The notes under the pieces: generated by a model | The model's database searches: none | What the model was told of the DNA's origin: nothing | Seen by the model: the letters and a program-made list of their open reading frames with translations, nothing else | Position numbers and translations under genes: made by a program | NCBI RefSeq assembly: GCF_024449025.1 | Contig: NZ_JAHLKM010000007.1 | Coordinates: forward strand, 12,970 to 76,969 | Length of the DNA: 64,000 bases | DNA from: Natronomonas aquatica | Lineage (GTDB): Archaea > Halobacteriota > Halobacteria > Halobacteriales > Haloarculaceae | Direction of reading: 5' to 3' | In this document: piece after piece, positions 1-64,000 of the stretch | How positions within the stretch are numbered: position 1 is the first letter of the stretch | Layout of the letters: every line of letters starts with the position of its first letter

Positions 1-533
1 TCGATGTTGTCGGCGATCGAGTCAGCGTCCATGTTCTCGGCGCCGACGCGCGTGTGGAACGTGCGCCGCTCGCCGGACCGAACCTGGACGGTATTCTTCA
101 TTCGGTTGACGGTCTCGACGACGTCGTCGTCGGGCTGTAGGGGCGTCGGCATCTTCCCCCGGGGACCGAGTACGGTCCCGAGGTACCGGCCGATGTCCTG
201 CATCATGCTGGCCTCCGCGATGAAGAAGTTCGTCTCGTCGGCTAGATTTTTCGCCGCATTATCGTCGTCTCCGAGGTCCTCGAGGTCGTCGCTGTCGAGT
301 ACCTGATCGGCGACGTCCTCCGCACGGAGGGCGGTCTCGCCCTCGGCGAAAACGACGATTTGCGTGTCCTGGCCCGTACCCGACGGTAGGACGATGCTCT
401 CGTCTACCCGGTTGTTGGGGTCTGCTAGGTCTAGATCGCGCAGGTTGATAGCGAGGTCCACCGTCTCACGGAAGTTCCGCTCGGGTGAGTCGCTGAGTGC
501 GCGGGATACTGCGTCCTCTATCGAATCTGCCAT
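1..533 (-). CDS. rpl1: 50S ribosomal protein L1 (3' end beyond window)
   Basis: Leftward gene starting at the ATG at 531-533; its C-terminal part lies outside the window. About 177 residues are visible, including the L1 signature stretch around GPRGKMPTP (near residue 143) and the N-terminal [13 protein letters not shown]1 forms the mobile stalk at the ribosomal E site and in archaea is also a translational repressor of its own mRNA. A strong Shine-Dalgarno (GGAGGTGA) lies just before the start, unusual for a haloarchaeal gene and consistent with a structured leader (separate entry). In haloarchaea L10 and L12 normally follow; they would lie off the left edge. Identity is secure. Confidence 0.96.
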
Positions 534-626
534 CGTTCACCTCCGTAGTTTCTGCCTTGCGGGCTACTACGGCGTGAAACAGGCTACGCCTGTCTCGTTT
601 TCCCGGAGGTGGATTACGCACTTAAG
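534..626 (-). promoter_or_regulatory. Promoter and structured leader of rpl1, candidate L1 autoregulatory site
   Basis: A TATA-like CTTAAG at 621-626 would start transcription near 597, giving a leader of about 64 nt. Read leftward, the leader holds two hairpins. One is at 588-593 pairing with 579-584 (ACAGGC/GCCTGT, 3-nt loop). The second is at 566-571 pairing with 544-549 (CGTAGT/ACTACG), with an inner GCC/GGC helix (562-564 with 554-556) separated by an asymmetric internal loop. The Shine-Dalgarno abuts the second stem. A leader of similar size with an L1-binding structure mimicking 23S rRNA is known for the Halobacterium L1-L10-L12 transcript; the equivalence here is inferred. Confidence 0.6.
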
Positions 627-734
627 CGCGTCGGACCGGGCCGAGCGTGGCTGGCGCTCCCACGGCGTGTCAAACGCTCGGACCGCTGAACCGATGGGCC
701 CGTCCACGTCGGTGCGTCCGGAGCTGGGGCGATT

Positions 735-1148
735 TCAATCGATAAACCGTGCCCGCAGTTTCTCGTCCGGGACGAGACACTGCCCGCGTTTCCCGAACCA
801 GTCGTAACGGTTGTTCGCGAGAAACCGATAGGCCCGATCACGGATCGTTTTCGGAACGATCGAAGCGACCGAACCGAGCGCCCATGGAAACCCCAGAAGC
901 CAGGCGATCCTGACGACGGCGTCGGATTCAGTGTAGGCCCGATCGCCCTCGATGACGACCATACTCTCGTCGTAGTCACCCGACAGTCCACTCTGCCGGA
1001 GCAGTTCGCTTGCCGCCTCGGACTGTAGCGTTCCGAACCGGAGGCGGTCCTGACGGTCCATCCGGAGCAGCCAGGGCAGCGATCCGACACAGAGGTTACA
1101 GACGCCGTCGAAGAGTACGACCGGTCGGTCCGGCGTGTCGTCAGTCAT
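735..1148 (-). CDS. Thiol-disulfide oxidoreductase, DCC (DUF393) family
   Basis: 137 residues starting at the ATG at 1146-1148. Near the N-terminus is the family hallmark, a short strand followed by FDGVCNLC (DxxCxxC, residues 14-21), the likely redox-active pair. The C-terminal part (RDRAYRFLANNRYDWFG, near 103-119) is also typical. Members are thioredoxin-fold-like small proteins of poorly known substrate, presumed cytoplasmic. It sits between L11 and L1 on the same strand, an unusual insertion into the ribosomal cluster. It has no obvious TATA box of its own and may be read from the L11 promoter. Family call is strong; cellular role unknown. Confidence 0.88.
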   Translation of the reverse strand: MTDDTPDRPVVLFDGVCNLCVGSLPWLLRMDRQDRLRFGTLQSEAASELLRQSGLSGDYDESMVVIEGDRAYTESDAVVRIAWLLGFPWALGSVASIVPKTIRDRAYRFLANNRYDWFGKRGQCLVPDEKLRARFID

Positions 1149-1271
1149 GCTAACAGCTAGGGGACGCGGTGTTGAATACGTGACGACACCGACGGTTCGA
1201 CCGCTCGGATGGCAGAGCAGTCGGAAGAACCGTCGCGCACTGTTGCAGCCGTTCGAGTCGGTGCCGATCCG

Positions 1272-1763
1272 TCAGGCCGCCGCTTCGGCTTCCTCGAAGG
1301 TGCCGTCGTACTCGCCCGCTTCGAGCCGTTCGTTGAACGTGCGTGCGTCCTCGCCCTCGACAGTAACACCGAGGGAAACGCAGGTGCCGGCGACCTCCTT
1401 GGCCGCGTTCCGCACGCCGTACGCCAGGAGATCGGGGAGCTTCTGTTCGGCGACGGTCTTCAACTGTTCGACGGACATGTCGGCGACGAACTCCTCGTTC
1501 GGTTCGCCGGAGCCGGTCTCGAAGCCGAGTTCGTCCTTGATGAGCGCTGCCGTCGGCGGGACGCCGACCTCGATCGAAAACGAGCCGTCGTCGTCGTACT
1601 CGACGGTGACGGGGACCTCGGTCCCGTCGAACGCCGCGGTCTGGTCGTTGATCTCGTTGACGACGGCCTGTACGTCCACCGGTGTCGGGCCGAGTTCCGG
1701 CCCGAGCGGCGGTCCCGGATCGGCCCCGCCGCCGGGGACGAGTACCTCGATAGTTCCAGCCAT
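1272..1763 (-). CDS. rpl11: 50S ribosomal protein L11
   Basis: 163 residues, start ATG at 1761-1763. The N-terminal domain contains the proline-rich GPPLGPELGP (near residues 18-27), which contacts translation factors and forms the thiostrepton-binding surface. The C-terminal RNA-binding domain carries GTCVSLGVTVEG (near 128-139), which binds the GTPase-centre rRNA. The acidic alanine-rich tail is typical of haloarchaea. L11 closes the base of the ribosomal stalk. The start is supported by a TATA-like box 24-30 bp upstream, implying a nearly leaderless transcript. Confidence 0.97.
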   Translation of the reverse strand: MAGTIEVLVPGGGADPGPPLGPELGPTPVDVQAVVNEINDQTAAFDGTEVPVTVEYDDDGSFSIEVGVPPTAALIKDELGFETGSGEPNEEFVADMSVEQLKTVAEQKLPDLLAYGVRNAAKEVAGTCVSLGVTVEGEDARTFNERLEAGEYDGTFEEAEAAA

Positions 1764-1786
1764 ACACGAACCCACTGTCGCGGCGG

Positions 1787-1793
1787 TTTTAAG
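1787..1793 (-). promoter_or_regulatory. TATA box of rpl11
   Basis: CTTAAAA on the minus strand, 24-30 bp upstream of the L11 ATG, the spacing expected for a leaderless or very short-leader haloarchaeal transcript. Confidence 0.55.
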
Positions 1794-1852
1794 CGTTGTC
1801 GATTCGGCCCGCCGTGTCACCCGCCCACATTCGGGTTTCGGGGCTGCGAACG

Positions 1853-2053
1853 TCAGCGAAGCGGTACGCCGTGCCGGAGGAGATACTCGCTGACGGCCTT
1901 GATCTCGACGGGGCTCCCGATGATCCGGACCGTCGCTCCTTCCCGGGAGAGTGTGACCGCAAACGCCGATTCGAGGTCGCGGCCGATCCCCTCGAGCGTC
2001 CCCGAGGGGAGGACGATCTCGGTGCTGTCGCGGAGACGGGCTGGCTTCGCCAT
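1853..2053 (-). CDS. Small conserved haloarchaeal protein, possible KH-like fold
   Basis: 66 residues from the ATG at 2051-2053; the frame stays open further upstream but the upstream residues look non-coding. The sequence alternates predicted strands and helices (TEIVLPSG..., ATVRIIGSPVEIKAVSEYLL) and ends HGVPLR. The pattern IIGSPVEIKAV recalls a KH-type or DUF-like nucleic-acid-binding fold, but this is only a suggestion. It lies directly upstream of rpl11 on the same strand and may share translation-related regulation. I do not recognise a named family. Confidence 0.7.
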   Translation of the reverse strand: MAKPARLRDSTEIVLPSGTLEGIGRDLESAFAVTLSREGATVRIIGSPVEIKAVSEYLLRHGVPLR

Positions 2054-2219
2054 CGGCAGACGGTTCGGATTCCCCGAACATGAACGTGTTGGATTAATCC
2101 CTAGGAATTGTTCGAGCCGGGTCGGTCTCTGGCTGCCGGCCGCCCGGGAGAGGACCAACGCAACCGCTGGAGGGACGTAACCGAACGCCTTTTTCGGTAT
2201 CGGCGATAGGTCTCAGTTG

Positions 2220-3335
2220 ATGGGGCTCAAAGAGGAGATCGAGGCGATCGAGGAAGAGATCGCCGACACCCCGTACAACAAATCGACCGAACAGCACATC
2301 GGCCGGCTGAAGGCCAAGCTCTCGGAAAAAAAGGATGAGCTCGAACGGCGACAGTCCTCAGGGAGCGGTGGCGGCGGCTACGCGGTGGAAAAACACGGCG
2401 ACGCGACGGTCGCGCTGGTCGGTTTCCCCTCTGTCGGGAAATCCACTCTCCTCAACGCCCTGACGAACGCCGACAGCGAGGTCGGCTCCTACGAGTTCAC
2501 GACGCTCGATGTCAACCCCGGCATGCTCGAGTACCGCGGGGCGAATATCCAGTTGCTCGACGTGCCGGGACTCATCGAGGGGGCCGCCGAGAACCGCGGC
2601 GGCGGGCAGGCCGTCCTCTCGGTCGTCCGGACCGCGGATCTGGTGTTGTTCGTCCTCTCGGCGTTCGAGATCGACCAGTACGAACGTCTCCACGAGGAAC
2701 TGTACAAGAACAAAGTACGGCTCGATCAGGATCCGGTCCAGGTCAATATCCGTAAAAAACACAAGGGTGGGATCAACCTCACCACTTCCGACCGGGTGAC
2801 CCTCGATGACGAGACGATCATGGGCGTCCTCCGGGAGTACGATTACGTCAACGCCGACGTGACGATCCGCGAGGACCTCACGATCGATCAACTCGTCGAT
2901 TCGCTGCAGGACAACCGCGAGTATCTCCCCTCCGCCGTCTGTGTCAACAAGGTCGATCTCGTCGATCCGAGCTACGTCGAAACCGTCGAGGCGAACCTCC
3001 GGGCCCACGATATCGACCCCGAGGAGGCGGTCTTCATCAGCGCCGAGGACGGTCGGGGACTCGATTCGTTGAAGGAGACGATCTGGGAGGATCTCGGGCT
3101 CATCCGGATCTACATGGACAAGCCCGGGCGGGGGATCGACCGCGATGAGCCACTGATCCTCACCGAAGATCAAAACACTGTCGACGACGCCCTACAGAAG
3201 CTCGGTGGGAGCTTCGACGAGCGGTTTCGCTTCGCCAGGGTCACTGGCCCGTCAGCGAAACACGACGAACAGCAGGTCGGCCGCTCCCACGAACTCGAAG
3301 ACGAGGATACTCTCCGGATCGTCGCCCGCAAGTGA
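2220..3335 (+). CDS. DRG/Obg-family GTPase with TGS domain
   Basis: 371 residues. The start is the ATG at 2220, preceded in frame by a TTG. An N-terminal helical region (1-50) carries lysine/glutamate-rich heptads. The GTPase domain has G1 GFPSVGKST (near 68-76), a G3-region DVPGLIEGA (near 112-120) and G4 NKVD (near 242-245). A C-terminal TGS domain follows (about 295-371). This is the archaeal/eukaryotic DRG (Rbg) group, implicated in ribosome-associated translation control, cytoplasmic. Length matches the family (about 365-370). The downstream archaeosortase gene begins about 100 bp later and probably has its own promoter. Confidence 0.94.
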   Translation: MGLKEEIEAIEEEIADTPYNKSTEQHIGRLKAKLSEKKDELERRQSSGSGGGGYAVEKHGDATVALVGFPSVGKSTLLNALTNADSEVGSYEFTTLDVNPGMLEYRGANIQLLDVPGLIEGAAENRGGGQAVLSVVRTADLVLFVLSAFEIDQYERLHEELYKNKVRLDQDPVQVNIRKKHKGGINLTTSDRVTLDDETIMGVLREYDYVNADVTIREDLTIDQLVDSLQDNREYLPSAVCVNKVDLVDPSYVETVEANLRAHDIDPEEAVFISAEDGRGLDSLKETIWEDLGLIRIYMDKPGRGIDRDEPLILTEDQNTVDDALQKLGGSFDERFRFARVTGPSAKHDEQQVGRSHELEDEDTLRIVARK

Positions 3336-3431
3336 CTGCCTCCCGATAGCGTCCCCGGTACCTGCGGCGGCTGTGTGATCGGTTCGCCACCGACGATAAG
3401 ACATATACCGGTCGTCGCATATATTCCGATA

Positions 3432-4379
3432 ATGACTCCGACCGTCGAATCGATCGCCGAGATGTCGGTCCTCCCCTATATCGATGTCCTCCTTTGGATC
3501 GTCGCGGCGGTTTTCGTGGTCGGCGTGATCGCACGCAGGGAGAACCGCGAGTGGGCCCGGCGGATCACCGCCGCCGGCTGGGGGCTGTTCGCGGTCCTTT
3601 GGCTCCTTTTCATCCAGTACTTCGCGTTCGTCCACCGGAGTGTCGTCGAGACGGCTTTGGTCGTGATCGCAGTACCGGCGTCCCTCTATGTCGGCTGGAA
3701 GCTCCTGAACGGCCGGGACTCGCTTTTGACGCTCTCGCGGGCGATCGCGTTCATGATGGTCATCTATCTCCCCTTCGAGACCTCCCAACTCGTTCGGGGG
3801 TTCCTGATCGAGACTGTTGCGTTTCAGACAGTGACGGCGATCGACTGGCTCGGGTTCGCCGAGGGCGTCCAGTACGTCGAGGACCCGGCTGCCGACTCCT
3901 CGCTGATGAACACCTTCTATTTCCCCGAAACGGGGAGGGCCTCCCGGCTCATCTTCGCGTGTACCGGCATCGGTTCGATGGCGATTTTCGGCGGCCTCAT
4001 CGCGGCCGCCGACGCCCCGCGACCCAAGAAACTGATCGCGGCCGTCGTCTCGATCTCGATCATCTGGGTGCTCAACATCGCCCGGAACGTCTTCATCGCG
4101 CTGGCGAACGGCTATCAGTGGTTCGCCGGTACGGCCCTCGAAGGCCCGGTGATGTTCGTCTTCGGGCTCTCGGATCCGGCCCGGGTTTCGTTTTTCGTCG
4201 CCGACCGGATCATCGCACAGGGACTGGCCGTCTTCGTTCTCGTCGGGATCGCGTGGCTCGCCTCCCGGTGGGTGCCGGAGCTGCTCGATATGGGCGAGGA
4301 GCTTCTCTCGGTGCTGCTCGGGCGGGAAATCAGGCTCCGGTCACCGGAGACAGCACCCGACGGCGGTGATCCGAAGTGA
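3432..4379 (+). CDS. artA: Archaeosortase A
   Basis: 315 residues from the ATG at 3432. Polytopic membrane protein of the exosortase/archaeosortase family with about seven or eight predicted helices. The catalytic set is visible: Cys177 in ACTGIGS, Arg218 in NIARN and Arg259 in VADRI, matching the Cys/Arg/Arg triad shown to be essential in Haloferax volcanii ArtA. ArtA cleaves the PGF-CTERM tripartite signal of S-layer glycoprotein and other surface proteins and couples it to lipid attachment. The next gene overlaps its stop codon by 4 bp, so the two are very likely co-translated. An upstream in-frame GTG at 3375 is less likely. Confidence 0.93.
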   Translation: MTPTVESIAEMSVLPYIDVLLWIVAAVFVVGVIARRENREWARRITAAGWGLFAVLWLLFIQYFAFVHRSVVETALVVIAVPASLYVGWKLLNGRDSLLTLSRAIAFMMVIYLPFETSQLVRGFLIETVAFQTVTAIDWLGFAEGVQYVEDPAADSSLMNTFYFPETGRASRLIFACTGIGSMAIFGGLIAAADAPRPKKLIAAVVSISIIWVLNIARNVFIALANGYQWFAGTALEGPVMFVFGLSDPARVSFFVADRIIAQGLAVFVLVGIAWLASRWVPELLDMGEELLSVLLGREIRLRSPETAPDGGDPK

Positions 4380-5407
4380 CGGAGGGAGACGCCGAGGACG
4401 CAGTCGACGGAGACGACGATGACGGAGACGGTGTGGGCGAGGTTTCCCGACGGCGGATCCTGTTCGGCGGCGCTGGGGGGCTCGCAGCCATCGGGGGCGG
4501 ACGGGCGATCTACAACACGTCCCTCGGCTACGGCGAATTCGGGATGGGGACGAACCTCCTCGAACAGGACCTGCCGTCGCTTCTCACCGAGCGGATATCG
4601 ACCGACTACGAGGGGACGATCGCGGGAACGCCCGTCCGGGTCGACGGGTCGACGATCGCCGTCGGCGGCGAGGAGGCCAGCCTCTCCTTTGTGGACGACG
4701 ACCGCGACGACGCCGCAGAGATCGACCTCGATCGCGGGATGGGAGGCCGGCTGGAGGCGCTGTTCGTCGACCTCTCGGCGTTCCACGCCGGCGACTACAC
4801 CTTCGAGTTCCACGGGCCGGAGGCCTTCTTCGAGCGGTTCGAGGGTACCGACGCCCGACCGGACCTCGTTACCTCGATCCGGGGCGACCGGACGATCGAT
4901 CCCGACGTAGTCGAGCGGTTCGCCGGCGCCGACCCGGCCGATCCGCCGGCGCTCGTCGAAGGGCTCGTCTCCGGTTTTCGGGAACACACGAGTTACGACG
5001 TCCCGCGGTACATCGCGGGCTCGATCGAGGACAACGTTCTCTTCGGTGCCTACGACCTCAGACAGTACTTCGAGGGGGACGTCGACTTCGAGGCCCTGCT
5101 GGAGAACGACGGGACCGGTATCTTCTGTTGGGAACTCGTTTTCCGCTCGATGGAAGCCCTACAGGCCGTCCCGACGATCGACCAGACGATCCCGGTCGCG
5201 ACCTGTTACGTGAGCGATATCCGGCACAAGCACGCCTTCACCGGCGTCGTGGGCGCGATCCGGGACGACGGCGAACTACGACTGCCGACGACGTTCCTCG
5301 ATTACACCCACTCGACGCTGTACGACGACGTCCACGCGACGGCCTTCCTCGGCGAGGGGCTGGCGGCGTACAACGACGGCCACCGCGCCGACGAGATCTA
5401 CTGGTAG
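4376..5407 (+). CDS. Tat-exported transglutaminase-like protein, ArtA partner gene
   Basis: 343 residues from a GTG at 4376 that overlaps the artA stop (GTGA). The N-terminus is acidic, then a twin-arginine signal (SRRRILFGG, near residues 24-32) and a hydrophobic stretch, so Tat export is likely. In the C-terminal third a Cys251 at the start of a helix (FCWELVF), His286 in HAF and Asp309 in LDYT reproduce the order and context of the transglutaminase/cysteine-protease Cys-His-Asp triad. I infer a secreted or surface enzyme acting on cell-wall proteins together with archaeosortase. The middle region resembles nothing I know. The fold assignment is inference from motif order; the annotation may elsewhere be simply hypothetical. 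Confidence 0.6.
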   Translation: MTEGDAEDAVDGDDDDGDGVGEVSRRRILFGGAGGLAAIGGGRAIYNTSLGYGEFGMGTNLLEQDLPSLLTERISTDYEGTIAGTPVRVDGSTIAVGGEEASLSFVDDDRDDAAEIDLDRGMGGRLEALFVDLSAFHAGDYTFEFHGPEAFFERFEGTDARPDLVTSIRGDRTIDPDVVERFAGADPADPPALVEGLVSGFREHTSYDVPRYIAGSIEDNVLFGAYDLRQYFEGDVDFEALLENDGTGIFCWELVFRSMEALQAVPTIDQTIPVATCYVSDIRHKHAFTGVVGAIRDDGELRLPTTFLDYTHSTLYDDVHATAFLGEGLAAYNDGHRADEIYW

Positions 5408-5412
5408 TTGTC

Positions 5413-6213
5413 TCAGACGGGATCCGGCAGCGCCCCCGACGGGGCGTCGGCGAGCCTCGAGAGCGCGTCGTGTTCGATGACGTGGAGATCGCCGGGGATC
5501 ACGAGCAGATGCAGCGGTTCGCCGAACGACAGATCGGCAAGCGAGGCGAGCCGATCGGCGGCCACGATCGGGTCCGGGCCGCCTGCGCGTGCGACAGCGA
5601 CGCCGAGTGCCTCGAGTTCACCGGCTAACAGTTCGGCCGCGTAGTGGGCGGTCATGTACTCCTCGTGGTTCGGATCTGTCCCCTCCGGTCCGATGCCGAT
5701 CTTGATATCGAGATAGACGAGGGTATGCAGTCCCCGATTGCGGTTCCCCTCGATCGTCTCGAGGACGCTTCCGGGTACGCCTTCGCCACCGTGGGCGTAG
5801 GGGAACGGGAGCGTCGTCGCCTTGCCGAAGCGGTAGTTCTGGAGGCCGGTCAGCGAGGCCGCCGCAGATCCCGCCGTCGTCCCGTGGACGACGTGGGTCT
5901 CGATCCCGCGCTCCTCGGCCCGGAGCCGCAGATCGACGTGGGTCGTCGAGATCATCGTATCGCCGGCCGTGAGAAAGACGGCATCGCCGGCTTCGGCGGC
6001 CGCGAGGATCGGCTCCGGATCCTCCTCGACGCCGGAGCGATCCCGGAGTTCGATCTCGACGCCGTGATACGCCGACAGCTCCTCGACAGTCGTGCCGGCC
6101 AGTTTGCTGGTGTAGAACTCCGCGAAGACGCGGTCGGCGCCGGCGACGGCCTCGCGACCCTCGACGGTGATCGACCGCTCGTCGTAGAGCCCGAGCCCGA
6201 CGAACGTGAGCAT
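5413..6213 (-). CDS. dph5: Diphthine synthase
   Basis: 266 residues from the ATG at 6211-6213. It belongs to the tetrapyrrole methylase-like SAM methyltransferase family: N-terminal MLTFVGLGLYD, glycine-rich LTAGDTM (near 83-89), and the Dph5 region around TGLQNYRFGK (near 122-131). It methylates the modified histidine of elongation factor aEF-2 during diphthamide synthesis. Its pathway partner Dph2 is also in this window (44113-45168) but not linked. Convergent with the transglutaminase-like gene, 5 bp apart. Confidence 0.95.
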   Translation of the reverse strand: MLTFVGLGLYDERSITVEGREAVAGADRVFAEFYTSKLAGTTVEELSAYHGVEIELRDRSGVEEDPEPILAAAEAGDAVFLTAGDTMISTTHVDLRLRAEERGIETHVVHGTTAGSAAASLTGLQNYRFGKATTLPFPYAHGGEGVPGSVLETIEGNRNRGLHTLVYLDIKIGIGPEGTDPNHEEYMTAHYAAELLAGELEALGVAVARAGGPDPIVAADRLASLADLSFGEPLHLLVIPGDLHVIEHDALSRLADAPSGALPDPV

Positions 6214-6351
6214 ACCCCCTCTCGGCCGTCCGAGGGCAAAAACACCCCGTTCTCCCGCTCTCTGCATTCTGTCCGGGTCGTCTCCCGACCGAACGGCGGT
6301 TCTCGGAGCTGAGCCGTTACACTTACCGCCGCCCCTCGCCGACGGTTCGGT

Positions 6352-7338
6352 ATGTCGGTTCGCTGTGTCCGTGTCGACCGTGAGGACGGCGAGGCGGTCC
6401 GTCAGCGTCTCGCCGCGGCGGGGGCGCTCTCGGCGGAACACGAGATCGACGTCGAAGGGGATACCATCTATCTCCCCCTCGATCCGGCGGTCGACCCCGC
6501 GTCGCTCGATCCCGACCTCGAGGTCGTCGAGCGGTCGGTCGAGCGCCGCGAGACCCAGACGTTCCCCGATGATCTCCTCGGGTTCGAACCCTCCTACGAA
6601 CGACTCGGGGAGATCGTCATCGTCGACGAGGACGACGACGAACGCGCACGGGAGATCGCCGACGCGATCGTCGAGTCGGATCTGCCCGCCGAGACGGTCG
6701 TCAACCGGGCCTCCCCGATCGAGGGCGAACTCCGGATCAGAGAGTGGGACGTCCTGGCCGGCGAGGACACCGAGACGGTCCACCGGGAGTACGGTTCGGC
6801 GTTCGAACTCGACATCTCTGCGGTGTACTTTTCGCCGCGGCTGGCGACCGAACGACACCGTGTCGTCGACGCTGTCGAACCGGGCGAACACTTCTTCGAT
6901 ATGTTCGCCGGCGTCGGTCCCTTCGTCGTCCCGGCGGCGAAACGCGGCGCCGAGTGTGTCGGCGTCGATCTGAACCCTGTCGCCGTCGAGTATCTCCGGC
7001 GGAACGCCGAGCGGAACGGCGTCGCCGACCGCGTGACCGCGCACTGTGCCGACGTTCGGGAGGTGTCGGGGTACGGCGACTGGGCCGACCGGATCGTGAT
7101 GAACCTTCCCCACAGCGCCGGGGGATTCCTCGAGACAGCCGTCGATCTGGCGGGCGAGGGGTGCGTGCTGCACTACTACGACATCCAGCACGAATCCGAC
7201 CCGTTCGGACCCGGCGAGGCGGCGATCCGGGCGGCCGCCGCCCCCGACTACGAGGTCACCGTCGAGGGACGTCAGGAGGTACGCTCGTATGCGCCGCACG
7301 AACTGAACGTCTGTCTCGACGTCCGGCTTTCGCGGTGA
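6352..7338 (+). CDS. trm5: tRNA (guanine37-N1)-methyltransferase Trm5-type
   Basis: 328 residues from the ATG at 6352. Class I SAM methyltransferase: motif I DMFAGVGPF (near 183-191), acidic VDLNP of motif II (near 203-207), and the Trm5 motif NLPHSA (near 249-254). The N-terminal half contains the D2-type region with EIVIVDEDDD. It makes m1G37 next to the anticodon, preventing +1 frameshifting. It lies immediately upstream of tRNA-Thr, which does not imply that this tRNA is the main substrate. Length is typical for archaeal Trm5b. Confidence 0.93.
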   Translation: MSVRCVRVDREDGEAVRQRLAAAGALSAEHEIDVEGDTIYLPLDPAVDPASLDPDLEVVERSVERRETQTFPDDLLGFEPSYERLGEIVIVDEDDDERAREIADAIVESDLPAETVVNRASPIEGELRIREWDVLAGEDTETVHREYGSAFELDISAVYFSPRLATERHRVVDAVEPGEHFFDMFAGVGPFVVPAAKRGAECVGVDLNPVAVEYLRRNAERNGVADRVTAHCADVREVSGYGDWADRIVMNLPHSAGGFLETAVDLAGEGCVLHYYDIQHESDPFGPGEAAIRAAAAPDYEVTVEGRQEVRSYAPHELNVCLDVRLSR

Positions 7339-7420
7339 CCGCCCCTGCCGGCGTCCGCGACGATCCCAACGAAAGTTCGCAACCCTTATGCCGATTATCC
7401 TCTCAGATACGACCACGAGC

Positions 7421-7493
7421 GCCGGAGTAGCTCAGCTGGCAGAGCGAATCCTTCGTAAGGATTAGGCCGAGGGTTCAAATCCCTCCTCCGGCT
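7421..7493 (+). tRNA. tRNA-Thr (anticodon CGT)
   Basis: 73 nt, no intron, CCA not encoded. Acceptor stem GCCGGAG/CTCCGGC pairs fully with discriminator T73 as in archaeal tRNA-Thr. D-stem is GCTC/GAGC, anticodon stem AATCC/GGATT with loop TTCGTAA (CGT, reading ACG), and T-arm GAGGG-TTCAAAT-CCCTC. The low-GC island begins directly at its 3' end, the usual integration point of archaeal elements, but I found no second copy of the tRNA 3' end within the window. Confidence 0.97.
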
Positions 7494-7640
7494 TATTGAA
7501 AAAGGATTTAATTCCTTCCTGCAGTCTAAGAGCTATAGTGGCCCCTTATAATCGTTCATATGACCTGATTTCAGGGTTGGTTTCAAAAATCGTCCAAGGA
7601 ACGATTTGTCATAGCTTCCCAAAATCGATTGTATCTCCTT

Positions 7641-7754
7641 CTATAGTAGTCAGTAGAACTGTTTACACACCACTCATAGCAGGATGGCCAGCGACAGCCA
7701 CGCTGGCCGGACACTTGCGAGTGGATCTGCACTGACTTCTACCGACTACTATAG
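7641..7754. repeat. MITE-like element with terminal inverted repeats
   Basis: 114 bp. The left end CTATAGTAGTCAGTAGAA and the inverted right end match at 17 of 18 positions (one A/G difference). The arms continue with weaker matches (CCACTC/GAGTGG) and the centre holds a perfect 8-bp palindromic stem GGCCAGCG/CGCTGGCC around a short loop. There is no coding capacity. This is the layout of a non-autonomous miniature transposon mobilised by a transposase in trans. No clear target duplication is visible (flanks CTCCTT and TTATCT). No second copy was seen in the window. Confidence 0.65.
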
Positions 7755-7809
7755 TTATCTACTGGTGACATGCAAAACACCAACGAGAAACTTAGTCGAA
7801 GTTGTCAAG

Positions 7810-8328
7810 CTATACATCCACTATATCTATCCGGTTCCCAATATTCACCTTAACTTCGCCGTTTTCATCAAACGCGAGCTGAACAAAATTTTCGAGATCG
7901 GTTCGAGGAGTGCCTGGGAAGGATAAAACTGGAACTATACCATCCCCACTAACGATGCCTTGTCTGTCAAGACAGCCTTCCTGACGCTGAAACTGTGAGC
8001 GCTCTTCAAGCGCCTGAACAAGAGAAATCCGCCACGCTCCATTATTACAGAGCGTTTTGAGTTTCTCGACGTCATAATCCGTTTTCCGAACATCGTCCTT
8101 GCACTCTATGAGAGCTATTTTGCCTTCTCGGCAAAACACCAAATCATTTATAATTGAGTTAGCATTTTTCCTCAAACTATGCGTTACCTCCGGCTCTTTG
8201 ATCTCGATTCGAGGTAGGTCTGTTCCGCGCGGCGGGTCGCCTCCCAGAGGAGTCCATCCTTCGTCGCGGAACTTTCGCTTAGTCCACAAATAGATCCGTT
8301 CTTCTGACACCATCAGTCCACTCCTCAC
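7810..8328 (-). CDS. Candidate PD-(D/E)XK nuclease, small subunit of an R-M system
   Basis: 172 residues from a GTG at 8326-8328 overlapping the stop of the upstream gene (GTGA); an ATG five codons in (8311-8313) is an alternative start. The only clear signature is Asp62 in IINDLVF followed by Glu75-Cys-Lys77 in ALIECKDD, the spacing and hydrophobic context of the PD-(D/E)XK nuclease core. The rest shows no family I recognise. Composition is A/T-richer than chromosomal genes. Last gene of a leftward operon after the 325-residue protein and the winged-helix regulator, divergent from a C5 methyltransferase. I infer a cognate restriction component; biochemical activity is unproven. Confidence 0.6.
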   Translation of the reverse strand: MRSGLMVSEERIYLWTKRKFRDEGWTPLGGDPPRGTDLPRIEIKEPEVTHSLRKNANSIINDLVFCREGKIALIECKDDVRKTDYDVEKLKTLCNNGAWRISLVQALEERSQFQRQEGCLDRQGIVSGDGIVPVLSFPGTPRTDLENFVQLAFDENGEVKVNIGNRIDIVDV

Positions 8329-9302
8329 GACTGACGGTACTGTTCGAGGTCCGTAAGAACGGCATCTTCTAATTCGATAGCGTCAGCACACTTATACCAC
8401 AACGAACTCTTGTTCTGTGGCTTGTACGGGTTTTTATCCAGCCATGTTTCCTTCGGCACACGGGGAATTTGTAGCACTAAGTTCCGTCGTCGCTCCGATC
8501 GGGAGGGTCCGGTTCTACAGTAGAGATAGTCATACACGAACTGCGCGCCGCCATACGGATCCACCCGCCGACAGCTGGATGGCGACATATCAAATGTACA
8601 CACGACGCTCTCTGAACGTTTCGGCAGGGGGTCCGGTGGTCGACGGTTTAATTTCCCACGAATCCGGCCAAGGTAGTCATCCGTATCTGCGATGTCGACC
8701 GATCGAGGAGGCCGTTCGTATGGTGGATGCTCATTTAGAATCCGTTCGACCTCTTCCTGGGTACGTTTTCGGATTTTGTTTGCGGCTGGAACATTTGGAT
8801 CGCAATCATTTGTGAGGAACTGGTCAACGAATGCACCGACTAATTCGTCCTCAGATCCATCTCGAATCAACTCATATTCGTTGTCACTCGGCCAGGGGGG
8901 AATAAGCATCTCGACATTATGAACCTCCCCGATTCGACGCAACGATTCGATCAGTCGGTAGTTCGCATTACACCTCCCCGAATGAGTTCCGTGTTTCATC
9001 GCCTCGTACGGCGTGAAAAACACACCTGTTACGCCCATCTCGGCTGCTTTCACCATTCTGGCAACTCGCTGAAGAGGGTTTTTTCCGGTGGGGACGTGTC
9101 CCGTTTTTTCGAGAACGAGCACCGGATCACCGTCTCGTAACAAAATAATGTCAGGGCGGTCATAGCTAGTTAGTTCTTTCACTACAGGAGGTGCTTCTGC
9201 CGACTGAAGTTTCACTAACTCAGCGCCTTTCAATTGTGAGGACAGCGATTGGAACCAATCTCCCTCAGGCAGCGCGTCGATGTATATCGTATAGTCCGAC
9301 AT
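8325..9302 (-). CDS. Putative restriction endonuclease, large component
   Basis: 325 residues from the ATG at 9300-9302. Residues 49-79 read as a strand-turn-strand with Pro50-Asp51, then Glu65-Lys-Thr67, followed by GKNPLQR (73-79). This resembles a PD-(D/E)XK core in which the final Lys is replaced or displaced to Lys74. A long middle part (VTGVFFTPYEAMKHG and following) is probably also in the fold. The C-terminal half is rich in Arg/Pro and may bind DNA. It overlaps the next gene by 4 bp and starts 2 bp after the regulator gene ends. I do not recognise a named family; the call rests on context with the methyltransferase and on the weak motif. Confidence 0.55.
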   Translation of the reverse strand: MSDYTIYIDALPEGDWFQSLSSQLKGAELVKLQSAEAPPVVKELTSYDRPDIILLRDGDPVLVLEKTGHVPTGKNPLQRVARMVKAAEMGVTGVFFTPYEAMKHGTHSGRCNANYRLIESLRRIGEVHNVEMLIPPWPSDNEYELIRDGSEDELVGAFVDQFLTNDCDPNVPAANKIRKRTQEEVERILNEHPPYERPPRSVDIADTDDYLGRIRGKLNRRPPDPLPKRSESVVCTFDMSPSSCRRVDPYGGAQFVYDYLYCRTGPSRSERRRNLVLQIPRVPKETWLDKNPYKPQNKSSLWYKCADAIELEDAVLTDLEQYRQS

Positions 9303-9304
9303 AA

Positions 9305-9598
9305 TTACTCTTCAAAAAGATTCTTAGCGACTCGATTTCCCAACTCTGTAAGCCGATACACTCGTCCTCTCTTTCTGTCCGGATTAACACATACCGCGAC
9401 GTCTTCGTCCGCTAACTCGCTCAGAATATTGCTCAGATGACTGAGGCTGATCTCTGTTCGATTCGCGATCTCCTTTGGCGTCCCGGGATCGTTGTATAAT
9501 CCCTTGACGACCGCTCGTCGTCGAGCACTACTCGTCACGAATCCGTACGTATCCAACTCTTCATCGGACAGGGGTTCCATAGATTCGGAGTCTCCCAT
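9305..9598 (-). CDS. Winged-helix transcriptional regulator (ArsR/MarR-like)
   Basis: 97 residues from the ATG at 9596-9598. A helix-turn-helix is evident at about residues 41-64 (TPKEIANRTEISLSHLSNIL), followed by a beta wing containing DRKRGRVYRLTELG (near 74-87). There is no effector domain. First gene of the leftward operon containing the candidate nucleases, and divergent from the zinc-finger/methyltransferase operon across a 121-bp gap holding tandem TTACACAC repeats. This arrangement resembles controller proteins of restriction-modification systems; autoregulation is inferred. Confidence 0.8.
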   Translation of the reverse strand: MGDSESMEPLSDEELDTYGFVTSSARRRAVVKGLYNDPGTPKEIANRTEISLSHLSNILSELADEDVAVCVNPDRKRGRVYRLTELGNRVAKNLFEE

Positions 9599-9642
9599 CT
9601 ATTCTATCACAAGACCCAACTCTGTTTGAAAGTAGTCACTAG

Positions 9643-9661
9643 TTACACACTATTTACACAC
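9643..9661. promoter_or_regulatory. Tandem TTACACAC repeats, candidate operator between divergent R-M operons
   Basis: Two exact TTACACAC copies at 9643-9650 and 9654-9661, 11 bp apart start to start (one helical turn, same face of DNA). They lie 29 bp upstream of the TATA box of the rightward operon and 45-63 bp upstream of the regulator start. Proposed binding site for the adjacent winged-helix protein. Confidence 0.45.
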
Positions 9662-9689
9662 GAATCAGCATCTAGTAAGACAAGAAAAG

Positions 9690-9695
9690 TATAAA
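9690..9695 (+). promoter_or_regulatory. TATA box of the zinc-finger/methyltransferase operon
   Basis: TATAAA centred about 27 bp upstream of the ATG at 9720, preceded by A-rich sequence; predicts a leaderless or near-leaderless mRNA. Confidence 0.65.
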
Positions 9696-9719
9696 TGGGA
9701 ACGGGCCAACCACCTACGT

Positions 9720-9881
9720 ATGGCTGATCGTGAGGAGGTCGACGATGTTATCTCTGATTTCCCGTTCCAAGAAGAGTCAGAGGATACAGAAGAGATCTAC
9801 GTGTGCGAGGTCTGCGAACAGGAATTTGATACCCAAAGGGGACGCAACATCCACCGTGGACAAGCACACCGATCGGAGTGA
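9720..9881 (+). CDS. 53-residue C2H2 zinc-finger protein
   Basis: Small gene with ATG at 9720 and TGA at 9879-9881. The first 26 residues are acidic (MADREEVDDVISDF...), then one classical zinc finger CEVC-x12-HRGQAH, i.e. C-x2-C-x12-H-x4-H with the central Phe in place. Such single-finger mini-proteins are common in haloarchaea and a few have been shown to influence transcription or stress responses. This one starts about 27 bp after a good TATA box and ends 9 bp before the methyltransferase start, so it leads that operon. It could regulate the R-M unit or serve a methylation-linked task; function unknown. Confidence 0.85.
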   Translation: MADREEVDDVISDFPFQEESEDTEEIYVCEVCEQEFDTQRGRNIHRGQAHRSE

Positions 9882-9890
9882 ACATCATAC

Positions 9891-10982
9891 ATGAACGGTA
9901 CAGTTGTCGATTTATTTTGTGGCGCTGGCGGGCTCAGTCACGGCTTTCAGTCAGCCGGATTTGACGTGATTGCCGGGGTTGATAACGAGGCAAAATTCAA
10001 ACAGACGTTTGAAGAAAATCATAATGCGACGTTCGTAGAGGCAGATCTCGAATCAATCACAGGTGGTGAAATATTATCCACACTGTCACTTGATCCGGGT
10101 GATGTTGATGTATTAATCGGGGGGCCACCATGTCAGGGATTTAGTCTCGCTGGAGCGACTACTACTCCAGGCGACGAGCGAAACTTCCTCATTACCCAGT
10201 TCATCAAAGCCGTCTATCAGATAAAGCCAGAATGGTTCGTGATGGAAAACGTTCCCAGAATCACGACTATGGAAGACGGCGCTGTGCTAAAATACTTGCT
10301 TTCACAGTTCGACAAAATTGGATACAGCGTTTCCCATAGTATCTTGAACTCAGTTCACTTCGGCGTTCCACAGCGCCGAAAGCGTGCGTTCTTTGTAGGA
10401 AACGCAAATGGACGAGATCTATCTTTGCCGGAAGGATCGTACCGTGAGTCGGCCAAACAGCAGACGCTCTTTGATCAAAAGAATCGAAAGCCGCGAACGG
10501 TTGAAGACGCGTTCAGTGACCTTCCAGCGATATGTCCCGGCGAATCAGCTACAGAATACGCGACTTCACCACAGGGTTCGTATCAAAAATACCTTCGAAG
10601 TGAAACCCCTGAGCTCAGAAACCACCAAGCACCAGCGCATGGGGATAGCGTGATTAATCGAATCAAGCGCGCGGAACAGGGGAAGCGAATTCCCTACGAT
10701 TCGTGGTCACAGAAACGCAGATTAGAAGATGATGAGCCCGCGCCGACACTACTGGCAGGCCCCCGTCCGACATATCATTTCGCCCATCCAACTCAGCATC
10801 GGGGCCTCAGCGTTCGTGAACGAGCGCGTCTACAGTCGTTCCCCGACCATTTCACGTTCTACGGGCCTGTCGCAAAGCAGCGGCAGATGACTGGAAATGC
10901 AGTTCCGCCGTTGGTGAGCGAAGCCGTCGCTGCGTCTATTTTGACCGCAGAGCAGGAAGAAGAAATCACAGACATAATCTAG
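9891..10982 (+). CDS. DNA (cytosine-5-)-methyltransferase
   Basis: 363 residues from the ATG at 9891. All main C5-MTase motifs are present: motif I DLFCGAGGLS (7-16), motif IV GGPPCQGFS with catalytic Cys81, motif VI ENVPR (near 119-123), motif VIII QRRKR (near 163-167), a variable target-recognition region of about 100 residues, and motifs IX-X ending RLQSFPDHF and GNAVPP. It methylates C5 of cytosine in a short recognition site that cannot be read from sequence. Length suits a type II modification enzyme. Codon use is A/T-shifted like the rest of the island, suggesting transfer. Likely protects host DNA from the divergently encoded candidate nucleases. Confidence 0.95.
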   Translation: MNGTVVDLFCGAGGLSHGFQSAGFDVIAGVDNEAKFKQTFEENHNATFVEADLESITGGEILSTLSLDPGDVDVLIGGPPCQGFSLAGATTTPGDERNFLITQFIKAVYQIKPEWFVMENVPRITTMEDGAVLKYLLSQFDKIGYSVSHSILNSVHFGVPQRRKRAFFVGNANGRDLSLPEGSYRESAKQQTLFDQKNRKPRTVEDAFSDLPAICPGESATEYATSPQGSYQKYLRSETPELRNHQAPAHGDSVINRIKRAEQGKRIPYDSWSQKRRLEDDEPAPTLLAGPRPTYHFAHPTQHRGLSVRERARLQSFPDHFTFYGPVAKQRQMTGNAVPPLVSEAVAASILTAEQEEEITDII

Positions 10983-10992
10983 TTCCCGACTG

Positions 10993-11268
10993 TTATTCCT
11001 CGCGGAGGAACGGGAACGGAGTTAGACGGTTGAGTTGCTCGAGTGCTTTCTGGCGTTCCCCTTCGGGATGGAACTCAGTAGGGTCGGTTATGAACTCGAT
11101 GAACAGACGCATTTCCGTATGATCGAGCTTCTCGGTCTCACCTGCCTCGAACTTATTGATAGCACTCTCAACGACGTACATGGGTTCTTGTTCCTCGATC
11201 GTCAGTAAGACATCGACAAGCCGATCGAGGTGATCTCGTTCACGGTGAGCGAAGTAGGGTAGGGTCTG
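10993..11268 (-). pseudogene. Possible 5'-truncated gene at island edge
   Basis: Open frame from just after a TAA (11269-11271) to 10993. The first in-frame ATG is at 11179-11181 and would give 62 residues, but the 29 codons before it also read like acidic haloarchaeal protein (YFAHRERDHLDRL...), with no start codon. The C-terminal part (EFITDPTEFHPEGERQ) looks like a genuine helical protein. I read this as a remnant of a longer gene cut at its 5' end by island insertion or deletion, or alternatively an intact 62-residue protein. Family not recognised. Confidence 0.4.
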
Positions 11269-11374
11269 TTACAGATGGATCGTCTCGGAAAACACGACTC
11301 TGACCTTTCCCCGAGGTCGTATTTTTCATCGTCATGGGGAAAGATATTTGTCGGTCACATCGCGTGTCTATTGT

Positions 11375-11533
11375 ATGCCACACTGCCGCAACTGTGATGC
11401 GTTCGTTACGGACAACTACGTCCGCGTGTTTGCCCCGGAAGGGATGTCGACGGTCCGCGTCTGCCCGAACTGCGAGGACAAACTCAGGGACGGGGCGGAA
11501 GTACGAGAGGCACGCTCGACGCGGCAAAACTAG
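11375..11533 (+). CDS. Small zinc-ribbon protein, DUF7563-like
   Basis: 52 residues from the ATG at 11375; a GTG nine codons upstream is less likely. Two CxxC pairs (CRNC at 4-7 and CPNC at 30-33) frame a short beta region containing VRVFAPEG, the layout of a zinc ribbon. Such tiny proteins are frequent in haloarchaeal genomes. A TATA-like AAGATATTTG lies about 28-34 bp upstream. GC content is back to chromosomal level, marking the right side of the island. Function unknown. Confidence 0.75.
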   Translation: MPHCRNCDAFVTDNYVRVFAPEGMSTVRVCPNCEDKLRDGAEVREARSTRQN

Positions 11534-11642
11534 CGGTATCGGTTTTCTATCGGTTCGAAGACAGTTCGGGGAGACGTCCCGGGTCGACTCTTCAGCGGTG
11601 TCTCTCGAACTCCTACTGAACACCTGACAACCCCGATACTCG

Positions 11643-11858
11643 CTATCCGTCGATGTAGCCCAGCTGACGGAGGTTCTCGAGGGTCTCCTCTTCGAGGTCG
11701 GTCTCGTCCAGCGCTTCCCGGTGTTTCCGGAGCCGTTCGTCGTACACCACGAGCAGCTGTCGTGCGGTTCGGAGCTTGAACGACAGGTCTGGATCGTCCA
11801 CCTGCTCTTGGACGCTTGCGAGCATCTCGTCGATCTTTTCTGCGAGTGGCTCACCCAT
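11643..11858 (-). CDS. Small conserved helical protein
   Basis: 71 residues from the ATG at 11856-11858 (a further in-frame ATG four codons upstream exists). Almost entirely predicted helix with strong acidity (DPDLSFKLRTARQLLVVYDERLRKH, DLEEETLENLRQLGYIDG), so probably a coiled or helical-hairpin protein, cytoplasmic. Divergent from srp19 with a short gap. Conserved-looking but no family is recognised. Confidence 0.65.
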   Translation of the reverse strand: MGEPLAEKIDEMLASVQEQVDDPDLSFKLRTARQLLVVYDERLRKHREALDETDLEEETLENLRQLGYIDG

Positions 11859-12004
11859 AATTGGAGCCACGGAACCGCTCTAAAAAAGCGATGTGGTGCG
11901 TCCTGTGCCGTGAGACGGCTGCTCCGCCCGGAGGTATCCGTTCGCCCGACTGGGGCCCCGGCGCCGATCGCCCGCTTTTTACCCCGCCGTCGTGGAAGGT
12001 CGGT

Positions 12005-12283
12005 ATGGTCGAGAACGTCATCTGGCCCGCCTACCTCGACGCCGAGTGCTCCCGTAGTGGGGGGCGACGGATCCCCGAGGATCTCGCCGTTCCGGATCCG
12101 ACGGTCGACGAGATCGCGAGCGCGGTCCAGCAGGTCGGCTACGACGCCGTCATCGAACGGGACAAGACGTACCCCCGGGAGTACGAACCGCGCGGCCGCG
12201 TCGTCGTCAAGGGCGCCGACGACGCGTCGAAATCGGACTTACTCGGCGCTGTCGCCGCGTACGTCGCCGCCCTCCGGGAATGA
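12005..12283 (+). CDS. srp19: Signal recognition particle 19 kDa protein
   Basis: 92 residues from the ATG at 12005. The N-terminal [20 protein letters not shown] (residues 4-23) is the SRP19 signature that binds the tips of helices 6 and 8 of 7S RNA, followed by [27 protein letters not shown]19 pre-organises the RNA for SRP54 binding in co-translational targeting. Its stop overlaps the start of gar1 (ATGA), so both are co-translated. Confidence 0.95.
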
Positions 12284-12507
12284 GACGCGTCGGCGAGGTC
12301 GTCCGGACCGCACAGGGGCTTGCGATCGTCCGGTCGCCTGACGGTGAGTACCCGGATCTCGGCACCGAGGTCGTCGATCAGGACCTCGAGACTGTCGGTC
12401 GGATCGTCGACGTGTTCGGGCCCGCCGACCGGCCGTACGTGGCCGTCTCACCGGCGGACGAGATAACGATGCCCGCGCTCCTCGGCGAGAAACTCTACGC
12501 GCGGTGA
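12280..12507 (+). CDS. gar1: H/ACA RNA-protein complex component Gar1
   Basis: 75 residues, ATG at 12280 overlapping the srp19 stop by 4 bp. The small beta-barrel protein has the typical core [31 protein letters not shown]. Gar1 binds Cbf5 and regulates substrate handling by the RNA-guided pseudouridine synthase. Pairing with srp19 is a common haloarchaeal arrangement. Confidence 0.9.
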
Positions 12508-12583
12508 TCGTGACCCGGATCCCGATCCCGAGCGTTCGATCCGGAACCGCAACCCCCAAACGGCAGCCACGAGAGGGTCGGAC

Positions 12584-13618
12584 ATGAACCGGGCCCTCCT
12601 CGCCGTCGCCGCCACCGTCGGGCTCTTCGTGCTCGTGCAACTCGGGTCGCTGGCGCTGGTCCAGCCCTTCATGGACGCCGGCTACCAGACCGTCGAGGAC
12701 CCCTCGGATCCGACCAACAGCCTGCTGTACATCGGGGCGATCCTGGTCGCGACGGTCGTCATGCTCGCGGCGATGCGGTTCGGGATCGATCGGTTCCTGC
12801 AGGGACTGATCGTCTTCGCCGCCGTCCTTCTGTCCTTTTATGTCTTCAGCGTCGTCGTCCCCCCGGTCGTCACTGCCGGCGGCTACAACGTTCTCGCCGT
12901 CGCCTTCGCCCTCGCGCTCGGCGTCGGACTCCTCGCCTACCCCGAGTGGTACGTCATCGACGCCGCAGGGGTGGTCATGGGGGCGGGCGCAGCGGGGCTT
13001 TTCGGCATCAGTTTCGGGGTGTTACCCGCCTTCGTTTTGCTCGTCGTACTGGCCGTATACGACGCCGTCTCCGTGTACGGTACCGAACACATGCTGACGC
13101 TCGCCTCCGGGGTTATGGATCTCCGACTCCCGGTCTTGCTCGTGATCCCGCTGACGCTTTCGTATTCCTTCCTCGAGGAGACGGGCCCGGAGACGCTCGA
13201 AGGGGAAACCGAAGAGGAGACCGACGACGACGAAGATGGAGATGGCTCCGAAGCGGACGGGCCGGAGGGTGAGGGATCCGAAGCCGAGGAACCGGACGAC
13301 CCGCTCGATCGCGACGCCCTCTTCGTCGGGCTCGGTGACGCCGTCATTCCGACGATCCTCGTCGCGTCGGCGGCCTTCTTCCGTCCCGGCGATCCGGCAC
13401 TCCTCGACGTTCCGGGGCTCGCGGTGACGGCACCGGCGCTGGGGGCGATCGGCGGCACGATCGCCGGGCTCCTCGTGCTGATGTGGATGGTGCTGAAGGG
13501 ACGCGCCCACGCCGGGTTGCCGTTGCTCAACGGCGGCGCGGTCGCCGGGTACCTGCTCGGGGCGGTCCTGGCCGGGATCGCGCTCGTCGACGCCGTCGGG
13601 CTCACGCCGTATCTGTGA
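12584..13618 (+). CDS. Presenilin-family intramembrane aspartyl protease
   Basis: 344 residues, nine predicted membrane helices. Catalytic Asp160 lies in VYDAVSVYG and Asp252 in GLGD, with the C-terminal PxL-type motif in GLPLLNGG (near 307-314). An acidic cytoplasmic loop of about 40 residues rich in D/E/G (near 203-246) separates the two catalytic helices, as in haloarchaeal and other presenilin homologues (PSH). It cuts membrane protein helices within the lipid bilayer; natural substrates in haloarchaea are unknown. It follows gar1 after 76 bp on the same strand. Confidence 0.93.
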   Translation: MNRALLAVAATVGLFVLVQLGSLALVQPFMDAGYQTVEDPSDPTNSLLYIGAILVATVVMLAAMRFGIDRFLQGLIVFAAVLLSFYVFSVVVPPVVTAGGYNVLAVAFALALGVGLLAYPEWYVIDAAGVVMGAGAAGLFGISFGVLPAFVLLVVLAVYDAVSVYGTEHMLTLASGVMDLRLPVLLVIPLTLSYSFLEETGPETLEGETEEETDDDEDGDGSEADGPEGEGSEAEEPDDPLDRDALFVGLGDAVIPTILVASAAFFRPGDPALLDVPGLAVTAPALGAIGGTIAGLLVLMWMVLKGRAHAGLPLLNGGAVAGYLLGAVLAGIALVDAVGLTPYL

Positions 13619-13645
13619 CACGCGATCGGACGCCCAGTCGCAGCC

Positions 13646-14644
13646 TTACTCGCCGGTCAGGGCCTCGCTTCCGGGGGCGAACTCGATCGTCCGGCCGAGC
13701 CCCTCCTCTCTGGCCCGTTCGTAGAGCATCCACGCCGCGGCGACCGTTTCGATCCCCGTTCCGCCGCTGTCGAAGACTGTCACGTCCGCCGCTTCAGTCC
13801 GCCCGGGGCGACGGCCAGCGACGATCTCGCCCAGTTCGGCATGGACGTGGCCCTCGTCCACGAGTCCGGCCTCGCGGGCCGCGAGGAACGAGCCGGCGTC
13901 CTGAAACGCCCGCTCGCGGAGGTCCGGAACGTAGGTCGCGCGGGCGATCGTCTTCGCCTGTAGCTCACGCTTGTTGCGGTCGTACTGTCCCATCGCGGTG
14001 ATGTGTGCCCCGTCGGAAACGTCCTCGTCCTCGACGACCGGCTCGCCGGCGTCCGTCGCAGTGATGATCACGTCCGCGTCGGCGACGGCGGCCGCGGCGG
14101 TCTCGACGGCGGTCACGTCGGCGTCGAGTCGATCGTCGAACGCCGTGGCGAAGGCCTCGCGGTTCGCGGGCGTCGGCGAGAAGATACGGACAGTCCCGAA
14201 GTCCCGGACCGTCTCGGTCGCTTTGAGCTGGCCGCGGGCCTGTGCGCCCGACCCGATCACCGCACAGACCTCCGCGTCCGGGCGGGCGAGTTCGTCGACG
14301 GCGACCGCGCCGGTCGCGCCCGTCTTGAACGGGTTCATCGACGCGCCGTCCAACAGCGCGAGCATCCGGCCCGACTCGGCGTCGAAAAGCGGCAGCGCGA
14401 AGTGGACGTCCTCGTCGCCAAAGCCGGCGGCGTAGGTGTACCCGCCCATCCCGCCGACCTCGGGGAGGATCGCGAGGTAGCCGGTACACATCCCACCGGG
14501 GTCGTCGCGTACGAGTTTCGTTCGGGGCTCGGCAGTCCCCTCGTTACCGTGGCTCTGATAGCCCTTTCGGACGGCGTCGACGTAGTCGGCGGGTGTCGCC
14601 AGTCCGGTCAGTTCATCGCTCCGCAAGAACAGCACATCGGTCAT
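13646..14644 (-). CDS. Ornithine cyclodeaminase / mu-crystallin family dehydrogenase
   Basis: 332 residues from the ATG at 14642-14644. N-terminal substrate domain with EPRTKLVRDD and a Lys in the conserved NPFKTGATGA (near 102-111), then a Rossmann domain with VIGSGAQARGQL (near 126-137) for NAD(P). Family members include ornithine cyclodeaminase, archaeal alanine dehydrogenase and ketimine reductases; I cannot decide among them. Cytoplasmic. Divergent from the MFS gene, whose substrate may or may not be related. Confidence 0.87.
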   Translation of the reverse strand: MTDVLFLRSDELTGLATPADYVDAVRKGYQSHGNEGTAEPRTKLVRDDPGGMCTGYLAILPEVGGMGGYTYAAGFGDEDVHFALPLFDAESGRMLALLDGASMNPFKTGATGAVAVDELARPDAEVCAVIGSGAQARGQLKATETVRDFGTVRIFSPTPANREAFATAFDDRLDADVTAVETAAAAVADADVIITATDAGEPVVEDEDVSDGAHITAMGQYDRNKRELQAKTIARATYVPDLRERAFQDAGSFLAAREAGLVDEGHVHAELGEIVAGRRPGRTEAADVTVFDSGGTGIETVAAAWMLYERAREEGLGRTIEFAPGSEALTGE

Positions 14645-14754
14645 ATCCCGCCTTCGATCCCCTGGTGTATAGGGTTTTTCGGCGGCCGAGTCCCCGCGTT
14701 TGGGACAGCGGCGAGTCACGTGGTTTAAGAAATCGTGGGGTGAACCGACGGCCG

Positions 14755-16038
14755 ATGGACGACGCCTCGAAGCTAGATTACGCGGGCCGGGCGAAGGGAA
14801 TCCTCGGGTTCTCGCGGTGGTGGCAGATCGTCGCCGCCGCCGGTATGATGGCGGCCGTCAGCCCCTACCAGTACGTCTGGTCGTCGATCGAGGGGCCCCT
14901 GGCCGAGAACCTCGATATCGCCCTGCCCGCGCTCGGGGCGGTGTTTTCCTTTTATGTCGTCTTCCAGTCGCTCTCCCAGATGCCGGCCGGCTGGTGGCGC
15001 GACAGGCGCGGGCCCCGTCACCTGACGTATCTCGCGGCCGTCCTCGCCGGCGGCGGGTACGTGGGTCTCGCCTACGCGACGGCCGTCTGGCAGTTGTATC
15101 TGCTGTACTCGCTGGGGGCGATCGGCGTCGGGATCATCTACACCGTCGCCGTCAACACGGCGGTCAAGTGGTTCCCCGATCGGACCGGACTCACGACCGG
15201 GATCGGGACGATGGCCTTCGCGGGCGGGAGCGCCCTCGTTGTCCCCTACGTTCGAGCGAACGCGACCGTCGGGGGGTACGCCGACGTCCTCCGGAACGTC
15301 GGACTCGTGATTCTCGTCGTTTTGCTCGTCGGGGCCGTCATCCTGCAGGATCCGCCGGAAGACTGGCTCGGCCTCGACGATGACGACGAGGACGACAGCG
15401 ACCTCGCGGCGTCGCTCCGCGGGGCGGCCTACACGACCCGGGAGATGCTGCGAACGTGGCAGTTCTGGCTCCTGTACGCGATGTTCGTCGCCACCGCCAG
15501 CGCCGATCTGATCGTCATCGCCAACGTCGTTCGCTTCGCCGAACACTTCGGTCTCGCGGCGGTCGTCGCGACGGTCGCCGCGACCGTGCTGCCGATCGCC
15601 GCGGGTGTCTCGCGGATGATCCTCGGGGAAGCCTCGGATCGGTTCGACCGAAAGCGCGTGATGGTGGTCTCGTTTCTTCTGGCCGGCCTGTTCCGGTTCG
15701 GGCTTCTCGGTACGGGCATCGCGGGTACCGGCGCGGGTTTCGTCGTCGCGGTCGTGGGGTCGATGTTCTTCTCCTCGCCGTTATACGTCTACTTCCCCGC
15801 GATGGTGGCCGACTATTACGGCGCGAAACACTCCTCGAGCAACTACGCCGCCCTCTATACCGCGAAGGTCGGCGGCGGCGTCTTCGCCGGGACGGTAACC
15901 GGCGTTTTAGTCGCGGCGTTCGGCTGGGTGCCGACGCTTGCGCTCGGCGGAACGCTAGCGTTCGCCGCCGGCCTGGCCGTTTTCGCCCTCCGGCCGCCGG
16001 CCGACGCCGGTCTGGGGGATGAAGCGGCCGCCCCGTGA
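14755..16038 (+). CDS. MFS transporter, OFA (oxalate/formate antiporter)-like
   Basis: 427 residues from the ATG at 14755. Twelve predicted membrane helices split by a central acidic loop (DDDDEDDSD near 207-215). After helix 2 the MFS signature is visible as WWRDRRGPRHLTY (near 80-92). The long N-terminal part with MAAVSPYQYVWSSI is typical of the OFA subgroup of monocarboxylate/dicarboxylate carriers. Substrate cannot be read. The frame is open upstream, but this ATG gives the normal N-terminus. Confidence 0.82.
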   Translation: MDDASKLDYAGRAKGILGFSRWWQIVAAAGMMAAVSPYQYVWSSIEGPLAENLDIALPALGAVFSFYVVFQSLSQMPAGWWRDRRGPRHLTYLAAVLAGGGYVGLAYATAVWQLYLLYSLGAIGVGIIYTVAVNTAVKWFPDRTGLTTGIGTMAFAGGSALVVPYVRANATVGGYADVLRNVGLVILVVLLVGAVILQDPPEDWLGLDDDDEDDSDLAASLRGAAYTTREMLRTWQFWLLYAMFVATASADLIVIANVVRFAEHFGLAAVVATVAATVLPIAAGVSRMILGEASDRFDRKRVMVVSFLLAGLFRFGLLGTGIAGTGAGFVVAVVGSMFFSSPLYVYFPAMVADYYGAKHSSSNYAALYTAKVGGGVFAGTVTGVLVAAFGWVPTLALGGTLAFAAGLAVFALRPPADAGLGDEAAAP

Positions 16039-16187
16039 ATCACCGCCCGCGGCGTATCGGTCCGACGTGTCGATCGGGTGCCACTGGTAGCTCCCTCCGT
16101 GTGCCGTCTCGGTGTGCGTCGTGTCTATCGATATGTGTCAACGTTCTACATAAACTGTTTTTACCATCTCTTTCGTTGTCGCGGACG

Positions 16188-17420
16188 ATGTCTCCTCAGA
16201 CCCCAACGGATGAACCCCGAGTGGTCGTATCGCCAGGCCGGACAGTGCTCGGTGTCGGCGCGACGGAAACGGTCGGGACCTACGCCGACCGCCACGGGAC
16301 GAAGGCGCTGGTCGTCGCCAGCGAACAGATCTTCGACATCCACGGCGAGCGGATCCTCGAATGTCTCCACGACGCCGGTGTCGAGACGGCCGTCTACGAC
16401 AGCGTCCGTCCGGATCCGACCGTCGAAAACGTCGAGGCGGCCTTCGACCTCTGGAGCGAGGAGGGCTGTGACGTCATCGTGACGCTCGGGGGCGGCTCCT
16501 CGATCGACACGGGGAAAGCAACGGGAATCCTGGCGACCAACGAGGGGGGAATCCGGAGCTTCGGCGTCGACAAAGCCGGCTACGAGGGCGTTCCGAACCC
16601 GATCCCGCCGCTCATCGCTGTCAATACGACCGCCGGGACCGGCAGCGAAACCACCCGGACGTCGGTGCTGTCCGACGAGTCTACCTCGACGAAGTTCATC
16701 ATCGTCTCGGAGAACATCGTCCCGGACGTCGCCATCGAGGACCCGGAACTGACGGTATCGCTCCCGAAAAGCCACACCGCATTCACCGGGATCGATGCGT
16801 TCACCCACGCCATCGAGGCGTTCACGTCCGTCAAATCCTACAGCGTCACCGACAACTACGCCCGCGACGCGATGGACCGGATCGTCGACGCGTTGCCGGT
16901 CGCGTGGTCCAACGGCGATGATGTCGAGGCCCGCACCGAGATGATGATCGCCCAGTTCAAGGCCGGCAAGGCCTTCGGCAACTCCTCGGTCGCGTTGATC
17001 CACGGGATGGCCCGCCCGCTCGGCGCCCAGCTCCACATTCCCCACGGCCTCGCCAACGGGCTCATCCTGCCGTACGTGGTCGAGTTCAACCAGATGGCCG
17101 CGCCGGAAAAGTACGCCGAGGTCGCCCGCATCCTCGGTGTGGCCGACGAGGGCGAGTCGGCCCGCGTCGCCGCCCGGAAGGCCAGCGACGGCATCGAGGA
17201 GCTCTGTGAGGACATCTCGCTGACGGGCTATCTCGACGAGTTCGGCGAGGTCCCCTCCCGCGAGGAGTACCTCGAGGTCGTTCCGGAGATGACCCAGGAC
17301 GCCTTCGATTCGGGCTCGCCGGACAACAACCCCCGGAAACCGACCAGAGAGGAACTCGAGGAGCTGTTCGTCCGCGTCTACGACGACGCGTTGGCCCCGG
17401 ACAGCCGCCGTCGGTCCTGA
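16188..17420 (+). CDS. Iron-containing alcohol dehydrogenase
   Basis: 410 residues from the ATG at 16188. Group III ADH: NAD(P)-binding GGGSSIDTGK (near 102-111), TAGTGSE (near 146-152), and the metal ligands Asp in VAIEDPEL and three His in HAIEAF, LIHGMARP and IPHGLANG. It oxidises or reduces short alcohols/aldehydes using Fe(II). The leader region (16039-16187) contains TATGT...ACATA half-sites that might be regulatory. Monocistronic by appearance. Substrate not predictable. Confidence 0.92.
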   Translation: MSPQTPTDEPRVVVSPGRTVLGVGATETVGTYADRHGTKALVVASEQIFDIHGERILECLHDAGVETAVYDSVRPDPTVENVEAAFDLWSEEGCDVIVTLGGGSSIDTGKATGILATNEGGIRSFGVDKAGYEGVPNPIPPLIAVNTTAGTGSETTRTSVLSDESTSTKFIIVSENIVPDVAIEDPELTVSLPKSHTAFTGIDAFTHAIEAFTSVKSYSVTDNYARDAMDRIVDALPVAWSNGDDVEARTEMMIAQFKAGKAFGNSSVALIHGMARPLGAQLHIPHGLANGLILPYVVEFNQMAAPEKYAEVARILGVADEGESARVAARKASDGIEELCEDISLTGYLDEFGEVPSREEYLEVVPEMTQDAFDSGSPDNNPRKPTREELEELFVRVYDDALAPDSRRRS

Positions 17421-17498
17421 GCCGGGTTCCGGAGACGACGGCCGCCGGGCGCCGGCCGAATCCGCAAAGGTTTGAAACACCGCCGTCGAACGGCCGGT

Positions 17499-17912
17499 AT
17501 GGCAGACCAGTCGTTCCTCGAACAGCGGCTCGATGCAAGCACCTGGCCGATCGCCGTCGGCGACGTCCTCGCCTTGCTCGTCTTCCTCTTTCTCGGGACG
17601 CTCCAGCACTCGACGCTCGAGGCGATCCGGGCTGACCCGACGATCTATCTCCTGGCAGCCGGACCGTTCGTTCTGGGGTGGTTCGTCTCAGCGCCGCTCG
17701 TCGGCGCGTACTCGCCCGGCGGCGGATCGGCGCCGAACTCCTCGATCCCGCTTGCGATCCGGTCGTGGATCCTCGCCGTCCTCGTCGGGCTGATCGTCCG
17801 GACGGTTGCCCTTCCCGGCCGCGGCGCCGCGGTGAGCTTCACAATCGTCATGCTCGTCGGCGGCACCGTCTTCCTGTCGGCGTGGCGGTTCCTCTATTTC
17901 AAGCTCCGGTAG
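17499..17912 (+). CDS. DUF3054 family membrane protein
   Basis: 137 residues from the ATG at 17499. Four predicted membrane helices, with the family features WPIAVGDVLALLVF at the start and RSWILAVLVGLIVRT in the middle. Found in bacteria and haloarchaea; function unknown. Its 3' end overlaps the convergent methyltransferase gene by 14 bp. Confidence 0.8.
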   Translation: MADQSFLEQRLDASTWPIAVGDVLALLVFLFLGTLQHSTLEAIRADPTIYLLAAGPFVLGWFVSAPLVGAYSPGGGSAPNSSIPLAIRSWILAVLVGLIVRTVALPGRGAAVSFTIVMLVGGTVFLSAWRFLYFKLR

Positions 17913-18462
17913 CGACGCCGGCGACCGTCGTCTCGAAGCCGTACTCGATCGGTCGGAGATCGAGCCCGGCCGCCTCGATCATCGTTTCCAGTTCCGCGGC
18001 CGTATAGAAGGTCGAGTCGAACCTGACGGCGGTTTCGGCGGCCTCGAGGGCCCGCCCGAGCCGCGTCGACCGGTCGAACTCGGTGACAACGAGGACACCG
18101 CCCGGCGCGAGGACGCGGGCCATCTCCTCGAGACACCGCTCGGGGTCAGGGAAGTGATGGAGGGCATCGACGACGAACACCGCGTCGGCCGAGCCGTCGG
18201 GATGGGGAAGATCGGTCGCGCTCGCCTGTACCGTCTCCAGTTGCTTCGTTCGCGCCCGGCGCAACATCCCCCGGGAGGGATCGACAACCGTCGCCCCGAC
18301 GGTCCGGGCGACCCGTCCGGAGCCGCCGCCGACCTCGAGGATCCGATCGAGGTCCCGCTCGGCGACGGCAAAGCCCTTCCGGAGGGCCAGATCGTCAGCC
18401 GGGGGCATGAGCAGATCGTACATCGGCGCGAACAGATCGAAGGCCCGCACGTCCCAGCGCAT
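17899..18462 (-). CDS. Class I SAM-dependent methyltransferase (UbiE/type 11-like)
   Basis: 187 residues from the ATG at 18460-18462; two earlier in-frame ATGs would add up to 14 unconserved residues. Methyltransferase core: motif I EVGGGSGRVA (near 43-52), motif post-I VVDPSRGML, motif IV DALHHFPD (near 98-105) and LAPGGVLVVTEFDR. The N-terminus FDLFAPMYDLLM is typical of methyltransferase-11 proteins modifying lipids or small molecules. Substrate unknown. Divergent from the GNAT gene. Confidence 0.85.
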   Translation of the reverse strand: MRWDVRAFDLFAPMYDLLMPPADDLALRKGFAVAERDLDRILEVGGGSGRVARTVGATVVDPSRGMLRRARTKQLETVQASATDLPHPDGSADAVFVVDALHHFPDPERCLEEMARVLAPGGVLVVTEFDRSTRLGRALEAAETAVRFDSTFYTAAELETMIEAAGLDLRPIEYGFETTVAGVATGA

Positions 18463-18512
18463 ACCGCCCTCTCGGGCGCTGCCCATAACACGGTTGCCCT
18501 CCAAGCGGGCGT

Positions 18513-19091
18513 ATGGGGTCGGAAACGGAACTCGTATTGCTCGGGTGGCCCCCGGAGGGGCCGACGATCAGGCTCGATTACCGGCGGTTCAGCTACGCCG
18601 GCAAGTTCGTGATGTCGACGACGGGGAAGGCGGTGCTCAGGGAAACAGACGGCGCGGAGGACGAGACCGACGGCGAGTTCGACGATACCGTCCTCGCCGC
18701 CGTCGCGTTCGACGCCGACCGGACCGACCCTGGGACGCTCCGGCTCCGGTACGTGACCGTGAGGGACGACCGCCGCGGGGAGGGACTTGGCCCGAGGCTC
18801 TGTCGGTTCGTCGCCGATCGGGCGTCCGACCGCGGCTACGATCGGGTGGCGATCGCGGTGAACAACCCCTTCGCCTACGAGGCGCTGTACCGCGCCGGCT
18901 TCAGTTTCACCGGCGTCGAGACCGGCCTCGCGGAACTCGTGTTGGCGCGGCCGGTCGAGGAACTCGCCGCGGACCGATCGACAGGAACGTATCAGGCGGG
19001 GCTGGACCGGTACCGAAAGCGGGACCTCTCGTCGGCGGAACAGTCGTTCCTCGAGGACAAACGTGACACCGCACCGCCGGAGCCGATCTGA
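18513..19091 (+). CDS. GNAT-family N-acetyltransferase
   Basis: 192 residues. The acetyl-CoA-binding core RYVTVRDDRRGEGLGPRL (near 89-106) contains the RRGEGLG version of the R/Q-x-x-G-x-G/A motif, followed by the helix-strand with NNPFAYEALYRAGF. The N-terminal part is haloarchaea-specific and the C-terminal 40 residues are charged. Substrate unknown. Followed 45 bp later by fen on the same strand. Confidence 0.85.
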   Translation: MGSETELVLLGWPPEGPTIRLDYRRFSYAGKFVMSTTGKAVLRETDGAEDETDGEFDDTVLAAVAFDADRTDPGTLRLRYVTVRDDRRGEGLGPRLCRFVADRASDRGYDRVAIAVNNPFAYEALYRAGFSFTGVETGLAELVLARPVEELAADRSTGTYQAGLDRYRKRDLSSAEQSFLEDKRDTAPPEPI

Positions 19092-19136
19092 GTACTCACC
19101 GGCGGTTTCAAATCCTCGCCGAACCAACGGCGGACA

Positions 19137-20120
19137 ATGGGAAACGCGGATCTCCGACAGTTGGCGGTCATCGAGGAGAAACCGTTCGCGGAACTCGGCG
19201 GGTCGGTCGTCGCCGTCGACGCCCACAACTGGCTGTACCGGTATCTGACGACGACGGTTCGGTTCACGTCGAGTTCGGTCTACACCACCGCGTCCGGCGA
19301 GGAGGTCGCAAACCTCGTCGGAATCGTCCAGGGGCTCCCGAAGTTCTTCGAAAGCGACGTCACACCGGTTTTCGTCTTCGACGGCGGCGTTACCGAACTG
19401 AAAGACGACGAGGTCGAGAGCCGGCGCGAACAGCGCGAACGCTACGAGGCGGAACTGGAAGCCGCCCGGGAGGGGGAAGCCGACGCCGCCGAGATCGCGA
19501 CGCTGGATTCTCGGACCCAGCGGCTCACGGCGACGATCCAGGAGACGACGCGGGATCTGCTCGAACTGCTGGACGTGCCGATCGTCGAGGCACCCGCCGA
19601 AGGCGAGGCCCAGGCCGCCCACATGGCTCGACGCGGCGATGCCGATTACGCCGGGTCGGAGGACTACGATACGCTCCTTTTGCGCGCACCTTACACACTC
19701 AGGGGGCTGACGAGCAAGGGCGACCCCGAGTGTATGGACTTCGAGCGGACGCTCGCGGAACTCGGTTTGACCTGGGAGGGACTCGTCGACGCTGCGATCC
19801 TGATGGGGACGGACTTCAACGAGGGGATCGACGGCATCGGGCCGAAGACGGCGGTGAAGCTACTCAAAGAACACGGCGATCTGTGGGGTGCCCTCGAGGC
19901 ACGCGGCGATTCGATCCCCCACGCCGACCGCATCAGAGAGCTGTTCCTCGATCCGACCGTCACCGAGGAGTACGACTACGACGCCGAGATCGACCCCGAC
20001 ATCGAGGCGGCGAAACGCTACGTCACCGACGAGTGGGAGATCCCGGCCGGTGAGGTCGAGCGTGGCTTCGAGCGGATCGAATCATCGGTCGTCCAGACGG
20101 GGCTCGATCGGTGGAGCTAA
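19137..20120 (+). CDS. fen: Flap endonuclease 1
   Basis: 327 residues. XPG N domain ([10 protein letters not shown] near 24-33; FVFDGG near 79-84) and I domain ([14 protein letters not shown] near 151-164; [16 protein letters not shown] near 223-238, a helix-hairpin-helix). Metal-binding acids are in place. The C-terminus ends with QTGLDRWS, a PCNA-interaction box lacking the usual last aromatic. FEN1 removes 5' flaps in Okazaki fragment processing and base-excision repair. Length normal for haloarchaea. Confidence 0.95.
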
Positions 20121-20210
20121 CCGCGTTCGTCCGTCGGGACTCGTCCCCCTCTGATCGGCGGCCGGTCTGTAGACGGCGGGCTTTTGTGCGCTCCGGCCGC
20201 AGGGTCGGGT

Positions 20211-20444
20211 ATGACACCGGAAGACGTCGAAGCGCGGATCGAAGCCGAACTCGACTGTGAGGCCACCGTCTCGAAAGCCCGCGGCGAGCACGACGACGAC
20301 CACCTGCGTGCGACCGTCGTCTCCCCCGAGTTCGAAGGCCATTCGCTAGTCGAACAGCACGAGATGGTCTACGACGCTTTGGGTGAGGCGATGACGACCG
20401 ACATCCACGCCCTCGAACTCACGACACGGACGCGGGAAGCCTAA
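20211..20444 (+). CDS. BolA family protein
   Basis: 77 residues from the ATG at 20211. The core H-LRATVVSPEFEGHSLVEQHEMVYDALG has the BolA FxGxSLVxRHRMVYxxL pattern with His in the metal/iron-sulfur-binding position. BolA proteins partner with monothiol glutaredoxins in Fe-S trafficking. It lies 68 bp upstream of fumC on the same strand. Confidence 0.88.
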   Translation: MTPEDVEARIEAELDCEATVSKARGEHDDDHLRATVVSPEFEGHSLVEQHEMVYDALGEAMTTDIHALELTTRTREA

Positions 20445-20512
20445 CTGCCACGGGGAAGCGTATCGATCGGGCTTTCGATGCCCTTTATTTCCCCCCGCAT
20501 GACGTAACGAGC

Positions 20513-21931
20513 ATGACCGACGAAGACACAGAATACCGCATCGAACGCGACAGCCTCGGCGAGATGGAGGTGCCCGCGGACGCCTACTGGGGCGCCCAGA
20601 CCCAACGCGCCGTCGGAAACTTCCCCGTCTCGGGGCTCACCTTCCAGCGACGGTTCATCCGCGCGCTCGGGATCGTCAAGAAGGCGGCCGCCGAAGCGAA
20701 CCTCGAACTCGGATTGCTCGAGGAGGACAAAACCGACGCGATCCTCGAAGCCGCGACCGAAGTCATCGACGGCGAACACGACGACCAGTTCCCGGTCGAT
20801 ATCTTCCAGACCGGCTCGGGGACCTCCTCGAACATGAACGCCAACGAGGTGATCGCCAACCGCGCGACCGAGATCTACGGCGGGAAGATCGGAACGCGGG
20901 AGATCCACCCAAACGACCACGTCAACTACGGCCAGTCCTCGAACGACGTGGTCCCGACAGCGATGCACGTCGCGGCGCTGGAGGCCGTCGAGAAGGACGT
21001 AATCCCGGGGCTCGAAGTGCTGGCCGGGGAGCTGGCGGCCAAGAAAAAAGCCTTCGACGACGTCGTCAAGACGGGGCGGACGCATCTCCAGGACGCCACG
21101 CCCGTCCGGCTCGGCCAGGAGTTCGGCGGCTACCGGACCCAAATCGAGAAGGGGATCGAACGGGTCGAGGCGACGACCGACCGGCTCGGGGAACTCGCCC
21201 TCGGCGGCACCGCGACCGGGACCGGCCTGAACACCCACCCCGAGTTCCCGGAACTGGCCGCCGAAAACATCGCCGCCGAAACCGGGTTGCAGTTCCGCGA
21301 GGCCGACAACCACTTCGAGGCCCAGGCCGCCCACGACGCCGTGAGCGAGGCCCACGGCGCCCTTCGGACGGTCGCCGGCTCGATGAACAAGATCGCAAAC
21401 GACCTCCGACTCCTCGCGTCGGGGCCGCGGAACGGGCTCGGGGAGATCGAACAGCCCGAAAACCAGCCCGGGAGCTCGATCATGCCCGGGAAAATAAACC
21501 CGGTCGTCGCCGAGTCGGTCAACCAGGTGCACAAGCAGGTGATCGGCAACGACGCGACGGTTTCGGCCGGGGCCGCCCGCGGCGAGATCGACCTGAACCT
21601 TTATAAACCAGTGCTGGCGTACAACTTCCTCCAGAGCGCCTCGCTCATCGCCAACAGCGCCGAGACCTTCGGCGAGTGCTTCGTCGGAAAGCTCGAGGCC
21701 AACGCCGACCACTGTCGAAAGCAGGTCGATCAGTCGATGGCGCTGGCGACGGCGCTGAACCCCGCGATCGGCTACGACGCGGCCTCGAAGGTCGCGAAGA
21801 TGGCCCTCGCCGAAGGGAAGACCGTCCGGGAGGTCGCCGTCGCCGAGGGGTACCTCACCGCGGACGAGGCCGACGAGGTGCTCGACCCACGGGCGATGAC
21901 CGAACGCGTCATCCTCGGCGCCGACGAGTGA
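20513..21931 (+). CDS. fumC: Class II fumarate hydratase
   Basis: 472 residues, ATG at 20513 with a TTTATT TATA-like box about 30 bp upstream. Superfamily signature GSSIMPGKINP (near 322-332, with the G rather than A that favours fumarase over aspartase), TGSGTSSNMNANEV (near 101-114) and the catalytic region GRTHLQDATPV. It catalyses fumarate to malate in the TCA cycle as a homotetramer. Full length. Confidence 0.95.
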   Translation: MTDEDTEYRIERDSLGEMEVPADAYWGAQTQRAVGNFPVSGLTFQRRFIRALGIVKKAAAEANLELGLLEEDKTDAILEAATEVIDGEHDDQFPVDIFQTGSGTSSNMNANEVIANRATEIYGGKIGTREIHPNDHVNYGQSSNDVVPTAMHVAALEAVEKDVIPGLEVLAGELAAKKKAFDDVVKTGRTHLQDATPVRLGQEFGGYRTQIEKGIERVEATTDRLGELALGGTATGTGLNTHPEFPELAAENIAAETGLQFREADNHFEAQAAHDAVSEAHGALRTVAGSMNKIANDLRLLASGPRNGLGEIEQPENQPGSSIMPGKINPVVAESVNQVHKQVIGNDATVSAGAARGEIDLNLYKPVLAYNFLQSASLIANSAETFGECFVGKLEANADHCRKQVDQSMALATALNPAIGYDAASKVAKMALAEGKTVREVAVAEGYLTADEADEVLDPRAMTERVILGADE

Positions 21932-22040
21932 CGGCGCAAAACGGGCCCCGAATCGATCCTATTATATAAATTCGGTGGTGGTTGTTCCGGGATTGAAAAC
22001 CCTGAACGTTTACTATGCTTCGTCGAGCCTTGGAGTGAGT

Positions 22041-22541
22041 ATGGAGCAAATGGGGTCACCGACCGAGATCAACGACGAGAACGGCGAGGGTTCGATCACC
22101 GTCTCGCAGTTACGGGCGGAATTGAACGGGACGGGGCAGCCGGAAAGTCCGGGGACGGCGGTCTCGGAAGTCGTCACCGAGGTCGAGGCCTCGCTTTTCG
22201 GCGAGGATACCTTCACGTTCGAGGAGACCCACGTCAAGTCCTCGCTGGACGAGTTGCTGTTGTCGCTGGTCGCGCTCCGGGACGCCGACACCCACGGCAA
22301 ACAACTGCTGGACGATCTCGCCCAGGAGTTCGACACCATCCTCAGCCCCGGCACCGTCTATCCCCGTCTGCACGAACTCTGTGAGGAAGATGTCCTCCAG
22401 CAGCGCGAACTCGTCAAAACGAAAGAATACACCCTCGACGACGTCGACGCCGCCGGAGGAGCCGTCGCCGAGGCCGCCAGACAGCACCTCGCCCTCGGGA
22501 TGGTCCTCCGGGCCACACTCGAGGAGGGTGACTTCGAATAA
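22041..22541 (+). CDS. PadR-like winged-helix transcriptional regulator
   Basis: 166 residues from the ATG at 22041; the frame is open 22 codons upstream. After an acidic N-terminus of about 75 residues, a PadR winged helix is visible: LLLSLVALRDADTHGKQLLDDLAQEFDTILSPGTVYPRLHEL (long stretch near 79-120) and the wing VKTKEYTLDD. The C-terminal helix is short. DNA-binding regulator with unknown target. Confidence 0.8.
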   Translation: MEQMGSPTEINDENGEGSITVSQLRAELNGTGQPESPGTAVSEVVTEVEASLFGEDTFTFEETHVKSSLDELLLSLVALRDADTHGKQLLDDLAQEFDTILSPGTVYPRLHELCEEDVLQQRELVKTKEYTLDDVDAAGGAVAEAARQHLALGMVLRATLEEGDFE

Positions 22542-22731
22542 CTGACCGTCGCGACCGCTTCCGGATCGACCACGGCGTGACCGATGCATCGGCTCCCTGT
22601 TCATAATCTTTCTGTATGTGACTATGTTTTCGATCGGCGTCTACCGGGCGGTTGCGACCGACAGACGCCCGGAGCTGTCCCGGCCCGCCGGATGGTGTCT
22701 TTTTTGACTGTCCGCGCCCCAGCGACGGGTA

Positions 22732-24588
22732 ATGACTCACGATTACGAGACACTCGGTCTCGTCGCCGGGCTGGAGATCCACCAGCAACTCGACACCGAG
22801 ACCAAACTCTTCTGTAGCTGTCCGACGGAACGCAGAGAGCCCGAGGAATCCGTTCGCTCCTTCACCCGGTATCTCCATCCGACGAAATCCGAACTCGGCG
22901 AACTCGACGAGGCCGCCCTCGAGGAGTCCCGCGTCGATCGGGAGTTCGAGTACCTCGCTTTCGACAGTACCTGTCTCGTCGAGGAGGACGACGAACCGCC
23001 GGGACGGCTCGACGACGAGGCCCTGAAGACGACACTGGAGATCGCGGCGCTTTTGGACTGTACCGTCGCCGACGAGGCCCACGTTATGCGGAAGATCGTC
23101 GTCGACGGCTCGAACACCTCCGGGTTCCAGCGCTCGTCGCTCGTCGCGACCGACGGCGAGATCGAAACCGACGACGGCCCCGTCGGCATCGCCGACATGC
23201 TGCTCGAGGAGGAGTCGGCCGCCCGGATCGAGGAACGCGACGGCGGGGTGACCTACGGGCTCGATCGGCTCGGGATCCCGCTGGTCGAGATCGGTACCGA
23301 ACCCGACATCCGGACGCCGGAGCAGGCCCGCGAAGCGGCCGAGCGCATCGGGATGCTGCTGCGCTCGACTGGGAAGGTCAAACGCGGCCTCGGGACCATC
23401 AGACAGGACGTCAACGTCTCCATCGAGGAAGGCGCCAGAGTCGAGATGAAGGGCGTCCAGAGCCTTGAGGACATCGACGATCTCGTCAAAAACGAGGTCG
23501 ACAGACAGCTCGAACTGCTCGATATCGCCGAAACGCTGCAACAGAGGAATGCCGCCGTCGCCGAACCGCGCGAAGTGACGGACGTCTTCGAGGACACCGA
23601 AAGCGGTGTCATCGCGGGCGCAGAATCGGTCTTCGCTGTCCGGCTCGAAGGGTTCGACGGCCTTGTCGGCCGTGAGATCCAGCCGGACCGACGCCTCGGC
23701 ACGGAGCTTTCGGATCACGCCAAACGTCACGGCGCGGGCGGGATCTTCCATACCGACGAACTGCCGGCCTACGGTGTCACCGAAAGGGAAGTCCAGACGC
23801 TCCGGGCGGCGGTCGACGCGGACGCGGGGGACGCCGTCGCGCTCGTTGCGGCCGACGCCGGGGTCGCTGAGAGCGCGATCGAGGCTGTCGCCGACCGCGC
23901 CCGAACCGCCATCGAGGGCGTCCCCGAAGAAACCCGCGGTGCCAACGAGGACGGCACCTCCGAGTACCTCCGTCCGCTCCCCGGCGCCGCACGGATGTAC
24001 CCCGAGACCGACGTACCGCCGGTCGAACCCGACCTCTCGGAGATCGAGACGCCGGAGCTGCTCACCGAACGCGTCGAGCGGTACGAAGCCGAACTCGGGC
24101 TCGATTCGGGGCTGGCCGAACAGGTCGCCTACGGCCGCCACATGACGACGTTCGAGGCTGCCGTCGAGCGCGGCATCGATCCGACGACCGCCGCCAGTAC
24201 ACTCGAGTCGACGCTGACGGAGCTCCGGCGGGACGGCGTGTCCGTCGAAAACCTCACCGAGGCGGCGTTGCTCTCGGTGCTCGAATCCGTCGAGGGCGGC
24301 GACCTCGCAAAGGAGGGGATCGGCCCCGTCTTGACCGAACTCGCCGCCGATCCGACGCTGTCGGCCGAGGAGGCGATCGAGGCGGCCGGGCTGGCTGGCG
24401 TCGACCGCGAAACCGTCCGCGAGACCGTGATCGAGGTGATCGAACGGAACGGGGCACAGGTCGAAAAAGAGGGTATGGGCGCGTTCTCGGCGCTCATGGG
24501 CGAGTGTATGGGGGCGCTGCGGGGGAAAGCCGACGGCGAGGTCGTCTCGGAGCTGTTGCGCGAGGAAATCGGCAAGCGGACGGCGTAG
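22732..24588 (+). CDS. gatE: Glutamyl-tRNA(Gln) amidotransferase subunit E
   Basis: 618 residues. The N-terminal GatB/E cradle shows GLEIHQQLDTETKLFC (near 14-29) and RLGIPLVEIGTEPDI (near 183-197), followed by the AspRS-like GAD insertion characteristic of GatE (RLGTELSDHAKRHG near 322-335). The C-terminal YqeY-type tail (near 450-618) recognises tRNA. With GatD it converts Glu-tRNA(Gln) to Gln-tRNA(Gln), the archaeal route. GatD is not in the window. Convergent with trmJ without a gap. Confidence 0.96.
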   Translation: MTHDYETLGLVAGLEIHQQLDTETKLFCSCPTERREPEESVRSFTRYLHPTKSELGELDEAALEESRVDREFEYLAFDSTCLVEEDDEPPGRLDDEALKTTLEIAALLDCTVADEAHVMRKIVVDGSNTSGFQRSSLVATDGEIETDDGPVGIADMLLEEESAARIEERDGGVTYGLDRLGIPLVEIGTEPDIRTPEQAREAAERIGMLLRSTGKVKRGLGTIRQDVNVSIEEGARVEMKGVQSLEDIDDLVKNEVDRQLELLDIAETLQQRNAAVAEPREVTDVFEDTESGVIAGAESVFAVRLEGFDGLVGREIQPDRRLGTELSDHAKRHGAGGIFHTDELPAYGVTEREVQTLRAAVDADAGDAVALVAADAGVAESAIEAVADRARTAIEGVPEETRGANEDGTSEYLRPLPGAARMYPETDVPPVEPDLSEIETPELLTERVERYEAELGLDSGLAEQVAYGRHMTTFEAAVERGIDPTTAASTLESTLTELRRDGVSVENLTEAALLSVLESVEGGDLAKEGIGPVLTELAADPTLSAEEAIEAAGLAGVDRETVRETVIEVIERNGAQVEKEGMGAFSALMGECMGALRGKADGEVVSELLREEIGKRTA

Positions 24589-25350
24589 TCACCCTTCGCG
24601 CTCGGCGTCCGAGGAGCTATCCCGCGGAATCTCGCCGCTTGCCCGCATCGCTCCCCGCCGGAGAACGCCCCGCATCGTCCGTGCCTCCCGACCGGTCGGA
24701 TGCGCCCGCCCGACGAGCCGCCGGAAGAGCCGTTCGGTTTTCGGGATCTTCTCGTCGGGGTGGCCGATGTCGTGGAGGTACTCCGAGAACGTCGCATAGA
24801 GGCCCTCGATCTCGTGTTCCTCGGCGCGTTCGTGGGCCTCTTCGGGGTGTTGGGTCGACTCGACGGTCAGCCCCCGCAGCTCATAGAGGACGATCGTCGC
24901 CGCCTGCGCGAGGTTCAAAACCGGGTATTCGCCGCTCGCGGGGATCGAGCAGATCCGATCGAGTTCCGCCAGTTCCTCGTTGGTCAGTCCGACGCGCTCG
25001 CGGCCGAAGACCACACAGACGTCCGCGTCGACTTCGGCGAGTTTCCCGGCGAGTTCGGCCGGTTCGAGGAACGGATACCGGACGTGGCTGGTCGCGTCCT
25101 GATTCGTCGTCGCCGTACAGGCGACAGTATAGAAGTTCTCGACGAGGTACTCGAAGGGGACCGTCTCGGCGTTCGGCAACACGTCCTCGCGGGCGTGGCC
25201 GGCGAAGCCGTAGGCCTCCCCGTCGGGGTCCAGTTCCGGCGGGTCGACCAGATACAACTCCGCGAGCCCGAAGTTCTTCATCGAGCGGGCGATAGTGCCG
25301 ACGTTGCCGGGCGTTTCGGCTCCGACGACGGCGACGGCGATATCGACCAT
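24589..25350 (-). CDS. tRNA 2'-O-methyltransferase, TrmJ/SPOUT family
   Basis: 253 residues from the ATG at 25348-25350. SPOUT fold: VGAETPGNVGTIARSMKNFG (near 9-28) carrying the conserved N-G-R residues, VVFGRERVGLTNEEL (near 112-126) and LNLAQAATIVLYEL (near 145-158) forming the SAM-binding knot. The C-terminal helix region (EKIPKTERLFRRLVGRA) matches archaeal TrmJ, which methylates position 32 of tRNA. Full length. Confidence 0.88.
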   Translation of the reverse strand: MVDIAVAVVGAETPGNVGTIARSMKNFGLAELYLVDPPELDPDGEAYGFAGHAREDVLPNAETVPFEYLVENFYTVACTATTNQDATSHVRYPFLEPAELAGKLAEVDADVCVVFGRERVGLTNEELAELDRICSIPASGEYPVLNLAQAATIVLYELRGLTVESTQHPEEAHERAEEHEIEGLYATFSEYLHDIGHPDEKIPKTERLFRRLVGRAHPTGREARTMRGVLRRGAMRASGEIPRDSSSDAEREG

Positions 25351-25482
25351 TATCGGACAGTTCGCTTCCGGACGCATAAGCACGTTCGTCCGCGGTGCGG
25401 ACCGCGTTCGACTTCGGGGCGACGATCGGTAACACGCCAGTTCACAGGGCTGGCCGCGGGTGGTTCACCCGAGGAACGAAAA

Positions 25483-25731
25483 TCAGTTCTCGTCCGGGTC
25501 GGCAACGCGTTCCATCGCGAGCGTCGCGATCCCCGCCGCAGCCAGACCGATACCGAGCGCACGGATCTGTCGGACGTATTCCGGCTTCGCTTCGAGTTCC
25601 CCGGCGTTTTCGAAGTTCTTCCCGATCATCTTTCTGATGAAGACGACACTCAACTGGGGAGCGAGCGCGCTGGTGAGTCCCTGGCCGATCGCCCACAGCG
25701 CACCGATCGAACGGCATTTATTACAGTTCAT
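25483..25731 (-). CDS. Small conserved membrane-associated protein
   Basis: 82 residues from the ATG at 25729-25731. The N-terminus has a CxxC (CNKC, 3-6), followed by an amphipathic region (LSVVFIRKMIGKNFENAGEL) and one likely membrane helix (ALGIGLAAAGIATLAM near 58-73). The pattern looks like a widely conserved small haloarchaeal protein. No function known. Confidence 0.7.
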   Translation of the reverse strand: MNCNKCRSIGALWAIGQGLTSALAPQLSVVFIRKMIGKNFENAGELEAKPEYVRQIRALGIGLAAAGIATLAMERVADPDEN

Positions 25732-25921
25732 ACGGTGAGACGTAGGGGCTACGGACTCATTAACATCGCGGCGGATTCCAGTTTCGTAGACCCCCGATGT
25801 GGCGTGGATCGACGGTCGGTTGGCGGAGACGAGAGGGGGAACCGGGCGAGGAAGCCGTCATCCACCCGCCGTGACGTGCCGGTATCAGTCGGCTTTACCC
25901 GTCGCCGCCCCAATCGGAGAT

Positions 25922-27046
25922 ATGCGAACGGTCGATGCAGCTGGTCTGAAGATCGGTGACGAGTACCCGCCGCGGATCATGGGCGTGTTGAACGTCTCCG
26001 AGGAGTCCCCCTACGATCCGAGCGTCTTCGCCGATCCGGGCGAGGCCGCCGCCTACGTCGACGAGGAGCTGATCGACGAGGGAGCCGACATCGTCGATGT
26101 CGGCCTCGAGTCGGCGAACAAGCGCTTCGAGGTGCTCTCGGCCGAAGAGGAACTCGAACGGCTCGAGACGGCGATCGAGACGCTGGAATCGACCTCCGGC
26201 GATGCGGTCTGGTCGATCGAGACGCGGTACCACGAGGTCGCCGCCGCCGCCCTCGAATCCGGCTTCGAGATGGTCAACGACATCTGTGGCTTCGCCGACC
26301 CGGAGATGCCGGCGGTCTGTGCCGACTACGACGTCGCCGTCTCGAAGATGGCCTCCCCGCCCGACCTCCAGCGGCCGGGCGCGATCGAGGACGTCGACGG
26401 GATCTACGAGGCCCTCGAACGGAACGGGTTCACGGAGAAGACGATCCTCGACCCGGCCTTCGGCGGGTGGTCCGAGGGGAAGACGACCGCGGACGACCGG
26501 GAGACCTTCGATCGGCTCCGGGAGTTCCGCGGCTACGGGCGGCCGATCCTCGTTTCGATCAACCGGAAGAACTTCCTACGGGAGATCGCGGGACGGGATA
26601 CCGAGGCGGCGTTGCCGGCCTCGCTGGCCGCGACGTCGATGGCGGTCGAACGCGGCGCCCACGTCGTCCGGACCCACGACGTCGCGGCGACGCGTGACGC
26701 CGCTTTGGTCGGCCACGAGTTCACACAGAAACGGTTTCGAGCCGACGACATCGCCGAACTCGACGTGACGACCGACCGGGAACTGGCTCGCCATCTCGGC
26801 CGGATCTCGGCCGGCATCGACGATCCCGCCGAGATGACCCACGCCGTCGAAATCCCCCCGTCGAACGGAGCCATCCCGCAGATCGCCGAGACGGCCGGTC
26901 GGGTCGGCCTCGCCGTCTTCCGCGGTGAGGGGCTCGTCCTCGCCGGGACGGTCCGGGAGTTTGAGGCGCTTTCGGCGTCGATCGAGGGACCGGCTACCGA
27001 CGCGATAGCGCGTCTCTGTGAGGGTCTCGGGGCGTCTGACGCGTGA
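25922..27046 (+). CDS. folP: Dihydropteroate synthase with C-terminal extension
   Basis: 374 residues from the ATG at 25922. The TIM-barrel part shows the pterin-binding features MGVLNVSEESPYD (near 20-32), DEGADIVDVGLES (near 52-64), MVNDICGF and ILDPAFGG. The last about 100 residues form an additional domain (from about 275) not found in bacterial enzymes. It condenses hydroxymethyl-dihydropterin diphosphate with an aminobenzoate-type substrate in folate/pterin synthesis. The next gene, mptE, would supply its substrate. Strong call. Confidence 0.9.
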   Translation: MRTVDAAGLKIGDEYPPRIMGVLNVSEESPYDPSVFADPGEAAAYVDEELIDEGADIVDVGLESANKRFEVLSAEEELERLETAIETLESTSGDAVWSIETRYHEVAAAALESGFEMVNDICGFADPEMPAVCADYDVAVSKMASPPDLQRPGAIEDVDGIYEALERNGFTEKTILDPAFGGWSEGKTTADDRETFDRLREFRGYGRPILVSINRKNFLREIAGRDTEAALPASLAATSMAVERGAHVVRTHDVAATRDAALVGHEFTQKRFRADDIAELDVTTDRELARHLGRISAGIDDPAEMTHAVEIPPSNGAIPQIAETAGRVGLAVFRGEGLVLAGTVREFEALSASIEGPATDAIARLCEGLGASDA

Positions 27047-27072
27047 CCGACACACGACCTCTCGTACAAGAA

Positions 27073-27170
27073 AACTTATGCCAGAGGCCGGGGAATGACC
27101 GACTGGAAGCCCGAAGAGCACATTTGGGTAGGGGTACCTTGGTGCGCTTCGGGCAATGTCTTTATTCCGG
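27073..27170 (+). ncRNA. Structured RNA element between folP and mptE (leader or small RNA)
   Basis: A TATA-like ACTTATG near 27074 could start transcription around 27100. A long hairpin follows: GCCCGAAG at 27109-27116 pairs perfectly with 27147-27154. After one A-G mismatch GCAC (27118-27121) pairs with GTGC (27142-27145). After an internal loop GGTA (27127-27130) pairs with TACC (27135-27138) around a GGGG loop. The stem ends 25 bp before the mptE ATG. Most haloarchaeal genes lack leaders, so this suggests a cis-regulatory leader for pterin synthesis or an independent sRNA. Fold is seen by eye; function is inferred. Confidence 0.45.
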
Positions 27171-27179
27171 ATAGTGGCT

Positions 27180-27863
27180 ATGCGATACACAGAGTGGCGT
27201 CCCGTGTACGAAACTATCCTCTCGGATTTCGGGTACGACCGGGCCGCCGACGAACGGGCGCGTGACCGTCTCGCGGCGCTCGTCGCGGGGGACGATCCGC
27301 TCTCTATCGAGGGGATCGACCTCCCGGGGACGGTGGCGGTCTGCGGGGCCGCGCCGACGCTTCCCTCGGAACTCGAACGCGTCAGCGGGGCCGACCACGT
27401 CGTCGCGGCCTCGAGTGCCGCTTCGGTCTGTCTCGAGGCGGGGATCGACGTCGACTGTATGGTCACCGACCTCGATAAGGTCCCACAGACGGCCCGAAAG
27501 CTAACCGAACGTGGGGTCCCGGTCGCGATCCACGCCCACGGCGACAACGTCGAGGAGATCGAACGACACGTCCCGACGTTCGATACCGGGTCGGTCCTCC
27601 CGACGACTCAGGCCGCCCCCACGCCGCCGGTGGCGAACCCCGGTGGCTTCACCGACGGCGACCGGGCGGCGTTTCTAGCCGACTGTTGCGGCGCCGATCG
27701 GCTCGTCTTCGCCGGCTGGGCGTTCGACGATCCGTCGGTCAGTCCCGAGAAAGCTCGAAAGCTCGAGTGGGCCGAACGGCTGCTCGGCTGGCTCGAAGTG
27801 CGACGGGGCGAGCGGTTTGCCGTCCTCGAGTGCCGGCGTGAGAAGCTGGATCGACCGTGGTGA
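27180..27863 (+). CDS. mptE: 6-hydroxymethylpterin diphosphokinase, MptE type
   Basis: 227 residues from the ATG at 27180. DUF115/MptE fold: VAVCGAAPTLPSELERV (near 52-68), SSAASVCLEAGIDVDCMVTDLDKVP (near 79-103, with the acidic metal-binding DLD), HAHGDN (near 118-123) and GFTDGDRAAFLAD. It makes the diphosphate substrate for dihydropteroate synthase, replacing bacterial FolK in archaea. Adjacency to folP supports the call. Confidence 0.9.
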   Translation: MRYTEWRPVYETILSDFGYDRAADERARDRLAALVAGDDPLSIEGIDLPGTVAVCGAAPTLPSELERVSGADHVVAASSAASVCLEAGIDVDCMVTDLDKVPQTARKLTERGVPVAIHAHGDNVEEIERHVPTFDTGSVLPTTQAAPTPPVANPGGFTDGDRAAFLADCCGADRLVFAGWAFDDPSVSPEKARKLEWAERLLGWLEVRRGERFAVLECRREKLDRPW

Positions 27864-27911
27864 GTCCCGCCCAGGGGCCACCGTTATGCCGGCGGCGGGA
27901 GACGGTCCGAT

Positions 27912-28472
27912 ATGGGATTTCACACGTTCGACCCCGAGCGCGCCGAGAAACTCGACGACGAGAGCCGCTATCGGTGGTGTTCGATCGAGGAACTCCTCTC
28001 GATCCTGTCGCCGGAACCGGACGACGAACTGGCCGATCTGGGCAGTGGCACCGGTTTTTATACCGACCCGATCGCCGAGCGCGTCGCGAAGGTCCACGCC
28101 GTCGACGTCCAGCCGGAGATGCACGACATGTACGAGGAGAAGGGTATCCCGGAGAACGTCCGGCCGGTCACCGCGGAGGTCGCCGACCTCCCCTTCGGGG
28201 ACGGGGCGCTCGATGGGGTCTTCAGTACGATGACGTATCACGAGTTCTCCGGCGAGGACTCGATGGCCGAAATCTCGCGAATACTCCGTCCGGGCGGGCG
28301 GGTCGTGATCGTCGACTGGGACCGAAACGGTCCCGGGGAGGGAGGATCGGTACCCGAGGAGCGCCACGAGCTCGGACACGCGGTCTCGGCGCTGGGTTCG
28401 GCCGGATTGACGGTCGATCACGCGGTCTCTCGGACGGAGACGTTCGTCTGCCGCGCCCGGAAACTCAGGTAA
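27912..28472 (+). CDS. Class I SAM-dependent methyltransferase
   Basis: 186 residues, ATG at 27912. Motif I DLGSGTGFYTD (near 43-53), motif II VHAVDVQPEM (near 61-70), motif IV around GALDGVFSTMTYHEF, and LRPGGRVVIVDWDRNG (near 124-139). The sequence layout is close to arsenite- or UbiE-type methyltransferases, but there are no arsenic-binding Cys. Substrate unknown. Begins 48 bp after mptE and may be read through from it. Confidence 0.85.
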   Translation: MGFHTFDPERAEKLDDESRYRWCSIEELLSILSPEPDDELADLGSGTGFYTDPIAERVAKVHAVDVQPEMHDMYEEKGIPENVRPVTAEVADLPFGDGALDGVFSTMTYHEFSGEDSMAEISRILRPGGRVVIVDWDRNGPGEGGSVPEERHELGHAVSALGSAGLTVDHAVSRTETFVCRARKLR

Positions 28473-28479
28473 ATCGGCT

Positions 28480-29061
28480 TCAGAACCGCGCGGCTTCCAG
28501 GGCGAGTTCGATGTGACGCCGCGGGTCAGTATCGACGGTCGGACCGTGCCCGGTGTGCATCGTCGATAGCTCGCTACCGACCGACGACAGCAGGTAGTCG
28601 ATACTGTCGATGAGGGTTTTGCGGTTCCCTTCGGGGAGGTCGGTCCGGCCGAAGCCGCCGTTTGCGAACACCAGATCCCCCGCAAAGAGCCGTCCGGAGG
28701 AGGGCGCGTACAGACAGAGGTGGTCGTTTTTGTGTCCCGGCGTATGCAACGCTCCGTACTCGTTGTTGCCGATCCGGATCCGGTCGCCGTCACCGATCGC
28801 ATGATCGACTAATTCGTGATCGGGGTCGAAACCCCACACGTCGACGTCGAAGGCGCCGACGATCGACGGGACGTTACCGACGTGGTCGGGGTGGGTATGG
28901 GTCAGTACGACCGCGTCGAGTCCGCCGAGGGCGGCGTCGATCCGCTCGACAGCGTCGAAGTCACTGCCGGCGTCGACGAGAACGGTCCGGTCGCCGTCGA
29001 CGAGAAAGGCGTTGCTGGTGAAGGCACCGACACCCCGGGCGATGTTTCGGACGGTGGACAT
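28480..29061 (-). CDS. MBL-fold metallo-hydrolase (glyoxalase II-like)
   Basis: 193 residues from the ATG at 29059-29061. Metal ligands: HTHPDH (near 55-60), His in ALHTPGHKNDH (near 104-114), Asp in FAGDLVF (near 126-132) and a terminal His in MHTGHGPTVD (near 168-177). Short single-domain enzyme of the hydroxyacylglutathione hydrolase-like group, perhaps a thioester hydrolase. Convergent with the methyltransferase at a 7-bp gap. Confidence 0.87.
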   Translation of the reverse strand: MSTVRNIARGVGAFTSNAFLVDGDRTVLVDAGSDFDAVERIDAALGGLDAVVLTHTHPDHVGNVPSIVGAFDVDVWGFDPDHELVDHAIGDGDRIRIGNNEYGALHTPGHKNDHLCLYAPSSGRLFAGDLVFANGGFGRTDLPEGNRKTLIDSIDYLLSSVGSELSTMHTGHGPTVDTDPRRHIELALEAARF

Positions 29062-29248
29062 ACGATCCGTAGCTTTCGGACCCGCTTGGATGTTTTTATA
29101 GTAGATCCCTCGACGGTGGACGGCGAGCCATTCGCCGAGAAAAGGAACGCAAAACGCGGACGGATACTGAAGACAGCGCGAAGGGCGGAAACGAAGATGG
29201 CGGGGATGGAACAGGACGGCCCGTTCGTCGGTCGGCGGCCCGTCGACC

Positions 29249-29431
29249 TCAGTCGGCTCCCAGCGTGACGCGGTCGGGCTGGGCGGTCACCGTCGGTTCC
29301 GATCCGCCGACGCGACGGACGGCGCGGCGGAGCCGGTCCGTGGAGACGCCGGCCTGGCTGGCGGCTGTCTGCAGATCCAGTGTGCCGTTTTCGTACAGCG
29401 CCATCGCGGTCCGCATCGCGTGCTGTTTCAT
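29249..29431 (-). CDS. Small helix-turn-helix protein (DUF7317-like)
   Basis: 60 residues from the ATG at 29429-29431. A clear helix-turn-helix LDLQTAASQAGVSTDRLRRAVRR spans residues 18-40. The N-terminal helix MKQHAMRTAMALYENG resembles the start of UPF0175-type DNA-binding antitoxins, but no toxin gene is adjacent. The gap to the Lrp gene on the right (29432-29594) is AT-rich and probably holds both promoters. Confidence 0.65.
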   Translation of the reverse strand: MKQHAMRTAMALYENGTLDLQTAASQAGVSTDRLRRAVRRVGGSEPTVTAQPDRVTLGAD

Positions 29432-29594
29432 ACTCTCCCGAATGTGCCTATGGATAATAATAGTATCGAGAGATAATATAACAACCCATTACCTTATATT
29501 CCATCCTCAATTGAAGAACATTATATTATGAGGTTACGCACGTATCGTCGGCGTGGCTCGCAACGTTTTAGTCCGCGCTACCGCCCTATGGTGT

Positions 29595-30083
29595 ATGGAG
29601 CACGCCGAGGAACTGTTGGAGGCACTGTGCGAGAACGCCCGCTACTCGGCGGCGGATCTCGCACGCCTCACCGGCCTCTCGGAGGCGACCGTCGAAGAGA
29701 CTATCGACGAACTCGAGGCCGCAGGCGTCGTGCAGGGCTATACCGCCGTCGTCGACTGGGACGCCGTCGGCAGCGAGCGCGTACGGGCCCACGTCGAACT
29801 CAACGTCACACTCGATCGGGAGACCAGCTACCGGGACGTCGCCGAACGACTCGCCGGGTTCCGGGAAGTCCAGGGACTCCGGCTCGTCTCCGGTGATTAC
29901 GATTTCGCCCTGGAAGTCGAGGGCGAGAACATGCGCGAGGTCTCCCGGTTCGTAAGCGACAAGGTCGCCCCGATCCCGGAGATCACCCAGACGGTCACCC
30001 ACTACATCATGGAGACCTACAAGCAGGCGGGTCACCGCTTCGACGACGGGAGCGACGACGATCGGCTCTCGGTCACCCCATGA
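29595..30083 (+). CDS. Lrp/AsnC family transcriptional regulator
   Basis: 162 residues from the ATG at 29595 (an upstream in-frame GTG exists). N-terminal winged helix (ARYSAADLARLTGLSEATVEETIDELEAAGVV near 13-44), then a RAM/AsnC ligand-binding domain with VQGLRLVSGDYDFALEVEGENMREV (near 93-117). Its stop overlaps the aminotransferase start (ATGA), so it likely controls that gene in response to an amino acid. This pair is a common haloarchaeal arrangement. Confidence 0.92.
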   Translation: MEHAEELLEALCENARYSAADLARLTGLSEATVEETIDELEAAGVVQGYTAVVDWDAVGSERVRAHVELNVTLDRETSYRDVAERLAGFREVQGLRLVSGDYDFALEVEGENMREVSRFVSDKVAPIPEITQTVTHYIMETYKQAGHRFDDGSDDDRLSVTP

Positions 30084-31222
30084 CGTTCGATCCCTCCGAA
30101 CGCGTCGCCGACGTCCCGCCTTCCGGGATCCGCCGGTTCTTCGAACTCGCCGAGGAGATGGACGACGTCATCTCGCTGGGCGTCGGCGAACCCGACTTTT
30201 CGGCGCCCTGGGCCGCCCGCGAGGCCGCTATCACCTCCCTCGAACTGGGTCGGACCTCCTACACCGCCAACCGTGGCAAACGCGAACTCCGGGAGGCGAT
30301 CGCGGCCGAAGTCCGCCGCTGGAACCTCGAGTACGACCCCGACGACGAGATCCTGGTGACCGCCGGCGCGAGCGAGGCGATCGATCTCGCTTTCCGGGCG
30401 CTGGTCGATCCGGGCGATACCGTCGCCGTCGCCCAGCCGTGTTACGTCTCCTACACGCCCGGGGTGACCTTCGCCGGCGGGGAGGTACTCGACGTGCCGA
30501 CGCGGGCCGACGAGGCGTTCACGCTCACCCGGGCCGCCCTGCAGTCGGCCGGCGCCGAGGCCGCCGACGTTCTCGTCTACTGCTATCCGAACAACCCGAC
30601 CGGCGCGACGATGGACCGAGAAGAACTCGCCGAGGTCGCGGCCTTCTGTCGGGAACACGACATCGCAGTCCTGGCCGACGAGATCTATGCCGACCTCACC
30701 TACGACGGCGAGCACGTCTCGATTGCCGAACTCGACGGCATGCGCGAGCGAACGATCGTTTTCAACGGCTTCTCGAAGGCCTACGCGATGACGGGAATGC
30801 GGCTCGGGTACGCCCTGGGGCCGGCGGAACCGATCGCGGCGATGAACCGGGTCCACCAGTACACGATGCTCTCGGCCCCGACGACGGCCCAGCACGCCGC
30901 GATCGAGGCCCTAAAGAGCTGCCGGGAGGCAGTCACCGAGATGCGTTCCCAGTACGACCGGCGTCGGAACTTCGTCCTCTCGCGGTTCGCCGAGATGGGG
31001 GTCGACTGTTTCGAGGCGACCGGTGCCTTCTATGTCTTCCCCGAATGTCCCGGCGGTGACGCCGAAGCCTTCGCCGAGGATCTCCTCGAAGCCGAGTCGG
31101 TCGCGATGGTGCCCGGCGGCGCCTTCGGTGCCGGCGGTGAGGGTCACCTCCGGGCCTCCTATGCGACCGGCCTCGAGGAACTCAGAGAGGCGATGGATCG
31201 CCTGGAACGGTTCGTTTCGTAG
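30080..31222 (+). CDS. Class I/II pyridoxal-phosphate aminotransferase
   Basis: 380 residues, ATG at 30080 overlapping the Lrp gene. PLP-binding residues: Asn in YCYPNNPTGATM (near 170-181), DEIYADLTYDG (near 199-209) and the Schiff-base Lys in NGFSKAYAMTGMRLGY (near 228-243). The aspartate/aromatic aminotransferase subgroup is likely. The upstream Lrp-type regulator suggests amino-acid-dependent control. Exact substrate cannot be read. Confidence 0.92.
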   Translation: MTFDPSERVADVPPSGIRRFFELAEEMDDVISLGVGEPDFSAPWAAREAAITSLELGRTSYTANRGKRELREAIAAEVRRWNLEYDPDDEILVTAGASEAIDLAFRALVDPGDTVAVAQPCYVSYTPGVTFAGGEVLDVPTRADEAFTLTRAALQSAGAEAADVLVYCYPNNPTGATMDREELAEVAAFCREHDIAVLADEIYADLTYDGEHVSIAELDGMRERTIVFNGFSKAYAMTGMRLGYALGPAEPIAAMNRVHQYTMLSAPTTAQHAAIEALKSCREAVTEMRSQYDRRRNFVLSRFAEMGVDCFEATGAFYVFPECPGGDAEAFAEDLLEAESVAMVPGGAFGAGGEGHLRASYATGLEELREAMDRLERFVS

Positions 31223-31330
31223 GGTGACGCGGCCGAACTTCCGGGGGCCGGCGAACGAACCGTCCCTCCGTTTCACACGCTGATTCCGTAGGAACGCTTT
31301 TTCAGCGAGGACGCATAGAGACATATAATA

Positions 31331-34006
31331 ATGTCTACAGACGGCTCCGACGGTGGCGATCACGGGACCGCGCCAGCTCCGGAGCCGTCCGGCGACGGGC
31401 GGACGGACGCCGACTCGGGTTCGGGAGCCGAACCGATCGAGGCGGATCCCCCCATCGCAGTCGGGAAGTACTGCTGGGAGGAGTTCAAGCGTGAGTATCA
31501 CTACGACGAAAACGGTGATCCTCCCGACGACGAGCCGTTCGACCCGGCGTCGTATCTGGGGTTCCCGCCGGCGGACCTGCCCGCCCGCATCGGCGCCGGC
31601 GACGACGCCGTCGAAACGCTGTCGGAGCTCTTCGAGGAGCGAACCGTCCGCGTCGATCCCGACCTCGACGAGGACGCCTTCTTTTCGACCGACCACGGGA
31701 CGACGACGGCCGTCACCCGCTATGACCTCGAGCGGGCGGTCCCACAGGAAAAAAAGAGCCACTTCCGGGAAGTCGATCGGTACTGGGTCAACAAACCGTA
31801 CGCGTTCGTCGTGATCTTTCACTCCGAGAAGGAAAACGAAAAAAAATACTACCTGATCGAGCCGCATCTCACGCCGCTGGAGTCGGACCTCCGGGAGTTC
31901 CTCGTCGGCAAACTGAAGACGGCGATCAAATACTCCGACGACGAGATCGTCTCAGAGGACGGTTCGGACGGCGAGGACATCCGACAGGCGGTCATCGAGA
32001 CGGAGACGCACGACCTGCTCGAACGGTACGATCTTTACGCCGACGGCGCGAGACCGGACGACGGAGGGCTCCTCGCGTCGGTTCGGGAACTCCTCGGACT
32101 CGGCAAGGAGCTTCTCGGGATCGACGAAACGGACGAGGCGGCGTCCGAGGCGCCGGGCGAACTCCAGGGGATCGAGGCTCGCCCCGAACCCGCCGTGCTG
32201 GAGGAAGGATCGAAGACGCTCACCGAACACCAGATCGAGAAACTGCTGTACTTCCTCAGGCGGGACTTCATCGGGTTCGAGCGCATCGACGGGATCAAAC
32301 ACGACATCAACGTCGAGGACATCTCCTGTGACGGCTACGATTCGCCGGTGTTCGTCTATCACTCCGAGTACGAACAGATCATCACCAACGTCTATCACGG
32401 CACCGAAGAACTCGACGAGTTCGTCGTCAAACTCGCCCAGCGATCCGGCAAGGGGATCTCAAAGCGGAGCCCGCAGGTCGATGCGACGCTGCCGGACGGA
32501 TCGCGGGCCCAACTCACGCTCGGCCGGGAGGTCTCGGATCACGGGACCAACTATACGATCCGACAGTTCAAGGACGTCCCGCACACCCCGATCGATCTGA
32601 TCAACTGGCACACCTTCTCGCTCGATGAGATGGCCTTCCTGTGGCTCAGCATCGAGAACCAGAAATCGCTCGTCTTCGCCGGCGGGACGGCTTCCGGGAA
32701 GACGACCTCGCTGAACGCCGTTTCGCTTTTCATTCCGAGCAAGGCCAAGATCGTCTCGATCGAGGACACCCGCGAGGTCGAGTTACCCCAGCGAAACTGG
32801 ATCGCGAGTGTCACCCGGCCCTCGTTCAGCGACGGGGATAAAGGCGACGTCGACGAGTTCGACTTACTGGAGGCCGCGTTGCGACAGCGCCCCGAGTACA
32901 TCGTCATGGGCGAGATCCGCGGCGAGGAGGGACGAACCCTCTTTCAGGTCATGTCGACCGGCCACACGACGCTGACGACGTTCCACGCCGACTCGGTCGG
33001 CGAGGTGATAAAACGGTTCACGACCGATCCGATCAACGTCTCGAAGACGATGTTTACGGCGCTCGATCTCGTTTCGATCCAGACGCAGACCCGGATCAGG
33101 GACAACAAGGTCCGCCGGAACAAATCGATCACCGAGATCAACCACTACGATCCGGAGAACGACGAGATCAACGTTCAGGACGTCTTCCAGTGGCAGGCCG
33201 AGACCGACCGGTTCCTTCAGATGGGCGATTCGAACACGCTCGACAGCATCGCCTTCGACCGGGGCTGGGACCGGGATCGACTCGATAGGGAGATATTCAC
33301 CCGCCAGCTCGTGTTGGCGTATCTCATCCACGAGGGGCTCAACACCTACACGCAGGTCGCGGCGACGCTGCAGGCATTTATCAACGACGAGGAGACGATC
33401 CTCGCGCTCATCGCGACCGGGGAGCTCGAACGCTCCCTGGAGGACCTCCGCGAGATGGAGTCCGTCGAGATCGACATCGACCCGTCCAAAGAGGCGATGG
33501 TCCCGCGCCCGGAGGCGAGCGAGGAGATCCTCGAGCAGACCGGACGGATACTCGAAGAGGCAGAGCCGTTGCTCGAAGAGTACCGCGATGAGGAACTGAC
33601 GGCAGACGTCGCCGAGGTACTCGATATCGACCCCGCGGACGACATCGACGTATTCGGTCCCGGCCCCGGCGACGTCGCCGAGACGAACGATCCCGGAGTG
33701 ACTGGTATCGATCTCGATCTCGATCTCGGCGACACGTCGGACGACGACGCGGCGACGACCGACGGCGGGGTCGGGGCGTTCGGCGGCGGGGCGGATACCG
33801 GACGCGCCGACTTCGGGGTGTTCAACGAGGACGACGGTGAGGACGTCCCTGACCTCGGCGATCTCGGGGGTGACACCCCGGAGTTCGACGCCTACGACGA
33901 GGACGGTGAGGACGTTCCGGACTTCGGGGGCCTCAACCGGAACGACGAACCGGACGATCCTGACACCGGCGGGTTCGATCCCGATACCGAAGACGACGGG
34001 CCATGA
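31331..34006 (+). CDS. pilB: Type IV pilus assembly ATPase (PilB/TadA-like)
   Basis: 891 residues. A long N-terminal region precedes the secretion ATPase core with Walker A GGTASGKTT (451-459), Asp box around SIEDTREVELP and Walker B YIVMGEIRGEEG (near 523-534), then His box STGHTTLTTFHAD. The C-terminal 120 residues are an acidic low-complexity tail with two related copies of DGEDVPDxGxL. It drives pilin polymerisation at the cytoplasmic face. It overlaps the next gene by 4 bp and heads the pilus operon. A conjugation/secretion role is less likely given the pilin-like neighbours. Confidence 0.93.
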   Translation: MSTDGSDGGDHGTAPAPEPSGDGRTDADSGSGAEPIEADPPIAVGKYCWEEFKREYHYDENGDPPDDEPFDPASYLGFPPADLPARIGAGDDAVETLSELFEERTVRVDPDLDEDAFFSTDHGTTTAVTRYDLERAVPQEKKSHFREVDRYWVNKPYAFVVIFHSEKENEKKYYLIEPHLTPLESDLREFLVGKLKTAIKYSDDEIVSEDGSDGEDIRQAVIETETHDLLERYDLYADGARPDDGGLLASVRELLGLGKELLGIDETDEAASEAPGELQGIEARPEPAVLEEGSKTLTEHQIEKLLYFLRRDFIGFERIDGIKHDINVEDISCDGYDSPVFVYHSEYEQIITNVYHGTEELDEFVVKLAQRSGKGISKRSPQVDATLPDGSRAQLTLGREVSDHGTNYTIRQFKDVPHTPIDLINWHTFSLDEMAFLWLSIENQKSLVFAGGTASGKTTSLNAVSLFIPSKAKIVSIEDTREVELPQRNWIASVTRPSFSDGDKGDVDEFDLLEAALRQRPEYIVMGEIRGEEGRTLFQVMSTGHTTLTTFHADSVGEVIKRFTTDPINVSKTMFTALDLVSIQTQTRIRDNKVRRNKSITEINHYDPENDEINVQDVFQWQAETDRFLQMGDSNTLDSIAFDRGWDRDRLDREIFTRQLVLAYLIHEGLNTYTQVAATLQAFINDEETILALIATGELERSLEDLREMESVEIDIDPSKEAMVPRPEASEEILEQTGRILEEAEPLLEEYRDEELTADVAEVLDIDPADDIDVFGPGPGDVAETNDPGVTGIDLDLDLGDTSDDDAATTDGGVGAFGGGADTGRADFGVFNEDDGEDVPDLGDLGGDTPEFDAYDEDGEDVPDFGGLNRNDEPDDPDTGGFDPDTEDDGP

Positions 34007-36012
34007 GCGTCAGCAAGGCCCCGCGACGATCGGGGATCGACGCCCTCGCCGATGTGTTCTATCCGCTCTTCCGGTGGCTCTTCGACGAGGACAGCGACTT
34101 CGTCGGGGACGTCGAGCGGAAACTCGCCGAGGCCCGAATGGCCCAGACCGTCGAGCTGTACCTCTCGAAGGCGCTCGCCGTCGGCGTGATCGTCGGGGTT
34201 CTGTTGTGGGTGATCGGGACGCTGATCGGATGGTTCCTCGTCACCGTCGTCGTCACCGACCCGCCGATTCTCCTCGGCTTGCCGCTTCCCGAGCCGTATC
34301 TCTCGACGGTGAACGCGCTGAAACTGCCGTTTCTCGTCTTCCTCTCGGGGCTGTTCTTCGGTTCGGTCGGGTTCGGCTCGGGGTTCGGCGGAATGGTCGC
34401 AAAGCCGTACCTCGATGCCGGCGCTCGCAAGCGGGAGATCAACGTGTTGCTCTCGGATTCGGTCTCGTTCATGTACGCGCTGTCGGTCGGCGGGCTCAAC
34501 CAACTCGAGATCCTCGAGGCGATGGCGCGGGCCGACGATACCTACGGCGAGGTCGCAAAGGAGTTCCAGTCGATCGTCCTCGAGACCGAGTACTTCGATA
34601 CCGACTACCGGACGGCGATCAGGAACCAGGCGATGCAGACCCCCTCCGAGGAACTCAGCCAGTTTCTGACCGACATGCTCTCGATCATCAACTCCGGGGG
34701 CGACATGGAACAGTTCCTCGAAGACCAGAAGGAAAAGCAGATGCGGACCTCCAAACAGGAACAAGAGCGGGTCCTGGAGACGCTCGAGCTCTTCGGCGAG
34801 ATGTACATGACGCTGTCGCTTTTTCCGCTGCTTTTGATCATCATCATCGTCATCATGTCGATGCTCGGGGAATCCCAAAGCACGCTGTTGTACGGGACGG
34901 TCTACGGGCTGATCCCGCTCGTCGGCGTCGGGTTTCTCGTGCTCGTTTCGACGGTTGTGGCCGACGAGGTCGGCGACGGGTACCTCCGGACCGACGGCGA
35001 GACCGCCGACGAATCGGGCGGAATGTTCGATCTCGGTTTGGTCGAGGCGTACGCGGACCGGTACCCCATCTTCTCGCGGATCGAATCGAGGGAAGGAACC
35101 CACGTCATGCTGGGGATCCTCAGACAGCCACATCTGTTCTTCCGGGAGCACCCGCTGGCGGTACTCGCAATCACGCTGCCCGCATCGCTCGTGTTGGTCG
35201 CTTTCTCCGTCCTCGCGGGGTTCACGCCGACGACGCTGGAGGGGATGGTCGACGCGCCGATCCGGGGCACGTTCTTTTGGGTCTATCTGCCGCTGTATCT
35301 CAATCTCGTCCCGCTGACGGTCTTTTACGAGTGGAACGTCCGCTCGCGGCGCTCGATCACCAACAACCTCTCGGATAGCCTCCGGAAGCTTTCGAGCGCG
35401 AACGATACGGGGATGACGCTCCTCGAGTCCCTGAAAGTGGTCGCCGAGACCTCCTCGGGCCGGCTCGCAAACGAGTTCCGGACGATGTACGCGAAGGTGA
35501 ACTACGGGACGAGCCTCCGGACGGCGCTTCGGGATTTCAACAACGCCTATCACATCCCGCGGCTCGCCCGGACGGTCAAACTCATCTCGAAGGCACAAGA
35601 GGCCTCGAGTCAGATCACACAGGTGCTCTCGACGGCGGCCCAGGCCTCCGAGAACCAAGACGATATCGAGCGCGAGCGCAAGTCCCAGACGCGGATGCAG
35701 ATGGTCATCATCATCATGACGTACGTGACGCTTCTGGGCGTGATGGCGATGTTGAAGGTCGAATTCCTCGATACGATGGCGGGGCTCGTCGATACCGCCG
35801 ACTCAGGTTCGGATGTTCCCGGCGCCGGCGGCGGGTTCGGCGGCGACCTCAATATCGACGAGCTGACGATGCTTTTCTTCCACGCCGTCACGATCCAGGG
35901 AATCATCTCGGGGGTCATCGCGGGGTATATCCGGGAGGTCTCGATACTGGCCAGCCTGAAGTTCGTCATCGTTCTGCCGACGATCGCTTTGGTGGTGTTC
36001 ATGCTGATATGA
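34003..36012 (+). CDS. pilC: Type IV pilus platform membrane protein (PilC/TadC-like)
   Basis: 669 residues, ATG overlapping pilB (ATGA). Two T2SSF domains, each with the cytoplasmic helical bundle (ALSVGGLNQLEILEAMARADDTYGEVAKE near 162-190; SANDTGMTLLESLKVVAETSSGRLANEF near 466-493), separated by pairs of membrane helices; about nine helices in total. It anchors PilB and passes pilins into the filament. Standard partner of the upstream ATPase. Confidence 0.93.
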   Translation: MSVSKAPRRSGIDALADVFYPLFRWLFDEDSDFVGDVERKLAEARMAQTVELYLSKALAVGVIVGVLLWVIGTLIGWFLVTVVVTDPPILLGLPLPEPYLSTVNALKLPFLVFLSGLFFGSVGFGSGFGGMVAKPYLDAGARKREINVLLSDSVSFMYALSVGGLNQLEILEAMARADDTYGEVAKEFQSIVLETEYFDTDYRTAIRNQAMQTPSEELSQFLTDMLSIINSGGDMEQFLEDQKEKQMRTSKQEQERVLETLELFGEMYMTLSLFPLLLIIIIVIMSMLGESQSTLLYGTVYGLIPLVGVGFLVLVSTVVADEVGDGYLRTDGETADESGGMFDLGLVEAYADRYPIFSRIESREGTHVMLGILRQPHLFFREHPLAVLAITLPASLVLVAFSVLAGFTPTTLEGMVDAPIRGTFFWVYLPLYLNLVPLTVFYEWNVRSRRSITNNLSDSLRKLSSANDTGMTLLESLKVVAETSSGRLANEFRTMYAKVNYGTSLRTALRDFNNAYHIPRLARTVKLISKAQEASSQITQVLSTAAQASENQDDIERERKSQTRMQMVIIIMTYVTLLGVMAMLKVEFLDTMAGLVDTADSGSDVPGAGGGFGGDLNIDELTMLFFHAVTIQGIISGVIAGYIREVSILASLKFVIVLPTIALVVFMLI

Positions 36013-36536
36013 GCCCTGATACGAGGAGGAGGGGACAGACGACGCTGGATTTCGCCATCGGGACGAGCGTGTTCCTCCTGGCGGTCGTCTTCGTGGTCGC
36101 GTACGCTCCGACGCTGTTCGATCCCTTCGCAGGGGGAACGGGCGCGGATCTGCTCGTCGCCGATCGGGCGGCAACGTCGCTTTCGGCCGACCTTCTCGCC
36201 GCCTCGACGGCCGAGCCGGGGACGCTTTCGACCGGCTGTGTCGTAGCCTTCTTCGAGGAAGACGGGTCGCTGGCCGACGAGGAGTGTGCCACCGCCTTCG
36301 ACGTCGCGGGGGAGACGGCCTTCGAGCAGGCGCTCTCTTTGGACGGTCGGAACGCCAACGTGACGATCCACGCGCTCGATACATCGTCGGCCGAACCCGC
36401 CGAGATCCGGTGGGACGGAAGCGACACCGAGCTGACCCGCTCGAACTCCGGATCCGCCCAGAGGGAGGTCGCCGTTGCGACTCGAACTGTCTCGATTGGA
36501 GGCAACCAATACCGGCTGACAGTGCGGGTGTGGTAG
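36009..36536 (+). CDS. Pilin-like protein of the pilus operon (DUF7287-like)
   Basis: 175 residues, ATG overlapping pilC (ATGA). The N-terminus RRRGQTTLDFAIGTSVFLLAVVFVVAYAP combines a basic, prepilin-peptidase-like stretch with one membrane helix (near 14-32). The exported remainder has three Cys, several acidic loops and beta-like segments. I infer a minor pilin or pseudopilin. Family number from memory; function not experimentally known to me. Confidence 0.75.
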   Translation: MSPDTRRRGQTTLDFAIGTSVFLLAVVFVVAYAPTLFDPFAGGTGADLLVADRAATSLSADLLAASTAEPGTLSTGCVVAFFEEDGSLADEECATAFDVAGETAFEQALSLDGRNANVTIHALDTSSAEPAEIRWDGSDTELTRSNSGSAQREVAVATRTVSIGGNQYRLTVRVW

Positions 36537-36537
36537 C

Positions 36538-37113
36538 ATGCGGGGACAGGCACACACCCTCGAGGCGATCGTCGCCGCAGCCCTCATCATCGGCGGGCTG
36601 ATCTTCGCCACACAGGCGACGGCAGTGACGCCACTGTCGGCCAGCACGTCGAACCAGCATATCGAAAACCAACAGCGAGCGGTCGCCGAGGGGCTGCTCG
36701 CAACGGCGGCCGAAAACGGGACACTCGCCGACGCGGTCCTGTACTACGACCCGGCAAACGGGACGTTCGAGGGAGCCCCGGAGGACGAGCCCTACGCCGC
36801 GGCTCCACCGAATCCGTTCGGAGCAGCACTGGCAGAGACGCTCTCGAGCCGGCAGATCGCGTTCAACGTCGACGTCCGCTACGCGACGGAGGACGGCGGA
36901 ACGGACGTCGAGCCGATGGTCCGGATGGGCGAGCCGAGCGACAACGCCGTCGTAGTGAGTCGGGCCGTCGGCGTTTATAACAGCTCGCGGCTCACCGGGT
37001 CGGACGACCGGCGGCTCGGGGAACTCGACAACGCCGAGTTCTACGCGCCGAACGTCGACAACGGCCAGCTGTACAACGTTCCCGTGGTGGAGGTGACCGT
37101 ATGGCGGAAATGA
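36538..37113 (+). CDS. Pilin-like protein of the pilus operon (DUF7288-like)
   Basis: 191 residues, 1 bp after the previous gene. N-terminal RGQAHTLEAIVAAALIIGGLIFATQATAV is the characteristic short basic start plus membrane helix; the rest is extracytoplasmic, with NGT/NSS-type sequons that could carry N-glycans. It overlaps the next gene by 13 bp. Presumed minor pilin or filament-base component; no known mechanism. Confidence 0.75.
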   Translation: MRGQAHTLEAIVAAALIIGGLIFATQATAVTPLSASTSNQHIENQQRAVAEGLLATAAENGTLADAVLYYDPANGTFEGAPEDEPYAAAPPNPFGAALAETLSSRQIAFNVDVRYATEDGGTDVEPMVRMGEPSDNAVVVSRAVGVYNSSRLTGSDDRRLGELDNAEFYAPNVDNGQLYNVPVVEVTVWRK

Positions 37114-37946
37114 ACGGTCGTGACCGGGGCCAGCTTCTTTTGGTCGCCGGGGTCTTGCTGGCCGTGCTGTTCGTCGCCCTGGCGCTTTTGATCAACGCCG
37201 CGATCTACACCGACAACGTGGCGACACGGGGCGACGATCCGGCCGGTGAGGCCCTGACCTACCAGGCCGGTGTCACGGACGCGGTCGGCGATCTGATCGA
37301 CGCCGAGAACGCCGCGGCCGACGAGGGTGACGGATTCGGCACAGTCAACGGGAGCGTCACGAGCGGGGTCTCGGAGATCGACGCCGCGGTCGCACGCAAC
37401 AACCTCGGGCGGGCGGCAGCGACCGAGACCACCGTCTCTAGGGCGACCGAGGGGCGTCTGATACGGGAGCGAAACGTCGATGGCTTCGAGAGCTGGGAGA
37501 CCAACGCCAGTGCAGTCCGTGGGTTCGTGATCGACCTCGATACGGACAACATGACGGCGGACTCGTCGTTCGTGATCGATCTCGACGGGACGGAGCTGGA
37601 AGTGAACAAAACCGGCGGGAACGTCGTCGTCGAGGGCGGCGTCGACGACGCTACATGCGAGACGAACGCCGACGGGACGGTCCGGTTCGACGTCACGGGC
37701 GAACGTATCGACGGCGACGTCTGTCGGTTCGGCTGGCCGACCCTCGACGGTGACAGCAACGTCACCTTCGAGAACGGGACCCACGCCGGGGGGAGCTACG
37801 AGCTGACGGTCGCGTCGGGAGAGGATCCAACCGGGCCGCAGACCACTCCCGCGGTGTACAGCGTCGACCTCGCACTCCGGATGGACACGCCGGAGCTGCG
37901 CTACGAGACGACGGTGACAGTCGCACCGGGTGAACACGATGGATAG
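37101..37946 (+). CDS. Pilin-like protein of the pilus operon (DUF7261-like)
   Basis: 281 residues from the ATG at 37101; a second ATG three codons later is possible. N-terminal DRGQLLLVAGVLLAVLFVALALLINAAIYTDNVATR: one membrane helix behind an RGQ motif. The remainder is predicted beta-rich with many NxS/T sequons. It overlaps both neighbouring genes, indicating tight co-translation. I infer an extracellular component of the pilus apparatus. Confidence 0.75.
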   Translation: MAEMNGRDRGQLLLVAGVLLAVLFVALALLINAAIYTDNVATRGDDPAGEALTYQAGVTDAVGDLIDAENAAADEGDGFGTVNGSVTSGVSEIDAAVARNNLGRAAATETTVSRATEGRLIRERNVDGFESWETNASAVRGFVIDLDTDNMTADSSFVIDLDGTELEVNKTGGNVVVEGGVDDATCETNADGTVRFDVTGERIDGDVCRFGWPTLDGDSNVTFENGTHAGGSYELTVASGEDPTGPQTTPAVYSVDLALRMDTPELRYETTVTVAPGEHDG

Positions 37947-38388
37947 CGACGACCGGGCCGTCTCGGTGACGGTCGGCTACGTGTTGAATTTCGCCATCGC
38001 CTCGCTTTTGCTTACCGGGTTGCTCGTCGCCGGCGGCGGGCTCATCGAGCGCCAGACCGATCAGGTCACCAGGGACGAACTGTCCGTCGCCGGCCAACAG
38101 CTCGCCGCCGACCTCACGGGCGCGGATCGGCTGGTCCGGGCCGGCGACGTCTCGACGCTCTCGCTTCGGACCGATCTCCCCCGGCGAACCGCCGCCGGCG
38201 GGTATACGATAGAGATCACAACCGACGCCGACGGCAACGGTGAGATCGAACTCCGGACACACGCCCCGGAGGTGGTCGTGACGGTCCCGTTCCGCATCGA
38301 TTCGGACCTCGACGCCGGCAGCCTCGAGGGTGGCCCGGTCCGGATCGAGTCCGACGGGGGCGGTAACCTCGAGGTGATCTCCACGTGA
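37939..38388 (+). CDS. Pilin-like protein of the pilus operon (DUF7266-like)
   Basis: 149 residues from the ATG at 37939 (overlapping the previous stop by 8 bp; an in-frame GTG lies 3 codons upstream). N-terminal RAVSVTVGYVLNFAIASLLLTGLLVAGG matches the haloarchaeal pilin-type 'RAVSxxVGYVL' start with one helix. Length is short for the group. The downstream gene starts on its stop (GTGA). Confidence 0.75.
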   Translation: MDSDDRAVSVTVGYVLNFAIASLLLTGLLVAGGGLIERQTDQVTRDELSVAGQQLAADLTGADRLVRAGDVSTLSLRTDLPRRTAAGGYTIEITTDADGNGEIELRTHAPEVVVTVPFRIDSDLDAGSLEGGPVRIESDGGGNLEVIST

Positions 38389-39146
38389 GCGACCGGCGGC
38401 TCGGAACAGGGACCGACCGCGCCGTGAGCGACGTCATCGGATACGTCCTGATATTCTCGTTGATTGTCACCACCGTCGGTATCGTTTCGGCGGTCGGGTT
38501 CAGTACGCTCGACGACAGACAAAGCGCCGAACAGATCAACAACGTCGAACAGGCCTTCGACGTCTTCGCGACGAACGTCGAGGACGTCTATCGCGAGGAC
38601 GCCCCGAGCCGGGCCACCGAGATGCGGCTCGCCGGCGGGACGATCCAGTACGGGGAGCCGGTGACGATCACGGTCCGGCGGGCGGACGACCACGCGGTCA
38701 ACCACACGATGGAACTGACGCCGCTCGTCTACACCGAGCGCGACTCGGAGGTCGTCTACGCCGCCGGAGCGATCCTCCGGGGGGAACCGGAGGGTTCGGC
38801 CATGCTGCGGGAGCCCCCCTTCGTGCTCGAGCCGGACCGATCGTTGCTCCCGTTCGTCAGGACGACCCGATCGGTCGGGTTGTCCGAGATAACGCGCGAC
38901 GGGACCGTCAGGATCGAGACCAGACGCACGAACGCGAACGTGACGACCCACCCAGGACTCGAGGACGGCGGAACGCTGGAACTCGTCGTCGACTCGCCAC
39001 GCGGGACGGCCTGGGACGGATATCTCCGGGCGCAGGCCGACCGCCACGACGACTGGACGTACGACGAGTCGACCGCCACGCTCAGTTTCGAGACCGACGA
39101 GCTTTCCGTCCCGCGCTCGCGGGTCCAACTCCGGCTCGTGACGTGA
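38385..39146 (+). CDS. Pilin-like protein of the pilus operon (DUF7289-like)
   Basis: 253 residues from a GTG at 38385 overlapping the previous stop. N-terminal RAVSDVIGYVLIFSLIVTTVGIVSAVG is the archaeal pilin/archaellin-like transmembrane segment. The extracytoplasmic part includes conserved-looking VTITVRRADD and SPRGTAWDGYL. Last gene of the operon, ending 6 bp before a convergent pilin-like gene. Confidence 0.77.
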   Translation: MSDRRLGTGTDRAVSDVIGYVLIFSLIVTTVGIVSAVGFSTLDDRQSAEQINNVEQAFDVFATNVEDVYREDAPSRATEMRLAGGTIQYGEPVTITVRRADDHAVNHTMELTPLVYTERDSEVVYAAGAILRGEPEGSAMLREPPFVLEPDRSLLPFVRTTRSVGLSEITRDGTVRIETRRTNANVTTHPGLEDGGTLELVVDSPRGTAWDGYLRAQADRHDDWTYDESTATLSFETDELSVPRSRVQLRLVT

Positions 39147-39152
39147 TCGCTG

Positions 39153-40601
39153 TCACTCCATCTCGATTTTGACACGGTTTTCGCTCACGTGCAGGTACTT
39201 CACCGTATCGAGGTCCAGATCGACCTCCAGATCGTCCATGCTGCCGTCGTGCGTAAACTCGCCGTTCTGGAAACAGAAGTCCTGGACGACGAGCGAACCA
39301 GTGACGTCGATGTTGCCGCCCCCGTCGCCGTCACACTCGTTGTCCCCCTGATCCCCACTCAAACTCGACTTCGGCGCGTAAATCCCCCCGACGTATGTGA
39401 AACTCCCGGTGATCTGTATCTCGGACGTGTCGGAGTGAACGTACGTGAGGAACTGATCGGGCTCGCCGTCCGTGTTGACGTTGTAACTGCCGCTCAGTTC
39501 GATGGTGTCGTCCGTTCGCACATAGAGGGTCGCGTTCCCCCCGCCAGTGACCTCGAAATCGAGTCCGTCATCGGTCCACTCGTCGGTATCGTTTACGATG
39601 ATATCGACGTCGTCGCCGCTGGAGGTTTCGATCGTGTTGACCCCCTCGAGGTCCTCCACGTCTTCGGTGTAGTAGGGGCCACCGTCGAGCGTGTCGGATG
39701 AGATGGAACTGCAGCCGTCCGGGAGACACGCCTCGATCCGTTCTTCGATGCGGCTGCTCGCCGAGGGGGCTGTAACCCCTTCCCTGTAGCTCGATATATT
39801 TACTTTCTCTTTGCCGTTCCCGTTGCTCGTATCTTCGATCGCCGTCGCCGTCACCGCCGCGCCGAAGACCGGATCGAAGGCGACCGAGAGATCGACGACG
39901 ACCGTGTCCTCGTCGCCCCCCTCACAGGTCTGATCGAGTCCTCCCTGGGTCCGTTCGCGGAAAAAAGACTCCCAGCCGCGACAGTACTGGCTCTCGATCT
40001 CGACGTAGACCGTCCCGTTCGTGAGCGGGTTGACGAACGTTTCGTCCGCGGTGGCGTTCGGGTACAGCGAGCGCCCGTTCGCGTCGGCGGTGACCCGTCC
40101 CCGGACGTCGCCGCTTGCGGTCCCGTCGCCCGTGACGTTTATGATGGGAAACGTCAGCGTGTCGGCCCGGTAGTGGTACTCCGGCGGCGATACCATACGG
40201 GTGAACCCGTCGGTTCGGTCCCAGACGCCGCCGCCCTGATACGCGATTTCCGTGTCGCCGTTTCGATAGATCATCGCCCCCATCGAAACGTTCCCGACGT
40301 ATATCCGCTCGCCCGACCGGTTGGCGTACACCGAGACGTTCCCCGCTCTGTCGTCGATCCGGACGTTACCCCCTGAAATTCGACCCAGCGAGAACCGCTG
40401 GGCGCCCGATTCGCCGAGCCCGACCAGGCTGGCCTTCGAGCTGAACTGCGCCATCGCGTTTTCCGCCTGGGATCGCTCGGCTGTCCCACGAGTGTCCTCG
40501 AGTACGACCCCGCCGGTCGAGAGAAGCGCCGTCACCGCGGCGACCGTGATCCCCAAAAGGAGTATCACGCCGAGCGGGCTGGAGACGCCACGGTCACTCA
40601 T
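39153..40601 (-). CDS. Large pilin-like surface protein (DUF7289/DUF7305-like)
   Basis: 482 residues from the ATG at 40599-40601, opposite strand to the pilB operon. N-terminal RGVSSPLGVILLLGITVAAVTALLSTGG is a pilin-type segment. The long exported part carries sequons and six Cys, and the C-terminal half (ATLYVRTDDTIELSGSYN... to the end) is an all-beta repeat region resembling polymer-forming/adhesin-like domains. A putative tip adhesin or major surface-exposed pilin. Opposite orientation suggests separate regulation from the operon. Confidence 0.7.
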   Translation of the reverse strand: MSDRGVSSPLGVILLLGITVAAVTALLSTGGVVLEDTRGTAERSQAENAMAQFSSKASLVGLGESGAQRFSLGRISGGNVRIDDRAGNVSVYANRSGERIYVGNVSMGAMIYRNGDTEIAYQGGGVWDRTDGFTRMVSPPEYHYRADTLTFPIINVTGDGTASGDVRGRVTADANGRSLYPNATADETFVNPLTNGTVYVEIESQYCRGWESFFRERTQGGLDQTCEGGDEDTVVVDLSVAFDPVFGAAVTATAIEDTSNGNGKEKVNISSYREGVTAPSASSRIEERIEACLPDGCSSISSDTLDGGPYYTEDVEDLEGVNTIETSSGDDVDIIVNDTDEWTDDGLDFEVTGGGNATLYVRTDDTIELSGSYNVNTDGEPDQFLTYVHSDTSEIQITGSFTYVGGIYAPKSSLSGDQGDNECDGDGGGNIDVTGSLVVQDFCFQNGEFTHDGSMDDLEVDLDLDTVKYLHVSENRVKIEME

Positions 40602-40722
40602 TATCCAATCTTTCGATCTCCCCGGACATCAACGCCCGGACCGACTCAGTGTTCGAGTTCATGCCGGACGGTCGAAAACAACGCCCCGCGAGATTGAAGA
40701 GGATCGGCCCTGTGGTTTCCGT

Positions 40723-40953
40723 ATGGATCTCGATACCGACGAACTTCTGGCGTCGTTGACGCCGCGCGAGGAGAACCCCGCGATCAAGACCTACCAGAAC
40801 ACCGTCTCGGTCGCCTGTCCGGCGTGTGAAAAACCGTTCGACGACCTCGTCGTCTGCAAGCAGAACCCGACGAGCCTCAATCTCTCGAAACAGCTCGATC
40901 TCTGTGTCGGCGTCGAGGACGAGCGGGCGTTCATCTTCACGCACAAACCCTAA
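40723..40953 (+). CDS. Small CxxC protein ('flagella cluster', DUF7385-like)
   Basis: 76 residues from the ATG at 40723. CPAC at residues 32-35, plus Cys45 and Cys62, suggest a metal site; the C-terminal VEDERAFIFTHKP is typical of a small haloarchaeal family sometimes annotated as 'flagella cluster protein'. Its position next to pilus genes fits that label loosely. Its 3' end overlaps the convergent membrane-protein gene by 4 bp. Confidence 0.7.
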   Translation: MDLDTDELLASLTPREENPAIKTYQNTVSVACPACEKPFDDLVVCKQNPTSLNLSKQLDLCVGVEDERAFIFTHKP

Positions 40954-41153
40954 TCGGTCGATTCGCCGTCGGCCCACGGGCCGACTCCGAACAGCCGGCC
41001 CAGCGCCCAGCCGAACAGAAGCGGGAGCACGATCGCGAGCCCGACGATCCCGACGTACCGGACCGGCGGCGCCTGCAGCGCCAGATAGAGGAGATAGATC
41101 GAGCCGAGGACCGGCCACGCGTTCCGGAGAACCGCCCGGAAACCTTCGAGCAT
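40950..41153 (-). CDS. Small membrane protein
   Basis: 67 residues from the ATG at 41151-41153; an in-frame GTG three codons upstream is possible. Two predicted membrane helices (AWPVLGSIYLLYLALQ and YVGIVGLAIVLPLLFGWALGRLF) and an acidic tail. Conserved-looking, function unknown. Confidence 0.65.
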   Translation of the reverse strand: MLEGFRAVLRNAWPVLGSIYLLYLALQAPPVRYVGIVGLAIVLPLLFGWALGRLFGVGPWADGESTD

Positions 41154-41250
41154 GGCTGACACTCGTCCCGGCTTTCCCTCAACGTTCCGGTGGCGGCGTG
41201 GGGACTGTGGCCGTACGAATATTTAATATCCGCCGTCTAATGGGAACCGT

Positions 41251-42474
41251 ATGGATACCTTACGGAGGGTTGGGCTGGTCGCCCTGGGGGTCCTCCTCTT
41301 TGTCGCGCTCCTTGCGGGCAACGCGGCCGTCGCGTTCGATCGGACGGCGCTCGATTCCGAGTTCGCACAGGACAAAGCGGAGGAGACGGGACTCTACGGT
41401 GGCCTCGCCGAAGAGCTCCGTGCCGAGATCAGCAGCGGGGGCGGAGCGGCGGGCTCGGAGTGGCCTCTCGAGCGCTCCCGAACGGAGCTTCTTCGGGCCG
41501 CGCTCACCGACGAGTACGTCAGATCACAGGGCGAAGAGAACATCGACGTGATGTACGCGTATCTTCACGGCGAACGTTCGGAACCCGCCCTCGGCTTCGA
41601 TACGGATCCGCTGAAAGAGCGGATGCTCACCGAGGTCCGGAAGGACGCCGAAACGATCGATTTCGCCGACACAGACGTGCCGTTCGGGGCCGAGATCGAG
41701 CGGATGGCCGAGAGCCGGGACGCCTTCGAGGACCGCCGCGCCGAGTTCAGAGCCGAGCAGAAGGCCGGTATTCAGGAGCGAACGGAGCGGGAACTGAGCG
41801 ATTCGGAACTGGAGGCACGACTCGATGAGTCGATGGACGACATCCGCGAGGAGATGCTCGCCGATATGGACACCCAGCTCGAAGGCGAGTTCGAGGGTCC
41901 GGAGGCCGAACTCGAAGACCCCGTCCGGACGCTCCAGACCGCCCGGATCGACGCCCTCACTGGCGAGATAACATACGAGGAGTACACCGAGAGCGTCGAA
42001 ACCGCCCGCGGGAACTTCGCCGATGCCTTCGTCGGGATCGTCGAAGCCGGGCTGGACGAGGAGTTCCCCGAGACGATCGGTCCCGGCAACGAGATGGGGG
42101 ACGCGGAGATCGAGACCCTCGAGACCGCCCGGACTGGCGTCTCGATCGTGAGTACGCTCTCGTTGGTGCTCCCTGTCCTCGCGGTTGTGATCGCCGGGGG
42201 GATCGGCTACCTCGCGCCCCGGTCGATAGCCGCCATCGAGATCGGCGCAGTCTCGCTTCTTGCAGGTGCGGTCAGCGCCGTCGGATCGACCGTCGCCGCC
42301 GGACGGTTCCGGGCAACCTTCGACGCCTCGAACGCGCCGCCGGGGATGGGCGAGTTCCTCGTCGCCTTCGTCACCGGAACCCTGAGCGCGGTGACGTGGC
42401 AGTCGGTATTGCTCGTGGTCGTCGGCGTCGTCGCCGTCGGGATCGGGCTAGCGATCCGGCGGGAGTATCTCTGA
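41251..42474 (+). CDS. Membrane protein with large extracytoplasmic helical domain
   Basis: 407 residues. One N-terminal helix (VGLVALGVLLFVALLAGNAAVAF), a strongly acidic helical domain of about 250 residues (near 40-290) with coiled-coil-like segments (RAEFRAEQKAGIQERTERELSDSELEARL), then four C-terminal membrane helices. No enzymatic motif. A surface sensor, scaffold or mechanosensory role is possible; I do not recognise the family. Confidence 0.75.
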   Translation: MDTLRRVGLVALGVLLFVALLAGNAAVAFDRTALDSEFAQDKAEETGLYGGLAEELRAEISSGGGAAGSEWPLERSRTELLRAALTDEYVRSQGEENIDVMYAYLHGERSEPALGFDTDPLKERMLTEVRKDAETIDFADTDVPFGAEIERMAESRDAFEDRRAEFRAEQKAGIQERTERELSDSELEARLDESMDDIREEMLADMDTQLEGEFEGPEAELEDPVRTLQTARIDALTGEITYEEYTESVETARGNFADAFVGIVEAGLDEEFPETIGPGNEMGDAEIETLETARTGVSIVSTLSLVLPVLAVVIAGGIGYLAPRSIAAIEIGAVSLLAGAVSAVGSTVAAGRFRATFDASNAPPGMGEFLVAFVTGTLSAVTWQSVLLVVVGVVAVGIGLAIRREYL

Positions 42475-42542
42475 CGCCGGCGGTTCCATCTCATCCCGAC
42501 GTTTATACCGGATGGGGCAACCACGCACCGTAGAGCCAACGT

Positions 42543-42905
42543 ATGGAGACAGCGAAAGCGATTCTGGGACACACCGGGGTCGGTTCGATCGACTCGATGG
42601 CCCCGAACGAACAGGTCACCGTCACGGTCGAGGGCTGTGAGGATCTCGTCTTCGAGAAAGTAGGGCCGACCCGGCTCAGCGTCGCTCACCGGACTACCGG
42701 ACGGGGTTCGAACGCACGGGATCCGGAAATAGTCTTCCGGATCGAGGGCGACGCGTGGATCCCCATCGAGTGCGTACGGGGGGCGGCCGTCCGCCGACAC
42801 GATGCGACCGGCCTCGATGTGGGACCGTTCCTACGGCAGTGGGACCGGCGACTCCGTCGGCAGGGGTTTCTTGAGGCGGCCGAGACGGATCACGGAACGC
42901 CGTGA
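42543..42905 (+). CDS. Hypothetical protein
   Basis: 120 residues, ATG at 42543 with a TATA-like TTTATA about 38-43 bp upstream. Predicted beta-rich, with VTVTVEGCEDLVFEKVGPTRLSVAHR in the first half and an Arg-rich amphipathic helix (FLRQWDRRLRRQGFLEAAE) near the C-terminus. No recognised domain. Confidence 0.6.
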   Translation: METAKAILGHTGVGSIDSMAPNEQVTVTVEGCEDLVFEKVGPTRLSVAHRTTGRGSNARDPEIVFRIEGDAWIPIECVRGAAVRRHDATGLDVGPFLRQWDRRLRRQGFLEAAETDHGTP

Positions 42906-42983
42906 AAACCGATCTCCGACCGTCCGAAGCCTTCCGAACGGTGGGACACTACCGATCCGGAGCAAATTTAACTGCCCTCGGAG

Positions 42984-43991
42984 ATGGCCGGAGACGTCTA
43001 TGACCGACCCCTATGTGTGCTGATCGATCAGGACGTCCAGCCCCGCGAACTGTTCGCGGGGACGCTCGATCGGCCAATCGAACTCGACGTCGTCGGCGAT
43101 CTCGACGAGGACTGGCTGATCGAGGCGCTCGAGGGCATCGACGTGCTCGTGACGATATCCCGGCTGTCGGTGACGTACCGCGTCCTCGCGGCGAGTGACG
43201 TATCGATCGTGGCAAAGGTCGGGACCGGGATCGATAACGTCGATCTCGAGGCGGCCGCCGAAGCCGGGACTACGGTCGTGTACACTCCCGGGTTGAACGC
43301 ACTCTCGGTCGCCGAACACGCGGTGACACTTCTGCTCGCAGTCAGCCGAAACCTGCGGCCCGGACGGCTGGCACTGGAGAACGGCCAGTGGCGCGACGAG
43401 CTGCCGAGCGCGATCCCGGTCACCGGCTCCACCTGCGGGATCGTCGGATTCGGGGTCATCGGGTGCCGGGTCGCGCGGCTGCTCGCCGGGTTCGATGCCG
43501 ACGTTTTGGCCCACGATCCCTACGTCCACGAAGTCGATACCGACCTGACCGGAGCAGAACTCGTCGACTTCGAGACGTTGCTCGACTCGGTCGATTCGCT
43601 CGTCGTCGCCGCCGAACCCACCGACGAAACCAGAGGCATGATCGATGCTTCGGTTCTCGAGCGGCTCGACTCGGAGGCCATCCTGGTGAACGTGACTCGC
43701 GGGCCGGTCGTCGATACCGGCGCGATGATCGACGCGCTGGAGGCCGGCGAGATCGCCGGTGCGGGGCTCGACGTCTTCGAAGAGGAGCCCCTCCCCGCCG
43801 ATTCGCCGCTGCTTTCCTTCGAGCAGGTCGTCGCCACGCCCCACATCGGCGGGTCGTCGATACGGGCCCGGTCATCGATCGTCGAGACCCTCGCCGGGCT
43901 CGTCGAGGACCACTTCGAGGGTTGGACGATCCCCGGACGTTTTCTCGCGGCCCGACCCGGGGAGGTCTGTGTCTCGCCGCCGGGGGAGTAA
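42984..43991 (+). CDS. D-isomer-specific 2-hydroxyacid dehydrogenase (SerA-like)
   Basis: 335 residues, ATG at 42984. Rossmann motif GIVGFGVIGCRVA (near 152-164), and catalytic residues Arg in VNVTRGPVVDT (near 234-244), Glu in DVFEEEPLP (near 259-267) and His in TPHIGGSS (near 285-292). Typical single-domain length without the ACT domain of true phosphoglycerate dehydrogenase. The substrate may be another 2-ketoacid such as glyoxylate or hydroxypyruvate. Cytoplasmic. Confidence 0.88.
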   Translation: MAGDVYDRPLCVLIDQDVQPRELFAGTLDRPIELDVVGDLDEDWLIEALEGIDVLVTISRLSVTYRVLAASDVSIVAKVGTGIDNVDLEAAAEAGTTVVYTPGLNALSVAEHAVTLLLAVSRNLRPGRLALENGQWRDELPSAIPVTGSTCGIVGFGVIGCRVARLLAGFDADVLAHDPYVHEVDTDLTGAELVDFETLLDSVDSLVVAAEPTDETRGMIDASVLERLDSEAILVNVTRGPVVDTGAMIDALEAGEIAGAGLDVFEEEPLPADSPLLSFEQVVATPHIGGSSIRARSSIVETLAGLVEDHFEGWTIPGRFLAARPGEVCVSPPGE

Positions 43992-44112
43992 CCCGCCACG
44001 GTAACTCCAGCCCGGAGCACGTTGACCCTCTACGGCGGGAAGTGTTCTCGTTTCGGGACGCGGTCAGGCCGCCGTCCGTCCCTCCGGCGTTTCGGTCGCC
44101 GGGTTCTTTTCT

Positions 44113-45168
44113 TTACCACGTCCCATGGAAGGTATCGAACGATAGGCTCTCGAGCGGTTTCTCGCCGATCGCGATCTCGTACTCACCGGGGGTGAGCATC
44201 GGCTGTTTGAACTGCGGTCCGTCGTCGGTCGTGATCCGCGGACAGCCGGTGTTGACGTAGGCGTCGAACCCGAAGTTCGTCAGCCGGTCTGGTGTGACCT
44301 CGTCCATCGTCAACAGATACGCGTCGTCGTTCTCCTCGACGATCTCCTCGGCGACGTCCCACCGGCCCTGCCCGATCTTCGTACAGAAGATGACGCCCCA
44401 TTCCTCGGATCCCATCGCCCGGTGGACCGCGCCGTAGCGCTGTTTCATGAACTTCTCCGTGTCGGCGATCTTCACGACGTTGTTGACAGGGTCGGCGATG
44501 ATCACCTTCTTCTCGGGGTGTTCCATCGCCAGCCCGAGCGGGTGGAACTTCCCGCCGCCGACATAGAGGATCTGATCGGCGTCTACGTCTGCGGAGGCGT
44601 AGTTACAGCCGAGTACCTGTCCCTCGTGGGTCAGCCGCTCATCGCCACGACGGGTCTCGACGGCGTAGCCACGGTCCTCCAGCCACGAGCGCATCTCGTC
44701 GAACTTGTTCATGTGCTGGGCGGTCGTGACGAGCCCGACGGCCTCTTGCTCATCGGGATCGGACAGCTCCGCGAGCGACTCCTCCATGATCGGCGTCACG
44801 TCGACGTTCGAAAACAGCGGCACGTATATGATCTTCTCCGATTCCTTCATCGGGGAGTGACCGAAGTGGACGAAGACGTCCGTCCGCCGCATCATGTAGG
44901 TATCGAGATCACAGGCGCCGTAACAGGGTTGTCCGGAGATCAGGACGTTCGTATCCGCGGGCAACAGCTCGCGGAGGTCGTCGGCGACCCGGCCGGCGCG
45001 GCGTTTCAACCCTTCGGGGAACTGCAGTCCAACCTTTTTTGCGCTCCGCTCCTCGACAGCCTCGACGATGCGGTCGAGTTCGTAATCCCATGTCCGCTCG
45101 TGTTTGAGCGCCATCCCCGTGTTTCGTAGATCACCCTCGGTCCGTTCGACGTCCGAATCGTGGCTCAT
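44113..45168 (-). CDS. dph2: 2-(3-amino-3-carboxypropyl)histidine synthase
   Basis: 351 residues from the ATG at 45166-45168. The three conserved Cys that bind the 4Fe-4S cluster are visible in QPCYGACD (near 80-87), LGCNYAS (near 187-193) and NTGCPRI (near 310-316). The radical-SAM-like (non-canonical) enzyme starts diphthamide synthesis on aEF-2; Dph5 at 5413-6213 acts next. Length typical for archaea. Confidence 0.95.
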   Translation of the reverse strand: MSHDSDVERTEGDLRNTGMALKHERTWDYELDRIVEAVEERSAKKVGLQFPEGLKRRAGRVADDLRELLPADTNVLISGQPCYGACDLDTYMMRRTDVFVHFGHSPMKESEKIIYVPLFSNVDVTPIMEESLAELSDPDEQEAVGLVTTAQHMNKFDEMRSWLEDRGYAVETRRGDERLTHEGQVLGCNYASADVDADQILYVGGGKFHPLGLAMEHPEKKVIIADPVNNVVKIADTEKFMKQRYGAVHRAMGSEEWGVIFCTKIGQGRWDVAEEIVEENDDAYLLTMDEVTPDRLTNFGFDAYVNTGCPRITTDDGPQFKQPMLTPGEYEIAIGEKPLESLSFDTFHGTW

Positions 45169-45283
45169 TAGATCCAGTTGGGTGCCGCAGCGTAAAACGG
45201 CCGCGCTTCAGGGCCACACTTTCCAGGAACACCGTGACTCCCCGGTACGAATCCTTTTGATTTCTCCTGCCGTTTCCCCGTCT

Positions 45284-45613
45284 ATGAGTGCAGCGCCGAC
45301 CGCCGACCGTCTTTTCGGTGCGGTGTTCGAGGGAACCCTCGACGCGCTGCTTTTGGCTGACGATGACGGGGCATATGTCGATGCGAACGAGGCCGCGACC
45401 GATCTGTTCGGCTCTTCACGCGAGGTGCTGCCCGGGCGGTCGATCGCCGAGTTCTATCTCCATCGCCCCGACGGGCAGATCCGGACCGACGAGTTCGTCG
45501 CCAGTATCGACATCCTCCCGGGGACCCACCTGTCGGTGCTCAGAGACGTCACCGAACGGGACGAAGCGAACGCCGAATCCGTCGGAGTTCCGGACAGGAT
45601 GGGATTGATATAG
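45284..45613 (+). CDS. PAS-domain protein
   Basis: 109 residues from the ATG at 45284. A single PAS domain: LDALLLADDDGAYVDANEAATDLFG (near 19-43), then LPGRSIAEFY and a C-terminal LSVLRDVTERDEA typical of PAS-to-effector linkers, but no output domain follows before the stop. Stand-alone sensor or truncated signal protein. Partner unknown. Confidence 0.8.
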   Translation: MSAAPTADRLFGAVFEGTLDALLLADDDGAYVDANEAATDLFGSSREVLPGRSIAEFYLHRPDGQIRTDEFVASIDILPGTHLSVLRDVTERDEANAESVGVPDRMGLI

Positions 45614-45679
45614 CGGCGGAGGATTTATTCTCCCGGGCGAACCGTCCGCCTTTTAATGGCTCCGGTCGCAGTGATCGCC

Positions 45680-46507
45680 ATGACCGTTCATTCGGACTGG
45701 GGAGATTGGCTGCCGCGAGCTGTCGCCGACGCCGATCCTGACGGCCTCGCCCTGTGGTATCTCGGCTGTAATGGCTTTATTCTGAAAGCCGCCGACGGGA
45801 CGACCGTCTTCATCGATCCGTATCTCGGGACCGGCGATCCGCCGCGAACCGTCCGGATGATCCCGATCCCCTTTGCCCCTGAAGACGTCGTCGACGCCGA
45901 CGCCGTGCTCGCGACCCACGAACACACCGACCACACACACGGGCCCTCGCAGGCGCCGATCCTCGAGAGGACGGACGCGACTTTCTACGGTCCGGACGCC
46001 GCCGTCGATATCGCCGACGGTTGGATCGACGGGTACGGCCTCGACGCCGACGACATCGTCGGCATAGCCGAGGGGGAGACGTTCGATGTCGGCTCGCTTT
46101 CGATCCACGTCGAGCCGGCGTACGATCCCGACGCCGAGACTCCGGTCTCGTATGTCGTCGAACACGACGCGGGGACGTTCTTTCACGGCGGCGACGCACG
46201 CCCCAGCGAATCCTTCGAGGCGGTCGGTACGCGATACGATATCGATCTCACCGTCGGCGCGTTCGGCTCCTCGGGTATGATCCCCGACAAGGAGACCAGA
46301 GAGCCCGCCTACACGAAGTGGTATGCCGACGAAAACGCCGTCGCAGAGGCGGCGAACCAGCTCCGGGCCGACCGGCTGGTGCCGACACACTGGGACGTCT
46401 GGAAGGGACTCACTGCCGATCCCTGTGCTATCCGGGACCATATTCGGGGATTCGATCACCCTCGCCGGCTCGAGATCCTCGAGATCGGGGATCGGACGGA
46501 CCTCTGA
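45680..46507 (+). CDS. MBL-fold hydrolase, UlaG-like
   Basis: 275 residues from the ATG at 45680; an ATG at 45656 is also in frame, but a TTTTAA box at 45650-45655 is correctly spaced for 45680. Metal ligands: HEHTDHTH (near 81-88), GGDAR with Asp (near 168-172) and PTHWDVWKG near the C-terminus (near 235-243). Similar to L-ascorbate-6-phosphate lactonase UlaG and related phospholactonases. Substrate uncertain; no ascorbate pathway genes adjacent. Confidence 0.82.
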   Translation: MTVHSDWGDWLPRAVADADPDGLALWYLGCNGFILKAADGTTVFIDPYLGTGDPPRTVRMIPIPFAPEDVVDADAVLATHEHTDHTHGPSQAPILERTDATFYGPDAAVDIADGWIDGYGLDADDIVGIAEGETFDVGSLSIHVEPAYDPDAETPVSYVVEHDAGTFFHGGDARPSESFEAVGTRYDIDLTVGAFGSSGMIPDKETREPAYTKWYADENAVAEAANQLRADRLVPTHWDVWKGLTADPCAIRDHIRGFDHPRRLEILEIGDRTDL

Positions 46508-46660
46508 TCCGCCGCCGACGGTTTCCCACCGGGTACGTAACGTGTTTCCGGATCGAACGCCGAAGTATCGCCGCTCCCGACGGCCTGAGTCCCTTCAGCG
46601 ACCGACTCGGCTGTCCGACCTGTCGCGTAACTTTATTTATGACCGATCGAATTACTCTGT

Positions 46661-48061
46661 ATGACCGACGCCGACCCCGAGGAGATCGCGACGGTGGCCA
46701 GCGATGGCGTCACCGTCGAGAAGTCGTTCGAACCGGACGATTTCCCCGTCCCGGCGATCGCTTTTCGGATCCGTTCGGAGCGCGATACCGACGTTTCCGT
46801 CCGGCTCGCCGACGTCGTCCCGGACGATGTCGCGCCCGAGAACATCGGCTTCCACCCGAAGTACGGCGCGGAGTTTTGGGATGTCGAGGACGGACGGATC
46901 GTCTTCCAGCGGACCCTCGCCCCTGGAGAGGAGTACACGACCGTCTACGGACTCCGCGGCGGGGACGCCGACACTGCGGCCAAGTTTATGAGCGAGCCGA
47001 CGCTCGAGTCCGTCGATCCCCCGCGAGGTGCCGGCGACGAGAGCGACATCGACGCCGCCCTCGATGCCGCCGAGATCGGCGACGTAACGCCGCCGGATCG
47101 CGATTCCGCCGAACTGGCTCTCTCCGGCGAGACGCCGCCCGCCGAGCCCGTCGGATCGACCAACGGCTCCGTTGACGCCCCGGACGTGCTCGGAATCGAC
47201 GACGCGACCGAAGCCGAATCCCGGTCCGAGTCGGCGCCGCCGACAGCTGATGCCCCCGAGGAACGTATCGAGGAGGCCGACACCGGCTCCGGTGGGACCG
47301 ACAAAGGATCGGTTGACAAGTCGCCAACACACGCCGATTCCCCGGCGGGTGCAGAACCCCGGAGCGAACAGGGCTCTCTGGTTTCGGAGCTAGCTTCGGA
47401 GATCCGGGAAGGGGATGTCGACGATGACGATCTCATGGATCTCCGTGACGCCCTCGGGCTCGATCTCGCCAGCGCGAGCGTCGAGGCGCGGATCGAACAT
47501 CTCCAGTCCAGTGTCTCGGACCTGGAGGCTTACACCGACGCGATGGAGGAGTTCATCGACGAAGAGGGCGACGCCCGAACGCTCATCGCCGAAGCCAGGG
47601 ACGGCTATGAGGAGACAACCGACCGGCTTGAGGAACTCGAGACGGAACTCGAGGGGCTCCGTTCGGACCTCGATAGACGCCTCGATTCGATCGACGAACG
47701 GATCGAAGAGACCATCGACGGGGAACTGACGGCGATACGGGCCGATATCGAGTCGGTCGAAGAGCGGATCGATACCGAAGCGGACGAACGGATTGACCTC
47801 GAATCCGACATCGAAGCCCTCTCGACGGAACTCGCGGAAGTCGCGGAGATGCGGGATCGGCTGACGAACGCCCTGAGCGGGCTCTCTGGTGGAGCCCCAT
47901 CGGACGATGCCGTCGACGTGACTGCCGATAGCGACGTGGTTGGCGACACTGATGCCGCCGCCACCGACGAACCGCCTGCCGATCCGGGTTCGCCAACGGA
48001 AGAAAGCGGAACGGAGGAGACGGAGACCACCGTCGACGGCGAGAGAGCCGACGAGGACTGA
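46661..48061 (+). CDS. Acidic coiled-coil protein
   Basis: 466 residues, ATG at 46661 with a TTTATTTA box about 25-33 bp upstream. A beta-rich N-terminal domain (1-110; ENIGFHPKYGAEFWDVEDG), an acidic linker of about 140 residues, then a long coiled coil (near 268-412: ...ARIEHLQSSVSDLEAYTDAM..., RLEELETELEGLRSDLDRRLDSIDERIEETIDG) and an acidic tail. No signal peptide or membrane segment. Possibly a cytoskeletal or adaptor protein; probably functionally linked to the HisG-like gene 48 bp downstream. Confidence 0.8.
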   Translation: MTDADPEEIATVASDGVTVEKSFEPDDFPVPAIAFRIRSERDTDVSVRLADVVPDDVAPENIGFHPKYGAEFWDVEDGRIVFQRTLAPGEEYTTVYGLRGGDADTAAKFMSEPTLESVDPPRGAGDESDIDAALDAAEIGDVTPPDRDSAELALSGETPPAEPVGSTNGSVDAPDVLGIDDATEAESRSESAPPTADAPEERIEEADTGSGGTDKGSVDKSPTHADSPAGAEPRSEQGSLVSELASEIREGDVDDDDLMDLRDALGLDLASASVEARIEHLQSSVSDLEAYTDAMEEFIDEEGDARTLIAEARDGYEETTDRLEELETELEGLRSDLDRRLDSIDERIEETIDGELTAIRADIESVEERIDTEADERIDLESDIEALSTELAEVAEMRDRLTNALSGLSGGAPSDDAVDVTADSDVVGDTDAAATDEPPADPGSPTEESGTEETETTVDGERADED

Positions 48062-48109
48062 GCGATACAAACCAGTCCGGTTTTATTTACGGCCCGTCTC
48101 GTTCCGGTA

Positions 48110-48982
48110 ATGACGACGATTCGCGTCGCCGTTCCGCGAAAGGGCCGGCCCCTCGAGGTGGTTCTGGATCGGCTCGCGGCCGTCGCCGGTATCGAAGAAC
48201 TGGCCGATACGATCATCTCTACGCTCCGTTACGAGAAGGCCGTCACGAAAGACCGACAGACTGCCGGCGAGGACGTATACGATCGGCTCCTTACCTACAG
48301 CGGTACCGACCGGTACACCCCGGAGTATACCCTGTTACGCGATACCCGGCCGGGATACCCCCGACGGATTGTTTTCGACTCGTTGTGTGTCGATCTCGGT
48401 GAGTACGACCTCCAGCTCGTCGGTCGCGAGGAACCGTTCCGGGCGCTCCGGAAACACGCGTTCGCGTTGGGGTTCGACAGCGCCGATCTCGTTCTCGAGG
48501 AGGTCGTCGGTATCGAATCCGAACCGCTGTCCTCTCTCGATCAACTTAACGACCGGATCGATCCCCACGACACCGACGTCCGCGTCGTCGAGGGGCTCGG
48601 GGACACTGTCGATCACACGCTGCTTTCGACGCCGGACGTCGCCACTGCCCCCGATCGGTCGTTCCTCACGGATTACGAGGGACCGCTCTGTATCTCGCCC
48701 CGATACGAACGACTGGTTCGGGCGGTCCTCGGCTCCGACGTGATGGAGGGGATCTCGTTCCGGTATCCCGGCGGTCGCGAAGAGGAAGCCGCCATCGCCT
48801 CGGTCGGCATCGGGGTCTATCTCGCCGTCACCGGCTCGACCGCCCGCGATCACGGCCTCGAAGTCGGGGAACGGCTCTTCCCGAGCGAGACGGTCCTATT
48901 GGAGAACCCCGCCGAACGCAACGATGCCGTCACGAGCGTCGTCGATCTGCTTCGCGGCGAGATCAGCGCGGCGGCCCGGTAG
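48110..48982 (+). CDS. HisG-like (ATP phosphoribosyltransferase-fold) protein, probably non-catalytic
   Basis: 290 residues. The start IRVAVPRKGRPLE mirrors HisG 'RIAIPNKGRL'. The middle holds YDLQLVGREEPF and LGFDSADLVLEE, and the C-terminal part has VYLAVTGSTARDHGLEVGERLFPSETVLLENP, parallel to the HisG PRPP-loop and 'LESSARLIANP' end. The acidic residue that normally precedes the TG of the PRPP loop is absent (T241-G242 preceded by Val/Ala). I infer a paralogue that has lost or altered catalysis and may bind a nucleotide. It follows the coiled-coil gene and probably acts with it. Assignment is by motif parallels. Confidence 0.55.
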   Translation: MTTIRVAVPRKGRPLEVVLDRLAAVAGIEELADTIISTLRYEKAVTKDRQTAGEDVYDRLLTYSGTDRYTPEYTLLRDTRPGYPRRIVFDSLCVDLGEYDLQLVGREEPFRALRKHAFALGFDSADLVLEEVVGIESEPLSSLDQLNDRIDPHDTDVRVVEGLGDTVDHTLLSTPDVATAPDRSFLTDYEGPLCISPRYERLVRAVLGSDVMEGISFRYPGGREEEAAIASVGIGVYLAVTGSTARDHGLEVGERLFPSETVLLENPAERNDAVTSVVDLLRGEISAAAR

Positions 48983-49154
48983 CCTTCGGCTCGTCGGCCT
49001 GTCCCTCGCGGTCCTGTGTTCTTTGATCCAAGCGATAGCTACCGTCTCCGCCCGGCGATTTGATATAGCGTTATACAGTTTATGCGAACGAAATAAAACG
49101 GAATTTTCTGCCTCGGTGTGAAGTCGATTCCCGAAAACGACCGCTTCAGTTCAC

Positions 49155-50189
49155 TCAGAGCAACCGGTATATGCTCGCCTCGTAGGTGCTCCGCACCCTG
49201 TCACCCCAGTTGTGGGTGTAGGTGTCGATGATGTCTGTAGCGACGTCCCCACGGAGGTACTTCACGATCCCCCGATCTCCCGTCCGATCCCTGAGATGTG
49301 TCGTAAAGAAGTGCCTGAAGTAATGGGGGGTGACGTTCTCGGCGGCGTCGCCGCCTGTCCGGTACCAGCCGCGTTCGCTCGCCCGCTTTGTGACGACATT
49401 TCGGACCATCGACGGTGTCAGACGCCGTCCCCACTCGTCAGTCGAAACGAAAAGCGGCGACGCCGTTGTCGTCGTATCGGGGCGTATCGCTAGCCACGCC
49501 TTCAGCAGGCGTTTCAGCTCGGTATCGACCGGAATCACCGTCGAACGCTTCCGTTTGTTCGATGCGGACCGCTCTTGGCCGTTGTATTCTTCCCCCCGCG
49601 TCGGCTCGCTTGGAACGTATAGAGAGTCCGGCCGGCCGTCCAAGGCCCCACGGTGGGCGGTCGAGTAGGCCGAACGGACGTCGCTGTCGTCGAGATAGAG
49701 GTCCCGGAGATCGAGGTTACAGCACTCCCCGACCCTGATTCCCGTCTTCAGAAGCGTCCCGATCACCGCCCGTTCGAGCGGATGACCCACGTCACTGAGA
49801 AACGACCGCATCTCCGGAACGGAGATCTCCCGGCGTGTCGGATCCGTCTGGATCGATTCGTCCATCTCCTCGGTGACGAGCGCCATCGGGTTGGCCTCGA
49901 ATGCCCCCACCTGGCTCATGTAAGCGTAAAACCGATGAACGTAGGCGGCGTACGATGCCACAGTACTGCCGGCGTGGTCGGCCCGAAGCGTGTGGACCCA
50001 CGTCATGCAGTCTCGTCGATCCGCTTCGGCGAGCGTCGTCTCACGCTCCTGCAGGAACGACTCGAAGCCGCGCAACACACGTTCGTATGCGGATCGGGTT
50101 CGTTCGGTCCGCCCGTGAAACGTCATCTCCTGAAGGAAGTACGCGATCGTATCCTCGCCCGATGTCCCGCGTTCCACCTCAGCGTTCAT
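49155..50189 (-). CDS. Tyrosine recombinase/integrase (XerC-like)
   Basis: 344 residues. N-terminal SAM-like DNA-binding domain (TRSAYERVLRGFESFL near 19-34), then the catalytic domain with Arg in KTGIRVGECCN (near 148-158), HYFRHFF (HxxR, near 298-304) and the nucleophile Tyr in DIIDTYTHNW (near 325-334). Usual length for haloarchaeal integrase-like recombinases. Overlaps the upstream DUF5805-like gene by 11 bp, so co-translated. It could be chromosomal (dimer resolution) or from an integrated element; no tRNA is next to it. Confidence 0.92.
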   Translation of the reverse strand: MNAEVERGTSGEDTIAYFLQEMTFHGRTERTRSAYERVLRGFESFLQERETTLAEADRRDCMTWVHTLRADHAGSTVASYAAYVHRFYAYMSQVGAFEANPMALVTEEMDESIQTDPTRREISVPEMRSFLSDVGHPLERAVIGTLLKTGIRVGECCNLDLRDLYLDDSDVRSAYSTAHRGALDGRPDSLYVPSEPTRGEEYNGQERSASNKRKRSTVIPVDTELKRLLKAWLAIRPDTTTTASPLFVSTDEWGRRLTPSMVRNVVTKRASERGWYRTGGDAAENVTPHYFRHFFTTHLRDRTGDRGIVKYLRGDVATDIIDTYTHNWGDRVRSTYEASIYRLL

Positions 50190-50595
50190 CGTCCACCACC
50201 GTGTACCCGCCGTGGCGGCCGCTGTATCTGATCCGGTCGTTCGCCTGGAGTTCGTCGAGAGTCTCTTCGAGCCGTTCTTCGATGTCGTCTGTCACTCCGG
50301 CGAGCAGCGTGTCCCAGTCGGCGAACTCCGACTCGCGAAGAACGTCGAGTACGCGCTCTTTGAGCCCTCCGACCCCTGGGGTTGCGTCCCCCAGACCGGC
50401 CTGGTCGGTATTCTCGCCATCAGTATTTAAATCATCGCCGTCGGTATATAATTCGAATCCGCGCCGTCCCGCCTGTACCATCGTCCGGACGAATTCCGCC
50501 TGGCTCATGTCGAGCGCTTCGGCATCCGTCCGCCAACGATTCCGTTGGCTCTCGGGCACGTACGTTTGTACCGAGACACGTTCGTCGCTACTCAT
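50179..50595 (-). CDS. Recombinase partner, DUF5805-like
   Basis: 138 residues from the ATG at 50593-50595. The N-terminal VSVQTYVPESQRNRWRTDAEALDMSQAEFVRTMVQAGRRGF resembles the ribbon-helix-helix-like start of a haloarchaeal family often found beside integrases. The C-terminal 60 residues contain a winged-helix-like segment (LAGVTDDIEERLEETLDELQANDRIRYSG). Probably binds DNA and regulates or directs the recombinase. Encoded immediately upstream with an 11-bp overlap. Confidence 0.75.
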   Translation of the reverse strand: MSSDERVSVQTYVPESQRNRWRTDAEALDMSQAEFVRTMVQAGRRGFELYTDGDDLNTDGENTDQAGLGDATPGVGGLKERVLDVLRESEFADWDTLLAGVTDDIEERLEETLDELQANDRIRYSGRHGGYTVVDDER

Positions 50596-52264
50596 GTACA
50601 GGCCTTCGGAACGTCAGCATATCAAAGTACGTCAGACACGGCGATAAAGGCCCTTATCTCTCGAGTTACATCCCTTCTCTCGCTAAATCCGGCTTATATC
50701 AATACTTCTAGGTTAGGTATGATAGCGATTACTTCATGAATATTCATATACAGATCGGGCAGGAGATCGGATTTTGTGTTCCGGTGGTGAGTGTCGACCC
50801 CGTGTTCGGTTTCTGGCCGGAAAGCAACCAAGACCGGATTGAAAATTCAGATCGTATCGGCGAGGTGATCAGATCGTTTTTGCTCGAGTCGGATCGTATC
50901 ATCAAAGCGTATAGTGTTCAAGTGACTCACAGGTATCGAGCTATTCACCGTTTCGATGGTGCGTCTGTCAGATCGCTCCATAGAGTCGTGTACATCCTTG
51001 TACGCTCCCCCGCAGAGAATTGTAGGTATAAATCCGACAAACCCATTCCGAGCCGTCATTACCATCCGAAGCATCACCACGTAGCGCTTCGAATTGAAAC
51101 CATGTTGGATAAAATCGCAAGACAGCAGCTCAACAACAGTATACTACGCATGAGCGGTCTTCGTATTGTCCTGTCCGCATCGATGGTCCGACTGCTCTCC
51201 TAACTGCTCCTATACGTGTGATAAGCATTCCCTCGGTTGTGCGAGTGACAGTATGGCAGTTGTATAAAATACCGGAAACGGTATTCTGCTGTCCTTTCCT
51301 CGTTCCCACTCGATCGATAAGGTCTACGGTAGGGAAAGTCCTCCGAAGCCAGTCCTCCTAGCCGATCCGGTATTGACTCCGGGATCAGTCTTTATTAGCG
51401 TCTTTCGTCGGGACAGTCATGGAAAGAGCGTTTTGACGATTCGGATCTGTTCGTTCCGATATCCCCTCACTCGGGCAGAAAAATCGCGCGGTGTCGGTCG
51501 ATTTGGGTTCTGGTCCGCCGTCCGACTGTCTCTCCCCCAATATATAAATCATATGCTGCTATATCAATACTGCTGCGGCAGTTCGTTCGTCAGGCGGGGA
51601 CGACAACCGTCGTTTCAGCTGGCATCCTTGACAGGCGGATACGACTGGGAGCCTCGAGGGCCTCACACGCTGGCAGCGTTTCGTTTCCCCCGAGTCTGAG
51701 GAAGGCCCGTATCTGATAGTAGCCGAATCTGACCGAGGTGGTTAAGCACTGGATAACCGAGGTATTCACTATCCTACCTTTCTACATATATTTGTTCTGT
51801 AATCTTGGCTTAGGTATATTCGGTATTAACAATATTCGCTAAATTATCTAATTAGTGTATATTATACTGGCTGATACAAAGCTATTTCAGCTTATATTTC
51901 AGATATATTCTGAACTATCCTTGTATTGACTCTATACAATAAAACGCCAGAAGATCTATGTAGTATGAAAAGTCGAAAAATCGTATCGTTTGCATGGACT
52001 TATAATCCGTCCGTTGCCAGATCTCCTCTGGCGTGGAATGACTTTGAGTATAATAATTTTGATATATAAATCAAATATACTACTCATAATACACATACTT
52101 TTACACAGATACAAACATCGGACTCCATCACTGAAACGGGTACCCGCGTTTCATAATATCCCGTCATTACGCCCGCTGAGGCCCGTCTCCCCATAGCTGA
52201 TAAACACTGTCGCATATGTAGGGTAGCTTTTATCAGACTCCATTTCTACTGGACACGTGAGACG
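50596..52264. other. AT-rich region without recognisable genes
   Basis: Nearly 1.7 kb between the recombinase operon and the SMC-like gene. The left half (to about 51.7 kb) has intermediate GC and short open frames on both strands without haloarchaeal character; the right half (51.7-52.2 kb) is very AT-rich with many TATAT runs. Just before the SMC-like gene an 8-bp inverted repeat CTGATAAA/TTTATCAG occurs near 52197-52234. No RNA gene, CRISPR or transposase seen. Could be an att site, decayed element or regulatory/origin-type DNA. Confidence 0.5.
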
Positions 52265-54631
52265 ATGAACGATACGAATGGTGTGGCGGGAGAACGTCTC
52301 GAGAGGAGGCTGGATTCGGGGGCGGACGCACTCCAGTCGGGCGAGGAGATGCAGGTCAGCATCGAGAACATCGGCGGGATCGCACACGCAGACCGCACGC
52401 TTACGCCGGGTATTACCCCGTTGGTCGGTGAAAACGCGACGAACAGGACTTCGTTTTTGACTGCACTCATGGCCGGGCTCGGCAGCGAGCGCGACGATCT
52501 CGTATCAGTGAATACCGAAACGGAGCGTGACGAGGGTACGATCGAATTACACGTCGACGATAACACCTTCACGCGAGTTGTATCGACGGACGAGACGGGA
52601 CGAACCGTGATGACCGGAAACCCGCTCGTAAAAGAAAGCGACACGGCCGAACTGCTCGATCTCTATGCGTTTCTACACGGCGAGAACGAGGTTCGGGAGA
52701 CGGTCGAATCGAGCGGAGAGCTTTACGACGTTCTGATGCGGCCCGTAGATACTGATAAAATCGAACGGGAAAAAAGCAATAGAAAGAAGCGTAGAGAGGA
52801 CCTCGAACAGCAATTAGCCGAAATCGAAGAGGCCGAAGACGAGATCCTCGGGGTCGAGCGGAAGATCGAACGGAAACAGGAGCAACGTGAGACGCTGTGT
52901 AAAGAACGCGACGAGATCCAGGATCGGATCCAGTCACTGGAAGACGATCTCAGTTCGGTGCGCAAACAGGAACGATCGGAAACCAGCGAGCAACTAGAAG
53001 ACCTCGAAGAGAGCAGACGAAAGATCAAGGCGTCGATCGCCGATTTGGAGGACGACAAAGCGAGACAGACTTCCCGCCTGAATCGGTTTGAGCAAGCACG
53101 TAAGCGTCAGCTAGAAGAATTACAGTCGCTGCTTGATGACGCCGAGGAGGTCCTCCGTGACGGTCGAGAGGACTCCACCGAGTTAGAAGAGGCGCCGAGC
53201 GGTTCGAACGACCCGGACAGCCGTGCCGGAAAATACCACAGTCATCTCGATACTCTGGTCACATCGCTACGAGGCGAGGTCGAGACGAGAAAACAAAAAC
53301 AACGCGAGGTGGGGCGTGAGAAGCGCCAGATACAACAGTTTCGGGCGAACGTCGACGATCTGATCGATGTGGCGGAACAAGCCGCCGACGAGGAGATCAA
53401 GCTACAAACCTTTGCCGAAGAGACGCTCTCTGACGATGTTCTCGACGGGCCGATCACGATCACGGGCGGCACCTCAGAACCGGAGAACGATCGAGGGAAT
53501 TCGAACACTCACCCCACTGACGAACTAACGGAGCCGGACGGATATTCAGGCGGCGGTTCCGGACAGTGTCCCGTGTGTGGGCAGCCGACCGAGGAGGGAA
53601 TGATTAACGACGTAACGCGTCAGTACCAGTCGATACGCACGGAGTTGACTGACGAAATACATCGGCTTGACGACAGGATCGACTCCCTCGAGGACGACAT
53701 CACGACCGAGGAGAGACGAATAGACAGAATACGAGATCTGAAGGAAGGGTTAGATAGCGTCCGGGGCGAACTGGCGGGATTGGACGGGAAGATCGAGGAC
53801 GAAAGAGAAAAACTGGAAACGTATCGCGAACGCATCGACGAGAAACGGGAGGAGCTAGAGGGGATCGAAACGAGACTGAACGAGATCGCACTGGAGGGAG
53901 ACGCCGGTGTGGGTTCGGGTTCGAACGAGCGTAAACAGGAGATCGAATCACTGCAGGAACAGATAAGCGCGTGCAACGAGCAACTCGGCGAAAAAAAGAG
54001 CGAAATAAACAACGTGGAGGCGGAACTCGAAACCCTCGAATCAGAGTGCGACGAGCTGCGATCCCGGATCGATCGAAAAGAACGCATCGAAACCGAGCTA
54101 GAGCAGGTAGAGCGGGAGTTGGACGATCTATTGGGGATCGTAAGCGAGAAAGAACACGCACTGACAGAACGGTTTAACGACCATATGGAACTGGTCGTCG
54201 ATCGGCTCGGGTTCTCGAACGTAGAACGCGTCTGGATCGAACACATAGAGAGTACCGCGAGGAACGGGACGAGCCTCGATAAAACAGGTCGGTTCGAGTT
54301 GCATATCGTCCGGAAACGCGAATCCGGGGCCACATACGAGTGTAAGCTACAGCATCTCTCGGAGAGCGAACGGACGGTGATCGGGCTGATCCTCGCGTTG
54401 ACCGGATACCTGGTACACGATGTGGCTGACGTGTGTCCGGTGGTGGTTCTCGACAGTATCGAAATGATCGATGCGGAGCGGGTGACCGCCTTTCTCTCGG
54501 TACTCGAGGACCTGGTCGAAAGCCGGTGGAACCTCGTCGCGTTGCTCCCCGAATACGTAACCGATAGCACGGATGTTCTCGCCGAGGACGTACAGGAGTT
54601 TACCAGTCAGGGCGAGGTCACGATCCGGTAA
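52265..54631 (+). CDS. Archaea-specific SMC-related ATPase
   Basis: 788 residues. N-terminal half-ATPase with a degenerate Walker A GENATNRTS (55-63: N-R in place of G-K), long coiled coils on both sides of a zinc hook with CPVC (435-438), and a C-terminal half with signature-like LSESER and Walker B PVVVLDSIEMID. The altered Walker A is typical of the haloarchaeal 'archaea-specific SMC-related protein' group, distinct from Rad50 and SMC. Such genes often sit next to rdfA, as here. Likely a DNA- or chromosome-organising role; mechanism unknown. Codon use is less GC-biased than chromosomal neighbours. Confidence 0.85.
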   Translation: MNDTNGVAGERLERRLDSGADALQSGEEMQVSIENIGGIAHADRTLTPGITPLVGENATNRTSFLTALMAGLGSERDDLVSVNTETERDEGTIELHVDDNTFTRVVSTDETGRTVMTGNPLVKESDTAELLDLYAFLHGENEVRETVESSGELYDVLMRPVDTDKIEREKSNRKKRREDLEQQLAEIEEAEDEILGVERKIERKQEQRETLCKERDEIQDRIQSLEDDLSSVRKQERSETSEQLEDLEESRRKIKASIADLEDDKARQTSRLNRFEQARKRQLEELQSLLDDAEEVLRDGREDSTELEEAPSGSNDPDSRAGKYHSHLDTLVTSLRGEVETRKQKQREVGREKRQIQQFRANVDDLIDVAEQAADEEIKLQTFAEETLSDDVLDGPITITGGTSEPENDRGNSNTHPTDELTEPDGYSGGGSGQCPVCGQPTEEGMINDVTRQYQSIRTELTDEIHRLDDRIDSLEDDITTEERRIDRIRDLKEGLDSVRGELAGLDGKIEDEREKLETYRERIDEKREELEGIETRLNEIALEGDAGVGSGSNERKQEIESLQEQISACNEQLGEKKSEINNVEAELETLESECDELRSRIDRKERIETELEQVERELDDLLGIVSEKEHALTERFNDHMELVVDRLGFSNVERVWIEHIESTARNGTSLDKTGRFELHIVRKRESGATYECKLQHLSESERTVIGLILALTGYLVHDVADVCPVVVLDSIEMIDAERVTAFLSVLEDLVESRWNLVALLPEYVTDSTDVLAEDVQEFTSQGEVTIR

Positions 54632-54705
54632 CGACAGGCCGGAATCCAATACACGTCCCGTCTATGATATCGGCCGGTAGTAGTCCGAATCGCCGACTTT
54701 CGGTG

Positions 54706-55467
54706 TCACGAGTGTCGTGACCGAGAGGATGATTCCGCTGTTGGTCCGTTTCCGGACGTCGTTTCGGATTCGGATTCGTCCGTATCGAGCGTCTCGCGAT
54801 TCCCATCGGTCGGGAGATCGCGAGTGTGCTCGTCGCATTCGGTACAGCCCTGGTTGTCGATGTATTCGATCGCGGAGTGTCGGGCGCCGCATTTCGGACA
54901 GGAGACGTTGAACTCGACGAAGATTTCGGGGGTAGATTCCGGCAAGAGATTTCGGTTCCGGAGCGGTTCGAACCGGTCCTGGAGGTAGCGAGCGTACTTG
55001 TCCCGCATCTCCCGGATCGTCTCGGTTTTTTTCGCCCGGGCTTGTTCCGCCGTTAGATCCGGCCGTTCGCGTGGTGACTCGGCCTCACGTTGTTCCTTCA
55101 GGTATGAATGGAGTGTGACATAACTCACGAGATCCTTCCTCAGCCTCTCGGGGTCGATATCGCTCTCGCTCAGCCAATTTTGGAACTCGACGACGTCGGT
55201 GGCGTTCACACGGTCGTGCTCGGTCGCATCGGACACACCGGTCTTGAGGATCTGTGCGATCTTCTCCGGTGATTGGGTGACCGGGAGGTACCCGTCCGTT
55301 CTCCGTTCGATCGTTCGTTCGACGATCTTCGCGTTGAGCTCGGAAGTGAGTTCACGCACGGACTTTCGCCTGGCAGGATCTGGGTGTGTCCAGCGCCGTT
55401 CGAGTTCTTCTCCGTAGTCCCCGAGACCGTATTCCGAGAGAAGTTCACTGACTTTTTCACCGGCCAT
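54706..55467 (-). CDS. rdfA: Rod-determining factor RdfA-like protein
   Basis: 253 residues from the ATG at 55465-55467. N-terminal KVSELLSEYGLGDYGEELERRW (4-26) followed by a helical domain (SVRELTSELNAKIVERTIE) is the RdfA pattern. The C-terminal part has a zinc ribbon (CPKC near 187-190 and CTEC near 208-211) and a disordered acidic/Ser tail. RdfA controls rod versus disk shape in Haloferax volcanii; many paralogues exist beside SMC-related genes, so this copy need not be the shape regulator. Convergent with the SMC-like gene. Confidence 0.7.
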   Translation of the reverse strand: MAGEKVSELLSEYGLGDYGEELERRWTHPDPARRKSVRELTSELNAKIVERTIERRTDGYLPVTQSPEKIAQILKTGVSDATEHDRVNATDVVEFQNWLSESDIDPERLRKDLVSYVTLHSYLKEQREAESPRERPDLTAEQARAKKTETIREMRDKYARYLQDRFEPLRNRNLLPESTPEIFVEFNVSCPKCGARHSAIEYIDNQGCTECDEHTRDLPTDGNRETLDTDESESETTSGNGPTAESSSRSRHS

Positions 55468-55620
55468 ACGCCTGTCTACGGAAGCTGGATTTGTTAAAGT
55501 ACTGTTCGGTCGATCGGGAGAAATTCAATACCGTTACGGACGATTCTAGGGAGGCTAAACAGTTCGAAACCAATTGACGACTACAGGGAAGGGAATGGTT
55601 TGGGGTGGCGGCATAGCAAC

Positions 55621-55642
55621 TTTAACAACTATGGTTGTTAAA
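55621..55642. promoter_or_regulatory. Palindrome upstream of rdfA, candidate operator
   Basis: TTTAACAAC-TATG-GTTGTTAAA: 9-bp perfect arms around a 4-bp spacer, 154 bp upstream of the rdfA start. The half-site motif CTTTAACAA recurs at 55490-55500 (reverse strand) inside the rdfA core promoter. No gene lies between 55468 and 55722. Confidence 0.5.
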
Positions 55643-55722
55643 ACTTAACTGTGGCCTCTAATGGGACATTTTCGAACCGAACTGTCGGCTCCCTCCTCCC
55701 GATCGGGAGACCGAGGTACCGC

Positions 55723-56814
55723 TCAGTCAGTATCGCCGAGTAATCGTTCGAGTTCCCCACGCCGGGTCGCGGCCTTTCGGTATTCGCTTTCGATCGAATC
55801 TTTCAGCCGATCGGCCATGGTCTCGAAATCCGCGTCGGGATCGTCCTCCAGTTCCTCGAAAAAGTCCCGGTTGCTCTCTTCACACTGCGTTTTCCAGCCA
55901 GTTCTGATCTCGGAAGCGCCGTGGAGGGCGCCAGCGATGCTTCCTGTAACCGTCGCGACGGCGTCGCTGTCACGGCCGTAGTTTACCCCCTCGATGATCG
56001 AACGGTTGACGTCCCCGTCACAGAGGGCAAGTATCGCAACGGCGGTCGGGACGGTCTCGATCGGGCTGGCGCTGAATAGCTCGCCTGCACCGTATCTCTC
56101 GCGATCCCACTGCACGCCCGGCCACTGCCAATCGAGAAACTGATCGTACAACGTTTCGACCAGCTCGTCGACCGACTGGGACGTTTCGGCGAATCCGAGC
56201 GCTATATCCATCCCGCGTTCGATGATACCTGTCGACTGTTCCATCATCGTCCCGACGACAGATCCGATCGTGGCCTCCGGCGTAACCGCCTCGGCGATAC
56301 CGGCCGCCACTGCCGCTGACGCGTGGCGATGGGGACTCTCCTGCATCATCGATGCGATCGTCAGTCCGTCCTGGTAGGCCTGCTCGGGGTTGGCGGCGTT
56401 GACGATCCCGATCGGTGTAACGGCTCCGGTCATCTTGTTGTCCGGGATGGTGCCACGGCCGGTATCCCACGGGTTGACCCCGGCGCTTATCTTTTTGACC
56501 ACGATCTCCTCGTTGATCCACACTCTGTCCGGATTGAGATGCTGTCGTAACACTTCGGCGAAGTCTGGGGGATACACGCGTCCCTCGGCCTCTACGACGG
56601 CCAAACAGAGATAGTGACGCAGTGCGGTATCGCTCGTGATCGAACCCGGATCTGTCTTCGAGTAGGGCATGTAGTACTGCTTGAACTCCTCGAGCGTCCC
56701 GTACTCCTCCTCGATGCGCTCGTGTGTCCACCCCTCGACTGGCGCCCCCAGGGCGTCTCCTACTGCTCCGCCGATGAGACAGCCGTAGACCGCGTCACCG
56801 AGAGTGTGTGTCAT
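55723..56814 (-). CDS. ADP-ribosylglycohydrolase family protein
   Basis: 363 residues from the ATG at 56812-56814 (an in-frame ATG four codons upstream exists). Family hallmarks: GAVGDALGAPVEG (near 16-28), TSDT (60-63) in place of the usual TDDT, and GRDSDAVATVTGSIAGALHG (near 280-299) for the second metal site. Two Mg ions normally bridge substrate ADP-ribose; the change at the first site may alter metal use or substrate. Possible roles: removing ADP-ribose from proteins or degrading an ADP-ribosyl or related glycoside metabolite. It follows an IclR regulator and an aldo/keto reductase in the same direction. Confidence 0.85.
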   Translation of the reverse strand: MTHTLGDAVYGCLIGGAVGDALGAPVEGWTHERIEEEYGTLEEFKQYYMPYSKTDPGSITSDTALRHYLCLAVVEAEGRVYPPDFAEVLRQHLNPDRVWINEEIVVKKISAGVNPWDTGRGTIPDNKMTGAVTPIGIVNAANPEQAYQDGLTIASMMQESPHRHASAAVAAGIAEAVTPEATIGSVVGTMMEQSTGIIERGMDIALGFAETSQSVDELVETLYDQFLDWQWPGVQWDRERYGAGELFSASPIETVPTAVAILALCDGDVNRSIIEGVNYGRDSDAVATVTGSIAGALHGASEIRTGWKTQCEESNRDFFEELEDDPDADFETMADRLKDSIESEYRKAATRRGELERLLGDTD

Positions 56815-56819
56815 ACGAA

Positions 56820-56855
56820 CGACCATACAGTGTGTTCACATAGTCGTTACGCCGA
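56820..56855. promoter_or_regulatory. Palindromic site between IclR and ADP-ribosylglycohydrolase genes
   Basis: TGTGTTCACA (perfect palindrome with TT centre) near 56832-56841, itself flanked by ACGAC and GTCGT arms, immediately upstream of the glycohydrolase start. A plausible IclR-type operator; inference only. Confidence 0.35.
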
Positions 56856-56917
56856 CCGGGGCAGAAAGGCGGTGCGTTCGCATCGTGTTCAACGATATCG
56901 AACAGATTCGGGATGCT

Positions 56918-57712
56918 TCAATCGGTCTCGTTCAGATTATCGCTTACAACCCGGGCCGTGTCCCTGACCCTGCTCGCGATCTCGTCGGAATGCCGTCGGG
57001 CCTTGGCGTGCATGTACGGATCCTCGATCTGACTGTCAACATTAGTGATACCGATCGCCCCGACGACGCCATCAGATGTATCGATGATCGGACTCGCGAT
57101 ACTCGCGATGCCCTCCTCGAATTCCTCAGAGCTATACGCGAACCCGACCTGCCGAACCGCGGATAGTCGATCCTCGAGGGCTTCCCTGGTGGTAATGGTA
57201 CTTTCGGTACGTGCGGGGAGGCCGGATTCAGAGATAACGGTATCGAGCGTCCCCTCGGACAGATAGGCGAGAATAGCCTGCCCGTACGCTGTACAGTGTA
57301 ATTCAGCCTGCTTGCCGAGGGCCGTCGATAGACTCCCGATCTGTGAACCTTCCGAGCGGTATAGCCAGACGAGTTTGTTCCCCTGTTTGACCGCAGCATG
57401 GGCGACGCCGCCGATCTCCTCTGTGAGTTCGTCGGCTGGCTCCTCAACGATACCGCTGAGCCGATGTTTCCGGAGTGCGAGGTCACCGAAGCGCGCCATC
57501 CGGAGGCCGAGACGTAGCCCCTCCTCGTCGCGGATCACGTATCGTCCCTGCTGTAACGTCTGTAAGTGATAGTGGACAGTACTCCGGGAGTACTCGACCT
57601 CGTTTGCGATGTCGGTAACGCTCGGCTTCTCGCTCTCCGCTATCGCGTCAATAATGTCGAACGCCTTCTGTGTCGATTTGATCTTCTTTTTCGATGTGTT
57701 ATCACTGCCCAT
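56918..57712 (-). CDS. IclR family transcriptional regulator
   Basis: 264 residues from the ATG at 57710-57712. N-terminal winged helix (STQKAFDIIDAIAESEKPSVTDIANEVEYSRSTVHYHLQTL near 13-53) and C-terminal effector domain with VAHAAVKQGNKLVWL, LHCTAYGQAILAYL (near 138-151) and GIASIASPIIDTSDGVVGAIGI (near 200-221). Haloarchaeal IclR proteins often control sugar or acid catabolism. Flanked by AKR upstream and glycohydrolase downstream, same strand, probably regulating one or both. Confidence 0.92.
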   Translation of the reverse strand: MGSDNTSKKKIKSTQKAFDIIDAIAESEKPSVTDIANEVEYSRSTVHYHLQTLQQGRYVIRDEEGLRLGLRMARFGDLALRKHRLSGIVEEPADELTEEIGGVAHAAVKQGNKLVWLYRSEGSQIGSLSTALGKQAELHCTAYGQAILAYLSEGTLDTVISESGLPARTESTITTREALEDRLSAVRQVGFAYSSEEFEEGIASIASPIIDTSDGVVGAIGITNVDSQIEDPYMHAKARRHSDEIASRVRDTARVVSDNLNETD

Positions 57713-57781
57713 GCTTGACGGTTGTACCTCCTCCGTAATCAAGCTACTGTGTTCTATACTGTTGATATCTTTCCGGGGCTA

Positions 57782-58774
57782 CTACTCGTGTCCGTCGATC
57801 CCTACGGGACCGTACGGCTCCTCGAGATACTCGATGTCGCTATCGGAGAGATCGATCTCCAGCGCCGCGACTGCCTCTTCGAGATGCTCGACGCTGGTCG
57901 TTCCGATGATCGGCGCGTCGACGGCGTCCTGGTGTAAGAGCCACGCGAGGGAGATCTGTGCCATCGTCGCGTCCTTTCGGGTCGCGATCTCCTCGACACG
58001 TTCGTTGATCGTGTCGCCGCCGTTCGCACGGTACGTATCGATCCGGTCGGCAAAGCGGGTGTTGTCCATGTATTTGCCGCGGGTGGTTTCGATGAACTGC
58101 TCGTGTGGTCGGGTGAGATACCCGCGGGCCAGGGGACTCCACGGGATAACGCCGATCCCCTCCCGGTTACAGAGCGGGATCATCTCCCGTTCCTCTTCGC
58201 GGTAGACGAGATTATAGTGGTTCTGCATCGAGACGAACCGTTCGAGTCCGAGCCGGTCGCTGGCGTGGAGCGCGCTGGCGAACTGATGTGCCCACTGGGA
58301 CGACGTTCCGATGTATCGCACATCGTTCCGACGTACGGCGTCGTTCAGCGCGCGAAGCGTCTCCTCGATCGGCGTCCCGTAATCCCACCGGTGGGTCTGG
58401 TAGAGATCGACTGTTTCCATACCGAGACGGCCGAGGCTGTTCCGGAGTTCCTGATCGACCGTCTTGCGCGAGAGCCCTGTCTCGTTGGGATGGGGATCCG
58501 ACGAGACGGGGTTGTACACCTTCGTCGCCACGACCAATTCGTCGCGGTCGTACCCCTCGAGGGCGGTTCCCAGTACACGTTCGGATTCGCCCTCCGAGTA
58601 CATGTTCGCGGTATCGAAGAAGTTGATACCCAGATCGATCGCCCGTTCGATGATCGGAAAACTCTCCTCTTCGTCCAGTACCCAGTCCCGCCAGTCGCTC
58701 GATCCGAAGCTCATACAGCCGAGACAGATACGGCTGACTTCCATCCCGGTATCGCCGAGTGTCGTATACTCCAT
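57782..58774 (-). CDS. Aldo/keto reductase
   Basis: 330 residues from the ATG at 58772-58774. Catalytic tetrad: Asp in FFDTANMYSEG (near 53-63) with Tyr, Lys in VATKVYNP (near 82-89) and His in LYQTHRWDYG (near 123-132); NADPH-site features near IPWSPLARGYL and GTTSVEHLEEAV. Similar to sugar-aldehyde reductases of the AKR11/12-like groups. A TATTAAT box 24-30 bp upstream and a GCCCG/CGGGC inverted repeat at 58779-58794 overlapping the start site may be the control region. Confidence 0.92.
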   Translation of the reverse strand: MEYTTLGDTGMEVSRICLGCMSFGSSDWRDWVLDEEESFPIIERAIDLGINFFDTANMYSEGESERVLGTALEGYDRDELVVATKVYNPVSSDPHPNETGLSRKTVDQELRNSLGRLGMETVDLYQTHRWDYGTPIEETLRALNDAVRRNDVRYIGTSSQWAHQFASALHASDRLGLERFVSMQNHYNLVYREEEREMIPLCNREGIGVIPWSPLARGYLTRPHEQFIETTRGKYMDNTRFADRIDTYRANGGDTINERVEEIATRKDATMAQISLAWLLHQDAVDAPIIGTTSVEHLEEAVAALEIDLSDSDIEYLEEPYGPVGIDGHE

Positions 58775-58778
58775 ACCG

Positions 58779-58804
58779 GCCCGATCGAACGGGCGGATAT
58801 TAAT
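58779..58804 (-). promoter_or_regulatory. Promoter of the aldo/keto reductase gene with inverted repeat
   Basis: TATTAAT at 58798-58804, 24-30 bp upstream of the ATG, and GCCCG-ATCGAA-CGGGC at 58779-58794 lying between box and start codon, where a bound regulator would block initiation. Confidence 0.5.
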
Positions 58805-58934
58805 ACGTTTGCTCAGCGATCCCTCCGGGAGTGCTTCGAACGGAGCCGACTTCGATGCGTGGGCGGTCGTCGGGTTCTCGTGTCTCCCGATTCGGATACG
58901 GGACGGGGCCGTCGCCCGCCCGATCGACAGGTGG

Positions 58935-58940
58935 TTATAA
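58935..58940 (+). promoter_or_regulatory. TATA box of the gamma-carbonic anhydrase-like gene
   Basis: TTATAA 26-31 bp upstream of the ATG at 58966. Confidence 0.6.
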
Positions 58941-58965
58941 GTTCTTGGGAGTGGCTCACGGTGGT

Positions 58966-59466
58966 ATGGAACGATCCATCAGAAATGCGAGACCGGTATC
59001 GGCGGATTCGGCGTTCGTCTCGGAGATGTCGTATCTCGTCGGCGACGTCACCGTCGAGGAGGACGCGAGCGTGTGGCCGTTCGTCTGTTTACGCGGCGAT
59101 GGAGGTGGTGTCAAGGTCGGCAAGGGAACGAACGTACAGGAGTTCTCGATGATCCACGGCGCGACGCTCGGCGAAAACGTCACGGTCGGTCACAACGTCG
59201 TGGTCGATTACGCCGAGATCGGACACGATTCCCTCGTCGGGATCCACAGCGCCGTCCTCGAGGGGGCGACAGTCGAGCCGAACTGTCTCGTCGCGTCAGG
59301 TTGTCTCGTCAACCACGATCAGACGATCCCGGAAGGGCACATGGCATACGGTGTGCCCGCCGAAACGAAGCCGCTGACCGACGAACACCGGGAAGAAATC
59401 GAACGGATACAGGAACATTACGTCGAGTTGGGTGCGGAGTACAGGGAAGCGGGGACGCTCGAATAG
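58966..59466 (+). CDS. Gamma-carbonic anhydrase-like protein (left-handed beta-helix)
   Basis: 166 residues from the ATG at 58966. Hexapeptide repeats form the beta-helix: VGDVTVEEDASVWPFVCLRGD, VGKGTNVQEFSMIHG, ENVTVGHNVVVD, IGHDSLVGIHSAVL. Three metal-binding His are in SMIHG, VGHNV and IGHDS. Close relatives include gamma-CA and CaiE/PaaY-type proteins that accompany CoA-linked pathways. Given the CoA-transferase gene just downstream, a PaaY-like (acyl-CoA thioesterase/accessory) role is as likely as CO2 hydration. Confidence 0.85.
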   Translation: MERSIRNARPVSADSAFVSEMSYLVGDVTVEEDASVWPFVCLRGDGGGVKVGKGTNVQEFSMIHGATLGENVTVGHNVVVDYAEIGHDSLVGIHSAVLEGATVEPNCLVASGCLVNHDQTIPEGHMAYGVPAETKPLTDEHREEIERIQEHYVELGAEYREAGTLE

Positions 59467-59568
59467 CCGGTTCCTAACCCTCTATTCCCGGTTTTATTAC
59501 CTAAGACCCGACACGAGCAATACGCTCCGGTTTAGACTACCGATCAGAAACCACGAAGGCAAATCTTC

Positions 59569-59574
59569 TTTATA
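59569..59574 (+). promoter_or_regulatory. TATA box of the CoA-transferase gene
   Basis: TTTATA 26-31 bp upstream of the ATG at 59600, supporting this start over upstream in-frame codons. Confidence 0.6.
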
Positions 59575-59599
59575 CGGGGGCTCACAGACAGGAACGTAT

Positions 59600-60796
59600 A
59601 TGACACAAGGATCACTCGAGCATGTCACCGTTATCGACTTCTCTCGGTTTCGTGCAGGCCCCTGGTGTACGAACATCCTCGGTGAGCTCGGTGCCGAGGT
59701 AATCAAAGTCGAGCGACCGGGCGTCGGCGACGCGGAACGTCACAGCTTCCCCGAACAGGGAGGGATGGGGGTCAGCTTCATCCCCAGAAACCGAAACAAA
59801 AAGAGCGTCACGATCGACATGAAAACCGACGAGGGACGACAACTCGTCGAGGATCTGATCGCCGAAGCGGATGTCCTCGTCGAGAACTTCAGCCTCGGTG
59901 TCCTCGAACGTCTGGGGCTCGGATACGAATACCTCTCCGAGGAGGTCAATCCGGGGCTCATCTACGCGTCGGTCAAGGGATACGGGGAGAAAGGCCCCTA
60001 CAAGGACCGGAAGGGCGTCGATCTAGTCATGCAGGCGGAAGGGGGACTGATGAGTGTAACCGGAACCGAGGACGGTGAAGTCGTCAAGGTCGGACAGGCG
60101 ATCGGCGATATCGGTGCCGGCCTGTTCACGACCATCGGCATCCTCGCCGCGCTGAACCACCGCGAACGAACGGGCGAGGGACAGAAGGTCGAAACGAGCC
60201 TCTTCGGGACGATCGTCTCGTTCATGGAAGAGTACCTTACGATGTACGGTATCAACGGCGAGAACCCCTACCCGCGCGGAACCCGCCATCAAACCGGCGT
60301 CCCGTACGAACTATTCGAGACCGCCGACGGACAGATGGTCATCAACGTACCGGCTCGGCGCTGGCAGGAGTTCGCTACGGACGTACTCGAGGCGCCAGAT
60401 CTCGCGGAGTACGATACACAACAGAAACGCCAGGAGAACTACGAGGAGATCATGACGGTCCTCCGGCCCACACTCAAAGAGCGGACGACCGATGAGTGGC
60501 GTGAGGTCCTCGATGAGATCGGGTGTCCGAACGGGCCGCTCAACGAGGTAAGCGACGTCGTCGAGCACCCACAGGCGAAAGAGCGCGGGTACGTCTTCGA
60601 GTACGACGACCCGAACATCGGTGAGGTGATGATGCACGGCCATCCCTTCCATCTCTCCGAGACGCCCAAGAGCATCCGTTCGGGGCCGCCGCTTCTCGGT
60701 GAACACACCGGCTCCGTTCTGCGTGATAAACTCGGGCTCTCAGACGACGAACTACAGACGCTGCTCGAAGAGGACGCGATCGCCGGTGATATCTGA
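59600..60796 (+). CDS. Class III CoA-transferase (CaiB/BaiF)
   Basis: 398 residues from the ATG at 59600. N-terminal VIDFSRFRAGPWCTNILGELGAEVIKVERP is the family start; catalytic Asp141 in GVDLVMQAEGG; C-terminal region PHQ/KERGYVFEYDDPNIG with SGPPLLGEHT. It moves CoA between carboxylic acids by covalent Asp-anhydride/thioester chemistry. It may activate an organic acid degraded by the neighbouring crotonase and TPP enzyme. Substrate unknown. Confidence 0.92.
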   Translation: MTQGSLEHVTVIDFSRFRAGPWCTNILGELGAEVIKVERPGVGDAERHSFPEQGGMGVSFIPRNRNKKSVTIDMKTDEGRQLVEDLIAEADVLVENFSLGVLERLGLGYEYLSEEVNPGLIYASVKGYGEKGPYKDRKGVDLVMQAEGGLMSVTGTEDGEVVKVGQAIGDIGAGLFTTIGILAALNHRERTGEGQKVETSLFGTIVSFMEEYLTMYGINGENPYPRGTRHQTGVPYELFETADGQMVINVPARRWQEFATDVLEAPDLAEYDTQQKRQENYEEIMTVLRPTLKERTTDEWREVLDEIGCPNGPLNEVSDVVEHPQAKERGYVFEYDDPNIGEVMMHGHPFHLSETPKSIRSGPPLLGEHTGSVLRDKLGLSDDELQTLLEEDAIAGDI

Positions 60797-60893
60797 CGCG
60801 CGGACACCACAGTATCGCCCCATCCGGGGACTACGAAGGACCGTTTCTGGATAACTGCCTCAGAATACCGGGGAAAAAGAGGGGGCGACGCCG

Positions 60894-61694
60894 TCAGTAG
60901 CCTTCGAACTCCGGTTCGCGGCCTTCCATGAACGCCTCGACACCTTCCTGGTGATCCCGGCTGTCCTCGGCCTCCTGTTCGAGCGTTTCGGCCCAGACCT
61001 TTTCGGCGTCCGTCAGGCTGTCTTTGTCCATGAGTGCACGGATGATCTCTTTCATCCCGGTGAGCGAAAGCGGCGCGTTGCTCGCGATCGTCTCGGCCAT
61101 ACCGTACGTTCGCGAATCGAGCTCTTCCCGCGGAACGACGTCGTTGAGCAGGCCCATGTCGTAGGCCCGATCGGCGTCGATAAACTCCGCGGTGAACAGC
61201 AACTCCTTGACGTTCGATGGCCCGACGTGGGCCATGATCTCCCCGATAGCCTCCCCGCCGTAGATCATCCCGAGTTTGGCCGGCGTGATCCCGAACTGCG
61301 CGTCCTCGACGGCGATCCGGAAATCACAGGCCGCGATCAGATGCATCGAACCGCCGAACGTCCCGCCGTTGATCCTCGCGATGACCGGGTAATCGAAGTG
61401 CTTGACCCGATCGACCATCTCGTCGAAGCCCACCTCTTCACCTTCCACGTCCGGTCCCTCCACACCTCCCTCGTAATTGCGCTGGTGATACGAGATATCG
61501 AACCCCGAACTGAACGCTTTCTCGCCTGCGCCGGTGATGACCAGACAGCGGACGTCGTCGCGTTCCTCCAGTTCGCGGACGGCATCGGTTATCTTCGCGA
61601 GGAGCGGCGGCCCGAGCGCGTTTCGCTTCTCGGTGTTGTCGATCGTGAGTGTCGCTACCCGATCGTCGACGTCTACGTGTACCTCTCCAGCCAT
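60894..61694 (-). CDS. Enoyl-CoA hydratase/isomerase (crotonase) family protein
   Basis: 266 residues from the ATG at 61692-61694. Crotonase fold: RNALGPPLL (near 24-32), oxyanion-hole residues in FSSGFDIS and GGTFGGSMHLIAACD (near 109-123), then FGITPAKLGMIYGG (near 132-145). The two catalytic Glu of hydratases are not at their usual places: FGQPE is replaced by FGITPA. The FxxTPAxLG pattern is closer to decarboxylase-type or divergent crotonases such as methylmalonyl-CoA decarboxylase. Activity should not be assumed to be hydration. Divergent from the TPP-enzyme gene. Confidence 0.87.
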   Translation of the reverse strand: MAGEVHVDVDDRVATLTIDNTEKRNALGPPLLAKITDAVRELEERDDVRCLVITGAGEKAFSSGFDISYHQRNYEGGVEGPDVEGEEVGFDEMVDRVKHFDYPVIARINGGTFGGSMHLIAACDFRIAVEDAQFGITPAKLGMIYGGEAIGEIMAHVGPSNVKELLFTAEFIDADRAYDMGLLNDVVPREELDSRTYGMAETIASNAPLSLTGMKEIIRALMDKDSLTDAEKVWAETLEQEAEDSRDHQEGVEAFMEGREPEFEGY

Positions 61695-61718
61695 ACGCGT
61701 ATCTGTCGCGTTTCGACT

Positions 61719-61777
61719 ATTTAAAACCGCAGGAAATTCGGCCATTTAAACCCGCGGGGAACCGCCGGGGATCCCCG
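61719..61777. promoter_or_regulatory. Duplicated TTTAAA promoter element and palindrome upstream of the crotonase gene
   Basis: Two related 17-bp units, 61719-61735 (ATTTAAAACCGCAGGAA) and 61744-61760 (ATTTAAACCCGCGGGGA), 25 bp apart. The nearer supplies the TATA box of the leftward crotonase gene about 25-31 bp from its ATG. A perfect 12-bp palindrome CGGGGATCCCCG follows at 61766-61777. The remaining spacer to 61909 has no gene. Confidence 0.45.
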
Positions 61778-61914
61778 ACGGTCGGGAAAGCGATCGGACA
61801 CCGGGGTGGGGTCAGAATCAGGACCAGGGCCGGGTTCGAAGCCCGGAACGAGGTGTCGGCCTGGGACGGCCAGCAACCTTTCTCTGAGGCCGCAGACGGA
61901 CGAAAGAACCAATC

Positions 61915-61923
61915 ATATTATAT
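61915..61923 (+). promoter_or_regulatory. TATA box of the TPP-enzyme gene
   Basis: ATATTATAT 27-35 bp upstream of the ATG at 61950, deciding between that start and the open upstream frame. Confidence 0.65.
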
Positions 61924-61949
61924 GCTTCTGTGAAGAATCGAGTCTCTAT

Positions 61950-63560
61950 ATGGATGTCACAGAAACGATAGCCCAGGCACTGAAAGCGGAGGGCGTCGAA
62001 TACCTCATCGGGTTCCCGAGCAACCCGCTTTTCGATCAGGACGCTGCGGAGGCGGTCGGCATCCGGCAGATCGTCGTCCGGCAGGAGCGAACCGGCGTTC
62101 ACATGGTAGATGCGATCGGTCGTCTGACCTCCGGTGAGGGGATCGCGGCCTTCGCCTGCCAGCACGGTCCCGGGACCGAGAACGCCATCGGGGCTGTGGC
62201 GCAGGCCTACGGGGAATCCGCGCCACTCGTCGCGATTCCGGCGGGCTACGACGAACGGAAAACCGACGTCGAACCGAAGTTCAACTCGCTGCTCAACTAC
62301 CAGCACGTCACCCAGTCGGCGGAGCAACTGACGGACACCGACGCGGTGGACGAGACGATGCGGCGTGCGTTCAGCAACGGGAAAAACGGTCGGCCGGGCC
62401 CGGCGCTCGTGGAGGTCCCGAAGGACGTCTTCCACCAGGACGTCGAGGAGTTCGACTACAAACCGGCTACCACGAGCACGCCCGGTCCGGATCCGGCCGA
62501 CATCAGCGAAGCAGCCGAGATACTGCTCGAGGCCGACCGGCCGGTCGTCTTCGCGGGACAGGGCGTCCATTACGCCCAGGGCTGGGATGCGCTCTTAGAG
62601 TTGGCCGAGACGCTCGAGGTTCCGGTCGGGACGAGTCTCAACGGCAAGAGCGCGTTTCCGGAGGACCACCCGCTATCGCTGGGCGCCGGGAGCAAGAGCG
62701 AACCCGGACAGCTAGCGCATTTCCTCCGGGAGGCCGACGTCATCTTCGGCGTCGGATGCAGTTTCACCCAGACCGCATACGGGATCACGGTTCCCGACGA
62801 CAATACGGTCATCCACTCGACGCTCGACCCCGTCGATATCGACAAGGACGTCGAGGCGGATCACTCGGTCGTCGGCGATGCCCGGCTGGTACTCGAGTCG
62901 CTTGTCGACGAGATAGAAACGCGTCTCGACGGGGATTCCCCCGGGCGCTTCGACGATGTGGCCGCCGAAATAGACGAGGTACGCGAAGACTGGCTCGCGG
63001 AGTGGCGTCCGAAACTTACCTCCGAGGAGGAACCGATCAATCCCTATCGGATCATCCACGAACTCGACGGTATCGTCGACAAGGAGGACTGTATCGTCAC
63101 CCACGATGCCGGTAACCCGCGTGACTTTCTCGCTCCCTTCTTCGAGGTGACGGAGCCGCTGTCGTACATCGGGTGGGGGAAAACGACCCAGCTCGGGTAC
63201 GGACTCGGCCTCATCATGGGAGCCAAACTGCTCCACCCGGAGAAGCTCTGTATCAACGTCTGGGGCGACGGCGCTATCGGGATGACCGGGCTGGATTTCG
63301 AGACCGCGACCCGGGAGGACATCCCGATCCTCTCGATTTACTTGAACAACCGGGAGATGGCGTCCTACGATACCCCTTTCTACGGCGACTTCGCGGAGGT
63401 CGCCGAGGCGCTCGGCGGGTACGGCGAACGAATCGAGGATCCCGACGACGTCGCGCCGGCGCTGAAACGCGGTATCGAAAAGACCCGGGAGGGGACCCCC
63501 ACGCTGTTGGAGTTCATGACGGCAAAGGAGACCGACCTCTCGCGTCCGGATCTCGAGTGA
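61950..63560 (+). CDS. Thiamine-pyrophosphate-dependent enzyme (acetolactate synthase-like)
   Basis: 536 residues from the ATG at 61950. Pyr domain with catalytic Glu in RQERTGVHMVDA (near 43-54), a central DHAP-like domain (VFAGQGVHYAQGWDALLELA near 197-216) and the PP domain with WGDGAIGMTGLDFETATREDIPILSIYLNN (near 436-465), the GDG-x(25)-NN thiamine motif. Candidates: acetolactate synthase paralogue, oxalyl-CoA decarboxylase-like, or benzoylformate decarboxylase-like enzyme. The CoA-transferase and crotonase neighbours suggest 2-oxoacid/acyl-CoA catabolism. Specific substrate unknown. Confidence 0.85.
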   Translation: MDVTETIAQALKAEGVEYLIGFPSNPLFDQDAAEAVGIRQIVVRQERTGVHMVDAIGRLTSGEGIAAFACQHGPGTENAIGAVAQAYGESAPLVAIPAGYDERKTDVEPKFNSLLNYQHVTQSAEQLTDTDAVDETMRRAFSNGKNGRPGPALVEVPKDVFHQDVEEFDYKPATTSTPGPDPADISEAAEILLEADRPVVFAGQGVHYAQGWDALLELAETLEVPVGTSLNGKSAFPEDHPLSLGAGSKSEPGQLAHFLREADVIFGVGCSFTQTAYGITVPDDNTVIHSTLDPVDIDKDVEADHSVVGDARLVLESLVDEIETRLDGDSPGRFDDVAAEIDEVREDWLAEWRPKLTSEEEPINPYRIIHELDGIVDKEDCIVTHDAGNPRDFLAPFFEVTEPLSYIGWGKTTQLGYGLGLIMGAKLLHPEKLCINVWGDGAIGMTGLDFETATREDIPILSIYLNNREMASYDTPFYGDFAEVAEALGGYGERIEDPDDVAPALKRGIEKTREGTPTLLEFMTAKETDLSRPDLE

Positions 63561-63680
63561 GACGTCCCGGGTCCGGAGTTTGAACCTCCGACCGGGCGAG
63601 CAGCCTTCTTCTCCGTTCTCTGTCGTATTTGTTCGACGGGATGGCACAAAATTTAATCGGGAGTCCCCCGAATCCCGGGT

Positions 63681-64000
63681 ATGGTCATTGTCGCGGCGGT
63701 AGACAGATCGGAAAGCACGGACCGGATCGTTACACAGGGACGGAAGCTGGCGGAGGCGTTCACCGGTGAGTTACACGTCGTACACGTGTTGAGCCGGGGT
63801 GAACTCCGCGATATCGAGCGCGCGTCGTTCGAAACGTCGGGGGAGGCCGTCGAGATGGAGCGAATAAAAGAGGTGGCGAGAGAGATCGCCCGGGAGAGCG
63901 CCGCGGATATCGCACCCGACGCGACCGCTGTCGGTCTCGTCGGGGAAGCGGCGGAGGAGGTCACGGACTATGCGAGCGACCACGACGCGGAGTACATCGT
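63681..64000 (+). CDS. Universal stress protein (3' end beyond window)
   Basis: The first about 106 residues of a UspA-domain protein: MVIVAAVDRSE at the N-terminus, LHVVHVLSR (near 31-39), and VGLVGEAAEEVTDYASDHDAEYIV leading into the G-rich ATP-binding end that lies past the window edge. Such proteins respond to nutrient and stress states. A TATA-like TTTAA lies about 27-31 bp upstream (near 63650). Confidence 0.85.
   Translation, partial: MVIVAAVDRSESTDRIVTQGRKLAEAFTGELHVVHVLSRGELRDIERASFETSGEAVEMERIKEVAREIARESAADIAPDATAVGLVGEAAEEVTDYASDHDAEYI

Follow-up and report, generated by a model that had tools for sequence, protein, structure and literature searches.

The artA-TGL locus

The window is the whole stretch of DNA that was analysed, i.e. 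64,000 nucleotides from Natronomonas aquatica. It includes an artA gene (TIGR04125, archaeosortase A, 305 bits for a cut-off of 75) overlapping a downstream gene of the same strand. The name TGL is coined here for the product of this second gene and for its family. The features of the locus are sorted by position; the evidence used is given in brackets.

3432..4379, + strand: artA of the TGL-associated lineage ('ArtA-T'), catalytic-type C177 and R218 retained (TIGR04125; tree; conserved columns)
4376..4379, + strand: GTGA overlap, the GTG start codon of TGL lying within the stop codon of artA (sequence)
4376..5407, + strand: TGL, 343 aa, predicted exported transglutaminase-fold protein (ORF, homologues, alignment, AF2 model, VIA-align)
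4448..4505, + strand: Tat-like segment, a signal or an N-terminal anchor, SRRRILFGGAGGLAAIGGGR, residues ~25-43 (conserved twin Arg, lipobox absent; PF10518)
4853..5404, + strand: predicted transglutaminase-fold domain, residues 160-343 (AF2 pLDDT, VIA-align PDB matches, repeated on a divergent homologue)
5126..5128, + strand: Cys251 (TGT), predicted nucleophile, N-terminus of helix 251-262 (C in 66/66; model position)
5231..5233, + strand: His286, predicted general base, start of strand 286-292 (H in 66/66; model)
5300..5302, + strand: Asp309, predicted third residue of the triad, following strand 300-308 (D in 65/66, E in 1/66; model)
5413..6213, - strand: dphB/dph5, diphthine synthase, convergent, bounding the artA locus (TIGR00522, 233 bits)

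The gene located at 4376-5407 does overlap artA, as proposed in a first-pass annotation. The overlap is 4 bp long, and TGL is probably translationally coupled to artA. The same annotation described TGL as "fused" into the artA operon: the overlap agrees with this wording, but the word is loose, TGL being an ORF of its own. TGL homologues (34-63% identity) are found by sequence search in 42 of 195 haloarchaeal genomes and therefore indicate that TGL is a true gene and not a chance ORF.

The TGL family and its predicted fold

The profile search extends the family to 68 of the 392 genomes of the haloarchaeal order; distant homologues were looked for outside this order in 295 genomes of the phylum and none was found. 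The protein and its profile give only chance-level matches (e.g. phospholipase C_C, Cas7) to Pfam, NCBIfam and PDB sequences, so TGL is, by these comparisons, a previously undescribed haloarchaeal family.

Two alignments were used, one of 39 members and a larger one of 66 usable sequences. The Cys251-His286-Asp309 set put forward in the first-pass annotation is present in the ORF, and the local contexts HAF, LDYT and VSRRRILFGGAGG are found as quoted. Homologues lacking the triad, named there as evidence against the proposal, were searched for: the triad is C-H-D in 65 of the 66 aligned homologues and C-H-E in the remaining one. C251, H284 and H286 are invariant in both alignments, and R169, R211-Y212, R229, Y310 and R337 show little or no variation. 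C251 is the sole cysteine of most members.

The N-terminus carries a twin-arginine motif in 38 of the 39 aligned homologues (the remaining one has a mis-assigned start), followed by a weakly hydrophobic stretch with a mean hydropathy near 0.8. A lipobox is absent from these 39 N-termini. PF10518 (TAT_signal) matches 6 of the 39 members, with weak E-values. TGL sequences thus have the twin-arginine motif and the weakly hydrophobic stretch of a Tat-exported protein, which accords with the Tat signal announced in the first-pass annotation, and we infer that TGL is exported via Tat. N47, G51-Y52, N60 and Q64, just past the Tat-like segment, are also conserved; hence the N-terminus may be kept as a membrane anchor instead of being cleaved.

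The AF2 model of the window TGL, built from the family alignment, has a pLDDT of 84.9 and a pTM of 0.80; within the domain formed by residues 160-343, pLDDT is mostly ≥90, with a dip at residues 311-330. In this model, C251 opens helix 251-262, H286 opens a strand and D309 closes the next long strand. When the model is compared with the PDB by VIA-align, the matches cover residues 160-343 and the head of the list is the transglutaminase superfamily: TglA (Z 7.2), factor XIII (6.8), PeiP (6.8), a TGase (4xz7; 6.8) and LapG (6.1), with TgpA, arylamine N-acetyltransferases and vasohibins also among the top matches. A second model, that of a homologue (L099) sharing 34% identity with the window TGL, has a pLDDT of 80.9 and gives TglA (Z 8.1), factor XIII (7.3), LapG (6.9) and PeiW (6.8); rows unrelated to the clan begin at about Z 3 in its list. 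TGM3 is likewise among the transglutaminase-fold matches. Foldseek alone gives no E below 0.1 for either model, and the fold call is based on VIA re-ranking and on its replication on the second model.

Pfam Transglut_core (PF01841) matches neither the window TGL nor any of the 39 members, and the profile-profile comparison of TGL with 26 haloarchaeal PF01841 domains is not significant: a weak local alignment pairs C with C and H with H, with a P of 0.33, and is given no weight here. A predicted structure devoid of a papain-like/transglutaminase core had been named as the other observation that would speak against the proposal. Such a core (clan CA fold) is present in both predicted models, with Z near 8 at best, and the residues follow the expected Cys-His-Asp/Glu order, with Cys at a helix N-terminus and His and Asp on or after strands. 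There is accordingly very little doubt, as far as models can tell, that TGL has a transglutaminase-type fold; the assignment is a strong prediction and not a proof. Given the conserved triad, TGL is also most probably catalytically active.

Genomic context and the associated archaeosortase lineage

In Haloferax volcanii, cleavage by ArtA depends on both PssD and PssA, S-layer lipidation is lost in the delta-pssA strain, and ArtA, PssA and PssD co-localise at midcell (PMC7157517). In the published model, called speculative by its authors, the amine of archaetidylethanolamine, which PssD produces, resolves the ArtA thioester (PMC7157517). artA, pssA and pssD were reported to be unclustered in >70 haloarchaea (PMC7157517).

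The neighbouring genes were read around ~65 TGL homologues/genomes. TGL adjoins artA in 23 genomes, sharing its strand in about 22 of them, and lies directly downstream of pssD, on the same strand, in 18; about 24 of the 65 assessed homologues (approximately a third) adjoin neither gene. Gene order is inherited, so the genomes are not independent in these counts. The pssD neighbour corresponds to NF038088, "protein sorting system archaetidylserine decarboxylase" (327 bits for a cut-off of 240). In seven more genomes, all from one genus, 22-65 kb separate TGL from pssD, both genes being on the same strand; this layout resembles what decay of the pssD arrangement would leave. All 42 TGL-positive genomes of the sample carry PssD; no PssA was found near TGL in the first set of loci. 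In control loci devoid of TGL, artA usually abuts dphB directly (most TGL-less genomes examined) and pssD sits between a helicase gene and cdc48. TGL thus fills a slot located just downstream of artA or of pssD. The coupling to protein sorting proposed from the window locus is therefore supported beyond the original claim, which concerned artA only.

The context labels cluster strongly on the TGL tree, where 6 changes account for pssD linkage and 2 for artA linkage. A single clade of artA-linked TGLs is not rejected (AU p 0.335), and artA linkage may have arisen once; several origins are not demonstrated (AU p 0.335 and 0.323).

In a tree of 68 ArtAs, the TGL-linked copies form one lineage (23 rows, support 95/81). 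The other ArtAs, including dphB-adjacent copies from the same genomes, fall in another lineage. C177 and R218 are conserved across both. After addition of 14 further ArtAs from other genomes, the two lineages persist, but strict monophyly of the TGL-linked ArtAs is less well supported (75/82 with four f12 rows inside; 24% of bootstrap trees), because these four long-branch sequences fall beside the TGL-linked ArtAs. The TGL-linked ArtAs are for this reason treated, on the basis of the trees, as a separate lineage, strict monophyly not being claimed. The artA-linked gene orders are artA-TGL, TGL-artA and artA-TGL-artA; several genomes of the genus/family of the window have artA-TGL-artA-dphB or TGL-artA-artA-dphB. 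Genomes with two artA genes, one of which is TGL-linked, encode one ArtA of each lineage. A recent duplication giving rise to both ArtAs within the genus of the window is rejected (p-AU 0.0008). In the genome of the window, TIGR04125 matches only one protein, an ArtA of the TGL-linked type, and there are at least 7 PGF-CTERM matches, so this archaeosortase presumably serves PGF-CTERM proteins.

Several loci show additional features. A tandem pair of TGL genes is found upstream of two artA genes at L171 5128-8705 (G614); in the second copy, Glu replaces Asp309 and Phe replaces Tyr310, and the ORF between the copies encodes a membrane-looking piece of 141 residues without family match. At L189 4231-6554 (G521), a TGL flanked by two artA genes looks truncated, the genome being a draft (true loss or assembly error). 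In genus f17/g33 (L075, L076, L080, L093, L101, L103), the region 0.1-1.6 kb upstream of TGL contains a same-strand gene resembling pyroglutamyl-peptidase I, with scores just below the curated cut-offs. In family f14, a conserved gene is located directly downstream of TGL and is convergent to it (L085, L086, L088, L089, L092, L095, L104); it has no NCBIfam match. One genome (G220; L206 and L207) encodes two ArtAs, both of the non-TGL lineage, one adjoining dphB and one elsewhere; judged from the tree, this pair is a second, TGL-independent duplication of ArtA. Lastly, 17 genomes of family f1 encode ArtA without any PssD match to NF038088 (G003, G020, G059, G075, G083, G091, G103, G119, G125, G131, G143, G157, G162, G172, G177, G182, G191). 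Their ArtA may thus use a different lipid or amine. All 17 lack TGL.

Proposed role and comparison with known systems

The preferred reading is that TGL is an extracytoplasmic, membrane-proximal triad enzyme, accessory to lipid anchoring by ArtA and PssA/PssD (probability about 0.6). Its action somewhere in the ArtA/PssD pathway, taken alone, is likely; that its chemistry bears on the lipid-anchor amide itself is rather doubtful. Transglutaminase-fold enzymes hydrolyse an amide or exchange its amine, which is the type of bond found in the ArtA model. We infer that TGL acts as a thiol amidase or transamidase on lipid-anchored surface proteins. His286 and Asp309 would activate Cys251 for attack on the carbonyl of a carboxamide in an exported surface protein, giving a thioester. 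Resolution of this thioester by water would trim or release the anchor; alternatively, it would be resolved by a primary amine, e.g. the ethanolamine head group of the lipid completed by PssD. If TGL has a role in the pathway, hydrolytic trimming or release ranks as the likeliest chemistry, at somewhat less than even odds; transfer to the ethanolamine lipid comes second and is only tentatively considered, some other chemistry is rather unlikely and protein-protein crosslinking is more unlikely still. Most haloarchaea among the genomes searched encode ArtA without TGL. TGL therefore cannot be essential to the basic reaction, and an accessory or editing function is more likely for it than that of the basic ligase. 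A two-enzyme sorting system, in which the TGL-linked ArtA would cleave the C-terminal signal and TGL would make or remake the amide linking the protein to the ethanolamine lipid that PssA/PssD provide, is unlikely; if true, it would mean that lipid anchoring of the sortase-like kind can include a transamidase step of its own.

Alternatively, TGL could be a LapG-like surface protease acting on adhesins and/or the S-layer and having nothing to do with lipid anchoring; its position in the operons would then reflect only co-regulated surface growth. LapG, which releases surface adhesins (PMC4694147), is among the structural matches of both models (Z 6.1 and 6.9), and some TGL homologues lie outside sorting loci; a general surface protease would not readily account for the recurring adjacency to pssD, whose product serves lipid synthesis, and such a protease is an unlikely answer. 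The same adjacency points to a lipid head group and away from the protein-protein bonds expected of a true transglutaminase that would form Gln-Lys isopeptide crosslinks in the S-layer or in other surface proteins. Factor XIII and TGM3 are among the fold matches, and genes encoding PGF-CTERM S-layer-type glycoproteins belong to the same cluster in several TGL genomes, but an S-layer glycoprotein gene is found near artA in TGL-less genomes as well, so this link is not specific to TGL; moreover, most prokaryotic members of the transglutaminase fold are hydrolases. Crosslinking is thus improbable. The first-pass annotation had suggested a second surface-protein processing or crosslinking step coupled to sorting: the link to sorting holds, through artA and pssD, whereas crosslinking is one of several chemistries of the fold and is not the favoured one.

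The neighbourhood would have no functional meaning if TGL had entered the vicinity of pssD once and that of artA once and had then been kept by descent. The clustering of the context labels on the TGL tree (2 changes for artA, 6 for pssD) and the compatibility of the data with a single artA-linked clade (AU p 0.335) agree with such hitch-hiking. It is nevertheless about as improbable as crosslinking: both neighbours belong to a single pathway whose genes are not otherwise clustered in haloarchaea, a gene moving at random would land beside one or the other, on the same strand, in roughly 0.06% of moves (a coarse estimate), and the artA-linked TGLs accompany a separate ArtA lineage, with several gene orders among them. 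Inactive members of the transglutaminase fold exist, and TGL might be an inert scaffold or chaperone; the retention of C, H and D in 65 of 66 TGLs and the avoidance of Cys elsewhere in the protein make this very improbable.

The transglutaminase fold superfamily and archaeosortase are already known. For the TGL family, its linkage to artA/pssD and the TGL-associated ArtA lineage, no description was found in the freely accessible literature searched; the same search found no paper joining archaeosortase or exosortase with a transglutaminase. The way in which haloarchaeal surface proteins are joined to a membrane lipid and later released or remodelled is described by an ArtA chemistry that its authors label speculative (PMC7157517). 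TGL, a neighbour of artA in some genomes and of pssD in others, is thus a direct candidate for a missing step and is probably an overlooked part of how haloarchaea build or edit their protein coat. TIGR04125 lumps two ArtA lineages, which matters when the anchoring chemistry is deduced from the presence of "artA".

The predicted core of TGL over residues 160-343, with a Cys that opens a helix and with His and Asp located further along on strands, resembles those of clan CA (TglA, factor XIII, LapG, PeiP/PeiW, NATs, vasohibins), and the spacing of 35 between its C and H equals that of C169/H204 in vasohibin-1 (PMC4866520). TGL differs from all members of Pfam, NCBIfam and PDB by the lack of detectable sequence similarity, by its restriction to haloarchaea, by invariant residues of its own (R169, R211-Y212, R229, H284, Y310, R337) and by a conserved N-terminal region with N60/Q64. 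It resembles the ArtA/PssA/PssD system of Haloferax volcanii in its context, since its gene adjoins that of ArtA or of PssD, and TIGR04125 includes the artA of the window; the published system does not include TGL, and the window ArtA belongs to a lineage separate from the dphB-adjacent ArtA of most haloarchaea. Like LapG, TGL would be an exported transglutaminase-fold cysteine enzyme (predicted) controlling the retention of surface proteins; it has no sequence relation to LapG, which itself has no link to C-terminal sorting. In the rhombosortase/GlyGly-CTERM system of Vibrio cholerae, the protease is unrelated and no transglutaminase-fold partner is described (PMC6219818). A separate transamidase has been discussed for that system, without evidence for one (PMC6219818). 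There too, the new C-terminus of a surface protein is joined to an ethanolamine-containing moiety (PMC6219818), and the rhombosortase system of Vibrio may thereby serve as a useful analogy for TGL.
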